From: Flavobacterium panacagri
Lineage (GTDB): Bacteria > Bacteroidota > Bacteroidia > Flavobacteriales > Flavobacteriaceae
DNA: 64,000 nt
Assembly: GCF_030378165.1 (NCBI RefSeq)
Contig: NZ_CP119766.1
Coordinates: forward strand, 1,178,001 to 1,242,000
Direction: 5' to 3'
Below are positions 1-64,000 of this stretch, piece after piece. The translations under genes and the position numbers were made by a program. The notes below the pieces were generated by a model. It did no database searches and had not been told where the DNA came from. It saw only the letters and a list, made by a program, of their open reading frames with translations. The first letter of the stretch is position 1. Every line of letters starts with the position of its first letter.

Positions 1-787
1 AAATTCAAATCAGAATAAAATTCAAACTCAAAAAGAATTTTTTCAATTTCAACTTTTTTAGTTTTCAACATATATTAAATACAACAAAAAAGATTTTTAA
101 AAATTTAAAAAAATTTGGTTGTTATTATAGCTTGTTAATATGTCGAATAAATTTTTTTCTGAAGTCATTGAAATCTCGTTTTACTTATTTATTCTGAGTT
201 ATCAACATAGTTATTTTTAGTTAAATTGCTTATTTATAAGACTTTTTGTATTTTAATTAACAACGGTTGACAACCAAAAGTGAATTGATTTTGTAGATAA
301 GTTAACATGTTGATAGTTGTTGAAAATGGTATTTTTGATATTGATAACTTTTCCAAAAATTCCCGAAACTTTTCTTGCATATTTAATTCCGGTTTTGGAT
401 TAAGGTTTTTTTTGACACAACCAAAAAAAAGTTCTAATTTTCTTTTCGAACTTATTAACATTTTCTATTAACTTAAAGTTAATTGAATATCAAGCAATTA
501 CAAACTGCTATCAACACCTCAAAATTTTAACAAAAATTATGTTTATTATTTATTGATTATGAGATACTTATAGAGTTATTAAAATTGTTAATAACTGATA
601 AGGTTTTGATAGTAAGTTAGTTGTAAAATGAAGATTTTTACCTCGGATTATGCTAATGTACATGAATTTATATTGGAATGTTTATATAGTATTGAAAAAG
701 AAAAAAATTTGTGAAAATTAGTGTAATTCGTGGCGACCATTTATTAATTGAGTAAATTTGCATAACACAACTTAATAGTATAGAAAA
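1..787. other. Gene-free AT-rich region with DnaA-box-like 9-mers
   Basis: No convincing gene is visible. The strand-mixed 9-mers TTTTCAACA (62-70; 318-326 on minus), TTATCAACA (199-207), CTATCAACA (508-516; 308-316 on minus) and TTATCAATA (339-347 on minus) sit within about 450 bp, with looser TTATTAACA copies at 452-460 and 586-594 (minus). They are one or a few bases from the classical DnaA box TTATCCACA. The surroundings are very A+T rich, as an unwinding region would be. An origin, a DnaA-titrating site or an unrelated regulatory region are all possible. A 75-codon open frame on the minus strand (234-461) has no recognisable features. Confidence 0.4.
753..760 (+). promoter_or_regulatory. 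Promoter -7 element of rpiB
   Basis: TAAATTTG matches the Bacteroidota -7 consensus TAnnTTTG and lies 27 bp before the rpiB start. No clear -33 TTTG is seen at the expected distance. Confidence 0.5.
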
Positions 788-1219
788 ATGAAAATTTCGA
801 TAGGAAACGACCACGCAGGCCCAGAATATAAAAAAGCAATTGTTGCTATGCTTGAAGCAAAAGGTTATGAGGTAACGAATTACGGAACGGATACAGATGC
901 TTCTGTAGATTATCCTGATTTTGGACATCCGGTTGCCAATGATGTATCTGAAGGAAAAGCTGATTTTGGTATCGTAATCTGCGGAAGCGGTAATGGAATT
1001 GCAATGACTGTTAATAAACACCCGAAAGTGAGAGCTGGCTTATGCTGGACTAAAGAAATAGCTTATTTAACGCGTTTACACAACGATGCTAATATTGTGA
1101 GTATTCCGGCACGCTTTACCTCTATTCATCAGGCAGTTGAAATTGTTGAAACCTTCTTAGAAACTGCTTTTGAAGGCGGAAGACACCAAAACAGAGTGAA
1201 TAAGATTGCTTGTTCCTAA
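788..1219 (+). CDS. rpiB: Ribose-5-phosphate isomerase B
   Basis: The 143-residue protein interconverts ribose 5-phosphate and ribulose 5-phosphate in the non-oxidative pentose phosphate pathway, in the cytosol. The N-terminal GNDHAGPEYK block and the ICGSGNGIAM block, which carries the active-site cysteine, are hallmarks of the RpiB/LacAB family. The length is usual for the family. The ATG at 788 follows an A-rich stretch and a -7 element. A hairpin with a T run lies just downstream, so it is probably transcribed alone. An allose-phosphate isomerase variant cannot be excluded from sequence alone. Confidence 0.95.
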   Translation: MKISIGNDHAGPEYKKAIVAMLEAKGYEVTNYGTDTDASVDYPDFGHPVANDVSEGKADFGIVICGSGNGIAMTVNKHPKVRAGLCWTKEIAYLTRLHNDANIVSIPARFTSIHQAVEIVETFLETAFEGGRHQNRVNKIACS

Positions 1220-1264
1220 AAAGTCAAAAAAATCGGGTGCTTCGCACCAATAGCATAAAAACAC

Positions 1265-1298
1265 ACCGGGCGGATTTTTAAATTCATCCGGTTTTTTA
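1265..1298 (+). terminator. Intrinsic terminator after rpiB
   Basis: ACCGG and GGAT pair with ATCCGGT across a short AT loop, with a small bulge, and a T-rich run follows. A weaker GGTGC/GCACC hairpin lies at 1236-1248. Confidence 0.6.
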
Positions 1299-1362
1299 TT
1301 TTAAGTATTTGAAAATTAATGGTTTAAAAATATAGAATGCAGCTTATTAACAATGTTAATAT

Positions 1363-1632
1363 CTATATATTATGAGTTAATTTCAAATAAATCACCACTG
1401 TTTGTACTATAATAATATATAAGAATTTCATAATAAATGTAGTTTTACTTATTTTATGTCTGAAGAAAAACATACCCACTAATAAACCAATTGAACCACC
1501 AATAAAAGCGAGAATGAATAATACGCTTTCTGGTATTCTTTGGTTGTGTCTCCTAGCTTGAAATTTATCATAACCCGTAAGGAGAAATGTTAGGCTATTT
1601 ACAAATAAAAAATAGAGTAATAAAACTTTCAT
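1363..1632 (-). CDS. DUF1294 family small membrane protein
   Basis: The 89-residue protein has two or three hydrophobic segments. It carries the family blocks YDKFQARRHNQRIPES, then GGSIGLLVGM and FRHKISKTTF, which are typical of DUF1294 (arginine-rich loop, glycine helix, RHK motif). The function of the family is unknown; the protein should sit in the inner membrane. The gene faces rpiB and has its own -7 element, TATCTTTG on the minus strand at 1650-1657, just before the ATG. It shares no operon with its neighbours. Confidence 0.8.
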   Translation of the reverse strand: MKVLLLYFLFVNSLTFLLTGYDKFQARRHNQRIPESVLFILAFIGGSIGLLVGMFFFRHKISKTTFIMKFLYIIIVQTVVIYLKLTHNI

Positions 1633-1747
1633 GGGCTGGAAATTAAAAACAAAGATATTATTTTAGCAAAATTATTGATCTATGTACTTTGGTTTTTAAC
1701 AAGTAAAGTATATCATTTTAAAATTAAGAATTTATTTCATTAAATGT

Positions 1748-3871
1748 ATGACTAATATTCAATTCATTGCCAAATCTGTTCAGGCACCTGCTGTAAGTAT
1801 TCAAAATACAGTAAAATTATTAGAAGAAGATTGTACAATTCCGTTTATTTCGCGTTACCGAAAAGATGCAACGGGAAATCTTGATGAAACTGTAATTGAG
1901 CAGATTGCAAAACTTCAAAAAGATTACGATACGCTTATAAAGCGTAAAGAAGCGGTTCTAAAATCTATCGAAGAGCAAAAAGCACTTACACCTGATTTGA
2001 AGAAAAAAATAGAGGACAGCTTTGATTTGCAAGAGATTGAAGATTTCTATCTTCCATACAAAAAGAAGAAAAAAACAAAGGCAGATGTGGCGCGCGAATT
2101 TGGTTTAGAACCATTAGCAAAATTGATTATATCGGAAAGTGATGCTGATATCGATTTTATTTCGACGCAGTACATTAATGAAAATGTTATTAACGAAGAA
2201 GCCGCTATTCAAGGTGCAAGAGATATTGTGGCAGAATGGATTAACGAAAACATCTATGTTCGTAAACAGCTTCGTAGATTATATCAGCGAAAAGCGACCA
2301 TTACTACAAAAGTGGTTAAAAAGAAAGCGGAAGAAGAAGGAGCACAGAAATTCAATCAGTATTTTGATTGGGAAGAACCTTTGACAAAAGCGCCAGCACA
2401 CCGTTTATTGGCAATGCTTCGCGCAGAAAATGAAGGTTTTATAAAAATGAAAATTGATGTTGATATTGATGATGCTTACGATGTTATCGATGAAATTATC
2501 ATTAAAAAGCAAAATAATACAACAGCTCATTTGCAATTAGCAATTGAAGATAGTTATAAACGTTTGTTGAATCCCGCAATTGGAAACGAGACTTTACAAG
2601 AAGCAAAAGCAAAAGCAGATGCTAATTCGATTCAGGTTTTTGCTAACAATTTAGGACAGTTGTTATTGGCTCCGCCATTGGGAGAAAAACGAATTTTGGC
2701 AATCGATCCAGGATTTAGAAGCGGTTGTAAAGTAGTTTGTCTGGACGAAAAAGGCGATTTATTATACAACGAAACCATTTATCCGCACGCGCCTCAAAAT
2801 GAGGAAACAATGGCAATCAAGAAAATCCGTTCGATGGTAAATGCCTATCAGATTGATGCGATTTCTATTGGAAACGGAACAGCTTCTCGTGAAACAGAAT
2901 TTTTCATCAAAAAAATCGCTTTTGATAAACCAATTCAAGTTTTTGTAGTTTCTGAAGCAGGAGCTTCAGTTTATTCAGCTTCAAAAATTGCAAGAGAAGA
3001 ATTTCCAAATTACGATGTAACGGTTCGTGGTTCAGTTTCTATTGGGCGACGACTTTCAGATCCTTTGGCCGAATTGGTAAAAATTGACCCAAAAGCAATT
3101 GGAGTAGGACAGTACCAACATGATGTTGACCAAACGAAACTTAAAGAAGAATTGGACAGTACCGTAATTCGCTGCGTAAACTCGGTTGGAATCAATATCA
3201 ACACAGCAAGTAAACATTTGCTGAGTTATGTGAGTGGAATAGGAGAGAAGCTGGCGGAAAACATTGTACAATATCGTTCTGAAAACGGCCCTTTTGAAGA
3301 TAGAAAACAGCTGAAAAAAGTGCCTCGTTTAGGAGACAAAGCGTATCAGCAGGGCGTAGCATTTATTAGAATTACTAATGCTAAGAATCCGCTGGATAAT
3401 TCGGCCGTGCATCCAGAAGCTTATCCAGTTGTGGAAAAGATGGCGAAGGATTTGAATATTTCCCTAAATGAGTTAATTGCAAATAAAGAGAAAACAGCGC
3501 TTATTAAGCCTGAAAAGTATGTAACACCTGAAATTGGTTTATTGACGCTGAAAGATATCATAAAAGAGCTTGAAAAGCCTGGATTAGATCCAAGAAAGTC
3601 GGCTAAGGTTTTTGAATTTGATGCGAATGTAAAATCAATCAAAGATTTGAAAACGGGAATGATATTACCAGGAATTGTGAATAACATTACCAACTTTGGC
3701 TGTTTTGTTGACATCGGAATCAAAGAAAGCGGTTTGGTTCATATTTCGCAGTTAAAAGCTGGGTTTGTAAGCGATGTAAATGAGGTGGTAAAATTGCATC
3801 AGCATGTTGATGTGAAAGTTACTGAAGTTGATGAGGATAGAAAGAGAATACAGTTGACGATGATACTTTAA
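1748..3871 (+). CDS. tex: Tex-type RNA-binding transcription accessory protein
   Basis: The 707-residue protein has the Tex architecture. A helical N-terminal region comes first, then a YqgF/RNase H-like fold starting near residue 315 (LAIDPGFRSGCKVVCLD). Helix-hairpin-helix segments lie near 480-510 (SGIGEKLAENIVQYR), and a C-terminal S1 domain spans about 636-705 (NFGCFVDIGIKESGLVHIS). Tex binds nucleic acid and influences transcription or RNA turnover, but its exact role in Bacteroidota is unsettled. It is a single gene closed by a strong bidirectional terminator. The length is slightly below the roughly 770 residues of proteobacterial Tex, with no domain missing. Confidence 0.93.
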   Translation: MTNIQFIAKSVQAPAVSIQNTVKLLEEDCTIPFISRYRKDATGNLDETVIEQIAKLQKDYDTLIKRKEAVLKSIEEQKALTPDLKKKIEDSFDLQEIEDFYLPYKKKKKTKADVAREFGLEPLAKLIISESDADIDFISTQYINENVINEEAAIQGARDIVAEWINENIYVRKQLRRLYQRKATITTKVVKKKAEEEGAQKFNQYFDWEEPLTKAPAHRLLAMLRAENEGFIKMKIDVDIDDAYDVIDEIIIKKQNNTTAHLQLAIEDSYKRLLNPAIGNETLQEAKAKADANSIQVFANNLGQLLLAPPLGEKRILAIDPGFRSGCKVVCLDEKGDLLYNETIYPHAPQNEETMAIKKIRSMVNAYQIDAISIGNGTASRETEFFIKKIAFDKPIQVFVVSEAGASVYSASKIAREEFPNYDVTVRGSVSIGRRLSDPLAELVKIDPKAIGVGQYQHDVDQTKLKEELDSTVIRCVNSVGININTASKHLLSYVSGIGEKLAENIVQYRSENGPFEDRKQLKKVPRLGDKAYQQGVAFIRITNAKNPLDNSAVHPEAYPVVEKMAKDLNISLNELIANKEKTALIKPEKYVTPEIGLLTLKDIIKELEKPGLDPRKSAKVFEFDANVKSIKDLKTGMILPGIVNNITNFGCFVDIGIKESGLVHISQLKAGFVSDVNEVVKLHQHVDVKVTEVDEDRKRIQLTMIL

Positions 3872-3897
3872 AATAAATTCCAAAACTGGAATTATAA

Positions 3898-3937
3898 AAA
3901 AACTCCCAAATTATAAATTATAATTTGGGAGTTTTTA
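3898..3937. terminator. Bidirectional terminator between tex and the GH8 gene
   Basis: The arms at 3901-3916 and 3918-3933 are perfectly complementary around one central base, with an A run on the left and a T run on the right. It serves both convergent genes. Confidence 0.9.
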
Positions 3938-3946
3938 TGTTTAAGA

Positions 3947-5344
3947 TTATTTCAAAATCACTTTTTTAGTAACACTTTTAAAATCATCATTGGATATTTT
4001 TACGAAATAAACGCCAGAGGCTTGATTGGTCAGATTAATTTCGGTGTTTTCAGAGATTGTTTTTTGTTGATGAATAACACTTCCAGAAGGAGAAATTACT
4101 GAAATAGTCGATTGCTGAGGCGCACTAATTGTGATTCGATCAGCGCTCGGATTTGGGAAAAGCGTAACAGTAGATTTTTCAATATCAAAATTTTCATTGG
4201 ACAAATTAGCAGTTGAAGGCAGATAAAAATTACCAGTTAATAAAAAGGAGTATAAAGTTTTTAGAGTATGATTAAAATAGCTGTTTGGCTCGTTGAGGTT
4301 TTTTAAATCGGTGTAAGAAGCATCTAAATGCGATTGATTTTCACCCGCCATTGCAGCACAAGCAAATGCGCCGACAAAAGTAGCGTTGTGCCATTGTCCG
4401 CTTACAGTTCCGTTTTGGTTGTAACCATCCTTAATGTTGGTAGTTCCGCCAAGATTAATACGAACAAAATCGGATGATTTTTTAGCATACGTTTTGGCTT
4501 CGGCAGTTCCGTACCAAACATAATCCACAGCAATTCGCCAAGGAGTTCTGGCTGCATCGTAAGTGTACAATTTTCCTGCATTGGCATAACCTCCAGCTTG
4601 AGAAGAATACGCTCCAGAAGCTTCACACCAATCCGATACTAGTCCGCCAACAGCATTATTTTGTGCCAAATTGTTATTGATAACTGTATAAGCTTTACTA
4701 GCTACTTGATTCCAAAAGGCTGTATCGTTTGTAAAAGCTCCGAAGGCACGGTAATAAGCAGGAGAGAAGTAGGATATGTTTGTAATTGAACTTCCGCCGA
4801 ATTGATCGCCGGGCTTCAAAACATAAGTATTGGCTTCAACTTCATAATTTTTAATAGCAGAAATTAAAGCCGTTGCATCACTTTTGTAATTGATAGTTCC
4901 AGTACTTTTCCATTGATAATCGGCAACAATAAGAGCGAAAGCTGCATCTAGTTCGGCATCCGTTGCTCCGTTATAACCAATGGTTGCAGAACATCCGCTG
5001 ATTTTCCAGTTCATTACTTTATTGCCGTTTACATTGTCTTTGTAATACAACCAGAAACCATCAAACAACGTTTTATCTGCCATATAAGCAGAAAGGAGCA
5101 TTCCGTAAGCAATACCTTCAGAAACGGTCTCAGAAGAGTTGTCAAATTTCACACGATAACGTCCGTTAGAACAGGGTTCGACAAAATTAGTTTTCCAGGT
5201 TTCATAATTGCTTTGAGCATCTTGACTACTTCTGGGGGTAGCCATAAGTCCGTTTCCGTGCACCTTATTGGCAGGAAAAGGCTGTGTTTGCGATTGACTT
5301 TCTAAAGCAAGAAGAAAGACGATCACGAAAAATAGGTTTTTCAT
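3947..5344 (-). CDS. T9SS-secreted glycoside hydrolase family 8
   Basis: The 465-residue protein starts with a signal peptide (hydrophobic residues 4-15). The catalytic domain has the GH8 blocks SEGIAYGMLLS, with the likely acid Glu76, then GATDAELDAAFAL with Asp129, and YDAARTPWRIAVDY. GH8 enzymes cleave beta-1,4 glucans, chitosan or xylans; the substrate cannot be told here. The last 70 or so residues (FPNPSADRITIS to the end in VTKKVILK) are a type A T9SS sorting tail, so export goes through Sec and then the type IX system. The gene faces tex and lies downstream of tatA, whose terminator separates the two. Confidence 0.9.
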   Translation of the reverse strand: MKNLFFVIVFLLALESQSQTQPFPANKVHGNGLMATPRSSQDAQSNYETWKTNFVEPCSNGRYRVKFDNSSETVSEGIAYGMLLSAYMADKTLFDGFWLYYKDNVNGNKVMNWKISGCSATIGYNGATDAELDAAFALIVADYQWKSTGTINYKSDATALISAIKNYEVEANTYVLKPGDQFGGSSITNISYFSPAYYRAFGAFTNDTAFWNQVASKAYTVINNNLAQNNAVGGLVSDWCEASGAYSSQAGGYANAGKLYTYDAARTPWRIAVDYVWYGTAEAKTYAKKSSDFVRINLGGTTNIKDGYNQNGTVSGQWHNATFVGAFACAAMAGENQSHLDASYTDLKNLNEPNSYFNHTLKTLYSFLLTGNFYLPSTANLSNENFDIEKSTVTLFPNPSADRITISAPQQSTISVISPSGSVIHQQKTISENTEINLTNQASGVYFVKISNDDFKSVTKKVILK

Positions 5345-5387
5345 ATCTTAAAAAATTTAGGGTGCCTAAAAGTAAGATTTTTTAGAT

Positions 5388-5426
5388 ATAAAAAAAATCC
5401 CAAACTACAATTTGTAGTTTGGGATT
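5388..5426 (-). terminator. Terminator of tatA
   Basis: A perfect 15-bp inverted repeat with a one-base centre (5396-5426) is followed, on the minus strand, by a T run (the A run at 5388-5397). It lies between tatA and the GH8 gene. Confidence 0.85.
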
Positions 5427-5445
5427 GTTAATAAGTTCGAATTTC

Positions 5446-5625
5446 TTATTTAGTTTCTTCCTCTTGTTTTTTAGAAGCAGCAGGTTGATCGTCTTTAGCA
5501 GCGTTTTTAAATTCCTTAATTCCGCTTCCTAAACCTTTCATTAATTCTGGAATTTTTTTACCTCCAAAAAGTAATATCACAATACCTACGATAACAAGGA
5601 TTTCTGTAAGACCTAATCTTCCCAT
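5446..5625 (-). CDS. tatA: TatA/E-type twin-arginine translocase subunit
   Basis: The 59-residue protein begins [20 protein letters not shown] and continues [20 protein letters not shown]. This is the TatA layout: a short membrane helix, the FGGKKIPEL hinge, then an amphipathic helix and a charged tail rich in Lys, Gln and Glu. It would form the pore of the Tat pathway for folded proteins. tatC is not in the window. A -7 element, TACCTTTG on the minus strand (5675-5682), precedes the ATG. The gene is easily missed because of its size. Confidence 0.93.
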
Positions 5626-5792
5626 GACTATTATATTTAATGCCGAAGCAAATTGTTTTTCTTAGATTATTCCGCAAAGGTATATAGAAATATACGAAAT
5701 AAAAGTATTTTTAGTTTAAAATATTTGTGTCAGACCACGTTAAATATTTTATAAAATCCTGAATTTAGCCCATTCATAAAATAATCCCGAGC

Positions 5793-5821
5793 TTTAGCAA
5801 TACGATAAATTGTTATATTTG
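5793..5821 (+). promoter_or_regulatory. Promoter of the M23-anchor and GH3 genes
   Basis: TTTAG at 5793-5797 and TATATTTG at 5814-5821 are separated by 16 bp. The -7 element is perfect and lies 19 bp before the ATG at 5840. Confidence 0.6.
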
Positions 5822-5839
5822 CTCTAATTAAAAGAGTTT

Positions 5840-6343
5840 ATGTCAAAGAAAAAAAAGAGTTTCAGAAGAAAATTATTCACCAAAAACAGATTAGTAATTT
5901 TGAATGAAGATACTTTTGAAGAACTATTTTCTTTCAAACTCAATTTAATGAATGTCTTTGTAACGTTTACTTTAGGAGGCATTTTTTTAATTCTCATTAC
6001 AACTTTTATAATCGCTTTTACGCCTCTTCGCGAGTTTATTCCGGGATATTCTTCAACAGAACTAAAAAGAAATGCAACCAAACTGGCCATAAAATCTGAT
6101 TCACTTGAAACAGCATTACGACAGAATGAAGCTTATATTAAAGGTGTTCAGAAAGTCTTAAAAGGAGAATTAGAATATTCAAAATTCAATAAAGATTCTA
6201 TTTTAGCTGAAACAGTCGAAAACCCCTCAGACGTAAATATGAAAGCTTCTGATGCTGAAATAAAATTAAGAGATGAGGTTGCAAAGACTGAAAAGGAACA
6301 GCAGACTAAATCTCAGGAAAAAAAGAAAAATGGCAAAAAATAA
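5840..6343 (+). CDS. Membrane anchor related to M23 peptidases, without the peptidase domain
   Basis: The 167-residue protein has a very basic N-terminus, one membrane helix near residues 35-60 (FVTFTLGGIFLILITTF), then IAFTPLREFIPGYSS and a helical charged tail ending in Lys/Glu/Gln repeats. From memory, this N-terminal block is the same as in longer Flavobacteriaceae M23 (LytM) peptidases of about 290 residues. Here no LytM domain follows and the frame ends normally, with no visible remnant. The next gene follows directly, which suggests an operon. The role is unknown; scaffolding of envelope proteins is a guess. Confidence 0.6.
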   Translation: MSKKKKSFRRKLFTKNRLVILNEDTFEELFSFKLNLMNVFVTFTLGGIFLILITTFIIAFTPLREFIPGYSSTELKRNATKLAIKSDSLETALRQNEAYIKGVQKVLKGELEYSKFNKDSILAETVENPSDVNMKASDAEIKLRDEVAKTEKEQQTKSQEKKKNGKK

Positions 6344-6353
6344 TACCATAAAA

Positions 6354-7838
6354 ATGTCAATTAAAGCCGTAGCAGCAAAATTATTTGCAACTAAGATATA
6401 TTCCGAAACTCAAACTTGGGCTAAAAAACCAGTCGAAACGCAACAAAAAGTCTTTAATAACCTCATAAAAAACGCCAAGGCAACCAGTTTTGGCAAAGAC
6501 CATCATTTTAATCAAATACAAACAATTGAAGATTTTCAAAAAAACGTTCCAGTACGAGATTATGAAGATTTAAAACCTTATGTTGATAAGGTTGTAAAAG
6601 GAGAAGAAAATGTTCTCTGGAAAGGAAAACCATTGTATTTTGCTAAAACTTCTGGAACAACTTCCGGCGCAAAGTTTATTCCGCTGACCAAAGAATCAAT
6701 GCCGTTTCACATTACTGCAGCAAGAAACGCTATTTTACATTACGTTCATGAAACAGGAAATGCAGATTTTGTAGATGGAAAGATGATTTTCCTTCAGGGA
6801 AGTCCAATCTTAACGGAAAAATACGGAATTAAATTTGGAAGACTTTCTGGAATTGTGGCGCATTTTGTACCAAAATATCTTCAGAAAAACAGAATGCCTT
6901 CGTGGGAAACCAACTGTATTGAAGACTGGGAAACTAAAGTTGATGCGATTGTAGATGAAACTATAGTAGAAGATATGTCTATTATTTCAGGAATTCCGTC
7001 CTGGGTACAGATGTATTTTGAACGTTTGCAGCAAAAAAGCGGTGGAAAAAAAATAGGAGAGATTTTCAAAAATTTTAATCTCTTTATTTATGGAGGTGTG
7101 AATTATGAGCCTTATCGAGCCAAATTCGAAAACATGATTGGCAGAAAAGTAGACAGCATTGAATTGTTTCCAGCTTCTGAAGGCTTCTTTGCTTATCAGG
7201 ATTCGCAGAAAGAAAAGGGAATGCTATTGTTATTGAATTCGGGTATTTTCTACGAGTTTATTAAAGCAGATGAATTCTTTAACGAAAATCCAAAAGCGCT
7301 GACAATCGGCGAAGTGGAAATAGGCGTAAACTACGTTTTAATTATTTCTACAAATGCAGGACTTTGGCGTTATAATATTGGCGATACTGTTCAGTTTACT
7401 TCTTTGGCTCCATATCGTGTTATAGTCTCTGGACGTATCAAACATTATATTTCGGCTTTCGGAGAACATGTTATTGCCAATGAAGTGGAGAATGCGATGA
7501 AAGAAGCAGTAGCCTCAACCAATATTGTAATCAATGAATTTACAGTTGCACCTCAGATCAATCCATCAAACGGACTTCCATATCACGAATGGCTGGTTGA
7601 ATTTGAGAAGGAACCTGAAAACATGGAGATTTTCGCTGAAACTATTGACAATTCAATGCGTAAGCAAAACATTTATTACGATGATTTGATTACCGGAAAT
7701 GTTTTAAGAAAAGTGGTTGTAACCAAAGTTTCTAAAAATGGATTTCAGGATTATATGAAATCGCAGGGAAAATTGGGCGGACAAAATAAGATTCCGAGAC
7801 TATCAAATAATAGAGATATTGCGGATAATTTAAGATAG
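6354..7838 (+). CDS. GH3-type acyl-adenylating enzyme (auxin-responsive GH3 family)
   Basis: The 494-residue protein belongs to the ANL-related GH3 family. It has the ATP-binding motif AKTSGTTSGAKFIPL, the block FPASEGFFAYQDS, and LWRYNIGDTVQF before the mobile C-terminal part. Plant members join amino acids to acyl groups; the bacterial substrate is unknown. The start MSIKAVAAKLFATKIY at 6354 gives a 10-bp gap after the upstream stop. An in-frame ATG at 6330 would overlap the upstream gene by 14 bp, and a further ATG at 6273 is unlikely. It is probably co-transcribed with the membrane-anchor gene before it. Confidence 0.85.
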   Translation: MSIKAVAAKLFATKIYSETQTWAKKPVETQQKVFNNLIKNAKATSFGKDHHFNQIQTIEDFQKNVPVRDYEDLKPYVDKVVKGEENVLWKGKPLYFAKTSGTTSGAKFIPLTKESMPFHITAARNAILHYVHETGNADFVDGKMIFLQGSPILTEKYGIKFGRLSGIVAHFVPKYLQKNRMPSWETNCIEDWETKVDAIVDETIVEDMSIISGIPSWVQMYFERLQQKSGGKKIGEIFKNFNLFIYGGVNYEPYRAKFENMIGRKVDSIELFPASEGFFAYQDSQKEKGMLLLLNSGIFYEFIKADEFFNENPKALTIGEVEIGVNYVLIISTNAGLWRYNIGDTVQFTSLAPYRVIVSGRIKHYISAFGEHVIANEVENAMKEAVASTNIVINEFTVAPQINPSNGLPYHEWLVEFEKEPENMEIFAETIDNSMRKQNIYYDDLITGNVLRKVVVTKVSKNGFQDYMKSQGKLGGQNKIPRLSNNRDIADNLR

Positions 7839-7884
7839 AAATTATCTAACAAGTTGATATTAAATAAACTTTAAATTTAAAGTG

Positions 7885-7919
7885 TTTTTTTGAAAACATA
7901 CCAAGAATTGGTATATTTG
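7885..7919 (+). promoter_or_regulatory. parDE promoter with overlapping palindromic operator
   Basis: TTTTTTTG (-33) ends at 7892 and TATATTTG (-7) lies at 7912-7919, with 19 bp between. A perfect inverted repeat, ATACCAA-GAA-TTGGTAT (7898-7914), fills the spacer and runs into the -7 element. That is where an autorepressor such as ParD would bind. Confidence 0.75.
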
Positions 7920-7936
7920 ATAAAAAATGAGTAATC

Positions 7937-8191
7937 ATGGCAAAGAATACATCAATATTGTTAGGAGATTATTTTGATAATTTTATTAATTCACAAGTAA
8001 AAACAGGTCGATTTACATCTGCAAGTGAGGTAATTCGGGCTGCATTGAGAATGTTTGAAGAAGAACAAACCAAAAGTGAAGAACTAATAAAAGAATTAAA
8101 AAAAGGAGAAAAATCAGGATTTGTAAAAGATTTTGATCGTGAATCTTTTATAAAAAACCTTCACGAAAAACATATTAAAAATGAATTATAA
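7937..8191 (+). CDS. parD: ParD-type antitoxin
   Basis: The 84-residue protein begins with a ribbon-helix-helix DNA-binding region (SILLGDYFDNFINSQV, then GRFTSASEVIRAALRMFEEE), typical of the ParD/CC2985 family. The charged C-terminus should wrap and inhibit the toxin. It overlaps parE by 11 bp, the usual arrangement that couples translation. The operator between -33 and -7 suggests repression by ParD alone or by the ParDE complex. Partner and order are both as expected, so confidence is high. Confidence 0.88.
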   Translation: MAKNTSILLGDYFDNFINSQVKTGRFTSASEVIRAALRMFEEEQTKSEELIKELKKGEKSGFVKDFDRESFIKNLHEKHIKNEL

Positions 8192-8477
8192 GATTAGTAT
8201 AGAAGCATCTTATGATTTAGAAAAAATTTGGCTTTATACTTTTGATACTTGGTCTGCCGAACAAGCAGACAGGTATTTAAAATTGATATTGGATGAAATA
8301 GAATACTTGTGTTTAAAACCTAATTCAGGAAAAGATTTCAGCCATATCAGAAAAGGTTATTTTAGAACTAAAGTAAAGTCACATTTAATATTTTATAAAA
8401 TAAACATCAAACAAAACGAAATAGAGATTATTAGAGTTTTGCACCAAATGATGGATATTGAAAACCACCTTAAATAA
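8181..8477 (+). CDS. parE: ParE-type toxin
   Basis: The 98-residue protein of the RelE/ParE fold starts YKISIEASYDLEKIWLYT and has the conserved segments GKDFSHIRKGYFRTKVKSH and IEIIRVLHQMMDIENHL. Characterised ParE proteins poison DNA gyrase; RelE-type members cleave mRNA. Context with ParD favours the gyrase type, but the target is not proven here. The frame is full length and looks intact. A weak hairpin (TTATC/GATAA at 8492-8505) follows the gene. Confidence 0.87.
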   Translation: MNYKISIEASYDLEKIWLYTFDTWSAEQADRYLKLILDEIEYLCLKPNSGKDFSHIRKGYFRTKVKSHLIFYKINIKQNEIEIIRVLHQMMDIENHLK

Positions 8478-8543
8478 TAGATTATAAAAGAATTATCTTT
8501 TGATAAATTTTCCTAAAACGAAGATTTTAAAATAAAAAATTAC

Positions 8544-10223
8544 ATGAAAGAAACCAAACATATATCAAGATCAAGAGCTCAGGAATCATCTGCAGCGATA
8601 GAAAAAATGTACATTACAATGCGCCATTTATTTAACCGTGGTTTTTATAAACCAATGGGAGTTTCTGGCGACAGCTTACGAGAATCATTATTAGCATTAA
8701 GACCTGAAATCTATGGAAATATTGCTGAAGAAAAAGTAGAATTGAACGGACTTTTATATGTTATAGAACGTCTTCCGATTGGAATTGAGCAATGTCGTTT
8801 TATCAATTTAACTTCAGATGAAGGGTATTCTAAATCACATTTTCAGGCAATCGTTCCTCCAAAAAGAAGACGAAACTGCTATAGAATTGACGAAGAACAA
8901 ATGAATGTCGAAATCACAAGAGGACGTTCTGACATTTATGATATTCTAACACATTTGACTTTCATTTTTATTGAATCTCATAAAATTAAAAACAGAGTTT
9001 TAATTGATGACGGTGGAGAAGTTTCCCGTGACTGGCAGAAATTGGAACAAGCGGTTATGCAGACCAAAAAGCTTTCTTTGGTAGAAAAAGAAAAAGCTAT
9101 TTCGCATGTTGCTAATATTTTAGCACGAACTTTTGAGGAAGTTTTAGATATTTACGACGCTTTTGGTTCAGAAACGGCACCAGATCGTTTCTTGCATGTA
9201 ATTTACTGGTTAGGAAAATTAGCTATTGAAGAAATTGTTGAAAACAATAAAAGAACTATAACATTCAGTCCTGTTTTACGTGAACGTTTAGGACACCACA
9301 TCCATGGAGAAATCTGGGCTACAAATATCAAAGAAGTTTTAAAAGCAAATGATCTTTTAAAACGTCCAATTCACGTAATAAGTGCCAATATGCACAGTGT
9401 GATGAACTCGATTTTTGCGACGCCTTTGTTGAAAACAAAGTACAAAGGCAAAACAGATTTCTTTATTTATGAAGAACTGAGCGGTTCGGGTTCAAAAGAA
9501 ATAAGAGGTCAGGTAGAAGAACTGGCGCTGAAAAACGGAATGATTTCATTACCAGATTGCTCAGGAACTAATATCGATGTTCAGATTTTTGATACAGCTA
9601 AAATTGACTGGTCAAAAACAGCCTTTTCACATGCGAATGTAGGTGAAGATAAACCGGTTATAATCGTAATGGATTATGCGTTTGGAGAACAGGCTTATGA
9701 AACAATAGATGAGCTTTTGAAACCCTATAAAAAAGAAACTTTACTAAATGTAAAATCGGTTTCTATTATGGGTAAAGCGGGAATTCTGGAAGGCGGAAAA
9801 GGAGATATCATGATTCCGACAGCGCATATCAACGAAGGAACAGCGGATAATTATTTCTTCGAAAATGAATTAACAGGTGCGATGTTCGAAGGAAATGAGA
9901 TTGATATTTATGAAGGTGCAATGGTAACGGTTTTAGGAACTTCATTACAAAACAGAGATTTATTGAAATTTTTCCACGAATCGACCTGGGGTGTAATTGG
10001 TTTGGAAATGGAAGGATCTTATTATCAAAAAGCGATTCAATCGGCATCAAAAATTAGAAAAAGTGTGCCTCACGATATTAAAGTTCGTTATGCTTATTAC
10101 GCCTCAGATAATCCACTGGAAACAGGAAGTACATTGGCTTCAGGAGGATTAGGAACAACAGGTGTTAAGCCGACTTATTTGATTACAATTAAGATTTTAG
10201 AACAGATTTTCAATATTAAATAG
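8544..10223 (+). CDS. Large conserved protein, DUF6909-like, with nucleosidase-like C-terminal half
   Basis: This 559-residue soluble protein has no signal peptide. I recall it as the Bacteroidota family DUF6909. The C-terminal half has features resembling nucleoside phosphorylase/AMP nucleosidase folds: SIMGKAGILEGGKGDIMIP, then VTVLGTSLQNRDL and WGVIGLEMEGSYYQKAI, where the EME triad is typical of purine nucleoside-binding sites. The N-terminal half is basic and helical and I do not recognise it. The gene starts 9 bp before the Wzz-like gene, so the two probably share a transcript. A nucleotide-hydrolysing role is inference only. Confidence 0.6.
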   Translation: MKETKHISRSRAQESSAAIEKMYITMRHLFNRGFYKPMGVSGDSLRESLLALRPEIYGNIAEEKVELNGLLYVIERLPIGIEQCRFINLTSDEGYSKSHFQAIVPPKRRRNCYRIDEEQMNVEITRGRSDIYDILTHLTFIFIESHKIKNRVLIDDGGEVSRDWQKLEQAVMQTKKLSLVEKEKAISHVANILARTFEEVLDIYDAFGSETAPDRFLHVIYWLGKLAIEEIVENNKRTITFSPVLRERLGHHIHGEIWATNIKEVLKANDLLKRPIHVISANMHSVMNSIFATPLLKTKYKGKTDFFIYEELSGSGSKEIRGQVEELALKNGMISLPDCSGTNIDVQIFDTAKIDWSKTAFSHANVGEDKPVIIVMDYAFGEQAYETIDELLKPYKKETLLNVKSVSIMGKAGILEGGKGDIMIPTAHINEGTADNYFFENELTGAMFEGNEIDIYEGAMVTVLGTSLQNRDLLKFFHESTWGVIGLEMEGSYYQKAIQSASKIRKSVPHDIKVRYAYYASDNPLETGSTLASGGLGTTGVKPTYLITIKILEQIFNIK

Positions 10224-10232
10224 AACTTTCAG

Positions 10233-11219
10233 ATGAGTACAAAAGTACCACAGAATAATACAGATCAGGAAATTGATATTTTTCAGCTTTCAAAAAGCAT
10301 TGGCAGTTTTTTCGATAGAATAAATACTGCTATTTTTCGATCAATCCAGTTTTTTATCAGAAACTGGATTATTGTTTTAATATTAGTAATTCTGGGATTT
10401 GGATTAGGATGGTTCTTAGATTCAAATAAAAAGTCATTTCAAAATCAGATTATTGTAACTCCAAATTTTGGCAGTGTCGATTATCTTTATTCTAAAATTG
10501 ATTTAATAGAATCTAAAATTATTAGTGGAGATACAGTTTTTCTGAAGAATGTGGTTGGAATTCAACACCCAAAAACAATCAAAAGGATAGAAATAAAGCC
10601 AATTGCTGATGTCTATAAATTTATAGAAGACCAAGAGAAGAATTTTGAATTGATCAAATTAATGGCTGAGGTTGGTGAGATCAAAAAAGTATTGGAAGAT
10701 AATGTAACAAGTAAAAACTATACATTTCATTCTATTTCTTTTGTAACGAACAAAATTACAAACGAAAAAGATATCGTTGAGCCGTTGTTAAAATACTTAA
10801 ACAGTTCGGAGTATTTTAATGCACTGCAAAAAATAGGGTATAAAAATCTTGAAGAGCAAATTGTTAAAAATGATACTATTATAGCTCAAATTGACCAAGT
10901 TTTAAGCGGTTTTTCTAATACGGCAAAAAACGGATCAAAAAACGATAAACTGGTTTATTATAATGAGAATACTCAACTAAATGATATTATTAAAACAAAA
11001 CAATATTTAATTATTGATCAGGGAAAATATAGACTAAAGCTTGTTAGTTATGATAAAGTAATTAAGGAAACAAATTCGACCTTAAACATTAACAACAATA
11101 AAATAACGAATGGCAATTTTAAATTTTTCTTACCTTTCATTTTCCTATTTATTTTTGTTTTGATTTATATATTCAGAAAGTTTTATCGCAACCAGCTTTT
11201 GAAAGCTCAGGTTAAATAA
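10233..11219 (+). CDS. Wzz-like polysaccharide chain-length/co-polymerase protein
   Basis: The 328-residue protein has a membrane helix at about residues 46-66 (WIIVLILVILGFGLGWFLD), a long periplasmic helical region, and a second membrane helix near the C-terminus (FFLPFIFLFIFVLIYIF). This two-helix layout is that of Wzz/PCP proteins, which set O-antigen or capsule chain length. Sequence similarity to classical Wzz is weak. The call rests on topology and on the flippase and polymerase-like genes directly downstream. Confidence 0.65.
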   Translation: MSTKVPQNNTDQEIDIFQLSKSIGSFFDRINTAIFRSIQFFIRNWIIVLILVILGFGLGWFLDSNKKSFQNQIIVTPNFGSVDYLYSKIDLIESKIISGDTVFLKNVVGIQHPKTIKRIEIKPIADVYKFIEDQEKNFELIKLMAEVGEIKKVLEDNVTSKNYTFHSISFVTNKITNEKDIVEPLLKYLNSSEYFNALQKIGYKNLEEQIVKNDTIIAQIDQVLSGFSNTAKNGSKNDKLVYYNENTQLNDIIKTKQYLIIDQGKYRLKLVSYDKVIKETNSTLNINNNKITNGNFKFFLPFIFLFIFVLIYIFRKFYRNQLLKAQVK

Positions 11220-11226
11220 TATAGCC

Positions 11227-12528
11227 TTGAAAACGTTTAAGATCTTTGAAAGTATTTCAAAAAACTCCTTCATAAAACAAAGTTTAGGAACTTTGGCTTT
11301 GCGAATTTTTGGAGTTGTTTTGTTATTCGGTTTCACAGTATTTTTAACAAAATCTTACAGTCCAAAATTAATTGGACAGTATGATTTTGTGCGTTCTTAT
11401 CTTTTGGCAGTTGGGAGTATCTGTCTGTTGGGCTTTGATCAGTCCATTTTATATTTTAAAGGACGACTTGCAAGTCAGAATGAACAACGACAATTGAAAA
11501 AAGTGTATTTAAAAATGGTAGGAATGCTATTTTTAACTTCACTGTTAATTTTAGTTGTTTTTCTTCTAATTGACAAAAAGAGAATCAACGCTTATTTTCT
11601 AGATGATGAGGTTTATGTGATTCTTTTAAAAAGTTCAATCCTATTATTTTTTCATGGATTGTCACTTTTAAATACCGAAGTTTTCAGGGCGTTGGACAAA
11701 TTGTATGTTGCTGAATTATTCAGAAATATTATCAAATATGTTCCATTGATAATGGGTTCTATGTTGTTATTTTATTTGCATTTAGAAACCTATTTGGTAG
11801 ATGTTTTTCTAATTGGATTTGTTTTTTTGGCATTAATAAGCTCCATTTTAGTATTTATTTATTTTAATAAAACAGAGACTGTTTCAGAAGAGATTTTTAA
11901 TTCAAAACACATTTTTGTAAAATCATATCCAATGGCCATAAGCGGAATGGCCATGTTTTTATTAATGTCTTTTGATATTATGTTTTTGAAAAAATATCAA
12001 AATGACGAAACAGTTGCTTTTTATTCTATTGGAGTTAAAATAATGACGATTGTTTCTGTTATAATTTTGACAATAAACATAACTGTTTCGGCAAAAATTG
12101 CTGAGTTTTTTTCAAATAAGAATTGGATAGAATTGAAAAAAACATTGAGAAACAGTGCGCGTTTAATTTTTTGCATTGGATTTCCAGTGATTTTTCTTAT
12201 TTGCGTATTTTCGGAACATGTATTGTCGTTGTTTGGACAACAATATATTATAGCTCAGAAATCCTTTCTAATTTTAATAATTGGCCAGGGAATTTGTTCT
12301 TTATTCGGTTCAGCGCCAGTATATTTGAATATGACTGGAAGACAACACATATTTCAGATAATTTTAATTGGAGCAGTTATTATTAACTTTATATTAAATC
12401 GATTTTTGATTCCAGTTTACGGAATGACTGGTGCAGCCTTTGCTTTTTTTAGCAGTTCTTTTTTCTGGAATTTTGTTTCGGCAGTTGTTATATATAAAAA
12501 AGACAAAATCAAGATTTTTTTACATTAG
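11227..12528 (+). CDS. Wzx-like polysaccharide flippase
   Basis: The 433-residue integral membrane protein has about 12 helices and matches the MATE/MOP polysaccharide exporter layout (SLGTLALRIFGVVLLFGFT near the start, PVYGMTGAAFAFFSSS near the end). It would flip undecaprenyl-linked oligosaccharide across the inner membrane. The start is TTG at 11227, 8 bp after the previous stop; the first in-frame ATG lies much too far in. It is followed by two polymerase-like genes in the same direction. Confidence 0.8.
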   Translation: MKTFKIFESISKNSFIKQSLGTLALRIFGVVLLFGFTVFLTKSYSPKLIGQYDFVRSYLLAVGSICLLGFDQSILYFKGRLASQNEQRQLKKVYLKMVGMLFLTSLLILVVFLLIDKKRINAYFLDDEVYVILLKSSILLFFHGLSLLNTEVFRALDKLYVAELFRNIIKYVPLIMGSMLLFYLHLETYLVDVFLIGFVFLALISSILVFIYFNKTETVSEEIFNSKHIFVKSYPMAISGMAMFLLMSFDIMFLKKYQNDETVAFYSIGVKIMTIVSVIILTINITVSAKIAEFFSNKNWIELKKTLRNSARLIFCIGFPVIFLICVFSEHVLSLFGQQYIIAQKSFLILIIGQGICSLFGSAPVYLNMTGRQHIFQIILIGAVIINFILNRFLIPVYGMTGAAFAFFSSSFFWNFVSAVVIYKKDKIKIFLH

Positions 12529-12545
12529 AAAAAATCAATTCCAAT

Positions 12546-13610
12546 ATGCAAAATAAGATTAAAAAAAGTACAGCAGCATTTTTACTTATAGCGATAGCCA
12601 ATTTGGCGGTTGCTTTTAGTACTTTTTTTGTTTTGCCACCCAAGTTCTTTTATGATTCAGCGATTATAATTTATGATAAATACAATGAAATTGGCTATTT
12701 AGGCAGTTATCCATTGACAATTTTATTTTACAAAGTTACAGGGCTTCGTTATCTTCCTTTTCCTCTAATAGCAATTATACAATTTCCTATTCTAATGTAT
12801 ATTTTGTACAAAATAGGTATTCCTGATTTTTTTGAAAAAATAAATATAAAAAATGCTATTGTCTATTTGGGAATTTTTATGATTGCTATTTTTATAGCAA
12901 TGCCTTCAAAAGAGTTTATTACTTTTTTATACATTTCTTCATTTGTTTTCTTATCTAAAAACAAACCATATTCCTTTCAAAAAACGATTCTTTTATCCAT
13001 ATTTCTTTTAATACTTTTCGGAGCTTTATATAGGCCTTATTTTGCTTTGATTCCAATAATTGCTGGAGGAATGTATTTAATTAGTTTTATTAATTTTAAA
13101 AATAAGACTGTATCGACAATTTTTTACGGATTATTGATTGTCTTTTTTTTGTCACTGAGTTATGGTATTTTAAAAGGAGAATATTTTTCTGAAATGAGCC
13201 GGGAAATGGTTAATAAAGAGCGTATGGGTTCTCCAGATGCAAATTCGATGATTACACCGCCTTTAAAACCAGATACGTGGTATGGAGAAATTACGGCAAT
13301 TTTTTACGGTTTTTTTACAGTTAATATTCCAATAAATGGCTTAAAACACTTTTTATCGCCTCAAATTCTATTATTTATAATTTGGCAACTTTTACTTTTT
13401 TATATTTTACTAATTCGTTTTGCTAAATGTTTAAAAAACAGGCAATATTATAAATATGAGCTTTTGATTTTTTTTATACTATTTTCATTTTTCATTACTC
13501 AAGGAGTCTTTGAACCTGATTTGGGTTCAGCAATCAGACATAAAATAGGGGTTTTTCCATTAATTTATTTTGCATTATACTATGAGCATTTCCGAAAAGA
13601 ACTTCAATAA
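12546..13610 (+). CDS. Polytopic membrane protein, probably a polysaccharide polymerase (Wzy-like)
   Basis: The 354-residue protein has roughly ten hydrophobic helices and a long extracytoplasmic loop near residues 215-260. The C-terminal segment (EPDLGSAIRHKIGVFPLIYF) resembles the end of Wzy/EpsG-type polymerases. No sequence motif fixes the reaction. The position between the flippase and an O-antigen ligase-like gene supports a polymerase. The reading frame overlaps the next gene by 29 bp. Confidence 0.55.
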   Translation: MQNKIKKSTAAFLLIAIANLAVAFSTFFVLPPKFFYDSAIIIYDKYNEIGYLGSYPLTILFYKVTGLRYLPFPLIAIIQFPILMYILYKIGIPDFFEKINIKNAIVYLGIFMIAIFIAMPSKEFITFLYISSFVFLSKNKPYSFQKTILLSIFLLILFGALYRPYFALIPIIAGGMYLISFINFKNKTVSTIFYGLLIVFFLSLSYGILKGEYFSEMSREMVNKERMGSPDANSMITPPLKPDTWYGEITAIFYGFFTVNIPINGLKHFLSPQILLFIIWQLLLFYILLIRFAKCLKNRQYYKYELLIFFILFSFFITQGVFEPDLGSAIRHKIGVFPLIYFALYYEHFRKELQ

Positions 13611-14874
13611 AATCTTTAATGTTTTTTTGTATTTGATTGCCATTTTGATCATCTTTAGAAAACCCTGTTCTATATTGATTGTAATATTTGTAATATTTAA
13701 TTTAGTTTTTTTAAAAAAGTTACAGTACACAAAGAGAACCTTTATTTTAATGATCTGTATTGCATCTCCGCTAATACTTGAATTATTACTTTTTTGGAAT
13801 AATGATTCTTTTTCAAAAGGTTTAAAAGCAATAGAAAAAAGTACTTCATTAATAATTTTTCCATTATTTATAATTGGAAATTTTCAGCGGGTAAATTTTT
13901 TGAAGTTACTGCAAATCTATGTATTTGGCACAACTTTGGTTTTACTCTTTTTTTTCATTCGATTTAATGTTTTGTATCCAGAATTGATGAACAAATACCT
14001 GAACGCTATACATTTGTGGGAAATGGGATATCAATTTGGAAATAGTGTAGGAATTCATGCTCCGGCATTAAATATGCATTTGGCCTTTGCTACCGTTTCT
14101 GCTTTTTATTTTGTGATTAAGAGTTTTAAAGATCATGAAAAATCTAAACTTAAAGTTGTAAGAATAATAATCTTTATACTTTCATTTTTCTTTGTATTGT
14201 TTGTTAATACAAGGATGGCATTAGTAAACGTTTTTATCGGATTTTTGATAGTTCTTTTTTATGCTGTTAAACAGGATAATTTTAGAAAAATAGCTTTAAA
14301 AGGTGCGCCTATATTAGTTTTACTAATGGCTGTTTTGTTCTTGTTTGTACAAAAAGATCCATACATGAAAGAAAAATATTCAAGCGTTAGTTTTGCCTAT
14401 ATGGATAAAGTTGGAAAGCTTGATGAAATTGATCATCCAGAAGTTAAAGTTTTTAATTCTTTGGTAACAAGAGTTTCAATCTGGAAATCAGCTTGGGAAT
14501 TGTCTTTAAAAAATCTGCCTTTTGGAGTAGGAGCTTCAGATGGAAAACCGGAATTAAATAAATATTATAAAGAAACAAATCAGAAGTTTTTGGCTAAATA
14601 TGAATTCCCAACACATAATCAGTTTTTGGATTTTTTATTAAAATTCGGAATTCTCGGGCCAATTGTAGTTGCATTCTATATTTTTACAATTGGCTATTTA
14701 GGTTACGATTTGAAAAATGCCATTGTACTTTCATTTTTTCTAATCTTTTTCACATCAAATTTAGTAGATGACTTTTTACTTCGTTTTGATGGAATTGCCT
14801 TCAGCGGATTTTGGTTTTCTATTTTTGGAAGTTATTGGCTTCAAAGCAAATCATTCATTGTAAATGGTCAATAA
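13582..14874 (+). CDS. O-antigen ligase/polymerase family membrane protein
   Basis: The 430-residue protein has about 11 helices and a large periplasmic loop. It carries the Wzy_C/WaaL-like signature: RVSIWKSAWELSLKNLPFGV, then FPTHNQFLDFLLKFGILGP, where the His in THNQFLD is typical. It joins or polymerises glycan repeats on the periplasmic face. The ATG at 13582 is preferred over an upstream TTG at 13570. The gene overlaps the previous one by 29 bp and its 3' end overlaps the convergent GT4 gene by 24 bp. Confidence 0.75.
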   Translation: MSISEKNFNKIFNVFLYLIAILIIFRKPCSILIVIFVIFNLVFLKKLQYTKRTFILMICIASPLILELLLFWNNDSFSKGLKAIEKSTSLIIFPLFIIGNFQRVNFLKLLQIYVFGTTLVLLFFFIRFNVLYPELMNKYLNAIHLWEMGYQFGNSVGIHAPALNMHLAFATVSAFYFVIKSFKDHEKSKLKVVRIIIFILSFFFVLFVNTRMALVNVFIGFLIVLFYAVKQDNFRKIALKGAPILVLLMAVLFLFVQKDPYMKEKYSSVSFAYMDKVGKLDEIDHPEVKVFNSLVTRVSIWKSAWELSLKNLPFGVGASDGKPELNKYYKETNQKFLAKYEFPTHNQFLDFLLKFGILGPIVVAFYIFTIGYLGYDLKNAIVLSFFLIFFTSNLVDDFLLRFDGIAFSGFWFSIFGSYWLQSKSFIVNGQ

Positions 14875-15927
14875 TTCTTTGAAATTTTTGTCTTTATCAA
14901 ATAAATCAGAGCATCTTACATAAGCATTTTCTCCGAAAACAACCCTAACAGTTGGATCTTTTAAAATTTCGAAATATTCGTTGAGTTCGCTAATATCATC
15001 AAAAAGAAATCCTGTTTTGTTATGTAAAACAGCATCTTTATTACCAATAATATTGGTGGCAATTACCGGTTTTTGTAAAGTCATTGCCTCCAAAACTGCA
15101 ATAGGCAAACCTTCCCAGAGAGAGATTTGCATGTATATATCAATATTATTAAGTTCTTTCAAAACCTTTTTTCTGTTTAAGATCCATCCTGTGATTTTTA
15201 TATTTGGAGAAGTAAGAGATGATTTTAAATCTCCATCGCCAATCCAGATAAAATTAAAATCAGGGAATCTTTGGGCTATTTGGTTAAGAAACAAAGGGTT
15301 CTTTTGATAAGTAATTCGTCCCATTAAACCAATAGTTAGTTTTTCGTTTTCATGCGGATCAAATTGCTGGTGAACGGCCGACATATTAATACCATTTCTA
15401 ACCAATCTTGATTTACCAATTTGTTTCGCAATTTCAAATTCGGTATCTCCACAGGCTATAGTAGTGCCTCCAAATAGTGCCTGAAAACTCTTTTCGATCA
15501 TCCAGTATAATTTTCGAACATTTTTCGAAATATCTTCTCTTAAAAAAGAATATCCGTGTGGTGTGTAATAAAGCTTCTTTTTTTTGAATAGGAAAGCACA
15601 AGCAATTCTTCCGAGTACTCCTGCTTTTGATGAATGAAGATGAACAACATCAGGATTTATTTTTTTGAGTTCTTGAATCAGTTTATAGACAGATTTCAGA
15701 TCCTGAAGAGGAGATAATTCACGAACCATATTAACCTGAACTAGATTTACTCCGTTAGAAAATTCAGATTTTATTTTGTGAGGATCAATTTCTTTTCGAT
15801 TACCGCTATATATTATTGTAGTCTGAAGATCTTTAGCAATTTCTTTGTCTCCAAAGTAGGTTGACAAATCTCTAAAATAAGTATAAACGCCGCCACCGAG
15901 CGCTTCAATTACGTGTACAACTTTCAA
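14851..15927 (-). CDS. Family 4 glycosyltransferase
   Basis: The 358-residue GT-B enzyme has an N-terminal GGGVYTYFRDLSTYF block and a C-terminal nucleotide-sugar site (LMGRITYQKNPLFL, then LWEGLPIAVLEAMTLQKPV with the E-x7-E motif). It transfers a sugar from a nucleotide donor to a lipid-linked glycan in the cytosol. It runs against the polysaccharide operon, and its last 24 bp lie inside the 3' end of the ligase-like gene. The start ATG at 15927 begins MKVVHVIEALGGG, as usual for the family. Confidence 0.87.
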   Translation of the reverse strand: MKVVHVIEALGGGVYTYFRDLSTYFGDKEIAKDLQTTIIYSGNRKEIDPHKIKSEFSNGVNLVQVNMVRELSPLQDLKSVYKLIQELKKINPDVVHLHSSKAGVLGRIACAFLFKKKKLYYTPHGYSFLREDISKNVRKLYWMIEKSFQALFGGTTIACGDTEFEIAKQIGKSRLVRNGINMSAVHQQFDPHENEKLTIGLMGRITYQKNPLFLNQIAQRFPDFNFIWIGDGDLKSSLTSPNIKITGWILNRKKVLKELNNIDIYMQISLWEGLPIAVLEAMTLQKPVIATNIIGNKDAVLHNKTGFLFDDISELNEYFEILKDPTVRVVFGENAYVRCSDLFDKDKNFKELLTIYNE

Positions 15928-16020
15928 AATCGTGGATTTATTTGTAGGTAAAAATAGATAAATGAGTTTAATAATTATCTGAAATCGTAAAACTTCTTTT
16001 TATATATGATTTAAGTGTAA

Positions 16021-16050
16021 TTTGAAAGGACAGATATTTTAGTACATTTG
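16021..16050 (+). promoter_or_regulatory. Promoter of the UDP-glucuronate decarboxylase gene
   Basis: TTTG (16021-16024), an 18-bp spacer and TACATTTG (16043-16050) form a full Bacteroidota promoter. Its position shows that the gene starts at 16110, not at an ATG inside the promoter (16050). Confidence 0.8.
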
Positions 16051-16109
16051 TGCGTCTATCTGGGATTTTATTGCCAAATAAAATTCGAAAAAGTTCAATT
16101 AAATCAATT

Positions 16110-17093
16110 ATGAAAAGAATACTTATTACTGGAGCTGCAGGATTTTTAGGATCACATTTATGTGACAGATTTATCAAAGAAGGATATTTTGTTATTGGAA
16201 TGGATAACCTGATTACAGGTGATCTTAAAAATATTGAGCATTTATTTAAGTTAGAAAACTTCGAATTCTATCATCATGATATTACTAAGTTTGTGCATAT
16301 TCCAGGTGAGTTAGATTATATTTTGCATTTTGCTTCACCAGCAAGTCCAATAGATTATTTAAAAATTCCGATTCAGACTTTAAAAGTTGGATCTTTAGGA
16401 ACACATAATTTATTAGGATTGGCGAGAGTTAAAAAAGCCAGAATTTTGATTGCTTCAACTTCTGAAGTTTACGGAGATCCTTTAGTACACCCACAAACAG
16501 AAGAATACTACGGAAACGTAAATACAATTGGACCTCGTGGCGTTTATGATGAAGCAAAACGTTTTCAGGAATCCATTACAATGGCTTACCATACTTTTCA
16601 TGGCGTAGAAACCAGAATTGTTCGTATTTTTAATACTTACGGACCAAGAATGCGATTAAACGACGGACGTGTAATTCCGGCTTTTATTGGTCAGGCTTTG
16701 CGCGGAGAAGATTTAACGATTTTTGGAGACGGAATGCAGACGCGTTCTTTCTGTTATGTTGATGATCAGGTAGAAGGTATTTATAGATTACTGCATTCTG
16801 ATTACGTTTATCCAGTAAATATTGGAAATCCAGACGAAATTACGATTAAAGATTTTGCCGAAGAAATCATAAAACTTACGGGAACAAATCAAAAAGTAGT
16901 CTACCATCCGTTGCCCATAAACGATCCTTTACAGCGCCAGCCGGATACTACAAAAGCAAAAGAATTGTTAGGCTGGGAAGCTAAAGTTAACCGAGCGGAA
17001 GGAATGAAAATTACCTACGAGTATTTTAAATCATTATCTCCTGAAGAACTGGCAAAAGAAGAACACAAAGACTTTTCTAGTTATATAAAATAA
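16110..17093 (+). CDS. UDP-glucuronate decarboxylase (extended SDR)
   Basis: The 327-residue protein has the NAD-binding [14 protein letters not shown] motif, a TSEVYGDP block, the catalytic YDEAK (YxxxK), and [16 protein letters not shown], which is typical of UXS enzymes that make UDP-xylose from UDP-glucuronate. A dTDP-glucose dehydratase or other epimerase is a less likely reading. It has its own promoter with a leader of about 50 bases. The GT2 gene follows 27 bp later, so the two probably form a small operon that supplies and uses a nucleotide sugar. Confidence 0.85.
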
Positions 17094-17120
17094 TCTGAAT
17101 CCTGAAAGTATTAAACTCTA

Positions 17121-17888
17121 ATGAGCGATTTAGTATCTATTCTAACACCGACATACAATACTGAAAAGTTCATTAGAGCAACTATAGAATCAGTTCAAAA
17201 TCAAACCTATAAATACTGGGAAATGATTTTGGTTGATGATGGCTCGACAGATCAGACAGTTTCTGTTATAGAAGAGTTTGCACAAAATGATTCTAGAATA
17301 AAACTTTTCAAATTAGAAAAAAATTCAGGAAATGGTTTTGCCAGAAATGTGGCTTTAGATAAAGCTTCTGGAAAATATATCGCTTATCTGGATTCGGATG
17401 ATTTATGGTCTTTTGATAAATTAGAAAAGCAGGTTCAGTTCTTAAAAACGAATAATCTGCATTTTACTTTTAGTTATTACAATTGTATTGATGAAGAAGG
17501 GAATACTTTAAACCGAAGAGTCGAAAATCCACAACCGTTAACTTATAATCAGTTGTTTTTCTGCAATTATGTAGGTAATCTTACGACAATTTATGATGCA
17601 GAATACTTCGGAAAAATCAAATTAGAATCCTCCCAAAAAAGACAAGACTGGAGAATATGGCTGACGATCTTGAAACAGATAAAAACTGCAGAAGTCATTC
17701 CAGAACCTTTAGCTTTTTATAGGATAAGAAAAGATTCTATTTCATCGTCAAAATTCAAATTGATTAAACACAATTTTGGCGTTTATAGAGAATTCCATGG
17801 ATATAATCTCGTTTTTTCTGTTTTCTTGATGATAAGGTTTTTATTTACTCAGTTGATAATCAAACGAAAATATATAAAGAGAGTTTAA
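17121..17888 (+). CDS. Family 2 glycosyltransferase
   Basis: The 255-residue GT-A enzyme has SILTPTYNTEKFIRATIESV at its N-terminus, the metal/nucleotide motifs LVDDGSTDQT and YLDSDD, and a WRIWL segment near residue 175. The C-terminus is basic with a hydrophobic stretch (VFSVFLMIRFLFTQLII), which suggests membrane attachment. The acceptor is unknown; the place in the polysaccharide region suggests glycan assembly. A perfect palindromic terminator follows at once. Confidence 0.88.
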   Translation: MSDLVSILTPTYNTEKFIRATIESVQNQTYKYWEMILVDDGSTDQTVSVIEEFAQNDSRIKLFKLEKNSGNGFARNVALDKASGKYIAYLDSDDLWSFDKLEKQVQFLKTNNLHFTFSYYNCIDEEGNTLNRRVENPQPLTYNQLFFCNYVGNLTTIYDAEYFGKIKLESSQKRQDWRIWLTILKQIKTAEVIPEPLAFYRIRKDSISSSKFKLIKHNFGVYREFHGYNLVFSVFLMIRFLFTQLIIKRKYIKRV

Positions 17889-17890
17889 AT

Positions 17891-17925
17891 ATTCTTTAAG
17901 GTCGCAATTTGCGACCTTAAAGAAT
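17891..17925. terminator. Perfect 17-bp-arm palindrome between the GT2 and ORF6N genes
   Basis: The arms 17891-17907 and 17909-17925 are exactly complementary around one base and start right at the ORF6N stop codon. The core GTCGCAATTTGCGAC recurs exactly inside the ORF6N gene. It is likely a bidirectional terminator for two convergent genes, although the T runs are short. Confidence 0.7.
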
Positions 17926-18446
17926 TATGTTTTATATCCAATCTTCACTCTTTCAGTTTCATTTTCTTTTTTTTCTGTCAATTCATCTAAATAAGAGAAC
18001 ACCAATTCAATATTTTTATCATGATTTTCCAGCTTCTTCTGAATTTGCAGAATATCAACCTTGATTTCGGTTGTGTCCAAAAGCATTTGTCTCACTTTCG
18101 TGAAAATCCTCATAATTTGAATATTGGTTTGGATTGCTTTGTCGCTTTTTAGAACTGTTGAAAGCATAAGAATACCATGTTCTGTGAATGCATACGGTAA
18201 TGTTCTGCTACCGCCCCAACTTGAAGTCGCAATTTGCGACTTCAAGTTTTCAAATTCACTTTCGGAGAGTTGAAACATGAAATCTTCAGGAAATCGTGAT
18301 GAATTTCTTTTTACTTGCTCATTTAATCTTTTTGTTTCTACATCATAAAGAGCTGCTAAATCAAATGCAAACATCACTTTTTGGCCACGGATAAAGTATA
18401 TTTTATTAGAAATTGTTTCTTCAGAAAGTAAAGAGTTGTCGTCCAT
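17925..18446 (-). CDS. ORF6N domain protein
   Basis: The 173-residue protein carries the ORF6N DNA-binding domain over residues 10-105 (KIYFIRGQKVMFAFDLAALY, then NSSRFPEDFMFQLSE and LPYAFTEHGILMLSTVL). The rest is a coiled-coil-like tail. The domain is typical of phage antirepressors and phage-derived regulators, and many Bacteroidota carry solitary copies. The minus-strand -7 element TACATTTG (18469-18476) lies 22 bp before the ATG. Its coding strand holds a perfect palindrome at 18218-18248. No other phage gene is nearby. Confidence 0.85.
   Translation of the reverse strand: MDDNSLLSEETISNKIYFIRGQKVMFAFDLAALYDVETKRLNEQVKRNSSRFPEDFMFQLSESEFENLKSQIATSSWGGSRTLPYAFTEHGILMLSTVLKSDKAIQTNIQIMRIFTKVRQMLLDTTEIKVDILQIQKKLENHDKNIELVFSYLDELTEKKENETERVKIGYKT
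18218..18248. repeat. Intragenic palindrome in the ORF6N gene
   Basis: Two 15-bp arms pair perfectly around one central base. The 15-bp core is identical to that of the terminator palindrome at 17891-17925. The segment codes for NLKSQIATSS, a stretch I believe is normal in ORF6N proteins, so it is not an obvious insertion in the protein. Confidence 0.8.
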
Positions 18447-18490
18447 AAGTTTTTATTTTAAAAAAAAACAAATGTAAGATTTTATTTATT

Positions 18491-19801
18491 TTATAGATAA
18501 GATTTAAATTGTTTTAGCTTTCCTCGATTGGTTCTTTCTAAAACAGTTTTTCTTGTAAATGTGAAGTTTAAATTGGGTTCCAAATACAAATCGATAGCTT
18601 CTTTTATTTTTTGAGTTTGTTCTGAAACTAATGCTTTTTCAGCTACATATTCAATTTCAAAAGTATCAATTTTGGTTTGCTTGATGATAAATTCTTTAAC
18701 ATTTCCGTCGTCTTCGATTATGCTTTTGGTTACATAATAGAATGTCAAACCAGGAGATTTTTTTCCACTTGGTAAAATAGCAACATCATTTGTTCTGCCA
18801 ATCAGTTTTTTTAGAATTGGTTTTTGTGGCGTACTTTTTTCATCCAAAATTCCGATGTCGCCAATTTCATATCGGATAAAAGGATTGGCTTTATTAAAAA
18901 GTGATGTTATCACAATTTTCCCTTCTGTTCCATGTGGAACAGGATTATTGTTTTCATCTAAAATTTCTACGAAAAGGGTTTCAGCATTTACCTGCCATTC
19001 TCCTTGCGGATTTTCGAAAGCAATCAAATCCAATTCTGAAGCTCCATATTCACTAATAATTGAAATGCCGAACTGTTTTTCTAAGAGTTTTTTATCAGAC
19101 TCAAAAAGCATTTCTGAAGTAACAAAACAAGCTTTCAGCGTTGGACAGATTTCTTTTAAAATGACGTTATTCTGTTCCAAAAATTTGGCAAATAATACAA
19201 TCGAACTTGTATAACCATTGATGTAATCGAACTTTTTGGTTCTGAATTTCTGCAGAAACTTTTCAAGAATTTCATCAGATAAGTCAAAAACAGGAAAACG
19301 AAAACGATGTGTCAGGAAATCCTTGAAACGTTCTTTTTTGTATCCAATAAAATCCATTGGAATTCCATAAAAACGCGCCTGATACGAATGATTAAAATCA
19401 ATTCCGAACCAGCCAAATCGCATCATATTGGATGCCCAAGTCAAAGCATGAGAATATTTATCTTTTGCAAAAACAAAGGGAGTTCCGCTCGACCCAGATG
19501 TTTTGTTGAGGTAAATGTTTTTTCTAGAATATCCCTTGGAAAGTCTTTCTTCAAGCGGTTTTTGAAGATTTTGTTTGTTTAAAATCGGCAGATTTTCCCA
19601 ATTTTCGGCAGTTGCATTTCTAGCTAATTCTGCATAAAAGGTATTGTTTTTAAGATGAAAATCAACGATTTCCTTCTTTTTATTTTCAAGAAATGAAGCG
19701 TATTCTTCTTCTGAAAAATGAACAATTTTATCCAATTCGGCTTTGGCTTTCTTTATCGGAAAACCATTTAATTGAAGGGAAAGATCAAAAAGACGAATCA
19801 T
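18491..19801 (-). CDS. Phenylacetate-CoA ligase/CapK-like adenylating enzyme
   Basis: The 436-residue protein of the PaaK/CapK branch of the ANL superfamily has the ATP motif NKTSGSSGTPFVFAKD, the block ISEYGASELDLIAFENPQGE and the hinge region RYEIGDIGILDE. Members activate carboxylic acids; CapK-like ones sit in capsule clusters. The substrate is unknown, but the position next to polysaccharide genes suggests acylation or decoration of a surface glycan. A TATTTTTG -7 element on the minus strand (19821-19828) precedes the start. Confidence 0.8.
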   Translation of the reverse strand: MIRLFDLSLQLNGFPIKKAKAELDKIVHFSEEEYASFLENKKKEIVDFHLKNNTFYAELARNATAENWENLPILNKQNLQKPLEERLSKGYSRKNIYLNKTSGSSGTPFVFAKDKYSHALTWASNMMRFGWFGIDFNHSYQARFYGIPMDFIGYKKERFKDFLTHRFRFPVFDLSDEILEKFLQKFRTKKFDYINGYTSSIVLFAKFLEQNNVILKEICPTLKACFVTSEMLFESDKKLLEKQFGISIISEYGASELDLIAFENPQGEWQVNAETLFVEILDENNNPVPHGTEGKIVITSLFNKANPFIRYEIGDIGILDEKSTPQKPILKKLIGRTNDVAILPSGKKSPGLTFYYVTKSIIEDDGNVKEFIIKQTKIDTFEIEYVAEKALVSEQTQKIKEAIDLYLEPNLNFTFTRKTVLERTNRGKLKQFKSYL

Positions 19802-19936
19802 TTTTCAGAATAATTTTCGTCAAAAATAATGTTTAGGAATTACTAACAGGGCAGAACCAACAATTTTTTGAAGATTTAATTATTTTTTAAGTTCAAAAGC
19901 AAGTATTTTTGCACCACAACTAAATACAACAACACC

Positions 19937-21211
19937 ATGACAATTTTATTATTGGGATCAGGCGGAAGAGAGCATGCATTTGCATGGAAAATGACTCAGA
20001 GTCCGCTTTGCGAAAAACTTTTTGTAGTACCTGGAAATGCAGGAACTGCTGCAATTGCTGAAAACGTGGCAATTTCTGCGACAGATTTTGAAGCCGTAAA
20101 AGCTTTAGTACTTAAAGAAAATATAAGTTTAGTAGTTGTAGGGCCTGAAGATCCATTGGTAAAAGGTATTTACGACTATTTTAAAAACGACGAAAGTTTA
20201 AAACATATTCCAGTAATTGGCCCATCTAAAATTGGTGCTCAATTAGAAGGAAGTAAAGAATTTGCAAAAGAATTCTTGATGAAACACAACATCCCAACTG
20301 CTGCTTATGACAGTTTTACTGCCGAAACAGTTGAAGAAGGATGTAAATTTCTGGAAACATTACAGCCTCCTTATGTTTTAAAAGCAGATGGTTTAGCCGC
20401 TGGAAAAGGAGTGTTGATTATTCAGGATCTTGAAGAAGCAAAAACAGAATTGAGAAATATGCTGGTTCATGCTAAATTTGGAACAGCAAGTGCAAAAGTT
20501 GTAATTGAAGAATTCTTGGACGGAATTGAATTAAGCTGTTTCGTTTTAACTGACGGAAAAAGCTATAAAATACTTCCAACGGCAAAAGATTACAAGCGAA
20601 TTGGAGAAGGAGATACAGGTTTAAACACAGGTGGAATGGGAGCAGTTTCTCCAGTTCCTTATGTAGACGCTGTTTTAATGGAAAAAATTGAAACACGTAT
20701 CGTAAAACCAACAATCGAAGGTTTCCAAAAAGACGGAATTGAATATAAAGGATTTGTATTTATTGGATTAATCAATGTAAAGGGAGAACCAATCGTTATT
20801 GAATACAATGTAAGAATGGGAGATCCTGAAACTGAAGTTGTAGTTCCAAGATTAAAATCTGATTTGGTTGAATTATTTTTATCTGTTGCAGATCAGAAAT
20901 TAGGAGATTTTAATTTAGAAGTTGATCCAAGAAGTGCTACAACTGTAATGGTTGTTTCTGGCGGATATCCTGAAGATTTCGAAAAAGGAAAAGTTATTTC
21001 TGGTTTAGAAAATATTGAAGATTCTATAGTTTTTCACGCAGGTACAAAATTAGATAACGGAAATGTCGTTACTAATGGAGGACGTGTAATTGCTATAACT
21101 TCTTATGGGGATAATTTCCAAGAAGCCATAAAAAAATCTTACCAAAACATAGATAAACTAAGCTTTGATAAGATGTATTTTAGAAAAGATATTGGCTTCG
21201 ATCTAATTTAA
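19937..21211 (+). CDS. purD: Phosphoribosylamine-glycine ligase
   Basis: The 424-residue protein is the second enzyme of de novo purine synthesis. It joins glycine to phosphoribosylamine with ATP. LLLGSGGREHAFAWK at the N-terminus, the ATP-grasp segment VLKADGLAAGKGV, and EYNVRMGDPETEVVVP are diagnostic. The length is standard. A -7 element, TATTTTTG (19904-19911), lies 25 bp upstream. The other pur genes are not adjacent. A strong bidirectional terminator follows. Confidence 0.96.
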   Translation: MTILLLGSGGREHAFAWKMTQSPLCEKLFVVPGNAGTAAIAENVAISATDFEAVKALVLKENISLVVVGPEDPLVKGIYDYFKNDESLKHIPVIGPSKIGAQLEGSKEFAKEFLMKHNIPTAAYDSFTAETVEEGCKFLETLQPPYVLKADGLAAGKGVLIIQDLEEAKTELRNMLVHAKFGTASAKVVIEEFLDGIELSCFVLTDGKSYKILPTAKDYKRIGEGDTGLNTGGMGAVSPVPYVDAVLMEKIETRIVKPTIEGFQKDGIEYKGFVFIGLINVKGEPIVIEYNVRMGDPETEVVVPRLKSDLVELFLSVADQKLGDFNLEVDPRSATTVMVVSGGYPEDFEKGKVISGLENIEDSIVFHAGTKLDNGNVVTNGGRVIAITSYGDNFQEAIKKSYQNIDKLSFDKMYFRKDIGFDLI

Positions 21212-21223
21212 AAGATAAAAGTG

Positions 21224-21258
21224 ACCAGCCCTTAATTAATTTAAGGGTTTGGTTTTTA
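21224..21258. terminator. Terminator between purD and the convergent DUF6341-like gene
   Basis: ACCA-CCCTTAA pairs with TTAAGGG-TTGGT across a small AT loop, followed by T runs. The right edge reaches the stop codon of the convergent gene. Confidence 0.75.
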
Positions 21259-21486
21259 TTTTAAAAATGAGTGAGCTGTTGTATCTTGGTTTTCTGTTCC
21301 AGCATCATCAAAAATGCGTAATTGTTTAATCCAGTAAACGATTGCTGCAGCACAAATGATCATGAAAATCCAGTTAATAGTGTTTGCACCAAACCATGTA
21401 ATTAATTCCAAACGACGTAAAAAGTCAAGAGGAGCAAACAAAATGTTAACGAATAAGTATTGTATTCCTTCAAAAAAAGCTGTCAT
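21256..21486 (-). CDS. Small membrane protein, DUF6341-like
   Basis: The 76-residue protein has one clear membrane helix (WIFMIICAAAIVYWIKQL, residues 39-56) and perhaps a second, amphipathic N-terminal helix. It ends in a short acidic tail. I recall it as DUF6341 of Flavobacteriaceae, where it commonly sits between purD and upp. The function is unknown. The DUF6427-like gene is divergent on the other side. Confidence 0.65.
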   Translation of the reverse strand: MTAFFEGIQYLFVNILFAPLDFLRRLELITWFGANTINWIFMIICAAAIVYWIKQLRIFDDAGTENQDTTAHSFLK

Positions 21487-21628
21487 AATTCTTTAAAATT
21501 ATATGTTATTTATTGTTGTGTAATGCTTTGAAGATAAAATTCGGTTAATCGAATCTTTTTTCAACTTGTTCGGTTTTTCATTTTAAACAAGTATTATCTT
21601 TACAATCACAAAAGTATAAAATATCCTT

Positions 21629-22558
21629 ATGATAACAAGTGTTTTTAAAAAATCTACGCCATTAAATTATTCATTGGTTGTAATTTTAATACTGGTTTTC
21701 TTTTTTATGTTCCAAATTAAAGACCCGTCTTGGGTTACTTCTTATTTTTTGGCTTTCCAAAAAGTGAGTTTGTTATGCTTTATTTTGGCTTCTTTTTTTA
21801 TGGTAAATTTTATCGTAAAAAAGAACGGACTTAGTAAAGACAATGGCTACGCGATATTTTTTTACTTATTGTTTCTTTTATTTTTTCCAACCCTATTTAA
21901 CAATCCAAATGTTATTTACGCCAACTTTTTTATTTTGTTGGCAGTTCGAAGATTGATTTCGCTTCAATCACTTAAAGCTTCAAAAGAAAAAATATTTGAT
22001 GCCTCTTTTTGGATTTTTGTAGCTGCTTTATTTCAATTTTGGAGTGTACTTTTCTTAGTATTAGTATTTATTTCGATTATTTTCCACGTTTCAAGAGATT
22101 ACAGAAACTGGGTTTTACCTTTTATTGCACTCTTAGCAGTAGCAATATTATTTTATATGACTTCTTTAATTTTAAATATTGATGCTGTAGCTTTTTTCCA
22201 AGAGAGAGCTGTAGTTGATTTTAGAATTGATTATTTCAAGAATAATTATGAAAACGGAGCACTTTCAATTTATACTGCTGTAGCTCTATTTTTTGTAACA
22301 TCAATGTTGATGACGTTGTCAAACAGACCGCAGATTGTACATTCTTCTTATAAGAAAATTGTAGCTTACTTTTTTATTGCGGCGTTTGTTTATATTATTT
22401 CACCAAATAAAAGCAACGATTTATTGCTGTTCAGCATTGCGCCACTAGCCATTATGGCAACAAGTCATGTAGAATATATGCAGCAAAAATTGAATAACGA
22501 AATTGTGTTTTATATATTGATTGCCTGCAGTTTATTTACATTCTTTTCGCAATTATAA
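21629..22558 (+). CDS. Polytopic membrane protein, DUF6427-like
   Basis: The 309-residue protein has about nine hydrophobic helices and few charged stretches. I recall this as the family DUF6427 next to upp in Flavobacteriaceae. No catalytic motif is visible. The near-consensus TATCTTTA at 21595-21602 may be the -7 element. Its stop codon and that of upp share the six bases TTATAA at 22553-22558. Confidence 0.6.
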   Translation: MITSVFKKSTPLNYSLVVILILVFFFMFQIKDPSWVTSYFLAFQKVSLLCFILASFFMVNFIVKKNGLSKDNGYAIFFYLLFLLFFPTLFNNPNVIYANFFILLAVRRLISLQSLKASKEKIFDASFWIFVAALFQFWSVLFLVLVFISIIFHVSRDYRNWVLPFIALLAVAILFYMTSLILNIDAVAFFQERAVVDFRIDYFKNNYENGALSIYTAVALFFVTSMLMTLSNRPQIVHSSYKKIVAYFFIAAFVYIISPNKSNDLLLFSIAPLAIMATSHVEYMQQKLNNEIVFYILIACSLFTFFSQL

Positions 22559-23206
22559 TTTGCTTCCATAAGCAAGATCACCAGCATCACCAAGACCTGG
22601 AACAATGTAGTTTTTCTCGTTTAGTTTTTCGTCTAAAGAAGCAACCCACAAATGACAATTTTCGGGTAGATTTTTTTCTAAGTGAGCAATTCCTTCTGGA
22701 GCAGCGATAACGACCACTATATGAAATTCTGTTGGAGCTGCATTTTCAAGTAATTTTTTATGAACAGCCACTATAGATTGTCCTGTTGCCAGCATAGGAT
22801 CCAGAAGCAGAACCGTCTTATTATTTAGGTTCGAAATAGCTTGATATTCCACTAAAATTTCAAAATCATCACCACCATTTGGATGATGTCTGCAGGCCGA
22901 AACAAAACTATTTTCAGCATGATCAAAGTAATTCAGAAAACCGTTATGCAGCGGTAAACCAGCTCTTAAAATAGGACACAGAACTAAGTCAGTTTCTATT
23001 TCTGTTGTTTTTTTAATGCCCAACGGAGTCTGAATTTCCACATTTTTATAAGGTAAAATTTTGCTTAATTCATACGCCATAATCTCACCAATGCGTTCAA
23101 TATTTCGTCTAAAACGCATGCTGTCATTCTGAACATTGACATTTCTAATCTGTCCAAGAAAATGATTTAAAACACTGTTATTTTCAGAGATATAATGAAT
23201 TTTCAT
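22553..23206 (-). CDS. upp: Uracil phosphoribosyltransferase
   Basis: The 217-residue protein salvages uracil to UMP with PRPP. LLLDPMLATGQSIVAVHKKL is the PRPP loop, PILRAGLPLHNGFLNYF fits the family, and the C-terminal GLGDAGDLAYGS is the uracil-binding end. The length is usual. It ends on the TTATAA shared with the convergent membrane protein gene and is divergent from the DUF4254 gene. Confidence 0.94.
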   Translation of the reverse strand: MKIHYISENNSVLNHFLGQIRNVNVQNDSMRFRRNIERIGEIMAYELSKILPYKNVEIQTPLGIKKTTEIETDLVLCPILRAGLPLHNGFLNYFDHAENSFVSACRHHPNGGDDFEILVEYQAISNLNNKTVLLLDPMLATGQSIVAVHKKLLENAAPTEFHIVVVIAAPEGIAHLEKNLPENCHLWVASLDEKLNEKNYIVPGLGDAGDLAYGSKL

Positions 23207-23317
23207 GATGAAATTTTAATTTATTAACGGATAAAAAATAGAAAACGAAAAATAATTGCTTTTCTTCGCAGCATAAAAGTATAAAAAGTATCTTTGTATA
23301 TCTAAAAAAATAAAGGC

Positions 23318-23923
23318 ATGTTTTCAAAATTAGCATATTCGGTTTTCGAACAAAGCATTATAGATTATCACAAATTTGATAATGTAGATCAACCGATCAA
23401 TAATCCATATCCAAAAGATAAATTTGAACATTTATTATATCTAAAAAATTGGATTGATACCGTTCAATGGCATTTTGAAGATATTATTCGTGATCCGCAG
23501 ATTGATCCTGTTGCCGCTTTAACTTTGAAAAGAAGAATCGATGCTTCAAACCAAGAGCGTACTGATATGGTGGAGTATATCGATAGCTATTTTTTACAAA
23601 AATACAGTAATGTAAAGGTAAAAGACGGGGCAAAAATTAATTCTGAAAGTCCAGCTTGGGCATTTGACAGATTGTCTATTTTAGCTTTAAAAATTTATCA
23701 TATGCATGAAGAAGCTACACGTGTAGAAGCTTCACAAGAACACAGAGATAAATGCCAAGAAAAATTAAATGTACTTTTAGAACAAAGAACAGATTTATCT
23801 ACAGCAATTGAAGAATTATTGACAGATATCGAAAACGGAGATAAATTCATGAAAGTGTACAAACAAATGAAAATGTACAACGATGATGAATTGAACCCAG
23901 TTTTATATCAAAATAAGAAATAA
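23318..23923 (+). CDS. DUF4254 family protein
   Basis: The 201-residue soluble helical protein has conserved W/H/D positions (LKNWIDTVQWHFEDIIRDPQ, then LKRRIDASNQERTDMVEYID), as in DUF4254. The biochemical role is unknown. A TATCTTTG -7 element (23289-23296) lies 22 bp before the ATG. The GT9 gene starts two bases after its stop, so the two are co-transcribed, which points to envelope glycan work. Confidence 0.75.
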   Translation: MFSKLAYSVFEQSIIDYHKFDNVDQPINNPYPKDKFEHLLYLKNWIDTVQWHFEDIIRDPQIDPVAALTLKRRIDASNQERTDMVEYIDSYFLQKYSNVKVKDGAKINSESPAWAFDRLSILALKIYHMHEEATRVEASQEHRDKCQEKLNVLLEQRTDLSTAIEELLTDIENGDKFMKVYKQMKMYNDDELNPVLYQNKK

Positions 23924-23924
23924 T

Positions 23925-24977
23925 TTGGCAGAGTTGTCCAACAACAAAATCAAACATATAGCCGTCATGAGACTATCCGCAATGGGAGATGTCGCCATGA
24001 CGGTTCCTGTTTTACGTGCTTTTGTAAAACAATATCCGACAGTAAAACTGACGATTATTTCCCGTCCTTTTTTCAAACCATTTTTTGATGGAATTCCTAA
24101 TCTGGAGTTTTTTGCTTTTGATGAAAAAGAAAGACACAAAGGATTTTCTGGACTTTTACGATTATTTAGCGATGTGAAAAAATTGAAGATTGATGCTTTT
24201 GGAGATCTTCACAATGTTTTACGATCTAAGGTTGTGAGTTTACTTTTTGCTTTAAGCGGCAAAAAAAGAGCAACTGTTGATAAAGGAAGAGACGGAAAAA
24301 AAGAACTGACAAGAGCTGAAAATAAAGCTTTTAAACAGTTGCCAACGATGTTCGAAAGACATGTAAAAGTGTTTTCAGAACTTGGTTTTCCGTTAAATTT
24401 ATCTAATCCAGTATTTCCTGAAAAGGCAGTTTTAAATGCTGATATTCTAGAAATCATTGGAAATCAAAATCAAAAATTAATTGGAATTGCTCCTTTCGCA
24501 CAATACGATTCTAAAGTTTATCCTTTGGATTTAATGCAAGAAGTGATTGCAAAATTAGCTGAAAATCAGACATATAAAATTTTACTTTTTGGAGGAGGAA
24601 AAAAAGAAATTGAAATTTTAGATTCACTTGCACAGCCTTTTGAAAATGTAATCAATATGGCTGGAAAAATTAAGTTTCAGCAGGAATTGCAGTTAATCAG
24701 CAATCTTGATGTGATGCTTTCTATGGATTCTGGAAATGCACATATCGCGGCTATGCTTGGAGTAAAAGTAGTTACGCTTTGGGGAGCTACTCATCCATAT
24801 GCTGGATTTTTACCTTTCAACCAAAGTTTAGAAAATACGTTAACTTCAGATCGAAGTCAATATCCAAAACTGCCAACTTCTGTTTATGGAAACAAAATTG
24901 TTGAAGGTTATGAGAATGCTATGAGGACAATTTTGCCACAGAAGGTTGTTGACAAGGTTGAAGAACAGTTTTCATAA
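23925..24977 (+). CDS. Family 9 glycosyltransferase (heptosyltransferase-like)
   Basis: The 350-residue GT9 protein has VMRLSAMGDVAMTVPVLRAF at the N-terminus and LDVMLSMDSGNAHIAAMLG and KVVTLWGATHPYAGF in the donor-binding C-terminal half, as in WaaC/WaaF/RfaF. It would add a heptose or other sugar to the LPS core. The start is TTG at 23925, right after the DUF4254 stop; a second TTG at 23934 is possible. A strong terminator follows. Confidence 0.85.
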   Translation: MAELSNNKIKHIAVMRLSAMGDVAMTVPVLRAFVKQYPTVKLTIISRPFFKPFFDGIPNLEFFAFDEKERHKGFSGLLRLFSDVKKLKIDAFGDLHNVLRSKVVSLLFALSGKKRATVDKGRDGKKELTRAENKAFKQLPTMFERHVKVFSELGFPLNLSNPVFPEKAVLNADILEIIGNQNQKLIGIAPFAQYDSKVYPLDLMQEVIAKLAENQTYKILLFGGGKKEIEILDSLAQPFENVINMAGKIKFQQELQLISNLDVMLSMDSGNAHIAAMLGVKVVTLWGATHPYAGFLPFNQSLENTLTSDRSQYPKLPTSVYGNKIVEGYENAMRTILPQKVVDKVEEQFS

Positions 24978-24983
24978 AAATCA

Positions 24984-25016
24984 AAAAACTTCTCTTTATG
25001 GAGAAGTTTTTTTTTA
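24984..25016. terminator. Bidirectional terminator after the GT9 gene
   Basis: AAAACTTCTC pairs with GAGAAGTTTT around a five-to-six-base loop, with a T run after and an A run before. It serves both the GT9 gene and the convergent gene at 25021. Confidence 0.85.
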
Positions 25017-25020
25017 ATTG

Positions 25021-25455
25021 TTAAGCAATATTTTTACTTAAATCGTATTGTTCATTAGAATCAAGGAAAGAATATCCTAGTGTTTTTTTTCTTTTTTTGT
25101 TTACTATAATGGTCACAAAGTTATTTTTGTCTTCGGTAGACAATAGAATATGTTCAAATTTTTCAGACGAATCTCTGTAAATTTTATAAATTAAATCGTG
25201 GTCTTTAATTTTCTTAGATAAAACTTTAGCCGATTTAAGTCTGCTTACATAAGGCCAGATATTAAAAATATTTGAATCTGTTTTTTTTACTTCTACCATT
25301 TTTTCGGTCAAAGTTGAATTGTATTTTTCTCTTTCAAGCAACTTTGGGCCTTTTCTGTTTTTCATTTTTAGAATAACTGCCAGAACGCATAGCGCAGCAG
25401 TTACAACGAGCATAATAGATAGGTATAGATGAAAGTGTTGTACGTGAGCTGTCAT
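25021..25455 (-). CDS. Unrecognised membrane-anchored protein
   Basis: I do not recognise this 144-residue protein. One membrane helix lies at about residues 11-29 (LSIMLVVTAALCVLAVILKM), followed by a basic linker and a compact region of about 90 residues with alternating strands and helices (FEHILLSTEDKNNFVTIIVN). A single-pass inner-membrane protein with a cytosolic domain is likely. It is preceded by a 141-bp intergenic region and is probably transcribed alone. Confidence 0.6.
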   Translation of the reverse strand: MTAHVQHFHLYLSIMLVVTAALCVLAVILKMKNRKGPKLLEREKYNSTLTEKMVEVKKTDSNIFNIWPYVSRLKSAKVLSKKIKDHDLIYKIYRDSSEKFEHILLSTEDKNNFVTIIVNKKRKKTLGYSFLDSNEQYDLSKNIA

Positions 25456-25596
25456 GATATTTAAGGTTTAAATGTTTGACAAATTTTGATTGAGCTCTAC
25501 AAATTCTCAAACTAGTGAGATTGAGATTACCATAATTACACCTCTAATTTAATGAAAATTTGGCAATATTTTGATAAAATTTTGCTTTTATTTCAA

Positions 25597-25905
25597 TTAG
25601 AGCCAAATTTTTTCATCACGACAGCGACGGTAAATATAACTTTTTAGATTTGCAATTGTTTGCTGATAATCGGGTGCATCATAACCATATCGTTCATGTT
25701 CCATTTGTTTTCTCTCAATGGCATCACATCCTTTTATTACTTCTTTAATCATATCGAGCAAGGCAAGTTCTTTATTGTCAGTCTTTTGAAATTTAAATTC
25801 AACAATCTCATCCTGAAGCTCTTCACAATAATCAACCAATTTCACAACTTCTGGTTCATCCAAAAGATATTCTTTGTTCCTAAAAATTTCTCGTACTGAT
25901 TTCAT
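25597..25905 (-). CDS. Unrecognised small helical protein
   Basis: The 102-residue acidic, helical protein (DEPEVVKLVDYCEELQDEIV, then IERKQMEHERYGYDAPDYQQ and a RRCRDEKIWL end) has no signal peptide or membrane helix. The codon pattern and composition fit a real gene, and the ends are well placed between a terminator and an AT spacer. I see no motif that gives a function. Confidence 0.6.
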   Translation of the reverse strand: MKSVREIFRNKEYLLDEPEVVKLVDYCEELQDEIVEFKFQKTDNKELALLDMIKEVIKGCDAIERKQMEHERYGYDAPDYQQTIANLKSYIYRRCRDEKIWL

Positions 25906-25957
25906 TTATAAATATTAAAAATTCCAAATTCCAAATTTGGCAAATTTAAATTAAATA

Positions 25958-25999
25958 AAAAAAATCCAAATTCCGGTTTAATTTGGAATTTGGATTTTT
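25958..25999 (-). terminator. Terminator of the ferredoxin-reductase gene
   Basis: Arms 25961-25974 and 25985-25998 (AAAATCCAAATTCC and its complement) enclose a 10-base loop. On the minus strand a T run follows. The left flank repeats parts of the arm (ATTCCAAATTCCAAATTTGG at 25921-25940). Confidence 0.8.
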
Positions 26000-26021
26000 A
26001 TATTTTGGAATTTCTCAAAGA

Positions 26022-27074
26022 TTAAACATCGTCGTAATCTACATAGATAGTATCTGATGTTGGATGTGCCTGACAAGTTAAAATTAAACCTTCGGCAATT
26101 TCACTATCAGTTAAAATAGAGTTTTTCGTCATTTCGGCAGTTCCTGTTGTAACACGTCCTAAACAGCTGCTGCAGATACCGCCTTGACAAGAGTAAGGAG
26201 CGTCAACGCCTTGTTTTAGAGCAGCATCAAGAATAGTCTGTTTTTTAGACATTTCAAAAGTAGTTTCTTCATCATCTACTAAAACTGTAATTTTTGTATG
26301 TCCTTCCTGAGAACCTTGAATTACATGTTCTTCAGAAGAAGAGGTGAAAAGCTCAAACTTAATTGCAGATTCTTTTACATTTTTTTCTTTCAGAATATCA
26401 GAAACAGTGTTGATCATTTCTTCTGGTCCGCACAAGTAGAATTTATCAAACTGTAATTCTTTATGTTTGTTGTTTAAAACAAAATTCACAGCCGATTTCT
26501 CAATTCTTCCAAACAAAGCATTTTCAGCTTTTGCCTGACTAAATACATAATGTACAAAAAATCTGCCTACATATTGTAATTGTAAGTCATGAAGTTCTTG
26601 ATGAAAGATGGTGTTTTCAGGTGTTTTGTTTCCGTAAACCAATACAAATGAACTCTTTGGTTCATTTTTTAAAACCGATTTTATAATAGAAAGAACTGGA
26701 GTAATTCCGCTTCCTGCAACAAAAGCCGCATAATTTCTTTGTCTTTCGGCATCTGGTTCAAAAGTAAATTTACCTTCTGGTTGTCCTACTTCAAGAACAT
26801 CTCCAGCTTTTAGTTTTGTATTGGCAAACTGAGAAAAAAGACCATTTTTTACTGCTTTGACAGCAATTCTTAATTCACCGCTCTCTGGTGCTGAACAAAT
26901 AGAATAAGCTCGTCTAATTTCTTGGTTATCAATAGTAAGTTTGAGATTTATATATTGACCAGCTATAAATTTATAATCTGGTTTAAGTTCTTCAGGAACA
27001 TTAAACAATATAGAAACAGCATCGGCAGTCTCGCGTTTAACTTCTTTTATTATTAATTTTAAAAATGAAGGCAT
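26022..27074 (-). CDS. Ferredoxin-type NAD(P)H oxidoreductase (PaaE/HCP-reductase type)
   Basis: The 350-residue two-part protein has an FNR-like module (RAYSICSAPESGEL for FAD, GSGITPVLSIIKSVL and YLCGPEEMINTVSD for NAD(P)H) and a C-terminal plant-type 2Fe-2S domain with four cysteines: CQGGICSSC, and the fourth in LTCQAHP. This order is that of PaaE and similar electron-transfer reductases. No oxygenase genes lie nearby, so the partner is unknown. The -7 element TACTTTTG on the minus strand (27090-27097) lies close to the start. Confidence 0.88.
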   Translation of the reverse strand: MPSFLKLIIKEVKRETADAVSILFNVPEELKPDYKFIAGQYINLKLTIDNQEIRRAYSICSAPESGELRIAVKAVKNGLFSQFANTKLKAGDVLEVGQPEGKFTFEPDAERQRNYAAFVAGSGITPVLSIIKSVLKNEPKSSFVLVYGNKTPENTIFHQELHDLQLQYVGRFFVHYVFSQAKAENALFGRIEKSAVNFVLNNKHKELQFDKFYLCGPEEMINTVSDILKEKNVKESAIKFELFTSSSEEHVIQGSQEGHTKITVLVDDEETTFEMSKKQTILDAALKQGVDAPYSCQGGICSSCLGRVTTGTAEMTKNSILTDSEIAEGLILTCQAHPTSDTIYVDYDDV

Positions 27075-27202
27075 GATCTAATTTTTCTGCAAAAGTAGCA
27101 AACCACTATTAAATGTTTGGTACTAAATTATTTTTTTTAACTTTTTTTGTAACGTTTTCCTACATTTGGTCTCTTACTACAAAAATACTAAAACTATAAA
27201 CC

Positions 27203-28663
27203 ATGATTAAGAAGTTTATTTACCTGGAATGGAAAGCGTTCATTAGATCTGCCTCATTTGGTAAAAACCTGACAATGAAAATTATAATAGGTTTTTTTAT
27301 GATCTATTTTTCCTTAATTTTTATTGGAATGGGAGTTGGAGCATTTTATATGCTTAAAGAAATGAAATTAGAACCATTGGCAACAGTTAACAAATTTTTG
27401 ATCTATTATTTTCTTTTTGACTTAATAATTAGATTGTTAATGCAATCAATACCAGTTCTAAACATTAAGCCATTGCTGGTTTTACCGTTTAAAAAGCCGA
27501 CAATAGTTCATTTCTCTTTAGGAAAAACAGCGTTATCTTTTTTCAATTGGATTCATGCTTTATTTTTTATTCCATTTTCTGTTGTGCTGATTTTAAATGG
27601 ATATGATGTTGTAGAAATTGTTTTCTGGCATTTAGGAATTATGGCGATGATCTATATCAATAATTTTTTGAATATAATTCTAAGTAATATTGATAAACTG
27701 TTTGTTGTTTTTGCTGCGATAGTTCTTGTTTTAGGTGGAGCTCATTATTACAAGATATTTGATGTTACACTATTTACAACACCATTTTTTCAAAGTTTTT
27801 ATGATATCGACGGTGTATTTTTAATTCCGATTTTGGTATTAGCAGGATTGTATGTTTTTACTTTTAAATATTTTAAAAAGAATTTATACTTGGATGCTGG
27901 ACTTTCAGTAAAACATGATATTGCGGCTACAGAAAACCTTTCGTGGCTAAATCAATTTGGAACTTTAGGAACCTTCCTTAAAAATGACATTAAATTGATT
28001 AAAAGAAATAAGAGATCCAAAACAACCATTTTTATGAGTATTCTCTTTTTGTTCTACGGTCTTATCTTTTTTGGAAATTCACATCAGCCGGCTGTGATGC
28101 ATATTTTTGCAGGGATATTTGTTTCGGGAGGATTTCTATTTGTCTTCGGCCAGTTTGTACCAAGCTGGGATAGTTCTTATTATCAGCTGTTAATGACGCA
28201 AAATGTTCCTTACAGAGGTTACATTACTTCAAAATGGTGGCTTATTGTTATTGCTACTTTTGCTTCTACAATTCTAGCCTCATTTTATATTTTTTATGGA
28301 TGGGAAGTTTATCTTACAATTGTCGCTGGAGCAATTTATAATATTGGAGTGAATTCGCATTTAGTACTTTTAGGAGGAGCATTCACAAAAACGCCAATTG
28401 ATTTGAGCAATGCTGGAGGGGCATTTGGGGATAAAAAAGCGTTTAATGTTAATGCGATGTTGCTGACATTGCCAAAAATTGTTTTGCCAGTATTGTTATA
28501 TTGGCTTGGACTTCATTTTGGAAGCAAACCAATCGGACTTGCTTTGGTTGCTGGTGCCGGCGTTTTAGGATTTATATTTAAAGAGAAAGTGTTTTCATTA
28601 ATAGAAAAAAGATACAAAATAGAGAAGTACAGTACAATAAGTGCTTATAAACAAAAGAATTAA
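27203..28663 (+). CDS. ABC transporter permease, DUF5687 family
   Basis: The 486-residue protein has about 12 membrane helices and a basic cytosolic segment in the middle (NDIKLIKRNKRSKTTIFMSI). It matches my memory of DUF5687, a Bacteroidota ABC-2-like permease family. The ATPase gene follows closely. A -7 element, TACATTTG (27161-27168), lies 34 bp upstream. The cargo is unknown. Confidence 0.75.
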   Translation: MIKKFIYLEWKAFIRSASFGKNLTMKIIIGFFMIYFSLIFIGMGVGAFYMLKEMKLEPLATVNKFLIYYFLFDLIIRLLMQSIPVLNIKPLLVLPFKKPTIVHFSLGKTALSFFNWIHALFFIPFSVVLILNGYDVVEIVFWHLGIMAMIYINNFLNIILSNIDKLFVVFAAIVLVLGGAHYYKIFDVTLFTTPFFQSFYDIDGVFLIPILVLAGLYVFTFKYFKKNLYLDAGLSVKHDIAATENLSWLNQFGTLGTFLKNDIKLIKRNKRSKTTIFMSILFLFYGLIFFGNSHQPAVMHIFAGIFVSGGFLFVFGQFVPSWDSSYYQLLMTQNVPYRGYITSKWWLIVIATFASTILASFYIFYGWEVYLTIVAGAIYNIGVNSHLVLLGGAFTKTPIDLSNAGGAFGDKKAFNVNAMLLTLPKIVLPVLLYWLGLHFGSKPIGLALVAGAGVLGFIFKEKVFSLIEKRYKIEKYSTISAYKQKN

Positions 28664-28720
28664 TTAGAAAATGTATTTGATAATTAATCTAAAATGAACA
28701 ATCTAAAATCAACAATTACC

Positions 28721-29416
28721 ATGATACAAGTAAATCAACTTACAAAAAAATATAACGGAACGACAGTTTTAAATATAGAAAATCTTGAAATCCCAAAAGG
28801 ACAAAGCTTTGGATTAGTGGGAAATAACGGAGCAGGAAAAACAACTTTTTTTAGTTTGCTTCTAGATTTAATTCAGCCATCAAATGGAAAAATTCTAAAT
28901 CAAAATATTCAAGTGAATACCAGCGAAAACTGGAAATCTTTTACTGGTTCATTTTTGGATGAAAGCTTTTTGATTGGTTATTTAACACCAGAAGAATATT
29001 TTTATTTTATCGGAGATCTTCGCAATCAAAACAAAGCTGATGTTGATGCTTTATTGGCACAGCACGAAGAATTTTTCAATGGAGAAATTTTGAAGAATAA
29101 AAAGTACTTAAGAGATTTATCAAAAGGAAATCAGAAAAAAGTTGGGATTATTGCTACTCTTATTGGAAATCCAGAAGTTGTCATTTTAGACGAACCATTC
29201 GCAAATTTAGATCCAACAACCGTTAGCCGATTAAAAAAAATAATCAAAGATTTGGCAGATAATCCAAATGTAACTGTTTTAGTTTCAAGCCATGATTTAC
29301 AACATACGGTAGAGGTATGCGACCGAATAGTTGCGCTTAATAAAGGAGAAATTGTTAAAGATATTCAGACCTCAAATGAAACCTTGCAGGAACTGGAATT
29401 GTTTTTTGCAGTTTAA
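28721..29416 (+). CDS. ABC transporter ATP-binding protein
   Basis: The 231-residue ATPase (240 if the ATG at 28694 is used) has Walker A GLVGNNGAGKTTFF, the signature LSKGNQKKVGI, Walker B EVVILDEPFANLDP and the switch His in SSHDLQH. MIQVNQLTKKYNG is the usual domain beginning, so 28721 is preferred. It should power the DUF5687 permease upstream as an exporter of the CcmA/NatA type. Confidence 0.9.
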   Translation: MIQVNQLTKKYNGTTVLNIENLEIPKGQSFGLVGNNGAGKTTFFSLLLDLIQPSNGKILNQNIQVNTSENWKSFTGSFLDESFLIGYLTPEEYFYFIGDLRNQNKADVDALLAQHEEFFNGEILKNKKYLRDLSKGNQKKVGIIATLIGNPEVVILDEPFANLDPTTVSRLKKIIKDLADNPNVTVLVSSHDLQHTVEVCDRIVALNKGEIVKDIQTSNETLQELELFFAV

Positions 29417-29506
29417 ATTTCTGTCATTAGAAAAAGAAGCGTATTTTTACGAGTCAATTATACTAAAATTGAATTTTAGCAGTTATCAGTTTTAAAATCT
29501 TTTCTA

Positions 29507-32125
29507 TTGAAAAAGAATACTTTTAAATATAGTTTTATTTTCCTTTTTTTATTCTTTTTGATAGCTTGTTCTACCAAAAAAAATACTTTTTTGGCTAGAA
29601 GTTCTCACTCTATTGGTACCAAGTATAATATTTTGTACAACGGAGGAATTGGCTTAGACAAAGGACTGCAGTCAATTCAGGCCAATAATGAAGACAATTT
29701 TTGGAAAATGCTGCCAATAGAGAAAATGCAATTTGATGAAAATTTTTCTGAAGGTGAAAAAGCCAAAAATCCTGATTTTGAAAAAGCAGAGACAAAGGCA
29801 ACAAAAGCCATTCAGAAACACTCTATGAATATTGGCGGAAGAGAGAGAAACTGGCAGATTGATGAAGCATATCTGATGTTGGGAAAAGCAAGATATTACG
29901 ATCAGCGTTTTATTCCTGCAATTGAGGCATTCAATTATATTTTGTATAAATATCCGGAAAGTAATAATATCTACACCGCAAAAATCTGGCGTGAAAAGAC
30001 CAATATGCGTTTAGGCAACGATGCAATTGCGCTTAAAAACATTAAACTTTTACTTAAAAAAACAGATTTAGACAAACAGACTTTTGCTGATGCAAATGCG
30101 CTTTTGGCTGAAGCATTTCTGAATTTAGAACAAAAAGACAGTGCGGTTGCTAAATTAAGAATCGCAGAACAGTTTACCAGAAAAAATGAAGAACGTGCTA
30201 GATACCGTTTTATTCTTGGTCAGATGTATCAGGAAGAAGAAAAACGTGACAGTGCAATATATTTTTATGATGGCGTAATTGATTTAAACAGAAAAGCAGA
30301 TCGTAAATATATGATGCATGCTTACGCAAGAAAAGCACAGCTGTTTGATTATGGAAAAGATAACGATACCATTTTTTTGAAAACATTTAATAAATTGGTA
30401 ACGGATCGTGAAAACCGACCTTATTATGATTTTCTTTTTTATGAAATGGGAGTTTACTATGATAAAAAGAAAGATCAGGAAAACGCCTTGAAATTTTATA
30501 ATAAATCTTTGGGAAGAAAATCTAAAGATTCTTACTTAATGGCTTCGGCATACCGTAACATTGGAAATATGTATTTTAAAAATACAGATTATTCAATGGC
30601 GGCCAAATATTATGATAGTACTCTTGTCAAACTTGATTCAAAAACAAGAGAATATGCTTTTATAGAAAAAAACAGAAAAAATCTGGATAACGTTATTAAA
30701 TATGAAGCAGTTGCAAAACGTAATGACAGTATTATTAAGGTATACAATCTACCAGCAGCTGACAAAAAGGTTTACTTCGAAAATTATATTGCAGAGCTGA
30801 AAAAGAAAGATGAAGCTAAACGTATCTCAGAAGAAAAAGAGAAAGAACGATTGGCTAATATTGACTTAAATTCTCGAGCAGAAAATCCAGGAATCGGAAC
30901 GGTAAGTTCTAGTTCATTAGGGAAACCTACAGATCTAGATGGAGGGGGAATAGGAATGCCTCCAGGAATGAATGAATCGGCAAGTACGTTTTATTTTTAT
31001 AATCCCACCACAGTTGCTTATGGAAAACTCCAATTTAAAAAAATGTGGGGTAACAGAACTTTGGGCGGAAATTGGAGATTGGCAGGAGTAAAATCGGCTA
31101 ATGATTTGGCAATGAATGATACTATTGCTGATAAAGAAGTTGCTAATGCAGTAAAAGATACTATTGTACCAGAAAAATATACTGTTGCATTTTATACCAA
31201 ACAGCTTCCAACTTCAGAAGTTGCAATGGATAGTATTGGTAAAGAACGCAATTTTGCTTACTACCAACTAGGACTTATATATAAGGAGAAGTTTAAAGAG
31301 TATAAATTGGCAAGTGATAAACTGGAACAATTGTTACGTAACAATCCGGAAGAAAAATTGGTATTGCCATCCATGTATAATTTGTATAAAATTTATCAAA
31401 TTACAGATCCACAAAAAGCAGAGGCAATAAAATCAGAGATTTCAACAAAGTATCCTACTTCAAGGTATGCTCAGATTTTAAATAATAAATCTGACGATCC
31501 GAGCTCCAGTCCAGATGCCGAATATAAAAAGTGGTATAAGCTTTTTGAAGAAGAAAAATTTGAAGAAGTCTTGGCCAATATTGATAATCTGATCAATCAA
31601 TATTCTGGAGAAGATATTGTTTCGAAGTATGAATTGTTAAAAGCCAATACCTTAGGAAAAGTAAATGGTTTAGAAGCTTATAAAAAAGGAATGGAAAATG
31701 TGGCAGATAATTATCCGAATAGTGAAGAGGGTAAAAATGCTAGAGAAATTTTAGAAAAACAAATTCCTGTCCTAGAAAGATTAAACTTTACAACAGCCGA
31801 CAATAAAAGCTGGAAAATTTTATATGCTGTTTCGAATAATGACACCAAAACCGTTAAGCAAATTGAAGAAGCAATCAGAGTGTTTTTATTAGTTGAAAAC
31901 TTTGAGCGATTAACAACTTCTTTCGATAAATACAATTTAACGGAAAGTTTTGTAGTTATTAATGGTTTAAAATCTGAGGCTTATGCCAGAGATGTTGCGG
32001 GAGTTTTTAGAGATGATAAAAAATACAAAATTGCACATCCTGCAATTATTATATCTACAGATAATTATAAAGTGGTTCAAATTAAAAAGAACCTAGACGC
32101 CTATTTGACCCCAAAAACCCCATAA
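29507..32125 (+). CDS. sprE: SprE/PorW gliding and type IX secretion lipoprotein
   Basis: The 872-residue protein begins with a lipoprotein signal (FLFLFFLIAC, lipidated Cys21). Tetratricopeptide-like repeats fill much of it (AKIWREKTNMRLGN, then AEAFLNLEQKDSAVAKLRIA). The sequence beginning STKKNTFLARSSHSIGTKYN matches SprE of F. johnsoniae (PorW of Porphyromonas), which is needed for gliding and T9SS secretion. The start is TTG at 29507. The next gene, a bactofilin, begins three bases after the stop, so the two are co-transcribed. Confidence 0.85.
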   Translation: MKKNTFKYSFIFLFLFFLIACSTKKNTFLARSSHSIGTKYNILYNGGIGLDKGLQSIQANNEDNFWKMLPIEKMQFDENFSEGEKAKNPDFEKAETKATKAIQKHSMNIGGRERNWQIDEAYLMLGKARYYDQRFIPAIEAFNYILYKYPESNNIYTAKIWREKTNMRLGNDAIALKNIKLLLKKTDLDKQTFADANALLAEAFLNLEQKDSAVAKLRIAEQFTRKNEERARYRFILGQMYQEEEKRDSAIYFYDGVIDLNRKADRKYMMHAYARKAQLFDYGKDNDTIFLKTFNKLVTDRENRPYYDFLFYEMGVYYDKKKDQENALKFYNKSLGRKSKDSYLMASAYRNIGNMYFKNTDYSMAAKYYDSTLVKLDSKTREYAFIEKNRKNLDNVIKYEAVAKRNDSIIKVYNLPAADKKVYFENYIAELKKKDEAKRISEEKEKERLANIDLNSRAENPGIGTVSSSSLGKPTDLDGGGIGMPPGMNESASTFYFYNPTTVAYGKLQFKKMWGNRTLGGNWRLAGVKSANDLAMNDTIADKEVANAVKDTIVPEKYTVAFYTKQLPTSEVAMDSIGKERNFAYYQLGLIYKEKFKEYKLASDKLEQLLRNNPEEKLVLPSMYNLYKIYQITDPQKAEAIKSEISTKYPTSRYAQILNNKSDDPSSSPDAEYKKWYKLFEEEKFEEVLANIDNLINQYSGEDIVSKYELLKANTLGKVNGLEAYKKGMENVADNYPNSEEGKNAREILEKQIPVLERLNFTTADNKSWKILYAVSNNDTKTVKQIEEAIRVFLLVENFERLTTSFDKYNLTESFVVINGLKSEAYARDVAGVFRDDKKYKIAHPAIIISTDNYKVVQIKKNLDAYLTPKTP

Positions 32126-32127
32126 TA

Positions 32128-32526
32128 ATGTTTGAAAAAGTAAAGAAAAACGGAACAGAACAATTAGGAAAAACGAACCGAATAGTAGAAGGAACATCCA
32201 TAGTTGGTGACATAGTATCGAAAGCCGATTTTAGATTAGACGGCGAATTGATTGGAAATTTTACTTCGGAAGGCAAAATTGTAATAGGTGCCAAAGGAGC
32301 AGTCAAAGGAGAAATTATCTGTAACAATGCTGATATAGAAGGAGTATTTCATGGAAAAATAAAAGTCCTAGAAATTCTTAATATTAAATCTACGGCACAA
32401 ATTCATGGAGAAGTAGCAGTAGGAAAACTTTCAATAGAACCAGGAGCTGACTTCACAGCAACCTGCACCATGCTGGCACATTCAAACCCAGTAATCATGT
32501 TAGAAGATGGAAAAGGAACCGAATAA
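32128..32526 (+). CDS. Bactofilin (polymer-forming cytoskeletal protein)
   Basis: The 132-residue protein has the right-handed beta-helix core of bactofilins (RIVEGTSIVGDIVSKADFRL, then GKIVIGAKGAVKGEI and VLEILNIKSTAQIHGEVAVG). Bactofilins self-assemble into filaments near the membrane and organise wall or envelope machines. It starts two bases after the sprE stop and overlaps atpZ by 20 bp. The context links it to SprE, but any partner is inference. Confidence 0.9.
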   Translation: MFEKVKKNGTEQLGKTNRIVEGTSIVGDIVSKADFRLDGELIGNFTSEGKIVIGAKGAVKGEIICNNADIEGVFHGKIKVLEILNIKSTAQIHGEVAVGKLSIEPGADFTATCTMLAHSNPVIMLEDGKGTE

Positions 32527-32734
32527 TAATAAAAGAAATAAATGGTTGGCATTTATTAATATTCCCTTTCAAATGGGAGTTATTATTTTTGTATTCTCTT
32601 ATTTTGGAACTTGGCTTGACGAAAATCATCCAAGTCCAAAAGTATATTTCAACACCATTTTTGTATTATTTGGTGTTGGAATTGCATTATATAATGTTAT
32701 TCGACAAGTAAATGATATCAATAAAACAAAATAA
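32507..32734 (+). CDS. AtpZ/AtpI-like ATP synthase accessory protein
   Basis: The 75-residue protein has two membrane helices (NIPFQMGVIIFVFSYFGTWL, then TIFVLFGVGIALYNVIRQV) and a conserved PxP loop (NHPSPKVYF). This is the AtpZ/AtpI type, thought to help assemble or supply the membrane sector. It overlaps bactofilin by 20 bp, so it is translated from the sprE transcript. It is followed without gap by a small membrane gene before atpB. Confidence 0.8.
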   Translation: MEKEPNNNKRNKWLAFINIPFQMGVIIFVFSYFGTWLDENHPSPKVYFNTIFVLFGVGIALYNVIRQVNDINKTK

Positions 32735-33184
32735 TTGTTGGTAAAAGAGCTTGAGATAAAAGTTGCATCTTTGCAAAAAAAAATATTTCAAATGCTTTCA
32801 ACAAATTACAAACCTTTTTTTTATTTGTTATGTCTTGCTTTAGGAACATATATTCTACATAAAGCAGTTTTTTTCTTTACCGAAATTAATACAGAGAACT
32901 TTCATTACTGTTTAGAATTACTGTATTTATCTTTCTTCATAATTTCGTCTTTATTATACCTTATATTATTAATAGTAAAAAAGAAGAATTTTGAAATCGT
33001 CGGGATGGCATTTTTGTTTGGAACTGTAACACAAATGTTATTAGCATACTTAATCCTCCAGCCTATTTTAAAAAACAAAACAGGAGAAACAGAAGTCGAA
33101 AAAATTAGTTTTTTTATAACATTTGTGTTGTTTTTGTTATTTCAGACGCTTTTAACTGCCCGATTATTAAATGAAAAGCGTTAA
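32735..33184 (+). CDS. Four-helix membrane protein before atpB (DUF6168-like)
   Basis: The protein has up to 149 residues and four hydrophobic helices, a layout like AtpI. I recall the family as DUF6168 from the same position in Flavobacteriaceae. The TTG at 32735 directly follows the atpZ stop; an ATG at 32792 (MLSTNYKPFF) would give 130 residues and may be the true start. A role in ATP synthase assembly is inferred only from position. Confidence 0.6.
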   Translation: MLVKELEIKVASLQKKIFQMLSTNYKPFFYLLCLALGTYILHKAVFFFTEINTENFHYCLELLYLSFFIISSLLYLILLIVKKKNFEIVGMAFLFGTVTQMLLAYLILQPILKNKTGETEVEKISFFITFVLFLLFQTLLTARLLNEKR

Positions 33185-33230
33185 AATAACAATTCTTTAA
33201 AACAAGGTTTAAAAATAATTTTTCATATCC

Positions 33231-33260
33231 TTTTGAATATTAATAAAAAATGTACCTTTG
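33231..33260 (+). promoter_or_regulatory. Promoter of the atpBEFHAG operon
   Basis: TTTTG (33231-33235), a 17-bp spacer and TACCTTTG (33253-33260) match the Bacteroidota consensus exactly. Transcription would start near 33267, so the atpB start must be 33302. Confidence 0.85.
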
Positions 33261-33301
33261 CACCAAATTTTAGAAACGTAAAAAATAAGATTTTCCAAGA
33301 T

Positions 33302-34477
33302 ATGGTGATTTCAAACAAACCACTCAGCTTTATTCTTGCTGCTTTTGTAGCTTCTCTACCAATTATGGGTTTTGCAAATCCAGAGAGTGACTCAACGCAT
33401 GTTCAAACTGAAACAGCTCATGAAGAGAAAGTAGTTTCACATAATGCTCATGAAGAAGGAGAGCACGTTGCTCTTGATCCAAAAGCAAAAGTGGATGCTT
33501 TTATTGATCACCACTTACAAGATTCTCACGACTTTGTTTTCTTTCAAGATGAAAAAGAACATAAAAGCTATGGTTTTTCATTACCAGTAATATTAGTTGA
33601 TGGGGGATTGAAAATTTTCTCTTCTTCAAAATTACACCACGGTGAAGCAGTTGCAGAAGTTGATGGAAACTTCTACAAATTAGTTCATGGTAAAATTTAC
33701 AAAACAGACGCAGCCGGAACTATTACTTTCAATGAGCACGGTCATCCAGAAAATGAAAAGCCATTAGATTTTTCAATTACAAAAAATGTAGTTTCAATGC
33801 TTTTTGTATCAGTATTATTATTCTTAATGTTTACTGGTTTAGCAAAATCATATAAAAAAGGACCAATCCCAACTGGATTTGGTAGAGTTTTAGAACCACT
33901 TATTATTTTCATCAGAGACGAAATTGCTGTGCCTAATATTGGAGAAAAGAAATACCGTAAATATATGGGGTATCTTTTAACGGTATTTTTCTTTGTTTGG
34001 TTGTTAAACTTATTAGGAATGACTCCACTAGGAATTAATGTTACAGGAAATATTGCTATTACAGTTTGTTTAGCGGCATTTACTTTCTTAATTACACAAT
34101 TTAGTGCAAACAAAGATTATTGGGGACATATTTTTTGGATGCCAGGAGTACCGGTTCCAATGAAAATTATTTTAGCTCCAATTGAAATTTTGGGAACACT
34201 AACAAAACCATTTGCATTATTAATTCGTTTGTACGCAAATATTACAGCGGGTCACGTAGTAATTATGAGTTTGATCGCTATGATTTTTGTGGGTAAAAAT
34301 TTAGCAGCAGATTTACCAATCTCTTTAGGATTAACATTATTTATCTCTGTTATTGAAGTTTTAGTTGCATTTTTACAAGCCTTTATCTTTACAATGTTAT
34401 CATCATTGTTTATTGGTATGGCAGTTCAAGATCACCACCACGATGATCATGGACACGAAGAGAATGTAATTATTTAA
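33302..34477 (+). CDS. atpB: F0F1 ATP synthase subunit a
   Basis: The 391-residue protein starts with a signal-like helix (FILAAFVASLPIMGF), then has a periplasmic extension rich in His and acidic residues up to about residue 160. Then come the five- to six-helix a-subunit core (FVWLLNLLGMTPLG; LLIRLYANITAGHV with the essential Arg). The tail is QDHHHDDHGHEENVII. It forms the proton half-channels facing the c-ring. The start is fixed by the promoter at 33231-33260; an in-frame TTG at 33233 lies inside that promoter and is rejected. Confidence 0.95.
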   Translation: MVISNKPLSFILAAFVASLPIMGFANPESDSTHVQTETAHEEKVVSHNAHEEGEHVALDPKAKVDAFIDHHLQDSHDFVFFQDEKEHKSYGFSLPVILVDGGLKIFSSSKLHHGEAVAEVDGNFYKLVHGKIYKTDAAGTITFNEHGHPENEKPLDFSITKNVVSMLFVSVLLFLMFTGLAKSYKKGPIPTGFGRVLEPLIIFIRDEIAVPNIGEKKYRKYMGYLLTVFFFVWLLNLLGMTPLGINVTGNIAITVCLAAFTFLITQFSANKDYWGHIFWMPGVPVPMKIILAPIEILGTLTKPFALLIRLYANITAGHVVIMSLIAMIFVGKNLAADLPISLGLTLFISVIEVLVAFLQAFIFTMLSSLFIGMAVQDHHHDDHGHEENVII

Positions 34478-34509
34478 TTAGAAGTTTAATTTTATATATA
34501 TAAATACTT

Positions 34510-34707
34510 ATGGGAACAATTCCAACTTTAGTAGGTGCTGGTTTAGTAGTAATCGGTGCAGGTTTAGGTTTAGGTAAAATCGGTGGATCTGCTATGGACG
34601 CTATTGCTCGTCAGCCAGAAGCTGCTGGTAAAATCCAAACTGCGATGATTATTATCGCTGCTTTATTAGAAGGTTTAGCATTTGCTGCTTTAATCTTAGG
34701 AAAATAA
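34510..34707 (+). CDS. atpE: F0F1 ATP synthase subunit c
   Basis: The 65-residue hairpin of two helices forms the rotor ring. The loop ARQPEAAGKIQ is the R-Q-P motif that contacts the central stalk. The proton-carrying Glu54 lies in AALLEGLAFAAL. I see no Gln/Ser/Thr set that would mark a sodium-type ring, so proton use is likely. A strong hairpin lies in the 90-bp gap to atpF. Confidence 0.95.
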   Translation: MGTIPTLVGAGLVVIGAGLGLGKIGGSAMDAIARQPEAAGKIQTAMIIIAALLEGLAFAALILGK

Positions 34708-34720
34708 TAAAGAAAGAAAT

Positions 34721-34755
34721 AACAACATCTTTAACGGTTGGTTAAAGGTGTTGTT
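34721..34755 (+). other. Long hairpin between atpE and atpF
   Basis: Fifteen base pairs (34721-34735 with 34741-34755), one of them G-U, close a five-base loop GGTTG. No T run follows, so it is more likely an RNA stabiliser or processing stop than a full terminator. Confidence 0.75.
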
Positions 34756-34797
34756 ACTTTAAAAAAAGAAATTAAATATTTAATATAGTTATATAAA

Positions 34798-35298
34798 ATG
34801 GATAAGTTAATTAACGATTTTTCATTCGGTTTATTCTTTTGGCAAGCTTTAATCTTGTTAGTATTAATTTTGCTTTTGGTAAAATTTGCATGGAAGCCAA
34901 TTATGGAATCTATTACAGCAAGAGAAGAAGGTATTAAAAATGCATTGCTTTCTGCTGAAAATGCAAAAAGAGAAATGGAAAATTTACAAGCTGATAATCA
35001 AAGAATTTTGAACGAAGCTCGTGCAGAACGTGACACTATGTTGAAGGAAGCTCGTGAAATGAGAGAGAAAATGATTACTGATTCTAAAAACGAAGCACAA
35101 GAGGCAGGTCAAAAAATGATCGAGCAAGCTAAAGCAGCTATCGAAAGTGAAAAAAATGCTGCAATGGCTGAAGTGAAAGCTCAAGTTTCAACTTTATCAT
35201 TGACTATTGCTGAAAAATTATTGAAAGAAGAATTATCTAACAAAGAATCTCAAACTAAATTAGTAGAGAAAATGTTAGGTGACGTAAAGTTAAACTAA
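34798..35298 (+). CDS. atpF: F0F1 ATP synthase subunit b
   Basis: The 166-residue protein has one N-terminal membrane helix (FFWQALILLVLILLLVKFAW) and a long Ala/Glu/Lys coiled coil, the peripheral stalk layout. It links the a subunit to delta and F1. It starts 90 bp after atpE, behind the hairpin, and atpH follows four bases after its stop. Confidence 0.95.
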   Translation: MDKLINDFSFGLFFWQALILLVLILLLVKFAWKPIMESITAREEGIKNALLSAENAKREMENLQADNQRILNEARAERDTMLKEAREMREKMITDSKNEAQEAGQKMIEQAKAAIESEKNAAMAEVKAQVSTLSLTIAEKLLKEELSNKESQTKLVEKMLGDVKLN

Positions 35299-35302
35299 GA
35301 TT

Positions 35303-35836
35303 ATGGCAAGTACAAGAGCAGCAATTCGTTATGCAAAAGCAATTCTAGACTTAGCAAACTCTAAAGGTGTTGCCGAAGCTGTCAATAACGATATGAAATC
35401 AATTGCAAGAGCAATTGAGACAAATTTAGAATTGAGTACCTTTATTGAAAACCCAACTACAAAGGTTGAAGTTAAAGAAAGTGCTCTTTTAGAAGTTTTT
35501 GCAGATGTAAATGGAGTTACCAAAGGGTTATTTCATTTATTATTTGAAAACAAAAGATTTGAAATTCTAAAAGCAATCGCTTTAGAGTACAATAAATTAT
35601 TTGATGAAAATAACGGTGTTGAAGTAGCAAAAGTTACAACAGCTATTCCGATGGACGCAGAATTAGAAGCTAAAGTTTTAGCAAAAATTGCAACTTTATC
35701 AGATAAAAAAATTACAATTGAAAATATCGTAGATCCTTCAATTATTGGTGGATTTATTTTGAGAATAGGAGATAATCAATACAATGCTTCTGTTGCAAAC
35801 AGATTACAAGTATTAAAAAGAGAGTTAAGTAATTAG
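35303..35836 (+). CDS. atpH: F0F1 ATP synthase subunit delta
   Basis: The 177-residue protein begins MASTRAAIRYAKAILDLA, the usual helical delta start. The C-terminal VDPSIIGGFILRIGDNQYNA is the conserved end segment. It joins the b stalk to the top of F1. Length and place between atpF and atpA are standard. Confidence 0.95.
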   Translation: MASTRAAIRYAKAILDLANSKGVAEAVNNDMKSIARAIETNLELSTFIENPTTKVEVKESALLEVFADVNGVTKGLFHLLFENKRFEILKAIALEYNKLFDENNGVEVAKVTTAIPMDAELEAKVLAKIATLSDKKITIENIVDPSIIGGFILRIGDNQYNASVANRLQVLKRELSN

Positions 35837-35874
35837 TTTTTATAACACAAAAAGTGTCTAAATTATAAATTAAG

Positions 35875-37452
35875 ATGGCGGAAATCAAACCTGCTGAAAT
35901 TTCAGCAATATTAAGAAAGCAAGTAGAAGGTTTTGAATCTGGTGCTACGCTAGAGGAAGTAGGAACAGTACTTCAAGTTGGAGACGGTATTGCTCGTGTT
36001 TACGGGCTGTCTAATGTACAATATGGAGAGTTAGTAGAATTTGATAACGGTATGGAAGGTATCGTATTGAATCTTGAAGAGGATAATGTTGGGGTTGTAC
36101 TTTTAGGACCATCAACTGGACTTAAAGAAGGATCTACTGCAAAAAGAACTCAACGTATTGCTTCTCTTAAAGTAGGTGAGCAAATGGTAGGACGTGTTGT
36201 TAACACTCTTGGTTTTCCAATTGATGGAAAAGGACCAATCGGTGGGGACTTATACGAAATGCCTTTGGAAAGAAAAGCACCTGGAGTTATCTTCCGTCAG
36301 CCAGTAACTGAGCCATTACAAACAGGAGTAAAAGCAGTTGATGCTATGATTCCAGTTGGACGTGGACAGCGTGAGCTTGTAATCGGTGACCGTCAAACAG
36401 GTAAATCAACTGTTTGTATCGATACAATCTTGAACCAAAAAGAATTTTACGATGCAGGAAAACCTGTATTCTGTATATATGTTGCAATTGGACAAAAAGC
36501 TTCAACTGTAGCAGGAATCGCTAAAATGTTAGAAGAAAAAGGTGCAATGGCTTATACAGTTATCGTTGCTGCTAATGCTTCTGATCCAGCTCCAATGCAA
36601 GTTTACGCTCCTTTCGCAGGTGCTGCAATTGGAGAATACTTTAGAGATTCTGGTCGTCCAGCTCTTATTGTTTATGATGATTTATCTAAACAAGCTGTTG
36701 CTTACCGTGAGGTTTCTCTTTTATTAAGAAGACCACCGGGACGTGAGGCTTACCCTGGAGACGTTTTCTACTTACACTCTCGTTTATTAGAGCGTGCTTG
36801 TAAAGTAATCGCTGATGATGGTATCGCTAAAAACATGAACGATTTACCAGATTCTATCAAATCTATCGTTAAAGGTGGTGGTTCATTGACTGCATTGCCA
36901 ATTATCGAAACTCAAGCTGGTGACGTTTCTGCATATATCCCAACAAACGTAATCTCTATTACAGATGGTCAGATTTTCCTTGATGGAGATTTGTTCAACT
37001 CTGGGGTTCGTCCTGCTATTAACGTGGGTATCTCTGTATCTCGTGTTGGAGGTAATGCTCAAATTAAATCTATGAAGAAAGTTTCTGGAACTTTAAAATT
37101 AGATCAAGCTCAATTCCGTGAATTAGAAGCTTTCGCTAAATTTGGTTCTGACTTAGATTCTGTTACTTTAAACGTAATTGAAAAAGGTAAAAGAAACGTT
37201 GAAATCTTGAAACAAGGTTTAAATGATCCTTATACAGTTGAAAACCAAGTAGCTATTATCTACGCTGGTTCTAAAAACTTATTAAGAAACGTTCCTGTAG
37301 AAAAAGTAAAAGAATTTGAAGCTGATTTCTTAGCTTACTTAAACAGTAAACATAAAGATACGCTTAACGCGTTGAAAGCTGGTAAATTAGATGACAGCAT
37401 TACAGATGTTATCGAAAAAGCAGCAAAAGAAATCTCAGCAAAATATAACTAA
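35875..37452 (+). CDS. atpA: F0F1 ATP synthase subunit alpha
   Basis: The 525-residue protein has Walker [15 protein letters not shown], the segment [20 protein letters not shown] and [18 protein letters not shown], all alpha-type. It holds the non-catalytic nucleotide sites of F1. The codon use is cleaner than in neighbouring genes, as for a highly expressed protein. A long hairpin lies between it and atpG. Confidence 0.97.
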
Positions 37453-37466
37453 TTAGATAATTCGTT

Positions 37467-37513
37467 AATTAGATGATTAGATAATGTATAAACATTTATC
37501 TAATTATCTAATT
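37467..37513 (+). other. Long imperfect hairpin between atpA and atpG
   Basis: About 21 pairs form between 37467-37487 and 37492-37513, with one G-U and one bulged base and a four-base loop. The arms are built from repeats of ATTAGAT and its complement. Confidence 0.7.
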
Positions 37514-37543
37514 TTCAAATTGTCACATTTTCTAATTTAATAG

Positions 37544-38404
37544 ATGGCAAATTTAAAGGAAATCCGTAATAGAATTACTTCCGTTTCATCAACGATGCAG
37601 ATTACATCTGCGATGAAAATGGTTTCTGCTGCAAAGCTGAAGAAAGCACAAGATGCAATCACTGCAATGCGTCCTTATGCCGAGAAATTAACGGAGTTAT
37701 TGCAAGATCTTTCTGCATCACTTGAAGGTGAAGTTGGAGGAGATTACACTACACAACGTGAAGTGAAAAAAGTATTGCTTGTTGCTATAACTTCTAACAG
37801 AGGTTTATGTGGTGCTTTTAATTCAAATATTATTAAAGAGATTAAAAATCGTACTGCTTTTTACCAAGGAAAACAGGTAGATGTTTTTGCTATTGGTAAA
37901 AAAGGAAATGATGCTTTAAGCAAAACTCATAAAGTACACGGTCATCATAATGCTATTTTTGATCATTTGACTTTTGAAAATGTTGCAGGAATCGCTGATA
38001 ATCTTACAGAGAAATTTTTATCTGGAGAATACGATAGAATCGAATTAATTTACAATCAATTTAAAAACGCTGCGACTCAAATTGTTCAAACGGAACAGTT
38101 TTTACCGTTAGCACCTATTAAATCTGATGCAGCTGCTTCTACTGGAGATTATATTTATGAGCCTTCAAAAGAAGAAATTGTTTTGACTTTAATCCCTAAG
38201 TCTTTAAAAACACAATTGTATAAAGGTATTCGTGATTCATTCGCTTCAGAGCATGGAGCACGTATGACTGCTATGCACAAAGCAACAGATAACGCAACTG
38301 AATTAAGAAACCAATTGAAATTAACTTATAACAAAGCGCGTCAGGCTGCTATTACAAGTGAAATTTTGGAAATCGTTGGTGGAGCAGAAGCTTTGAATGG
38401 ATAA
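37544..38404 (+). CDS. atpG: F0F1 ATP synthase subunit gamma
   Basis: The 286-residue protein has the conserved ends of the rotor shaft: RNRITSVSSTMQITSAMKMV at the start and RQAAITSEILEIVGGAEAL at the end. It is the last gene of the operon. The beta and epsilon genes do not follow, in line with the split operons known in Bacteroidota. A strong terminator ends the operon. Confidence 0.96.
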   Translation: MANLKEIRNRITSVSSTMQITSAMKMVSAAKLKKAQDAITAMRPYAEKLTELLQDLSASLEGEVGGDYTTQREVKKVLLVAITSNRGLCGAFNSNIIKEIKNRTAFYQGKQVDVFAIGKKGNDALSKTHKVHGHHNAIFDHLTFENVAGIADNLTEKFLSGEYDRIELIYNQFKNAATQIVQTEQFLPLAPIKSDAAASTGDYIYEPSKEEIVLTLIPKSLKTQLYKGIRDSFASEHGARMTAMHKATDNATELRNQLKLTYNKARQAAITSEILEIVGGAEALNG

Positions 38405-38424
38405 TTTATTCCATATTATATAAT

Positions 38425-38456
38425 AAAAAAAAGCCAGCATTTGCTGGCTTTTTTTT
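38425..38456 (+). terminator. Terminator of the atp operon
   Basis: GCCAGCA and TGCTGGC pair around two bases, flanked by eight A and eight T bases. This is one of the strongest terminators in the window. Confidence 0.93.
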
Positions 38457-38489
38457 ATTGGAAGTTTTTTCTTTTTTAAAAATAACTTT

Positions 38490-38542
38490 ATAAAATGGTG
38501 ATTCTCAAATTATTCAAAAATTGAGAATCACTACCATTTTAT
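38490..38542. repeat. Long inverted repeat behind the atp operon
   Basis: Arms 38490-38508 and 38521-38542 pair over 19 bases, except for a three-base bulge in the right arm; the loop is 12 bases. It has no T run of its own and directly precedes the tandem array. Confidence 0.8.
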
Positions 38543-38566
38543 AAAAATAGACAGATTGACTCTGTG

Positions 38567-38834
38567 TGCTTTGTCTTTTATGGGAACAAACTAGCTTTAT
38601 TAATCCCACGGCTCTGTTTTTTTAAGGGTTACAATACAGCAGAATCAATCCCTTGTGCTTTGTCTTTTATGGGAACAAACAAGCTTTATTAGTCCCAGTG
38701 CTCTGTTTTTATTAGGGTTACACTACAGCTTAATCAATCCCTTATGCTTTGTCTTTTATGGGAACAAACAAGCTTTATTAGTCCCAGTGCTTCCTTTTTT
38801 ATAAGGGTTGTATCTAGCTTTCTCAATCCCTGTG
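38567..38834. repeat. Tandem array: three 89-bp units, each two 44/45-bp half-units
   Basis: TGCTTTGTCTTTTATGGGAA recurs at 38567, 38656 and 38745, exactly 89 bp apart. Inside each unit a second, related half starts: GGG occurs at 38582, 38626, 38671, 38715, 38760 and 38805, at steps of 44 or 45. Each half has GGG, an AGCTT-like middle (AGCAG in the second half-unit), CCC 18-22 bases further, then TGCTyTGT (weaker in places) and a T run. Most pair into a short hairpin (TGGGA with TCCCA, or AAGGG with CCCTT). No unique spacers exist, so it is not CRISPR. No long frame crosses it. The remaining gene-free stretch up to 38977 shows only a -7 element. Confidence 0.9.
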
Positions 38835-38977
38835 AAACAAATTTAGGAAAAGACTGTCTAAAAAAAGTTACATAATTTTCATGTCTAATTTATATATTTC
38901 ACATGTCTTTGATTTTTAATTATATAAGTCTTAACTTAAACTTTACTTATTTTTGTTTATATTTTAATAAAAAATTC

Positions 38978-39424
38978 ATGAATCTTTCTATAAAAGAACT
39001 AATTACAGTGCAAGAAATGTTATTTCAAATTGAGACTATTAGGCATTTATATCCTAAACTTAGCTTAGAGCAATACGAGAATTATCTTAAAGAAATGGTG
39101 CCTCATAATTATACTCAAATTGCAGTTTTTGAAAATGATGTTTGTCTGGGCTTAACAGGGTGTTGGTCTGCTACAAAGCTTTGGACGGGTAAATATCTTG
39201 AAATAGACAATTTTGTGGTTAATCCAGAATTTCGATCTAGAGGAATTGGAAAAATGCTTACTGATTATATCGAGAAAAAAGCAATAGAATTAAATTGCAG
39301 CAGTATAGTTTTGGATGCTTTTACAGGAAATTTTGCTGCGCATCGTTTTTACTACAATCAAGGTTATGCACCTAAAGGTTTTCATTTTGTAAAAATCTTA
39401 GACGAGACCAAAATGACTGTTTAA
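38978..39424 (+). CDS. GNAT family N-acetyltransferase
   Basis: The 148-residue protein has the GNAT fold. The acetyl-CoA loop RSRGIGKMLTDYIEKKA follows strand FVVNPEF, and the C-terminal part has DAFTGNFAAHRFYYNQGY. The substrate is unknown. The ATG at 38978 (MNLSIKELITVQEML) is chosen because a -7 element, TATTTTTG, lies at 38948-38955; the frame is open further upstream but that part overlaps the promoter. Confidence 0.87.
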   Translation: MNLSIKELITVQEMLFQIETIRHLYPKLSLEQYENYLKEMVPHNYTQIAVFENDVCLGLTGCWSATKLWTGKYLEIDNFVVNPEFRSRGIGKMLTDYIEKKAIELNCSSIVLDAFTGNFAAHRFYYNQGYAPKGFHFVKILDETKMTV

Positions 39425-39484
39425 AAACAAACAGAACTTTTCTTTATTACATCAACAAAAACACCATTAAACAAAAGAAATGGT

Positions 39485-39492
39485 TATTTTTG
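39485..39492 (+). promoter_or_regulatory. Promoter -7 element before the flippase gene
   Basis: TATTTTTG lies 28 bp before the TTG start at 39520. Because an upstream TTG (39490) overlaps it, that earlier start is ruled out. Confidence 0.55.
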
Positions 39493-39519
39493 TCCTACAA
39501 ACATTATTACAATTATATT

Positions 39520-40980
39520 TTGGGATTATATAAAAATCTATTCAAACAAACAGCAATTTACGGACTGGCGACAGTTTTACCGCGAATGCTGAGTTTTTTA
39601 TTAGTGAGATTATATACGGGAATTTTACCAACGGCCGAGTATGGGGAAGTTTCGATTGTATTATCTTGGATGGTTTTCTTTAATGTAGTTCTTTCTTACG
39701 GAATGGAAACTGCTTTCTTTAGATTTTATAGTGCCGAAGATGATAAGAAAAATGTAATTGCAACTTCGACAATTTCAATCTTTTGGACATCCATTATTTT
39801 TCTTTTTGTTGCTTTGATTTTCAGAAATACATTAGCAAGTTTAGCAGAAGTAGATGTTCAATATATTACGTATACCGTTTGGATCTTAGTTTTGGATGCT
39901 TTGGTTTTAATTCCATTTTCTAAATTAAGAGCCAATCAAAGACCAATGGTTTATGCGGCAATTAAAATAGGAAATGTAGTCATCAATTTATTGTTGAATA
40001 TTTTCTTTTTGATGTACTTGCCAAAATTAGCAGATGCAAATCCAAATTCTGTTTGGGATAATTTATATGTAGAGAATTTCCAGATTGCTTATATTTTTAT
40101 TGCTAACCTTTTGGCGAGTTTGGCAACATTTATAGTGCTTTCGCCAAATTATCTTTCGCTTGGGCGAAAATTCGATCCAGAACTTTGGAGAAGAATGATG
40201 AAATATGGACTTCCTATTTTAGTGGCTGGATTAGCCTTTGCAGTAAACGAACATTTTGATAAAATTTTACTAGGTTATTTACTTCCAGAAAATTTAGCAA
40301 AATCTGAAGTGGGAGCTTATTCTGCCTGCTACAAATTAGGATTGTTTATGGTTCTGTTTGCGACAGCTTTTAGATTAGGAATTGAACCTTTCTTTTTTAG
40401 TCATGCGAAAAACGAAAATGCACCACAGACTTATGCCGTAATTACCAAATACTTTGTGATATTGGGTTCCCTAATTTTGTTAGGAGTGATTGTTTTTGCA
40501 GATGTTTTGAAATACTTATTACTAGACAATAAATCCTATTGGGAAGCCATGAAAGTGGTACCGCTTATTATTTTGGCAAATTTCTTTTTAGGAATCTACA
40601 ATAACTTATCAGTTTGGTATAAACTGACAGACAAAACAAAAATTGGAGCTTATATTTCTATTGTAGGAGCAATTGTTACCTTGGTTTTAAATTATCTTTT
40701 AATTCCAAAATACAGCTATTATGGTTCTGCAATTGCAACCATTTCTGCTTATGGAAGCATGATGCTTATTTCTTATATTTTAGGAAATAAATATTATCCA
40801 ATTCCTTATGATATGAACAAGATTGGTGCTTATTTAGGTGTTTCAATAGTATTTTCAGTGATTTCGTTTTACGGATTTAGAGAGAAATATTATGTTGGAA
40901 TTCCACTTCTTTTAGCTTTTATGTATATGGTTTACCATTTTGAAAAAGATACTATTAAAGGTATAATGAAGAAAAAATAA
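39520..40980 (+). CDS. Polysaccharide flippase family membrane protein
   Basis: The 486-residue protein has 12-14 helices of the MOP/PST type (LFKQTAIYGLATVLPRMLSF at the start). It should export a lipid-linked glycan or a lipid. TTG at 39520, reading MGLYKNLFKQTA, is the likely start since transcription begins after 39492. The dut gene follows 27 bp later. It is a second flippase, unlike the Wzx-like one at 11227, and lies away from glycosyltransferases. Confidence 0.82.
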   Translation: MGLYKNLFKQTAIYGLATVLPRMLSFLLVRLYTGILPTAEYGEVSIVLSWMVFFNVVLSYGMETAFFRFYSAEDDKKNVIATSTISIFWTSIIFLFVALIFRNTLASLAEVDVQYITYTVWILVLDALVLIPFSKLRANQRPMVYAAIKIGNVVINLLLNIFFLMYLPKLADANPNSVWDNLYVENFQIAYIFIANLLASLATFIVLSPNYLSLGRKFDPELWRRMMKYGLPILVAGLAFAVNEHFDKILLGYLLPENLAKSEVGAYSACYKLGLFMVLFATAFRLGIEPFFFSHAKNENAPQTYAVITKYFVILGSLILLGVIVFADVLKYLLLDNKSYWEAMKVVPLIILANFFLGIYNNLSVWYKLTDKTKIGAYISIVGAIVTLVLNYLLIPKYSYYGSAIATISAYGSMMLISYILGNKYYPIPYDMNKIGAYLGVSIVFSVISFYGFREKYYVGIPLLLAFMYMVYHFEKDTIKGIMKKK

Positions 40981-41007
40981 GACAGATTTAAAATTTTATA
41001 CTTAAAA

Positions 41008-41442
41008 ATGAAAATTCAAATTATCAATAAATCACAACACGATTTACCAAATTACGAAACGATTGCTTCTGCAGGAATGGATTTACGTGCCAATATTTCA
41101 GAACCAATTACGTTAAAACCTTTAGAAAGAACGATTGTAAAAACAGGACTTTTTATTGAATTGCCAATTGGTTATGAAGCGCAGGTAAGACCAAGAAGCG
41201 GATTGGCAGCCAAAAAAGGGGTAACTGTATTAAATTCTCCAGGAACTGTTGATGCAGATTACAGAGGAGAAATAGGAGTAATTTTAGTAAATTTATCTAA
41301 TGATGATTTTGTAATTGAAAACGGAGAAAGAATTGCTCAGCTGATTATTGCAAAACACGAAAGAGCTGAATGGATAGAAGTTAAAACACTTTCTGAAACA
41401 TCGAGAGGTGAAGGAGGCTTTGGAAGCACAGGTGTGAAATAG
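41008..41442 (+). CDS. dut: dUTP diphosphatase
   Basis: The 144-residue trimeric dUTPase carries all five motifs: [40 protein letters not shown] and [10 protein letters not shown]. It hydrolyses dUTP to dUMP, keeping uracil out of DNA and feeding dTMP synthesis. It sits between envelope genes, probably in one transcript with the flippase. Confidence 0.96.
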
Positions 41443-41526
41443 TTTTTGTATTTAACAAAAACACCATAAAAAGAAAGACCAAACCCAATGAAGATTTTTT
41501 GATCTTCCTATAAAATCAAATAAAAA

Positions 41527-42543
41527 ATGAAGATAATTGTCCCTATGGCAGGCCGTGGATCAAGATTGAGGCCGCATACATTAACTGTTCCGAAACCATT
41601 AATTCCTGTTGCAGGAAAATCTATAGTACACCGTTTAGTTGAAGATATTGCCAAAATATTGAAAGAACCAATTGAAGAAGTTGCTTTTATTTTAGGTGAT
41701 GAAGCTTTTTTTGGAGACGATGTCGTAAAAAGTTTAGAAGATTTGGCAAAAGGATTAGGAGCTAAAGCTTCAATCTACCGTCAGGATCAGCCATTAGGAA
41801 CGGGCCATGCTATTATGTGCGCCAAAGATTCTTTATCTGGGCCAGCAGTAATTGCTTATGCAGATACTTTAATTAGAGCAGATTTTGAATTAGATCCATC
41901 TGCAGATGCTGTAATCTGGGTAAAACAAGTAGACCAGCCAGAAGCTTTTGGTGTTGTAAAACTGAATCAAAATAATGAAATTATTGAGTTGGTTGAGAAA
42001 CCAAAGGAATTCGTAAGTGATTTAGCAGTTATCGGAATTTATTATTTCAAAGAAGTTGGAGTTTTAAGAAATGAACTTCAAAATGTTTTAGATAATAATA
42101 TCCAGAATGGTGGCGAATATCAGATTAATGATGGTATCAAAGCGATGATGGCAAACGGAAAAGTTTTCAAAACTGGAAGCGTTGACGAATGGATGGACTG
42201 CGGAAACAAAGATGTTACTGTAGAAACAAACACTAGAATGCTTGGTTTTCTTCATAATGATGGAGAACATTTAGTAGATTATGGTGTAACATTAGAAAAT
42301 TCTACTATTATTCCTCCATGTTATATTGGAGAAAATGTTGTTTTAAAAAATACTACAATTGGGCCAAATGTTTCAGTTGGAAAAGGTTGTCATATTACGG
42401 ACAGTAGTATTAAAAATAGCTTAATTCAAACTCATTCTCAAATTAAAAATGCTAACTTAGATAACGCAATGATAGGAAATCATGTGAGTTATGATGGTAA
42501 ATTTACCAGTGTAAGTATTGGTGATTATGCAGTTTTAGAATAG
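41527..42543 (+). CDS. Sugar-1-phosphate nucleotidyltransferase with left-handed beta-helix tail
   Basis: The 338-residue protein has PMAGRGSRLRPHTLTVPKPL, the nucleotidyltransferase signature, and DQPLGTGHAIMCA. The hexapeptide-repeat tail runs from about residue 250 (IGENVVLKNTTIGPNVSVGK). It makes an NDP-sugar such as dTDP- or UDP-glucose; which one is not fixed by the sequence. An 84-bp gap after dut and the series NTase, TPR, DUF4292, EnvC suggest an envelope operon. Confidence 0.88.
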   Translation: MKIIVPMAGRGSRLRPHTLTVPKPLIPVAGKSIVHRLVEDIAKILKEPIEEVAFILGDEAFFGDDVVKSLEDLAKGLGAKASIYRQDQPLGTGHAIMCAKDSLSGPAVIAYADTLIRADFELDPSADAVIWVKQVDQPEAFGVVKLNQNNEIIELVEKPKEFVSDLAVIGIYYFKEVGVLRNELQNVLDNNIQNGGEYQINDGIKAMMANGKVFKTGSVDEWMDCGNKDVTVETNTRMLGFLHNDGEHLVDYGVTLENSTIIPPCYIGENVVLKNTTIGPNVSVGKGCHITDSSIKNSLIQTHSQIKNANLDNAMIGNHVSYDGKFTSVSIGDYAVLE

Positions 42544-42590
42544 AATTAAAAATTTAAAAGTTTCATTTTTGTTTAAATGTAAATTTTAAG

Positions 42591-43943
42591 ATGATAAAAA
42601 AAAGAGTTTTTACAGTTTTGCTGATTGCTTTATGCAGCACATCGTTTTCGGTTTTTGCACAGACAGAACCTGAAGATATTGCTATGGCAACAGACGAATA
42701 TCAGGACTCATTTTATGAATCATTGAAACAAAAAGGAATCGAAAATTACGATAAAGCGATTGTGTCATTGGAGAAATGTATAAAACTAAAACCCAATGAC
42801 GCGGTGGCTTATTTTGAATTAGGAAAGAACTATTTTGCTCTTAAAGAATATCGAAATGCTCAAGATAATTTTGAAAAAGCAACACAGCTGGATCCTAAAA
42901 ACAAATGGTTTTGGCTCGGAATTTACGATGTAAGTTACGAAACCAAAAACTATCCGCTGGCAATTGAAACGATTCAAAAAATAATTGTTTTTGACGAAGA
43001 GTACAAAGACGATTTGATTTCGTTATACATGATTACCAATCAGTATGATAAAGCATTAATTGCGATTAACGAAATGAATGAAAAGTTTGGAAAATCATCA
43101 GATCGTGAAATTTATAAAGCACAGATTTTATCGCAAGGAAAATATCAGAATGCTGAAATTGATAATTTGATACAACAGATTAAAAAAGATCCAAAAGAAG
43201 AATCAAATTATTTGAATCTCATTCTTTTGTATTCAAAAAATAATGAAAATGAGAAATCATTGGAGGTTGCAAAACAATTAGCCAAAGAAATTCCAAATTC
43301 AGAATGGTCGCAGGTCAGTTTGTTTAAAACATACTTAGATGCCAATCAGGCAGATAAAGCTATCAAATCGATGAATGTGATTTTGGCAAGTTCAAAAATC
43401 GATTCAAAAATCAAACATAGAACTTTGAATGAGTTTTTGATTTACGTCAATAAAAATCCACAGTATGCTGCCGATTTAGAAAAGGCTATTTCTTATTTTG
43501 ATAACGATAAAGAGGTTGATGTTGCCAAAGAAATTGGAAAATTTTATCATAGTAAAGGTCAGTTTGAAAATGCAGTTAAATATTATGAAAAAGATTTAAA
43601 AGCCAATTCAGATACAGATCTTGAAACCAATATGTTATTGCTGGAAGCCTATTCTCAGACAAAACAATTTGAACCCATGACCAAAAGAGCTATGATGCTG
43701 ATTGAAGTATATCCGAGTCAGGCTCAGTTTTATTATTTTGCGGGATTAGGAAGCAATCAGCAAAAGCAATTTAAGAATGCAAAAACCGTTTTAGAAATGG
43801 GTCTTGATTATGTTGTTGATGATGTAAAATTAGAATCCAATTTTAATATTCAATTAGGAGAGGCGTATAATGGATTGGGAGACGCCAAGAAAAAAGAGGA
43901 ATACTTTTTGAAGGCAAACGAATTATTAAAGAAAAAAAAATAA
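42591..43943 (+). CDS. Secreted tetratricopeptide repeat protein
   Basis: The 450-residue protein has a signal peptide (FTVLLIALCSTSFSVFAQ) and several TPR units (NDAVAYFELGKNYFALKEYR; SDTDLETNMLLLEAYSQTKQ). It is likely periplasmic and acts in protein binding. The DUF4292 lipoprotein gene follows after 13 bp. Gene order suggests work together with the EnvC-like protein. Confidence 0.85.
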   Translation: MIKKRVFTVLLIALCSTSFSVFAQTEPEDIAMATDEYQDSFYESLKQKGIENYDKAIVSLEKCIKLKPNDAVAYFELGKNYFALKEYRNAQDNFEKATQLDPKNKWFWLGIYDVSYETKNYPLAIETIQKIIVFDEEYKDDLISLYMITNQYDKALIAINEMNEKFGKSSDREIYKAQILSQGKYQNAEIDNLIQQIKKDPKEESNYLNLILLYSKNNENEKSLEVAKQLAKEIPNSEWSQVSLFKTYLDANQADKAIKSMNVILASSKIDSKIKHRTLNEFLIYVNKNPQYAADLEKAISYFDNDKEVDVAKEIGKFYHSKGQFENAVKYYEKDLKANSDTDLETNMLLLEAYSQTKQFEPMTKRAMMLIEVYPSQAQFYYFAGLGSNQQKQFKNAKTVLEMGLDYVVDDVKLESNFNIQLGEAYNGLGDAKKKEEYFLKANELLKKKK

Positions 43944-43956
43944 AGGAGAAACTCAG

Positions 43957-44736
43957 ATGAAAAAATATATAGCAGTACTAATTCTTTCGGTTGCAGTTGT
44001 ATCATGTAAGACAAAAGCAGTTGCAGTACAAAATAATACAAGTCCAATAGTTGCACCAAAAGAAGAGAAGAAAGTAATTGAAAAGCATTATGATAATAAG
44101 TTAGATTTTTCTACTCTATACATAAAAGCAAGTGCAAAATATGTTGATGAGAAACAAAGCCAAAATGTTACTGCCGAAATTAGAATTGAAAAAGACAAGC
44201 AGATTTTGATTAGTGTGCGTTTTCTTGGAATTACAATGGCGAAAGCTTTAATAACTCCTGATGCAGTAAGTTATTATGAGAAAATAAACAGTACTTATTA
44301 CGAAGGCGATTTTACAAGTTTGAGCAAATGGCTTGGAACCGATTTAGATTATAGTAAAGTTCAGAATTTATTGATCGGTGAAGCATTTGACGATTTAAGA
44401 AAAGGAAAATATACACAGACTATTGTAGAAAATCTTTTTAGACTGGATGAAGAAAAAGATGCTAATTTGAAGAAAACTTTTTTCTTAGATGGCGAGAAAT
44501 ATTTAATTCAGAAAGAAGAAATTTCACAACCGTCTGAAAACAGAACTTTACAGATTGCTTATTCAGACAGCAAAACTTTTGATCAAGGAATACTTCCTAC
44601 AAGTATTGAAATCAATGCAGTACAGCCAAAAGGAAAAACAAGTATTAATTTGAATTATAACAATATTTCATTTAACGAACAGCTTTCTTTTCCTTACAGT
44701 ATTCCGAGTGGTTATAAAAAAATGACAATTAAGTAA
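43957..44736 (+). CDS. DUF4292 family lipoprotein
   Basis: The 259-residue protein has a lipobox, AVVSC, with Cys17. The remainder shows a beta-rich body (LYIKASAKYVDEKQSQNVTA, ISVRFLGITMAKALITPD) resembling LolB/LolA-type lipid carriers, as DUF4292 is often described. Placement in the outer-membrane lipoprotein pathway is inference. Its stop codon overlaps a -7 element for envC. Confidence 0.8.
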   Translation: MKKYIAVLILSVAVVSCKTKAVAVQNNTSPIVAPKEEKKVIEKHYDNKLDFSTLYIKASAKYVDEKQSQNVTAEIRIEKDKQILISVRFLGITMAKALITPDAVSYYEKINSTYYEGDFTSLSKWLGTDLDYSKVQNLLIGEAFDDLRKGKYTQTIVENLFRLDEEKDANLKKTFFLDGEKYLIQKEEISQPSENRTLQIAYSDSKTFDQGILPTSIEINAVQPKGKTSINLNYNNISFNEQLSFPYSIPSGYKKMTIK

Positions 44737-44760
44737 ATTTGCAAAAATAAAAATAGAAAC

Positions 44761-46014
44761 ATGCCAAAATTTCTCCTAAGTCTAGTTTTAATTTGTGCCA
44801 CTACTTTTGTATGGGCGCAGGATTCTCAGCAAGAAAAACTGGAACAGCGTAAAGCTCAAATTCAACAGGAAATCAGAGACAACGAAAAGATGCTTCAGTC
44901 TGTTCGAAAAAAAGAGAAATCTGCTGTGAATGAATATTTAATTCAGGCCAATAAAATCAAACTAAAAGAGAAATTAATTAATACGACTGCTAAACAGGAA
45001 AGACTGATTAGCAATGATATGTATATTAATCAGGTTCAGGTTAATAAATTGAAAAAAGAACTAAAAGTTCTTAAAGAGGATTATGCAGAGATGATCTTAA
45101 AATCATACAAAAGCCGTTCAGAACAAAGTCGTGCGATGTTCATTTTATCTTCTGAGAGTTTTTTACAAGCATACAAAAGAGCACAATATTTAAAACAATA
45201 TACCAATTTCAGAAAAAATCAAGGTCTTGAAATTCAGTCAAAAACAGCACAATTAGTTGATTTTAATGCAAAACTGGATGGACAAAGACAAGTGAAAAAG
45301 AAAATTATTGCTGAAAATCAGAAAGAGAAAGTAACTCTTGAAGCAGAGAAAAAAGAACAGCAAAAATTGGTTAATTCGCTTAAAAAAGATAAAAATAAAA
45401 TTGCTGCCGATATTCGATCTAAACAAAGTGAATCAAAGAGAATCGACAGACAAATTGATCGTTTAATTCGTGAAGCCATTGCCGAAGCCAATAGAAAAGC
45501 AGCTGCTGAAAGAGCAAAAGCTAATCCAGGTACAAGCGAAGCAAAAGCACCAGTTTCATCTTCTAAAATTGCTTTAACTCCGGAAGATAAAATTTTAGCA
45601 GCAGATTTTAAAGCCAACAGAGGAAGACTGCCTTGGCCAGTAGAAAAAGGATTTATTTCTCTTGGATACGGAGATCAGCCTCATCCGTTGCATCCTTCAA
45701 TTACAGTTCACAATTCTGGAGTTGAAATTACAACAGAAGATGGTGCAAGTGCAAGAGCAGTATTTGCTGGAGAAGTTTCTAAAGTTATCGTTTTATCACC
45801 AGTGAATAAAGCAGTTGTGATTCAGCACGGAGATTTCTTTACAGTCTATCAAAACTTGAGTTCTGTTTCTGTAAGTCAGGGAGATAAAGTGACGATTAAA
45901 CAAAATATTGGAAAAGTGAGAACAAGTGGAGATACAGGAAAAACGATTATTAAATTCTTGATTCTTCAAAATACTTCAAACAACAATCCAGAAGGATGGT
46001 TACAAAGCAGATAA
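44761..46014 (+). CDS. EnvC-type murein hydrolase activator
   Basis: The 417-residue protein has a signal peptide (LLSLVLICATTFVWAQ), a long coiled coil (about residues 22-245) and a C-terminal M23/LytM-like domain. The zinc ligands are degenerate: HNSGVEI in place of HxGxD, and VYQNLS in place of a YxHLS-type motif. That is how EnvC/NlpD activators look, so it should regulate amidases and not cut itself. A TAAATTTG element (44734-44741) may give it its own promoter. Candidate partner: the amidase at 49933. Confidence 0.85.
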   Translation: MPKFLLSLVLICATTFVWAQDSQQEKLEQRKAQIQQEIRDNEKMLQSVRKKEKSAVNEYLIQANKIKLKEKLINTTAKQERLISNDMYINQVQVNKLKKELKVLKEDYAEMILKSYKSRSEQSRAMFILSSESFLQAYKRAQYLKQYTNFRKNQGLEIQSKTAQLVDFNAKLDGQRQVKKKIIAENQKEKVTLEAEKKEQQKLVNSLKKDKNKIAADIRSKQSESKRIDRQIDRLIREAIAEANRKAAAERAKANPGTSEAKAPVSSSKIALTPEDKILAADFKANRGRLPWPVEKGFISLGYGDQPHPLHPSITVHNSGVEITTEDGASARAVFAGEVSKVIVLSPVNKAVVIQHGDFFTVYQNLSSVSVSQGDKVTIKQNIGKVRTSGDTGKTIIKFLILQNTSNNNPEGWLQSR

Positions 46015-46020
46015 AAATAT

Positions 46021-46046
46021 AGGGAGCAATTTTGCTCCCTTTTTTA
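46021..46046. terminator. Terminator after the EnvC-type gene
   Basis: AGGGAGCAA and TTGCTCCCT pair around two bases, then a T run. It also lies just behind the convergent CBS gene. Confidence 0.88.
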
Positions 46047-46050
46047 TAGT

Positions 46051-46470
46051 CTAATAATTTTCTTCCAAGAAATATTTTAAAACATCTGTCGTCGTGACAA
46101 TTCCTTTTAATTCTCCTTTATCAACAACTGGTGCGGCATGAAATTCTTCTTTTACAAAAATTTCAGCTAAGTCCCTAATTATAAGATCTGAAGAAACTGT
46201 TTTTGGTTTAGAAGTCATAACTTGAGGAATAGTAAGCATTTCTAATACAGCTTCATCTGCTCCATCTTGTCCGTCGAATAATGCACCAAAAGTAAGACGG
46301 TTAATATCGGTGCGACTGATAATTCCAACAACTTCTTTTCCGTTAACAACTGGAATATGGCGAATAGAATTAGCTTTTAATTTTTCTACTACATTTTTTA
46401 AATCATCATTTTGATTTACAGTTATAACACTTTTTGTCATAATGTGGCTTATCGGTTCTCTCTTTTTCAT
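46051..46470 (-). CDS. Two-CBS-domain protein
   Basis: The 139-residue protein consists of a CBS pair (ISHIMTKSVITVNQNDDLKN to GIISRTDINRL, then VMTSKPKTVSSDLIIRDLAE to GIVTTTDVLKYFLEENY). Such modules bind adenosine nucleotides and regulate partners. No other domain is fused, so the partner is unknown. It is divergent from rbfA. Confidence 0.88.
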   Translation of the reverse strand: MKKREPISHIMTKSVITVNQNDDLKNVVEKLKANSIRHIPVVNGKEVVGIISRTDINRLTFGALFDGQDGADEAVLEMLTIPQVMTSKPKTVSSDLIIRDLAEIFVKEEFHAAPVVDKGELKGIVTTTDVLKYFLEENY

Positions 46471-46668
46471 AATTTGATGGTGTTAGATTTATATCAAATT
46501 TGAAAATTATTTGAAACTAATTAGATGATTTTTGTCAGTAGAAAAAACAAGAATAAGTAGTATTTTAGGTAGTTATTATTTAAAATAAGAAGATTTTATT
46601 CTGATTTCAAATAATAAAAATTACCATTCAAGTTCCTTTGAAATTGCCATGATTGAATTTAAAAATAG

Positions 46669-46676
46669 TATTTTTG
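46669..46676 (+). promoter_or_regulatory. Promoter -7 element directly before rbfA
   Basis: TATTTTTG ends four bases before the ATG of rbfA. The expected start of transcription falls at or next to the ATG, so the message may be leaderless. Confidence 0.5.
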
Positions 46677-46680
46677 CAGT

Positions 46681-47073
46681 ATGGAAACAAATAGACAGAA
46701 AAAAATAGGCGGAGTTCTCCAGAAAGATCTGGTTGACATCTTGCAAGGTGAAGTGAGAAAAAATGGAATTACGAATTTGGTGATTTCAGTATCCAAAGTA
46801 AGTGTAACTACAGATTTGTCTGTAGCGACAGTATATTTAAGTATTTTTCCGCAAGAAAAAGCCAAAGAAACTCTCGAGGCAATTAAAACAAATACCACTT
46901 TAATCAAACATGATTTGTCACAGCGTGTACGTTTGCAGTTACGACGTGTTCCAAATTTAGTTTTCTTTATTGACGACTCTTTAGATTATATTGAGAAAAT
47001 TGACAATGCACTTTCGGGAAAAGAAAACCCAATCGAAAATCGTGATCTTTTAGAAAAAAGAAGAAAATCGTAA
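46681..47073 (+). CDS. rbfA: 30S ribosome-binding factor RbfA
   Basis: The 130-residue KH-fold protein helps mature the 30S subunit, mainly the 16S 5' end. The family pattern starts with RQKKIGGVLQKDLVDIL and continues VSVTTDLSVATVYLSIF and RVRLQLRRVPNLVFFIDDSL. The length is usual. The permease gene begins one base after its stop, so the two are co-transcribed. The ATG at 46681 is the only reasonable start and may be leaderless. Confidence 0.94.
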   Translation: METNRQKKIGGVLQKDLVDILQGEVRKNGITNLVISVSKVSVTTDLSVATVYLSIFPQEKAKETLEAIKTNTTLIKHDLSQRVRLQLRRVPNLVFFIDDSLDYIEKIDNALSGKENPIENRDLLEKRRKS

Positions 47074-47074
47074 T

Positions 47075-48274
47075 TTGAATTTCCCTTTATACATAGCCAA
47101 ACGTTATATTTTTAGCAGGAGTAAAAACAATGCTATCAATATTATTAACCGAATTGCCAGCATGGGAATCATTGTTGGTACGATGGCTTTGTTTGTGGTT
47201 TTATCTGTTTTCAGCGGATTAAAAGTTTTCAGCCTTTCGTTTACAAACGAAATTGATCCCGATTTAAAATTGACGAGTACTTATGGAAAGTCTTTTTTAA
47301 TTACGCCAGATCAAGAAAATCAAATCAAAAAAATAGACGGTGTTGTTCTTTATACCAAGATTATAGAAGAACGTGTTTTGTTTTTGTTTAAAGACAAACA
47401 ACAGGTTACGTATTTAAAAGGAGTTGATAACAATTATGCTGTTGTCAACGATATAAAGCAAAAACTTTATTTAGGTCAATGGCTAAAACCCGATAGTTTT
47501 CAAGTTGTAGTTGGTTATGGATTATCTCAAAACTTCTCCATGGGAATTTTGGATTTTGAAAACCCGCTTCAGGTTTTTGCACCAAAACCAGGAAAAGGAG
47601 GAATTGAAAACCCAGAAGAGGCTTTTAATAAAACAGATGTTTTGCCTGTCGGAATTTATTCAATTAGTGAAGAATTAGACTCAAAATATGTATTTGCAGA
47701 TTTAGGTTTAACTCAGGAATTGTTAATGTATAAGCCAAATCAAATCTCTGGAATTGAATTTAAGTTAAAAGAAAATGCAGATGAAAATGCAATCAAAAAA
47801 CAGCTTAATTCGATTTTTAAAAATAAGATCACTTTAAAGAACAGAGCACAGTTAAATGAGTCTTTGTATAAAATGCTCAATACCGAAAATATTGTTGTTT
47901 ATTTGATTTTTACTTTGGTAATTATTGTGGCGCTTTTTAATTTGGTTGGTGCTTTGATTATGATGATTTTAGAAAAAAAGGGAAATCTTAAAACTCTTTT
48001 TAACCTTGGGGCAGAAGTGGGTTATTTAAGAAGAATCTTTTTGCTTCAAGGAACTTTATTAAGCTTTTTTGGCGGTTTAATTGGACTAGTTTTAGGAATC
48101 GTATTAGTCATATTACAACAACAATATGAGTTAATTATGATTACACCGACTTTGGCATACCCAGTTGTTTTTTCTTTGGAAAATGTTCTAATTGTGATGA
48201 CAACTATTGTTACACTTGGTTTTGCAGCTTCTTTAATTGCAAGTAGCCGTGTAAGCAAAAAATTATTGGATTAA
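47075..48274 (+). CDS. LolC/E-type ABC transporter permease (FtsX-like)
   Basis: The 399-residue protein has one N-terminal helix (IASMGIIVGTMALFVVLSVF), a large periplasmic part and three C-terminal helices, the FtsX/MacB fold. N-terminal YIAKRYIFSRSKNNAINIIN is typical of LolC/E, which release lipoproteins from the inner membrane. The ATPase (LolD) is not adjacent. The start is TTG at 47075, one base after rbfA. Confidence 0.82.
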   Translation: MNFPLYIAKRYIFSRSKNNAINIINRIASMGIIVGTMALFVVLSVFSGLKVFSLSFTNEIDPDLKLTSTYGKSFLITPDQENQIKKIDGVVLYTKIIEERVLFLFKDKQQVTYLKGVDNNYAVVNDIKQKLYLGQWLKPDSFQVVVGYGLSQNFSMGILDFENPLQVFAPKPGKGGIENPEEAFNKTDVLPVGIYSISEELDSKYVFADLGLTQELLMYKPNQISGIEFKLKENADENAIKKQLNSIFKNKITLKNRAQLNESLYKMLNTENIVVYLIFTLVIIVALFNLVGALIMMILEKKGNLKTLFNLGAEVGYLRRIFLLQGTLLSFFGGLIGLVLGIVLVILQQQYELIMITPTLAYPVVFSLENVLIVMTTIVTLGFAASLIASSRVSKKLLD

Positions 48275-48394
48275 TATCTTCCTAAAAAATATTACTTATA
48301 TTTACTGCCTTGAAAATCTACAGCATATGATTGTTTCTGCCTAATCCTATTTTATTTTTAAGAATAATTAGGATACTTACGTTTTTACTTTTTA

Positions 48395-48418
48395 GTTCAG
48401 ATTAATATACATCTGAAC
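48395..48418. repeat. Perfect 8-bp inverted repeat upstream of the MATE gene
   Basis: GTTCAGAT and ATCTGAAC enclose eight bases, 26 bp before the MATE start. A short T run follows (CAATTTTTTC), so it may be the terminator of the permease operon or an operator for the transporter. Confidence 0.55.
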
Positions 48419-48444
48419 CAATTTTTTCATTTATCCTAAATATC

Positions 48445-49872
48445 ATGACAGAAACATCTATAAAGGAAAGTTTTATTTCCAAAATTTTTACCACAACAAA
48501 ACAAGCTTTAAAAGGCGACGAATCATTTGACTATACCTCTGGAAGTATTAAGAAAGCCGTAATTCTATTAGCCATTCCGATGGTTTTAGAAATGATGATG
48601 GAATCGGTTTTTGCTTTGGTCGATTTATATTTCGTTGGGCATTTAAAACACAGCAGTTTTGCTATTCAAACGGTTGGTTTAACCGAATCAGTATTGACCG
48701 TAATTTACTCCCTTGCTATCGGAATGAGTATGGCGGCAACTGCAGTTGTAGCAAGACGCATTGGCGAAAAAGATCCAATCGCTGCAGCAAAAGCAGGAAT
48801 GCAGGCCATTATTATAGCATTTGCAGTTAACAGTTTACTCAGCATTTTTGGAATTATATATGCTAAAGACATTTTGCTTTTCATGGGGGCATCAGCCGAA
48901 GCTGCAGAACATGGTTTCCAATTTACACAGATTATGATTGGTTCCAGCTTGTGCATTATGCTTTTGTTTTTAATAAATGGAATTTTCCGCGGAGCAGGAA
49001 ATGCAGCAATCGCCATGAAAAGCCTTTGGATTGCCAATATTTGCAATATTATTTTATGTCCGATTTTAATTAATGGTTTCGGGCCAATTCCTGCTTTCGG
49101 ATTAGTTGGAGCTGCTTTGGCAACCACTATCGGAAGAAGCATTGGTGTTTTATATCAGGTATATCATTTGTTTTTTGGAAATGGAATTTTAAAAATTAAG
49201 ATTCCTTATTTTGCTCCAGATTTTACACAAATCAAAGCTTTAGTAAAAATTGCAGCTCCTGGAATTTTACAATTTGTAATCGCTTCCTGCAGCTGGATTT
49301 TCTTGGCAAAATTAGTTGCAACAACCGGCGGAGATCATGGTTCAGCAGGATACCAAACTGCATTGAGAATTATGATGTTTTTTATTCTTCCGGCGTGGGG
49401 ATTGAGTAACGCCGCAGCCACTTTGGTTGGACAAAATTTGGGTGCGAAACAAATTGAACGTGCCGAAAAATCAGTAATGACAACCGCAAAATATAACGTG
49501 ATTTTTATGGCTTCCATCATGATTATTACGCTTGTTTTTGGAAAATATATTATTTCGTTTTTCACGAATGATGAAGCTGTAAAAACCATTGCAGTCGAAG
49601 CACTTCAAATTATGAGCATAGGTTTTATTTTTTACGGAATTGGAATGGTTTTGATCAACACTTTCAATGGAGCAGGAGATACTTGGACACCAACAGGAAT
49701 TAATTTCTTTGGGTTTTGGTTATTTCAAATTCCGTTGGCTTTCGTATTGGCAAAACATTTTAATATGGGGCCAACTGGCGTTTTTATTGCTATTCCAGTT
49801 GCCGAAACTGCTATTACTTTGGCAGGAATCTTTTTTTATAAAAGAGGAAAGTGGAAACGAGTTCAGGTTTAG
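48445..49872 (+). CDS. MATE family efflux transporter
   Basis: The 475-residue protein has 12 helices. Features are AIPMVLEMMMESVFALVDLY, LTVIYSLAIGMSMAATAVVA and GASAEAAEHGFQFTQIMI, all MATE-like. It probably exports cationic compounds in exchange for sodium or protons; the substrates are unknown. A palindrome lies upstream. It is followed by the amidase gene after 60 bp. Confidence 0.9.
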   Translation: MTETSIKESFISKIFTTTKQALKGDESFDYTSGSIKKAVILLAIPMVLEMMMESVFALVDLYFVGHLKHSSFAIQTVGLTESVLTVIYSLAIGMSMAATAVVARRIGEKDPIAAAKAGMQAIIIAFAVNSLLSIFGIIYAKDILLFMGASAEAAEHGFQFTQIMIGSSLCIMLLFLINGIFRGAGNAAIAMKSLWIANICNIILCPILINGFGPIPAFGLVGAALATTIGRSIGVLYQVYHLFFGNGILKIKIPYFAPDFTQIKALVKIAAPGILQFVIASCSWIFLAKLVATTGGDHGSAGYQTALRIMMFFILPAWGLSNAAATLVGQNLGAKQIERAEKSVMTTAKYNVIFMASIMIITLVFGKYIISFFTNDEAVKTIAVEALQIMSIGFIFYGIGMVLINTFNGAGDTWTPTGINFFGFWLFQIPLAFVLAKHFNMGPTGVFIAIPVAETAITLAGIFFYKRGKWKRVQV

Positions 49873-49932
49873 ATTCTGTACAATATTTCTTAAAAATTTG
49901 CGTTGAATCTATTTAACCAAAAACATAGATTT

Positions 49933-50535
49933 ATGAGAACCAAAATTAAATTTTTAGTAGTTTTATCTTTATGTGTATTCGCATTTATGGCCTTTAAACC
50001 AGCAGATAAAAAAGTGATTTTAATTGATGCAGGTCACGGTGGTAACGATACTGGCGCTGATATACGTGGCTTTGAAGAAAAAATAATTACCGAAGCAGTC
50101 GCAAAAAAAATTAAAGAACTAAACAAGAACGAGAATGTTGAGATTGTCTTACTTCGTGACGGAGATACGAGTATGGATTTGAAAGAAAGAACAACAATCA
50201 TAAACAAATTGAAGCCTGATTTAGTAATTTCATTACATATTAGTGCTGCTCCAAATGTTACATCAAATGGAGTTGGAGCTTACATTTCATCAAAGAAAAC
50301 ATTTTATGATCAGTCAAAAGAAATTGCTGAAAATGTAATTGATAAGATAACATCAACAGGAAATTTGGCAAAGAGACGTGTAAGTGAGGCGCCATTTTAT
50401 ATTTTGAAAAATGCAGATTGTCCCATGATGCATTTAGAAATGGGATTTTTATCTAATGAAAATGACCGAAATTATATTACCAGTGAAAAGGGGCAAACTG
50501 AAATTGCACAGAAAATTTTAGAATCGTTAAAGTAA
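49933..50535 (+). CDS. N-acetylmuramoyl-L-alanine amidase (Amidase_3)
   Basis: The 200-residue protein has a signal-like N-terminus (FLVVLSLCVFAFMAF) and one Amidase_3 domain. Zinc ligands are His in DAGHGGND, Glu in FEEKI and His in ISLHISA; the catalytic Glu is in MHLEMGFLSN. It cleaves the bond between muramic acid and the peptide stem in the periplasm. ATG at 49933 is preferred over an in-frame TTG at 49903. An EnvC-type activator lies 4 kb upstream. Confidence 0.9.
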   Translation: MRTKIKFLVVLSLCVFAFMAFKPADKKVILIDAGHGGNDTGADIRGFEEKIITEAVAKKIKELNKNENVEIVLLRDGDTSMDLKERTTIINKLKPDLVISLHISAAPNVTSNGVGAYISSKKTFYDQSKEIAENVIDKITSTGNLAKRRVSEAPFYILKNADCPMMHLEMGFLSNENDRNYITSEKGQTEIAQKILESLK

Positions 50536-50540
50536 AACAT

Positions 50541-50574
50541 AAAAAAGACCTTCAAATTTTTGAAGGTCTTTTTT
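50541..50574. terminator. Terminator of the amidase gene
   Basis: A palindrome at 50547-50568 (GACCTTCAAA pairing with TTTGAAGGTC) has A and T runs on its flanks. A 28-base stretch including it recurs exactly behind yoeB. Confidence 0.88.
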
Positions 50575-50619
50575 GTAAAAGTTAAATATTTTACAACTCA
50601 AATTTATAAATGGAAATTG

Positions 50620-50649
50620 TTGTACTTTTGAACGTACAATTTAAAGTAC
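50620..50649 (+). promoter_or_regulatory. yefM-yoeB operator: three GTAC cores 12 bp apart
   Basis: GTAC occurs at 50622-50625, 50634-50637 and 50646-50649. They make two nested inverted repeats, TTGTAC-N8-GTACAA (50620-50639) and GTACTTT-N14-AAAGTAC (50622-50649). The -7 element TACTTTTG (50623-50630) lies inside. The hexamers resemble the TGTACA core known from E. coli yefM-yoeB. Confidence 0.75.
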
Positions 50650-50654
50650 TATTT

Positions 50655-50912
50655 ATGAAAGCAATTACAATCTCAACTTTGCGAAAAAACATTAAAAATT
50701 ATTTTGATGAAGTTTCAGAGTCTTCAGAAATAATTGTTGTTCCAAGAAATTCTGAAGAAGATGCTGTTGTCATAATTTCTATGAAAGAGTATAATTCAAT
50801 ATTAGAAACTCAACATTTATTATCAACTAAAACAAATAGAAAACGTCTTTCAGAATCTATAGAACAAATGGAAAAGGGAGAAATTGTGAACTTTAATCTG
50901 GATGAACTTTAG
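50655..50912 (+). CDS. yefM: YefM/Phd-type antitoxin
   Basis: The 85-residue protein starts [20 protein letters not shown], the Phd/YefM N-terminal DNA-binding part, with [19 protein letters not shown] following. The C-terminus is the toxin-binding part. It binds YoeB and represses its own promoter. The ATG at 50655 is used since a frame start at 50610 lies before the promoter. yoeB begins five bases after its stop. Confidence 0.88.
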
Positions 50913-50917
50913 ATTAT

Positions 50918-51193
50918 ATGGATATTTGTTTTACAAAAAATGGATGGGAAGATTTTGAATATTGGATTGAAAACGATACCGAAACAGCATTAAAAATAAA
51001 AGAATTAATTAAATCAATCAGAGAAAATCCATTTAAAGGAATTGGAAAACCGGAACCTTTAAAACATGATTTAAAAAGTTTCTGGTCTAGAAGAATTAAT
51101 GGAGATCATCGATTGGTTTATAGAGTTTCAGGAACAAAAGGAATTGATCAAAAATGTATTATTTTACAATGTCGATTTCATTATGATGATTAA
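50918..51193 (+). CDS. yoeB: YoeB/Txe-type toxin
   Basis: The 91-residue RelE-superfamily toxin has WEDFEYWIENDTETALKIKE, PFKGIGKPEPLKHDLKSFWS, SRRINGDHRLVYRVSG and the terminal CRFHYDD. Characterised YoeB binds the ribosome and cuts mRNA; the conserved H and Y near the C-terminus belong to the active site. Intact and paired with yefM. Confidence 0.9.
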   Translation: MDICFTKNGWEDFEYWIENDTETALKIKELIKSIRENPFKGIGKPEPLKHDLKSFWSRRINGDHRLVYRVSGTKGIDQKCIILQCRFHYDD

Positions 51194-51194
51194 A

Positions 51195-51231
51195 AAAGAA
51201 AGACCTTCAAATTTTTGAAGGTCTTTCTTTT
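51195..51231. terminator. Terminator of yefM-yoeB
   Basis: The palindrome at 51202-51223 is identical to that at 50547-50568. A and T runs flank it. It also separates yoeB from the convergent dusB. Confidence 0.88.
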
Positions 51232-51272
51232 TATCATTTATCAAAGTTTAAAATTTTGAATACGATTATATT

Positions 51273-52265
51273 TTAAACAAATTCATAACCAGCATAAACC
51301 TCTTCAATCTCTTTCATGATTGCAAATAAATCCTCAGGCCCATCAGTTGTAACCAGTTTCTGTTTGAATTCTTTGAAAGAATGAATTCCTTTGAAATAAT
51401 TGGTATAATGACGACGCATTTCTACAATTCCCAAGCGCTCGCCTTTCCATTCCATAGACCATTTTAAATGGTTTCTAGCAGCCTCAACACGATCAATAAC
51501 GGTTGGAGCAGATAAGTGTTCGCCTGTTTTAAAGAAATGTTTGATTTCATTGAAAATCCACGGATAACCAATCGCCGCACGGCCAATCATGATACCGTCA
51601 ATTCCGTATTCGTTTTTATAGTGTAATGCTTTTTCTGGACTGTCGATATCGCCATTCCCAAAAATAGGCATTGTAATTCTTGGATTATTTTTTACACGCG
51701 CAATGTGAGACCAGTCAGAATGACCTTTATACATTTGTGCACGGGTTCTAGCGTGAATGGTTAAAGCTTGAACACCAATATCCTGAAGTCTTTCTGCAAC
51801 TTCATCAATATTAATCGAGTTTTCGTCCCAGCCTAAACGCGTTTTTACCGTAACAGGCAAATCAGTTCCTTTGATAACCGCTTTCGTTAAACGAACCATC
51901 AAATCAACATCTTTCAAAACTCCTGCTCCTGCGCCACGACAAACGACTTTTTTTACTGGGCATCCAAAGTTAATGTCCACTAAATCTGGTTTTACAGTTG
52001 AAACAATTTTAGACGACATTTCCATTGCTTCTTCATCTCCACCAAAAATCTGAATTCCAACAGGACGTTCGTAATCAAAAATATCCAGCTTCATGCGGCT
52101 TTTTATAGCGTCACGAATTAATCCTTCCGACGAAATAAATTCAGAATACATCATGTCAGCGCCATGCGTTTTGCATAATCTGCGAAACGGTGGATCGCTC
52201 ACATCTTCCATCGGAGCTAGTAATAAAGGAAATTCAGGTAATTCTATGTTGCCAATCTTGACCAT
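51273..52265 (-). CDS. dusB: tRNA-dihydrouridine synthase
   Basis: The 330-residue flavoenzyme has LLAPMEDVSDPPFRRLCKTH, the NFGCPVKKVVCRGAGAG block with the catalytic Cys, and GIMIGRAAIGYPWIFNEI. It reduces uridines in tRNA D-loops. Of the Dus subtypes, DusB is the usual one in Bacteroidota. The ATG at 52265 is chosen because the in-frame TTG at 52283 overlaps the -7 element. Confidence 0.92.
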   Translation of the reverse strand: MVKIGNIELPEFPLLLAPMEDVSDPPFRRLCKTHGADMMYSEFISSEGLIRDAIKSRMKLDIFDYERPVGIQIFGGDEEAMEMSSKIVSTVKPDLVDINFGCPVKKVVCRGAGAGVLKDVDLMVRLTKAVIKGTDLPVTVKTRLGWDENSINIDEVAERLQDIGVQALTIHARTRAQMYKGHSDWSHIARVKNNPRITMPIFGNGDIDSPEKALHYKNEYGIDGIMIGRAAIGYPWIFNEIKHFFKTGEHLSAPTVIDRVEAARNHLKWSMEWKGERLGIVEMRRHYTNYFKGIHSFKEFKQKLVTTDGPEDLFAIMKEIEEVYAGYEFV

Positions 52266-52280
52266 CTTCGTAATTTTTTG

Positions 52281-52288
52281 CAAAATTA
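52281..52288 (-). promoter_or_regulatory. Promoter -7 element of dusB
   Basis: On the minus strand this reads TAATTTTG, 15 bases before the ATG at 52265. A short leader results. Confidence 0.55.
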
Positions 52289-52320
52289 CAACTTTTTAGT
52301 CGAATTGGCACAATTCGAGT

Positions 52321-52407
52321 GACAAAGGCTCAAAGTAACAAAGGGACAAAGGTTTTTTATAGTGCTGATTAACAGTCTTTGATACTATGGATCTTTGTCA
52401 CTTTGTC
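52321..52407. repeat. 8-bp periodic repeat with inverted copy
   Basis: Four adjacent octamers at 52321-52352 read GACAAAGG, CTCAAAGT, AACAAAGG, GACAAAGG. Two inverted octamers follow at 52392-52407 (TCTTTGTC, ACTTTGTC). Together they may fold into an imperfect hairpin. It lies between the ligase gene and dusB and may act as a terminator. From memory, similar ACAAAG runs are common between Flavobacterium genes. Confidence 0.75.
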
Positions 52408-52413
52408 TCTATA

Positions 52414-53703
52414 CTAAGTTCTGTAGTCAAAAAACCGAATAGGTTTTCGACTCATTGGATTAAAAACCAGAGGATTTAAAACTTCTTTTGATGCAAATTC
52501 TATTTTGGGCGTTACTCTTAATTTGGCTCTAAAGTGATCTTTTATTTCTTGTAAAAATTCTGGAGTTTGATTTTTAGAGGCAATTTTAATCAGGATTTCA
52601 TCTGTACCTAAATCGTTTGTAGAGATTTCGATCAAATGATTTTCGATAGTATCAAAACTGCTCAAAACATCGTTCATCGCTGGTGGATAAAGCGTTGTTC
52701 CTTTATATTTGATCATCTGCTTTTTACGGCCAACAACTGGGCCAACACGTAAAGTGTTTCTGCCACAAGCGCAAGGTTCATCATGAAACTGTACCATATC
52801 TCCAGTTTTAAAACGTAACAAAGGCATCGCTTCAATTCCTAAAGTTGTAAATGTCAACTCGCCGGTTTCGCCGTTTTTTACAGGCTGATTATTTTCGTCC
52901 AAAACTTCGATTATGATTAATTCAGGATGATGATGTCCGCCTTTTCCGTGTTCGCATTCTGTGAATGCAGTACTCATTTCGGTTGAAGCGTAAGTCGAAA
53001 ACAACTTAATATTCCATTTATCAGTGATTTTTTTCGATAGAATATTCATCGAAAAATCCTGTTCTCTTAAGGACTCTCCAATACAGATGGCGCCTTTTAT
53101 GCTCGAATTATTATAATCGATTCCATGCATTTCAGCATATTCAATTAATTTTAAAAGGAAAGAAGGAACTGTAATTAAATAAGATGGATTGTATTTTAAA
53201 ATCGAATCCCATTGCATTTCTGGAATTCCAGCGCCAACACGAATAACTCCAACTTTCAATTTTCGAAGACCAAGAAAATAAGCTAAGCCTGCCATAAATT
53301 TTCGGTCAATTGTGGTCATTAATTGTACCACATCGCCTTCTGCAATTCCCGCACAGGCGAATGAAATCGCTTCATTATAAGCCAATCGATCCAAGTCAGA
53401 ATCGGTTAAGCCAAAAGTTACGGGATCGCCTAAAGTTCCTGATGTTGAGGCATAATCTATGATTTGATTTTGTGGAACACACACAAAATCGTCATTATAC
53501 TGCTGTAAATCTTCTTTGGTTGTAACAGGCAAATGCTGTAAATCTTCCAGTGTTTTCACTTTCGAAATATCAATATTTTGTCCAGCAAAAAGTCTTTTGT
53601 AAAAAGGAGAATTTTGACTGATGTATTCTAGAAGTTCAACTAATTTTTTTTCTTGAAAAATTTTAATCTCTTCTAAAGAACCTTTTTCTATTGCTGGAAT
53701 CAT
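52414..53703 (-). CDS. PaaK-like acyl/aryl-CoA ligase of the flexirubin-type cluster
   Basis: The 429-residue ANL enzyme has the ATP motif YASTSGTLGDPVTFGLTD, YASTEMSTAFTECEHGKGG and LLRFKTGDMVQFHDEPCACG, the last with three cysteines or so that may bind a metal. In aryl-polyene and flexirubin clusters, such ligases activate the aromatic starter acid (from tyrosine by ammonia lyase). Which acid is used is not visible. It overlaps the next upstream gene by four bases (ATGA), so translation is coupled. Confidence 0.8.
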   Translation of the reverse strand: MIPAIEKGSLEEIKIFQEKKLVELLEYISQNSPFYKRLFAGQNIDISKVKTLEDLQHLPVTTKEDLQQYNDDFVCVPQNQIIDYASTSGTLGDPVTFGLTDSDLDRLAYNEAISFACAGIAEGDVVQLMTTIDRKFMAGLAYFLGLRKLKVGVIRVGAGIPEMQWDSILKYNPSYLITVPSFLLKLIEYAEMHGIDYNNSSIKGAICIGESLREQDFSMNILSKKITDKWNIKLFSTYASTEMSTAFTECEHGKGGHHHPELIIIEVLDENNQPVKNGETGELTFTTLGIEAMPLLRFKTGDMVQFHDEPCACGRNTLRVGPVVGRKKQMIKYKGTTLYPPAMNDVLSSFDTIENHLIEISTNDLGTDEILIKIASKNQTPEFLQEIKDHFRAKLRVTPKIEFASKEVLNPLVFNPMSRKPIRFFDYRT

Positions 53704-55364
53704 TGTAATTTTCTTTTGACTTTTTTTAAATATTTTTCAATCTTTTCTTTATCAGGAATTGTAGTAATTTCAAGGGTTAAAGCTTTTTCAAAATTAAGCT
53801 TTGCCTGTTGGAATTCCTTTTTTTGGTAAAAGTACAATCCTGTCTTATAATATACAACCCAATAATCAGGGTTTAACGATTGATAATTTTGAATGAATTC
53901 GGGAGAAATCGTTTCTTTATTATCTAAAACCGAATCTATTTTATGATCTTCAATCTTAAATTTTTTAAAATTCTGAAAAGCAGTGGTTTCCAAAAAAGGA
54001 TCTTTGGCAATATTTAGATTTTCGGTTTGAAAAGATTTTGATTCAGTTTTATTTTTTCCGAAAATTAAATTCAAATCATAACAGACAAATTCGCCTAATT
54101 GATACGGATTTGCAGAAACCCAGACTAATTTTTCTTTAGGTTTAAAAATAATTCCATGATGAGCCAGTAATTGATTTAATGCTTTTTCATTTCCAAATCC
54201 TAAAGAAATGTTTTTTAAACCGTTTTTATTTCGAAGAATTTCCGAAGCAATTTCGGGATTTACTTTTGATTTTTCAGACAGCAATTCCTTCATTCTTTCA
54301 AAGCGATATTCAGAATGACTATTTATAATTTGTTCCTGATTTCGTTTATCTGCTGTAAAAGCTTCTCCTTGAAAATGATTCGAACAAATTAATTGATCGC
54401 TGTTTGGAACATCATAAACGTCCATTTTGTTGGGAGAAACTTCAATCAAAATTGCTTTATTGTCATTGGCGCTTCCCACCATAATTGATTCAGAAACAAA
54501 AACTTTTCTTTTTTTTGCAATGGCAATGGCTTCGTCTACATTTTTGGCATGCTGTAAAATTTCACGAGTCAGAATAGAAATTGGCGTTTTAGCGCTAAGC
54601 GGAATTTTAGATTTCGAAGCATTTATCGTTACGGTCAATCCTTCATAATTCATTCCCGAAACCGCACCAATCATTCCCGGCCAAGTTACCATCATAAACG
54701 GATAACCTTCTTTTGGTTTTATAAAGGCCGCGATTTTATTTTCCGCGAAAGCGTCATTCACATAAAAATCAAAATTGCGGGCCAGAATTAAATTTCCATC
54801 TTCTGATTTTTCGTTCCAAGCTGCAAAAGAAGAACAACCTACCAAAGCCAGATCTTGCAAAGCGTGCCCAATATCATGTGCGCCATGCAGATACAAACCA
54901 CGTTGATATTTAGGCGCGATGTTGTTAAATTCATCTGAACTATATTCTGAAACGCCATAAATTTCGGTTTGATATTCGTCTGGAACATTCAAATACAACT
55001 TTCGATTGTACCATTTTAGGAAATTCCTCAACAATTTCTGCTGAAATTTGGACGGAATAAAATCGGTTATTTTGGAGAAAAAAATACGCTGTTGTTTTTG
55101 TAAAAGCGAATCGGTTAAAGCGCCGGTTGTGAGACCAATTTCAAGCGGATCGCCTTCAACATACAATTCCCAAAGACCTTGTTTATTTTTTAAAAGTGAA
55201 TTTTTTCCAGAGATAAAAACAGTATCAGAAACTTTGGTAACAACTGGTTTGGAATTATTAAAAGCAGTAAGATCGGGTTTATGATGTTTTGATTTTGATG
55301 TACCGCAGGAAATCAGCAAACTGAGAAAACCGATAAGGAAGAAATAAATAACTCGGCTTTTCAT
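53700..55364 (-). CDS. C45-type Ntn-hydrolase-like lipoprotein with C-terminal TPR-like part
   Basis: The 554-residue protein has a lipobox, LISC, with Cys20. Its central domain resembles C45/acyl-CoA:6-aminopenicillanate acyltransferases: VGCSSFAAWNEKSEDGNLIL, then ARNFDF, with the presumed nucleophile Cys near residue 176. In classical members the Cys becomes N-terminal by self-cleavage. The end (residues 490-545) looks like one TPR unit. In the pigment cluster an acyl transfer role is plausible. Confidence 0.72.
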   Translation of the reverse strand: MKSRVIYFFLIGFLSLLISCGTSKSKHHKPDLTAFNNSKPVVTKVSDTVFISGKNSLLKNKQGLWELYVEGDPLEIGLTTGALTDSLLQKQQRIFFSKITDFIPSKFQQKLLRNFLKWYNRKLYLNVPDEYQTEIYGVSEYSSDEFNNIAPKYQRGLYLHGAHDIGHALQDLALVGCSSFAAWNEKSEDGNLILARNFDFYVNDAFAENKIAAFIKPKEGYPFMMVTWPGMIGAVSGMNYEGLTVTINASKSKIPLSAKTPISILTREILQHAKNVDEAIAIAKKRKVFVSESIMVGSANDNKAILIEVSPNKMDVYDVPNSDQLICSNHFQGEAFTADKRNQEQIINSHSEYRFERMKELLSEKSKVNPEIASEILRNKNGLKNISLGFGNEKALNQLLAHHGIIFKPKEKLVWVSANPYQLGEFVCYDLNLIFGKNKTESKSFQTENLNIAKDPFLETTAFQNFKKFKIEDHKIDSVLDNKETISPEFIQNYQSLNPDYWVVYYKTGLYFYQKKEFQQAKLNFEKALTLEITTIPDKEKIEKYLKKVKRKLQ

Positions 55365-55371
55365 GATTCAA

Positions 55372-56889
55372 TTATTCAGATGCTTTTTTAATTTTTTCCA
55401 GCAGATATTCTTTTCCTACAATTTCTGAGCAGGTTATAACCGCTCCAACCGTAACACCCAAGACACCGTGCATGTTAATACTTTGGCCTGTAAGATACAG
55501 ATTTTCCAGTTTGGTTTTTGTGGGAATTAAAGTTTTCATCGGATTATTAGAATCTTTAACATATCCGTACATATTCCCGCCGTCTCCGCCAATATAATCG
55601 CGGTAGGAAAGAGGAGTAGAAGTATGAACCGACTTGATGCAATTTCTAATTCCTGGGAATTTTTTTTCGATTTCTGCTAAAAGTTTTTCGGCTTTTTCGG
55701 CTTTGAATTCTTCGTAACTTTTGCCACGGTCGTTTTCGTCAAAAGTCGTATTAAAAGTATTTTCCCAAGCTTTTACATCATCATATTTCATGTAGGTTAA
55801 AAAGGTCATTCCGTCTGCCCATTCTTCGTCTTTATTAGACGGATTCATTGAAGCCATAAACGTTTTTGGCCATGAATTGTCATCGTATTCATAAGCAGTC
55901 CAAACATCTTCGGTGCTTTTAAAATGGTAATAATTATGATTGATGTATTTAAAAGTCTTTGGTTTAAAAACAATATAAAGGCTAAATGCCGACAACACAT
56001 TTTCAAGGTCTTGGATTCTGTTGAAAAAGGGTTTTCGGAAATTTTCCTGACCGGCCATTTTCAAAGTTGTTTTGGGTTCGATATTCGAAATAAAATAGGT
56101 TCCAGAAACTTCAGTTCCGTCTTTCATTTGTACTGAATTTACCTTTTGGTTTTCGACCACAATTTTGGTAACTTCTTTATGCTTAAAGAATTCGCCTCCA
56201 TATTTTTTGAGTTGTTTAAGGAGCTGCTTCGTTATCTGACTGCCGCCATTTACGCATCGCCACGAACTTTCGATATAAGAATTAATGACTAGTGCATGTA
56301 CATAAAATGGAGATTTTTCGGCAATTCCAGCATAAAGAAAATTAGAACCTGCCAAAACCGCTTTTAGCTTTTCATTTTGGGTAAAAGAATCTATGGTTTC
56401 TTTCGCGTTGAGCGTTAAAATTTCAGTATCATATTTTCCTTCCGATTCTAAATTATAAAGTGGGAAAGCTTTGCAGACTTCTTTTATTTTCTCGCAGTAT
56501 TGTTCGAGATTTTCTCTTTCTTCAGGGAAATAATTTATCAGTTGTTGAATAAAATTTTCAAAACCCTGTGCATGCGGATATTCGATTTTATCGTCTTCAA
56601 AAGAAATAATATCAAAACCATTTTCATCTAATTTTTTCAGATTCAAATGATCCATTATCCCAATATATTTGAAATATTGATTGAGATTTTGTCCTTCGTC
56701 TAAACCTCCGATATAATGAATTCCCGTATCAAAAATAGTTTTGTCTCTTACGAACGTTTGCAGATTTCCTCCGTATTGATTGTTTTTTTCGAGTACACAA
56801 ACGCTATAGCCTTCTTTCGCTAGAATAATAGCAGAAACTAATCCGCCTAAACCGCTGCCAATAATGACTACATCGTACTCGTTTTTCAT
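55372..56889 (-). CDS. FAD-dependent phytoene desaturase/retinol saturase-like oxidoreductase
   Basis: The 505-residue protein has the dinucleotide fold VVIIGSGLGGLVSAIILAKE and VLEKNNQYGGNLQTF, and the C-terminal NLYLTGQSINMHGVLGVTVG, typical of CrtI/retinol saturase families. It could reduce or desaturate a polyene chain. Its start codon shares one base with the stop of the preceding MMPL gene, so the two are coupled. Confidence 0.82.
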   Translation of the reverse strand: MKNEYDVVIIGSGLGGLVSAIILAKEGYSVCVLEKNNQYGGNLQTFVRDKTIFDTGIHYIGGLDEGQNLNQYFKYIGIMDHLNLKKLDENGFDIISFEDDKIEYPHAQGFENFIQQLINYFPEERENLEQYCEKIKEVCKAFPLYNLESEGKYDTEILTLNAKETIDSFTQNEKLKAVLAGSNFLYAGIAEKSPFYVHALVINSYIESSWRCVNGGSQITKQLLKQLKKYGGEFFKHKEVTKIVVENQKVNSVQMKDGTEVSGTYFISNIEPKTTLKMAGQENFRKPFFNRIQDLENVLSAFSLYIVFKPKTFKYINHNYYHFKSTEDVWTAYEYDDNSWPKTFMASMNPSNKDEEWADGMTFLTYMKYDDVKAWENTFNTTFDENDRGKSYEEFKAEKAEKLLAEIEKKFPGIRNCIKSVHTSTPLSYRDYIGGDGGNMYGYVKDSNNPMKTLIPTKTKLENLYLTGQSINMHGVLGVTVGAVITCSEIVGKEYLLEKIKKASE

Positions 56890-59800
56890 TATTTTTTGTT
56901 TAAAACAACTAAAGCATTTTCTTCAGAAATAATTTCAAAATCCTCAAACTGATTTTTTAAACCAGAACAATTCACTAAAATGATTAAAGAAGCCAAGGGA
57001 ATTACTTTTTCAATTTCATCTTTATAACTTTCGTCAGAAATCAAAACAACATCATAATGATTTTCAAGTGCTGATTCAAACTGATCTAAGTAAAGTATCT
57101 TTCTTTTTGAAACAATGTAATTCGTTTTTGCCACCAGCAATTTTTCTTCGTCATTAATAAAAGAAACTATTTTTCGTTGTGGTTCCTGCAAAGCCAATAG
57201 AACATCCAACTGTCCATAATCATTTCCTAAATGCAGGATTTTTGCTTTCGGCTCAATATGTTTGTTTAAATTATAATAAACTTCCAGATTTTGTTTTAAA
57301 TCTTTTTTCACGCTGTTTACAATTTCGATTTCTTTATAATCGTAACTGTTAAGCAGCATTTTTTTGAAATAGTCCGGCTTTTCAAGTTCCTGTCTTATTT
57401 TGCGGTATTCAGCTTTAAAGAACGTACTTATTTGTTTAGTTCTCTCGGCATAATTATTTCCGAATGAAAGATTATCAGGCGTAATTCTTTCTAAAATTGT
57501 AACAGTAAGCGCACTTTTGTGAATGACAAAATCGCCTTTTGGAATGGCTTCTGAAGCACCATGAATAACAACCGGAATGATATCCAGATTAAATTCTTCA
57601 GCTAAAAAGAAAGCTCCTTTATGAAATCTTTTAATAACATTATTTTCTGAACGTGTTCCCTCTGGGAAAACCATTAAGGAATATCCTTCCTCTATTTTTT
57701 TGCGTAAATGTTCTACACCGCCTTCAATACCTTCAGAAACGGGATAAAATCCTGCTTTTCTAACAATTCCTCCAAAAATAGGAGAGTTATAAACCCAGTC
57801 GCTTACCAAAAAAATAATTTTTGGACTCAGACTTCCGATTGCCAAAATATCTATAAATGAAGAATGATTGGCAATAATTACGGCTGGTTTTTCGAATGTT
57901 TCATTAAAATTATTGACAATTTTTTTGCTTATAAAAGGATTTGAATACAAGACCGATTTCATCAATTTTGAAACCACATATCGAAATGCTTTCATTTTTG
58001 TTTTGGCGCTAAGCGGGATAATCGGCATGATTGTAAAACTGAAGATCGACATTACAATACCACCTAAACCGTAATAAGCAAATGAAATTACACCGTGAAT
58101 AAAAGTGCGGAGTTTAAATGGTGGATTTCCTTTTTTAGGACGATTCGATAAAAAGACTTTGAAGAGTATTGGATAAAAAATAAATGTAATAATCAACGCC
58201 GCAAAAACTCCAATTAAAGAAACAGAAGAAATAGAAGTCAATGCAGGATGTTTGGCAAATATCATCGCACCAATTCCTAAGATTGTTGTGATGACAGCCA
58301 AAATAATTGACGTTCTGTAAACCGCAATTTCGTTAACTCCAGTCGAATATTCTTTTTGCAGCGCACTGGTCATAAAAATACTGAAATCGACACCGTGACC
58401 AAAAATTAAAGTACAGACAATCATACTGAAAATATTCATTTGAATGCCAAAAATACCCATAATTCCAGCTGTTACAATTCCCGTCAACGCAATTGGAATA
58501 CAGCTGATGATGACTAATTCAATTCTTCTGAAAAAGAAAAATAGAATTAGAATTACGGCAACAAAAGAATAATTTACGAGTGAATTAAAGTCGGTTTTTA
58601 AAGTGCTGAAAAACGTTTCGTTCATCTGCTGACGATCAATCGCAATTATATTTTCTTTTACCGAAGTTGTTTTTATAAAGGCATCGCGTTGTTCTGGTGC
58701 TACTTTTACCAAAGTCGAAACGGTGTAAAAACCATTTTTTTCTGTTATGAATTCTTGTAATTGCAAAGCTTTGATTTTTAAAAAATCAGCAACAGAAACA
58801 GGTTTGAAATCAAAGTCTAAATGATCAAAGAACAAAGTATAGGTTGTTGACTTAAAGCCGAGTTTTGAACCTTCAGCAATTAATTCCGATTTTACGAATT
58901 GTTTTTTCTGTGCAGTCCAAAATGAATTCCACTTCTTAATTTTTTCGATTTGTGCTGTCTGAGAAAGCACAATACCGCCAACCGAACTAAAATTTAGAAT
59001 TTTATGCTGTTGTTTTGCTGTAGATAAATCTCCAAAAAGTTTAGAATTATGCTGTAAAGCTTCTTCAATAGTTTTGCCATATGAAGCAACATAAATCGTT
59101 TTGGAAGTTAAACTCGTGCTTTCTTCCAATTGTTTTTCGGCAGCTTTAATTTCTTTTGGAATAAAATTCAGCTGGGACAAATCGTTATTGAAGCCAACAT
59201 CATTATAAGTAAAGCAACAAATAATCGTAATGATAACACAAAGTCCGATTAAGATTTTATTGTTGTGAAAAGAAAAATGCGCCATTTTATCGATCACATT
59301 TTTCTTGTGATCTTCTGGATTTTCTTTTGGTTTATATAAATGAGGCACAATTAAAAGAGAGAAAACTCCGGTTGCCATAACAATAACGGCAGCAAAAATT
59401 CCGAGATCATTCAACGCATCCGATTTTACAAAAAGCAGACATAAAAAAGCAACGGCAGTGGTAGAACTGCTCATAATAACCGGCATCGTAATGTCTTTGT
59501 ACAAGGTTTTTACATCGCTGTTGTGTTTGTAATGCGTGAGAATATGAATGGAATAATCAATCGTGATTCCCAATAAAATAGAACCAATTCCTAATGAGAT
59601 TGCCGAGATTTGTTCTCTCACAAAGTATAAAAACGCTACAGCAAACAAACCACCAAAAACGGTCGGCAGAAAAATAATCAGCGGAATTAAAATTTTTCGA
59701 TAGAATAAAATCAGAATTAACATTAAAGTGAACATCGCGATTGATGTTGTCAAAATAATGTCGCCTTTAATTTGATTCGCATTTGCAACCGCAATTAGAG

Positions 59801-60563
59801 CAGAACCAAAATAACTTACAGAAGTTTTACCTTTAAATTGAGTATTTAAATTTTCCTGAATTGATTTCAGTTTTTCAGCAAAAATCGTATTCTTTTCGGT
59901 TTCGCTTGACGGAATATTGGATGTGATAAAAAGTAGTAATTTCTTTTTGTCTTTGGTCATTACAAAACCATTTTCGAGCGTAAAATCGTCGCCAATATTT
60001 AATTGTTGTAATTTTTTTAAAGCGATAAAAGAAATCCCAAACGGATCTTGCAGAATAAAATCTTTGGTTACAAATCCCGAAGGCGAAATGATCGATTTGT
60101 AATTTCCTTGAACGGTCGCTGCAATACTATCTTTCTGCAGTTTTTGTTCGATGTTTTTATAATCATTATCATCCAGAAAAAGAGGCAGATTATGGTAAAC
60201 AAAATCTATGGTTTCCTGAATATTTTCTTCGTCAATTTTTCCTTGAATTCCCGTTATGTAAGGTTTGCAGGATTTAGAAACGCTGTCTGAAAATGCAGTA
60301 GCCATTTCTTTTAAATCTTCGGCAGATCCATTTTTTTCGAGTTTGAAAATTACGGTCGTTTTATCAGCAAAATTAAGTTGTTTCAGAACTTTTGCCGTAA
60401 CATCAGTTTTGTCATTTGTCGGGATAAGTTTGGTAATGTCTTCTTCAAACTTTAATCTTGAAGCAAAAAATCCAAAAACAAGAAGCATCAAAACAGCCAA
60501 AAAAACCGAAAGAGATTTTCTTCGATTTACAAATAAATGAATGGCGTAGAAGTATTGGTGCAT
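56889..60563 (-). CDS. MMPL/RND exporter fused to PlsC-type acyltransferase and a Rossmann-like tail
   Basis: The 1,224-residue protein has three parts. Residues 1-860 or so are an RND/MMPL exporter with two sets of helices and two periplasmic domains. Residues about 870-1060 are a lysophosphatidate acyltransferase-like domain with NHSSFID (HX4D) and VFPEGTRSENN. The rest, from about 1105, looks like a degenerate methyltransferase-like fold (KILHLGNDYGQLDVLLAL). MMPL exporters and acyltransferases are standard parts of aryl-polyene/flexirubin clusters. ATG at 60563 is preferred over a GTG at 60596, which lies in a repeat. Confidence 0.8.
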   Translation of the reverse strand: MHQYFYAIHLFVNRRKSLSVFLAVLMLLVFGFFASRLKFEEDITKLIPTNDKTDVTAKVLKQLNFADKTTVIFKLEKNGSAEDLKEMATAFSDSVSKSCKPYITGIQGKIDEENIQETIDFVYHNLPLFLDDNDYKNIEQKLQKDSIAATVQGNYKSIISPSGFVTKDFILQDPFGISFIALKKLQQLNIGDDFTLENGFVMTKDKKKLLLFITSNIPSSETEKNTIFAEKLKSIQENLNTQFKGKTSVSYFGSALIAVANANQIKGDIILTTSIAMFTLMLILILFYRKILIPLIIFLPTVFGGLFAVAFLYFVREQISAISLGIGSILLGITIDYSIHILTHYKHNSDVKTLYKDITMPVIMSSSTTAVAFLCLLFVKSDALNDLGIFAAVIVMATGVFSLLIVPHLYKPKENPEDHKKNVIDKMAHFSFHNNKILIGLCVIITIICCFTYNDVGFNNDLSQLNFIPKEIKAAEKQLEESTSLTSKTIYVASYGKTIEEALQHNSKLFGDLSTAKQQHKILNFSSVGGIVLSQTAQIEKIKKWNSFWTAQKKQFVKSELIAEGSKLGFKSTTYTLFFDHLDFDFKPVSVADFLKIKALQLQEFITEKNGFYTVSTLVKVAPEQRDAFIKTTSVKENIIAIDRQQMNETFFSTLKTDFNSLVNYSFVAVILILFFFFRRIELVIISCIPIALTGIVTAGIMGIFGIQMNIFSMIVCTLIFGHGVDFSIFMTSALQKEYSTGVNEIAVYRTSIILAVITTILGIGAMIFAKHPALTSISSVSLIGVFAALIITFIFYPILFKVFLSNRPKKGNPPFKLRTFIHGVISFAYYGLGGIVMSIFSFTIMPIIPLSAKTKMKAFRYVVSKLMKSVLYSNPFISKKIVNNFNETFEKPAVIIANHSSFIDILAIGSLSPKIIFLVSDWVYNSPIFGGIVRKAGFYPVSEGIEGGVEHLRKKIEEGYSLMVFPEGTRSENNVIKRFHKGAFFLAEEFNLDIIPVVIHGASEAIPKGDFVIHKSALTVTILERITPDNLSFGNNYAERTKQISTFFKAEYRKIRQELEKPDYFKKMLLNSYDYKEIEIVNSVKKDLKQNLEVYYNLNKHIEPKAKILHLGNDYGQLDVLLALQEPQRKIVSFINDEEKLLVAKTNYIVSKRKILYLDQFESALENHYDVVLISDESYKDEIEKVIPLASLIILVNCSGLKNQFEDFEIISEENALVVLNKK

Positions 60564-60583
60564 GGTAATTTTATTTTTTTTCC

Positions 60584-60690
60584 GCCACGAATTCACGAAT
60601 TCATTTTTAATAGAATTGTAATAATTCGTGAATTCATGGCTATTGGCATAGATTTAAAATTATTTTAATCCTTTTAATCTGTGGCAAAAC
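60584..60690. repeat. Intergenic inverted repeat (GCCACGAATTCACGAAT type)
   Basis: GCCACGAATTCACGAAT (60584-60600) pairs with 60624-60640 with one mismatch over 17 bases. To its right, 60661-60687 reads, on the minus strand, TGCCACAGATTAAAAGGATT. I recall both pieces as common dispersed repeats between Flavobacterium genes. It lies between the GT2 and MMPL genes. Confidence 0.7.
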
Positions 60691-60695
60691 TTTAT

Positions 60696-61880
60696 TTAAT
60701 TTTTGGTTTGTTTTTTAGAACTAAAAGCCGTTAAAAGTAAATAACTTATAAGACCAACTGATAGTGCTGAAACGGTTGCTAAAATAAGACTTCCCACGAT
60801 ATATTGAGCAGCATTTTTTTGAATATCATCTAATGTTATAGAACTGTCTAAAACCAAAGGTGCATCAGTTGAAACAAAATAGCTTCCCATTTTTAGAGAA
60901 CCATAAATTATAAACGGAATAAAAGGTGGAAAACTCACATTAGAAGTCAAATAAGCAATGACTTTATTCAATCGAAAAATAGCAGCAAAAGTAAAAAGCA
61001 GTATAGTTTGAAATCCCCAGAAAGGCGAAAGACCGATAAAAATTCCCAAAGCAATAGCAGCCGATTTTTTAAAATTAGAATCGGAGCTTTCCAAAATATC
61101 TTCGAGAAAGAATTTTTTAAATCCTTTTTTTTTTGCTCTTCTAAAAAAATCTCTCGGTTTTATATACAACAAAGCATTGGTTACCAAAACCGTATTTAAA
61201 ATACTAATTCGAGTAAAATCCTGAAACGGACGAAAATGTGAAACTCTTTCAGCAGGATCGTACAAAACCTGAATTGGAATATTTTTTACGACAATTCCTT
61301 TCCACGCTGCACGAACGATCACTTCGATTTCAAACTCAAATTTATTGGTATAAAAACGTTTTGGTAATAATCTTAAAGGATATAAACGAAATCCAGACTG
61401 TGTATCGTCCAGTTTGATTCCAGTTTCAAACTTGAACCAAAAATTAGAAAACTTGTTGCCGAAACTGCTCTTTTTAGGAACATTTTCCTGCGTCATATTG
61501 CGGCTTCCAATCAAGAGAGTATTGGGCTCATTCTGAATTGCTTCAAGAAAAACCGGAATGTCAGATGCAAAATGTTGTCCATCAGAATCTATTGTAATGG
61601 CATATTCAAAATTCAATTCCAGCGCTTTTCTAAATCCGTTTCTGAGCGCACGGCCTTTTCCTAAATTTTTAGGATGATGAATTTGCGTCAGCTGCGAATA
61701 TTGTTTTAGAATTTCGCTGGTCGAATCAGTTGCGCCGTCATTAACAATAATGACATTGGAAGTGAAATCTAAAATAGAATCCAGTACTTTTTTCAAGGTT
61801 TTCTGATTATTGTAAGTGGGTACAATAACACAGAAAGAAGTTGAATCGATCAGATCCTGATTGAATGCGATAGGTTTCAT
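60696..61880 (-). CDS. Family 2 glycosyltransferase with C-terminal DUF2062 membrane domain
   Basis: The 394-residue protein has a GT-A domain (CVIVPTYNNQKTLKKVLDSI, VIVNDGATDSTSEI, TIDSDGQHFASD) in its first 240 residues. The rest is the DUF2062 membrane part (IALGIFIGLSPFWGFQTILL, YLTSNVSFPPFIPFIIYG). Such fusions occur in flexirubin/aryl-polyene clusters. The lipid acceptor is unknown. Confidence 0.85.
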   Translation of the reverse strand: MKPIAFNQDLIDSTSFCVIVPTYNNQKTLKKVLDSILDFTSNVIIVNDGATDSTSEILKQYSQLTQIHHPKNLGKGRALRNGFRKALELNFEYAITIDSDGQHFASDIPVFLEAIQNEPNTLLIGSRNMTQENVPKKSSFGNKFSNFWFKFETGIKLDDTQSGFRLYPLRLLPKRFYTNKFEFEIEVIVRAAWKGIVVKNIPIQVLYDPAERVSHFRPFQDFTRISILNTVLVTNALLYIKPRDFFRRAKKKGFKKFFLEDILESSDSNFKKSAAIALGIFIGLSPFWGFQTILLFTFAAIFRLNKVIAYLTSNVSFPPFIPFIIYGSLKMGSYFVSTDAPLVLDSSITLDDIQKNAAQYIVGSLILATVSALSVGLISYLLLTAFSSKKQTKN

Positions 61881-61899
61881 CGAAGAAGTTTTCTAGGTC

Positions 61900-62385
61900 T
61901 TATTTTACAAATTGCTTCTCTTTTTCAGAGAAACTTTTAGACTGTAAAACAAAATCTTTTAGATATTCTTTCAAAGCGGCACCTTGCGCAGCATAATGTG
62001 TCGTGATGAATTTTTTATCTTCTTTAATATTTTTCTTGTATCCAGTAATGCCTGGAACATCTTCCTGAATACTCAGTCTGATCATTCGCATTTCAATATT
62101 GCTTGGATCACTTTTGATAGTGGCTTCAAGAAGTTTTGCTCCTTCTTTAAAGCGTGAAATTTTGCTTCCTAATACACTTTCAAACTTAGAATCGAGTAAA
62201 ATTGAAGCGGCTTTATATGCTACTAAAATTTTATCATCATTATTAGAAACACCCGAAAGTTTTTCTACAAATTCTTTGGCATTGGTTTCTGATTTTGCAA
62301 CATCAGAATACATTTTACGAATAGAAGCTAAATCTGGCGTATTCGCAAAATTTACCCATAAAAATAGTGTCAGTAATAATTTCAT
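61900..62385 (-). CDS. Unrecognised secreted protein of the pigment cluster
   Basis: The 161-residue protein has a short signal-like N-terminus (LLLTLFLWVNFA) and a helical body (DDKILVAYKAASILLDSKFE; GAKLLEATIKSDPSNIEMRM, which resembles one TPR unit). No known family comes to mind. It is translated right after the hotdog gene (2-bp gap) and so belongs to the cluster. Confidence 0.6.
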   Translation of the reverse strand: MKLLLTLFLWVNFANTPDLASIRKMYSDVAKSETNAKEFVEKLSGVSNNDDKILVAYKAASILLDSKFESVLGSKISRFKEGAKLLEATIKSDPSNIEMRMIRLSIQEDVPGITGYKKNIKEDKKFITTHYAAQGAALKEYLKDFVLQSKSFSEKEKQFVK

Positions 62386-62387
62386 AA

Positions 62388-62759
62388 TTATATTTTTTTA
62401 TACACATTGCTCAATTTAAGAGCTGTAGTGTCGTTAAAGTAAGTCGTGTTTTTCACTTTTACTAGGTTGTCTTCAGTACTTGTAATATCAAGCTCTAAGC
62501 GTAATTCTGGAGTTACTTCAGGATTAATAAGCGCCATGAATTTTACATTTGCCAAAGACTGAATCATCAATGAACTTTTGGTAATCGATTCTGTAAGTTC
62601 CTTGATAATCTGAATCATGCAAACACCCGGCATAATAGGATTTCCTGGGAAATGCCCTTTAAAAACCTCATGTTTTTCATTGACTAAAATGGTAATATTA
62701 TATTTTGAATCGGAGATTTTTTCTTCCGATAGAACTTTGTAAAAATCTTTTAAAATCAT
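62388..62759 (-). CDS. FabZ-like hotdog dehydratase with Gln at the Glu position
   Basis: The 123-residue protein has the FabZ motif GHFPGNPIMPGVCMIQIIKE. His36 is the catalytic His, but position 50, 14 residues later, where FabZ has its catalytic Glu, is Gln. The fold is a single hotdog. It may act as a specialised 3-hydroxyacyl-ACP dehydratase or be inactive as such. It is in the operon between the OMP genes and the unknown. Confidence 0.8.
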   Translation of the reverse strand: MILKDFYKVLSEEKISDSKYNITILVNEKHEVFKGHFPGNPIMPGVCMIQIIKELTESITKSSLMIQSLANVKFMALINPEVTPELRLELDITSTEDNLVKVKNTTYFNDTTALKLSNVYKKI

Positions 62760-62764
62760 ATTTT

Positions 62765-63376
62765 TTATTTTCCGAATGAATAGGAAACCCCTAATTGAAA
62801 ATTAATATTTGTATTATAATCTCCAAATAGATAATAATTATTGGAGTTGTTTTGATAATAATCACTGCTCAAAACATCAAGTAAACCTTTCTTAAAACGA
62901 GCTTCAAATGTCAAACCCGATGGAAGTGCATAAGCAACTCCTAAAACCAAACCAAGATCATTCTGTGCTTTTCTAACCGCAAGATTGTCATTTAACAAAA
63001 TGTCTAAAGTTGGCCCAGCTTGAAACTGAATTCCTTGTGGCAAAGTAAACTTATTTAATATGGAAAGCGACAAATAATTGATGTCTAGATCTAGATGTTC
63101 TACTTTATTTGTTTGTGTGTTTTCATCATAATAGTTTCTCGCAACATTATTAGAACCTTGTCGGCTGTAATTGATTTCTGGTTGCAATGCATAAATTTTC
63201 GTTATTTTAATCTCTGTAAAACCTCCAGCATAAAAATCTGTTTTATAATCGGCATGCATTTCAGAAATCGTCGAAAAATTGAATCCGGCTCTTAAACCTG
63301 GTTTAACACTTATTTGGGCTTGTATATTTAAGACTGCAAAAAAAACAGCAATAAAAAGAACGTATTTTTTATTCAT
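62765..63376 (-). CDS. Outer-membrane beta-barrel protein (PorT/OmpW-like)
   Basis: The 203-residue protein has a signal peptide (VLFIAVFFAVLNIQAQ) and alternating beta strands (SVKPGLRAGFNFSTIS; FYAGGFTEIKITKIYALQPE; NINFQLGVSYSFG) ending in an aromatic-rich strand. It is a small barrel of about eight strands. It is a close paralogue of the gene at 63379, two bases upstream. Function unknown. Confidence 0.82.
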   Translation of the reverse strand: MNKKYVLFIAVFFAVLNIQAQISVKPGLRAGFNFSTISEMHADYKTDFYAGGFTEIKITKIYALQPEINYSRQGSNNVARNYYDENTQTNKVEHLDLDINYLSLSILNKFTLPQGIQFQAGPTLDILLNDNLAVRKAQNDLGLVLGVAYALPSGLTFEARFKKGLLDVLSSDYYQNNSNNYYLFGDYNTNINFQLGVSYSFGK

Positions 63377-63378
63377 GC

Positions 63379-63972
63379 TTATTTGGTTTTAAATTTATAG
63401 CTGATTCCAATCTGAAAAACCTGATTTAAGATTGCATCATTAGTGTAATATCCGTCATTATCATAATAATCATAACCATAAATATCCACCAATCCTTGTT
63501 TGATTCTCGCTTCAAAGGTCAAACCATTTGGCAGTGTATAACCAACGCCGCCAACAATAGCAAGATCAAAATCTTCGGGATTCGAATTAATGTAATTATC
63601 ACCAACTTTTAAATCCAAAGAAGGACCCGCCAACAAGTGGAAACCGCCACCATTAAAATTAAACTTTGCAACTGCTCCAAATGTTATATAATTCAACTCA
63701 TACTTTTCAGAATAATAACGGCCGTTTTCAAAATAGCTATCTTCATCACCTTGTCTGGAATACGTTATCTCAGGTTGCAGCGAAAAAAATCTATTGAATT
63801 TAATATCTACTAATCCTCCAACATAAAAATCAGATTTTGATTTATTGGAATCTACGTTGGTTAAAGTTGAGATATTTAATCCACCTCTTAAACCTGGACT
63901 AACTTTTACTTGTGCCTGAGAGGATTGAATTCCAAAGAACAAAACAAATGCAATTACCACAAATTTTCTCAT
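63379..63972 (-). CDS. Outer-membrane beta-barrel protein, paralogue of the previous one
   Basis: The 197-residue protein has a signal peptide (VVIAFVLFFGIQSSQAQ) and segments SPGLRGGLNISTLTN, FFSLQPEITYSRQGD and NGLTFEARIKQGLVDIYGYD, matching its neighbour region by region. The stop is two bases before the next start, so both are in one transcript. Tandem duplication is the simplest origin. Confidence 0.82.
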   Translation of the reverse strand: MRKFVVIAFVLFFGIQSSQAQVKVSPGLRGGLNISTLTNVDSNKSKSDFYVGGLVDIKFNRFFSLQPEITYSRQGDEDSYFENGRYYSEKYELNYITFGAVAKFNFNGGGFHLLAGPSLDLKVGDNYINSNPEDFDLAIVGGVGYTLPNGLTFEARIKQGLVDIYGYDYYDNDGYYTNDAILNQVFQIGISYKFKTK

Positions 63973-64000
63973 TTTGAATTAATTTAAAGTTTATGATTAG

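Follow-up and report, generated by a model that had tools for sequence, protein, structure and literature searches.

Our analyses support the presence, behind atpG on the minus strand in Flavobacterium panacagri, of a gene for a noncoding RNA whose tandem repeat units would bind a protein, a reading to which, taken as a whole, we assign a probability of about 0.5. The prediction of an RNA gene on this strand, made from promoter and hairpin sequences in the window (the whole stretch of 64,000 nucleotides analysed) and in its relatives, is its strongest component and very probably correct. Comparison between genomes supports a conserved module, the conservation of its promoter, the covariation of the outer stems of the units and the dimeric organization of the array. 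The array is single in this genome and lies between housekeeping genes. If the RNA is made, flavobacteria, in which few regulatory RNAs have been characterized, would gain a new RNA gene, and this gene would either show the tandem-pseudoknot plan at work outside toxin-antitoxin loci or hint at an unseen toxin partner. No published description of the array was found in the open-licence PMC literature, and Rfam 15 gave no match above the gathering score in the window; an undescribed repeat family had been among the candidates first offered.

The array comprises 267 bp arranged as three 89-bp A-B dimers, i.e. six units of the form GGG-n20/21-CCC (Table 1). Both TRF (period 89, 2.7 copies, 91% matches, 38565-38809) and an ungapped repeat search (89-nt copies at 38565, 38654 and 38743, the second and third being 90% and 76% identical to the first) agree with the six tandem 44/45-bp units, paired three times behind atpG, that had been read from the letters alone. 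Successive GGG are spaced by 44, 45, 44, 45 and 45 nt, and CCC follows 20 or 21 nt after GGG in every unit, as had been noted in approximate terms; AGCTT, described as present in most units, occurs in five of the six, the first B unit having AGCAG instead. All units share one orientation and form imperfect palindromes around AGCT, and no unique spacers were found between them, again as originally seen. A covariance model built from 64 diverse units (10 of 184 regular-expression matches were dropped and the remaining 174 thinned to 64) recovered the six window units with E values of 1e-8 to 8e-5 and returned exactly these six from the 5.98-Mb genome, the next match (E 0.275) being noise. The conserved module extends beyond the initially proposed interval of 38567 to 38834: among 16 orthologues, mean column identity to the window was 94.4% in the array, 92% in the long stem-loop H1, 73% in the hairpin H2 and 83-89% in the tail, and fell to 55% past 38906, just outside the module.

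Table 1. Features of the array locus (positions in the window; +, plus strand; -, minus strand)
Feature	Position	Strand	Remarks
atpG	37544..38404	+	PF00231; convergent with the predicted RNA
atpG terminator hairpin	38421..38460		A- and T-flanked; scored on the plus strand only
Conserved module	~38487-38905		broader than the array itself
Predicted RNA	~38833-38487	-	~350 nt; predicted 5' end 3 nt ahead of the first GGG
Long stem-loop H1	38487..38545	-	putative 3' terminus of the RNA
Hairpin H2 (ACAGA-GTCAA-TCTGT)	38551..38565	-	directly 3' of the array, then a T-rich run
Array	38565-38831	-	three 89-bp A-B dimers
Dimer 1, model units	38567-38609, 38610-38654		covariance model
Dimer 2, model units	38656-38698, 38699-38743		covariance model
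Dimer 3, model units	38745-38787, 38788-38832		covariance model
Predicted sigma-A -7 box TAAATTTG	38838..38845	-	conserved; TAnnTTTG consensus as in the start-site portion of PMC9723704
Upstream element AAAATTATGTAAC	38867..38879	-	conserved when 87 distinct sequences upstream of the box are aligned on it; possible activator half-site
Second, similar upstream element GTGAAATATATAAA	38889..38902	-	same 87-sequence alignment
GNAT acetyltransferase gene	38978..39424	+	PF00583; divergent from the predicted RNA; outside the system

Homologues, which the original prediction had proposed to seek in other Flavobacterium genomes, do exist. Of 199 genomes of the genus, 46 gave BLASTN matches to the array, 37 of them at a single place, and the unit model matched in 54 of the 199 (at least three of them, G002, G158 and G177, probably by chance) and was silent in the other 145. 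The model also matched 3 of 397 genomes in a sample of the family, all three belonging to the genus Flavobacterium. An exact pattern for the A unit found 93 matching stretches in named genome records, and among the matches listed (80 of 93) all belonged to Flavobacterium or to Flavobacteriaceae, one being filed as [Flexibacter], a former name; carriers include Flavobacterium johnsoniae CI04 and F. saccharophilum DSM 1811. Some genomes contain a second, longer array, and clusters in the named records reach up to 12 units. Two exact patterns gave no match in viral contigs, nor did blastn of the module against 72,556 plasmid and 50,697 phage records, and on these zero matches we rejected a phage or plasmid origin of the array. 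The number of units was even in 77 of the 83 testable arrays of the named set (five of its 88 clusters are cut by locus ends) and, under a second way of parsing, in 105 of 118 distinct arrays; because unit numbers are even, we take the A-B dimer as the element that is copied, as had been suggested from the pairing in the window.

The minus strand carries a predicted promoter and, at the other side of the array, 3' hairpins, features that go beyond the first observation of this locus. In the part of PMC9723704 dealing with the start-site map of F. psychrophilum, TAnnTTTG at -12 to -5 is given as the sigma-A consensus. This box is present on the minus strand in all 35 type-2 arrays (32 distinct sequences), 17-19 nt separating its first T from where the array's first GGG ends, and its variable positions are AA in 23, AC in 11 and GC in 1; shuffles put the chance of the box at a fixed place at 0.0009, and among related sequences it is shared partly by descent. 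The named set overlaps the type-2 set; of its 83 testable arrays, 76 have TAnnTTTG, six a type-1 promoter and one neither. Type-1 and clade-2 arrays bear GTATTG-N20-nAnnTTTG on the minus strand in 13 of 13 cases, and the type-1 promoter is retained at locus L062 even though GNAT is absent there. Above 87 distinct type-2 boxes, the similar blocks GTGAAATnTATAA and AAAATTATrTAA are conserved, which suggests an activator, with no clear TTG at -33 in the aligned upstream sequences. In the window the two corresponding elements (38867-38902), whose starts are separated by 22 bp, lie above the predicted promoter and resemble direct-repeat activator sites.

On the plus side, no such box was found within 80 nt in any of the 35 type-2, 83 named-set or 13 type-1 and clade-2 arrays. 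Arrays linked to peptide genes, and similar ones, have the minus-side box at a distance of 65-92 nt in 10 of 11 cases and a plus-side box within 80 nt in 4 of 11, and some of the latter then show a plus-strand hairpin and T-run. A plus-strand RNA, considered on account of U-runs behind some arrays, was rejected on the lack of a plus-side promoter in most classes and of space in clade 2, where the array starts directly at the atpG terminator and thus leaves no room for one.

Reading on from the array along the minus strand, one meets H2 and H1 in clade 1, whereas in clade 2 the next hairpin is that of the atpG terminator; relatives have other stems in place of H2, and the terminator, flanked by A and T runs, could be usable in both directions. 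Across 65 distinct sequences, minus-strand folds of H1 contain 82 G-U pairs and plus-strand folds 26, and the minus-strand fold is the more stable in 46 of them, so that modelling of H1 favours the minus strand as the transcribed one. The minus-side promoters, the position of H2 and H1 after the array and this G-U bias together led us to place the predicted RNA on the minus strand. Wobble pairs within the units themselves (25 plus, 34 minus) show no strand preference. The predicted RNA folds with a z score of -3.71, most of which probably comes from H1, given that the array by itself scores -1.16 on the minus strand (-0.19 on the plus strand). GGG/CCC can close each unit into the small hairpin first proposed, although shuffled sequences fold as well as the array does by itself.

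Covariation of the base pairs, which it had been suggested to analyse, is seen in the outer GGG/CCC stems. Compensating variants include GGG/CCC, GAGG/CCTC, AGAG/CTCT and AGG/CCT, with flanking T-A, A-T and C-G pairs, and in the set of 64 units own pairings beat permutations within type (z -6.5 to -7.0), A and B units having been sorted by a crude rule for this test and for that of pairing between units. A candidate second helix joins the plus-strand linker GCT-TTGT to the left loop ACAA..AGC, which would create an H-type pseudoknot. Its GCT/AGC core is nearly invariant, so its p values rest on the variable part, which gave 0.001-0.0045 with flat controls in the 64 units; in a larger set of 87 units the helix was the best of 21 tests at a p of only 0.01, which fails multiple-test correction. 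Compensation was seen as TGGT/ACCA in L069 and TTAC/GTAA in L064, and several B units are devoid of the variable part. In an alignment of the best 150 of 220 matches, from which most clade-2 units are for that reason absent (as they are from the wobble counts and from an analysis of which letters are constant), the two-helix model exceeded all 500 shuffles in cells paired, both-sided cells and covariation score; a control slid by +1 nevertheless had more covarying cells than the model (54 vs 30) and a higher score (0.093 vs 0.084), with fewer cells paired (58% vs 87%), perhaps because A units sit one column off in the alignment. RNAalifold returned no consensus structure. None of the 21 tests placed a pairing between neighbouring units above the pair within the unit, the left loop with the neighbouring left loop giving uncorrected p values of 0.021 and 0.036. 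These comparisons weakly support the second helix, and we consider the chance that units fold as true pseudoknots to be a little short of even.

In the reading that we prefer, transcription would start from the sigma-A promoter TAAATTTG, below two activator-like elements, and the transcript would cross the six units and end at H2/H1 or at the shared atpG terminator. Each unit would be closed by its GGG/CCC stem and would display the invariant AGC, with A-rich linkers finishing in AGC; if the GCU and UUGU of the loop paired with the ACAA and AGC of the linker, an H-type pseudoknot could arise in every unit. The slightly differing A and B units would form the dimer, present in one to six or more copies, and the RNA would thereby offer several similar structured sites for stoichiometric binding of a protein partner, as type III antitoxin RNAs do. 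Transcription, the pseudoknot and the partner are what we infer, and action through protein binding is put forward tentatively. A more ambitious version, rather unlikely as matters stand, would see a genus-specific class of tandem RNAs that stands apart from the type III families, with two unlike pseudoknots paired in an obligate repeating dimer and with a protein partner that may have two subunits or be toxic.

The closest plan among known systems is that of the type III antitoxin RNAs ToxI, CptI and TenpI. PMC4627078 describes 36-nt pseudoknots for ToxI and, for CptI, an H-type pseudoknot of 45 nt whose loop is rich in A. The array is likewise tandem and spacerless with units of 36-50 nt, and would, if its second helix is real, share with CptI the A-rich H-type pseudoknot. 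It could accordingly be an orphan or trans-acting antitoxin, with its own promoter and 3' hairpins, inhibiting a ToxN-like or unrelated nuclease encoded elsewhere, which we regard as improbable. Type III systems have a cognate toxin gene immediately following the repeats, and their toxin cuts the RNA into single repeats, whereas downstream of the array on the minus strand lies atpG in antisense; the GNAT gene on the other side is divergent, and array and GNAT each occur alone. The ToxN_toxin family (PF13958) was found in none of the 199 genomes, a search in which control genomes were silent too. Furthermore, unlike type III antitoxins, the array alternates A and B units and was confined to one genus in the searches made. 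The analysis turned up no protein partner. Because the defining toxin neighbour is missing, we have not filed the array as a type III member.

The minus-strand promoter speaks equally for a regulatory RNA that base-pairs with mRNAs, each repeat supplying the same seed, either the loop that precedes AGCU or the A-rich linker, and such RNAs do exist in the genus, as the portion of PMC9723704 concerned with Rfp18 illustrates. A seed, however, would have no need for alternating A and B units, and the most constant letters (GGG, AGC, CCC, GCT) fall at the would-be stems and loop cores, whereas the remaining loop segments drift between units and species; we hold this explanation to be unlikely. Of the small RNAs originally envisaged, an RNA gene is indeed favoured, but on the opposite strand and as one multi-unit RNA rather than separate small ones. 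Protein-binding DNA sites had also been envisaged, and an untranscribed cluster of sites for a regulator or chromosome-binding protein would suit both the imperfect palindromes around AGCT and the L066 dimer, flanked by a gene for a short peptide and one for a TPR/AraC-type regulator (L068 and L073 look similar by eye). Unit length and GGG-AGCT distance nevertheless vary, the former (36-50 nt across genomes) in a way that flexible RNA linkers would allow, most BLASTN-positive genomes have the array at one place only, and arrays come with a fixed sigma-A box and 3' hairpins, so that we prefer an RNA gene to DNA sites, for which we see a slim chance. As to functionless selfish or slippage DNA, tandem dimers do change in number and most genomes of the genus have no match; the existence of homologues and the covarying outer stems make plain slippage unlikely, and with the conserved promoter, the fall in identity from 94% to 55% at the module edge and the absence of dispersal in the genome we judge it very improbable.

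Several other repeat systems share particular features with the array. CsrB and RsmZ are single RNAs with many repeated stem-loops; the units resemble these, with the difference that their GGG lies within the stem, and since CsrA was not found in the window's genome (three control genomes being positive) an RNA of this type is excluded. BIME/REP elements are palindromic units in alternating pairs, whereas the array has one locus, uniform unit orientation and an attached promoter, and the lack of dispersed copies in the genome argues against them. Short-period direct repeats also recall CRISPR and TIGR arrays. The absence of unique spacers argues against a CRISPR array; the Nop domain is the mark of Tas-like proteins, and the failure to find a Nop-domain protein in the window's genome (controls being positive) argues against a TIGR-Tas array.

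The gene adjoining the array is atpG, GNAT or a flippase gene in 42 of 49 loci, some of which overlap. In clade 2, AtpG is 84-87% identical to that of the window and unit matches measure 36-47 nt. Among the 145 array-less relatives, all 12 examined have neither a unit nor a type-1 promoter within 420 nt behind atpG, and because of this empty site promoter and array behave as a separate module. GNAT lies immediately behind atpG in four of these 12 genomes; this, together with two arrays and no GNAT match in G066, led us to discard GNAT as the toxin of an RNA-GNAT pair. At L064:7063-13915 and L065:6548-13389, six extra genes lie between GNAT and a one-dimer array, including in L064 an ABC transporter ATPase (Pfam).

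Six other arrays lie 61-110 bp from the called starts of short peptide genes (L066, L068 twice, L073 and L101 twice), which are absent at L069, L074, L076 and L105. The peptides resemble double-glycine leaders, and Pfam gave no family for the one tested; the gene downstream of the L066 and L069 arrays encodes an AraC-type HTH domain with weak TPR matches. Recurring blocks were visible by eye between peptide gene, array and regulator gene in L066, L068, L073, L076 and L101, namely a TTCTCGAGAA palindrome, GTAAGACGTTACT and GAATTTC-type elements. In L096, about 1.4 kb of other sequence separates two copies of the atpG-type terminator and array start, as if inserted with duplication of the terminator-array segment.

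Searches with Rfam at eight loci (E up to 5) gave sub-threshold matches on flanking hairpins, one of them, in L070, overlapping the array edge by 4 nt. Rfam also places Flavo-1 (RF01705), which differs from the array in sequence and structure and does not match it, near the locus in two relatives: at L067:7849-7928 (-), with 79 bits, and, below the gathering score, at L070:2832-2957 (+), in both between flippase and dut, downstream of the array locus.
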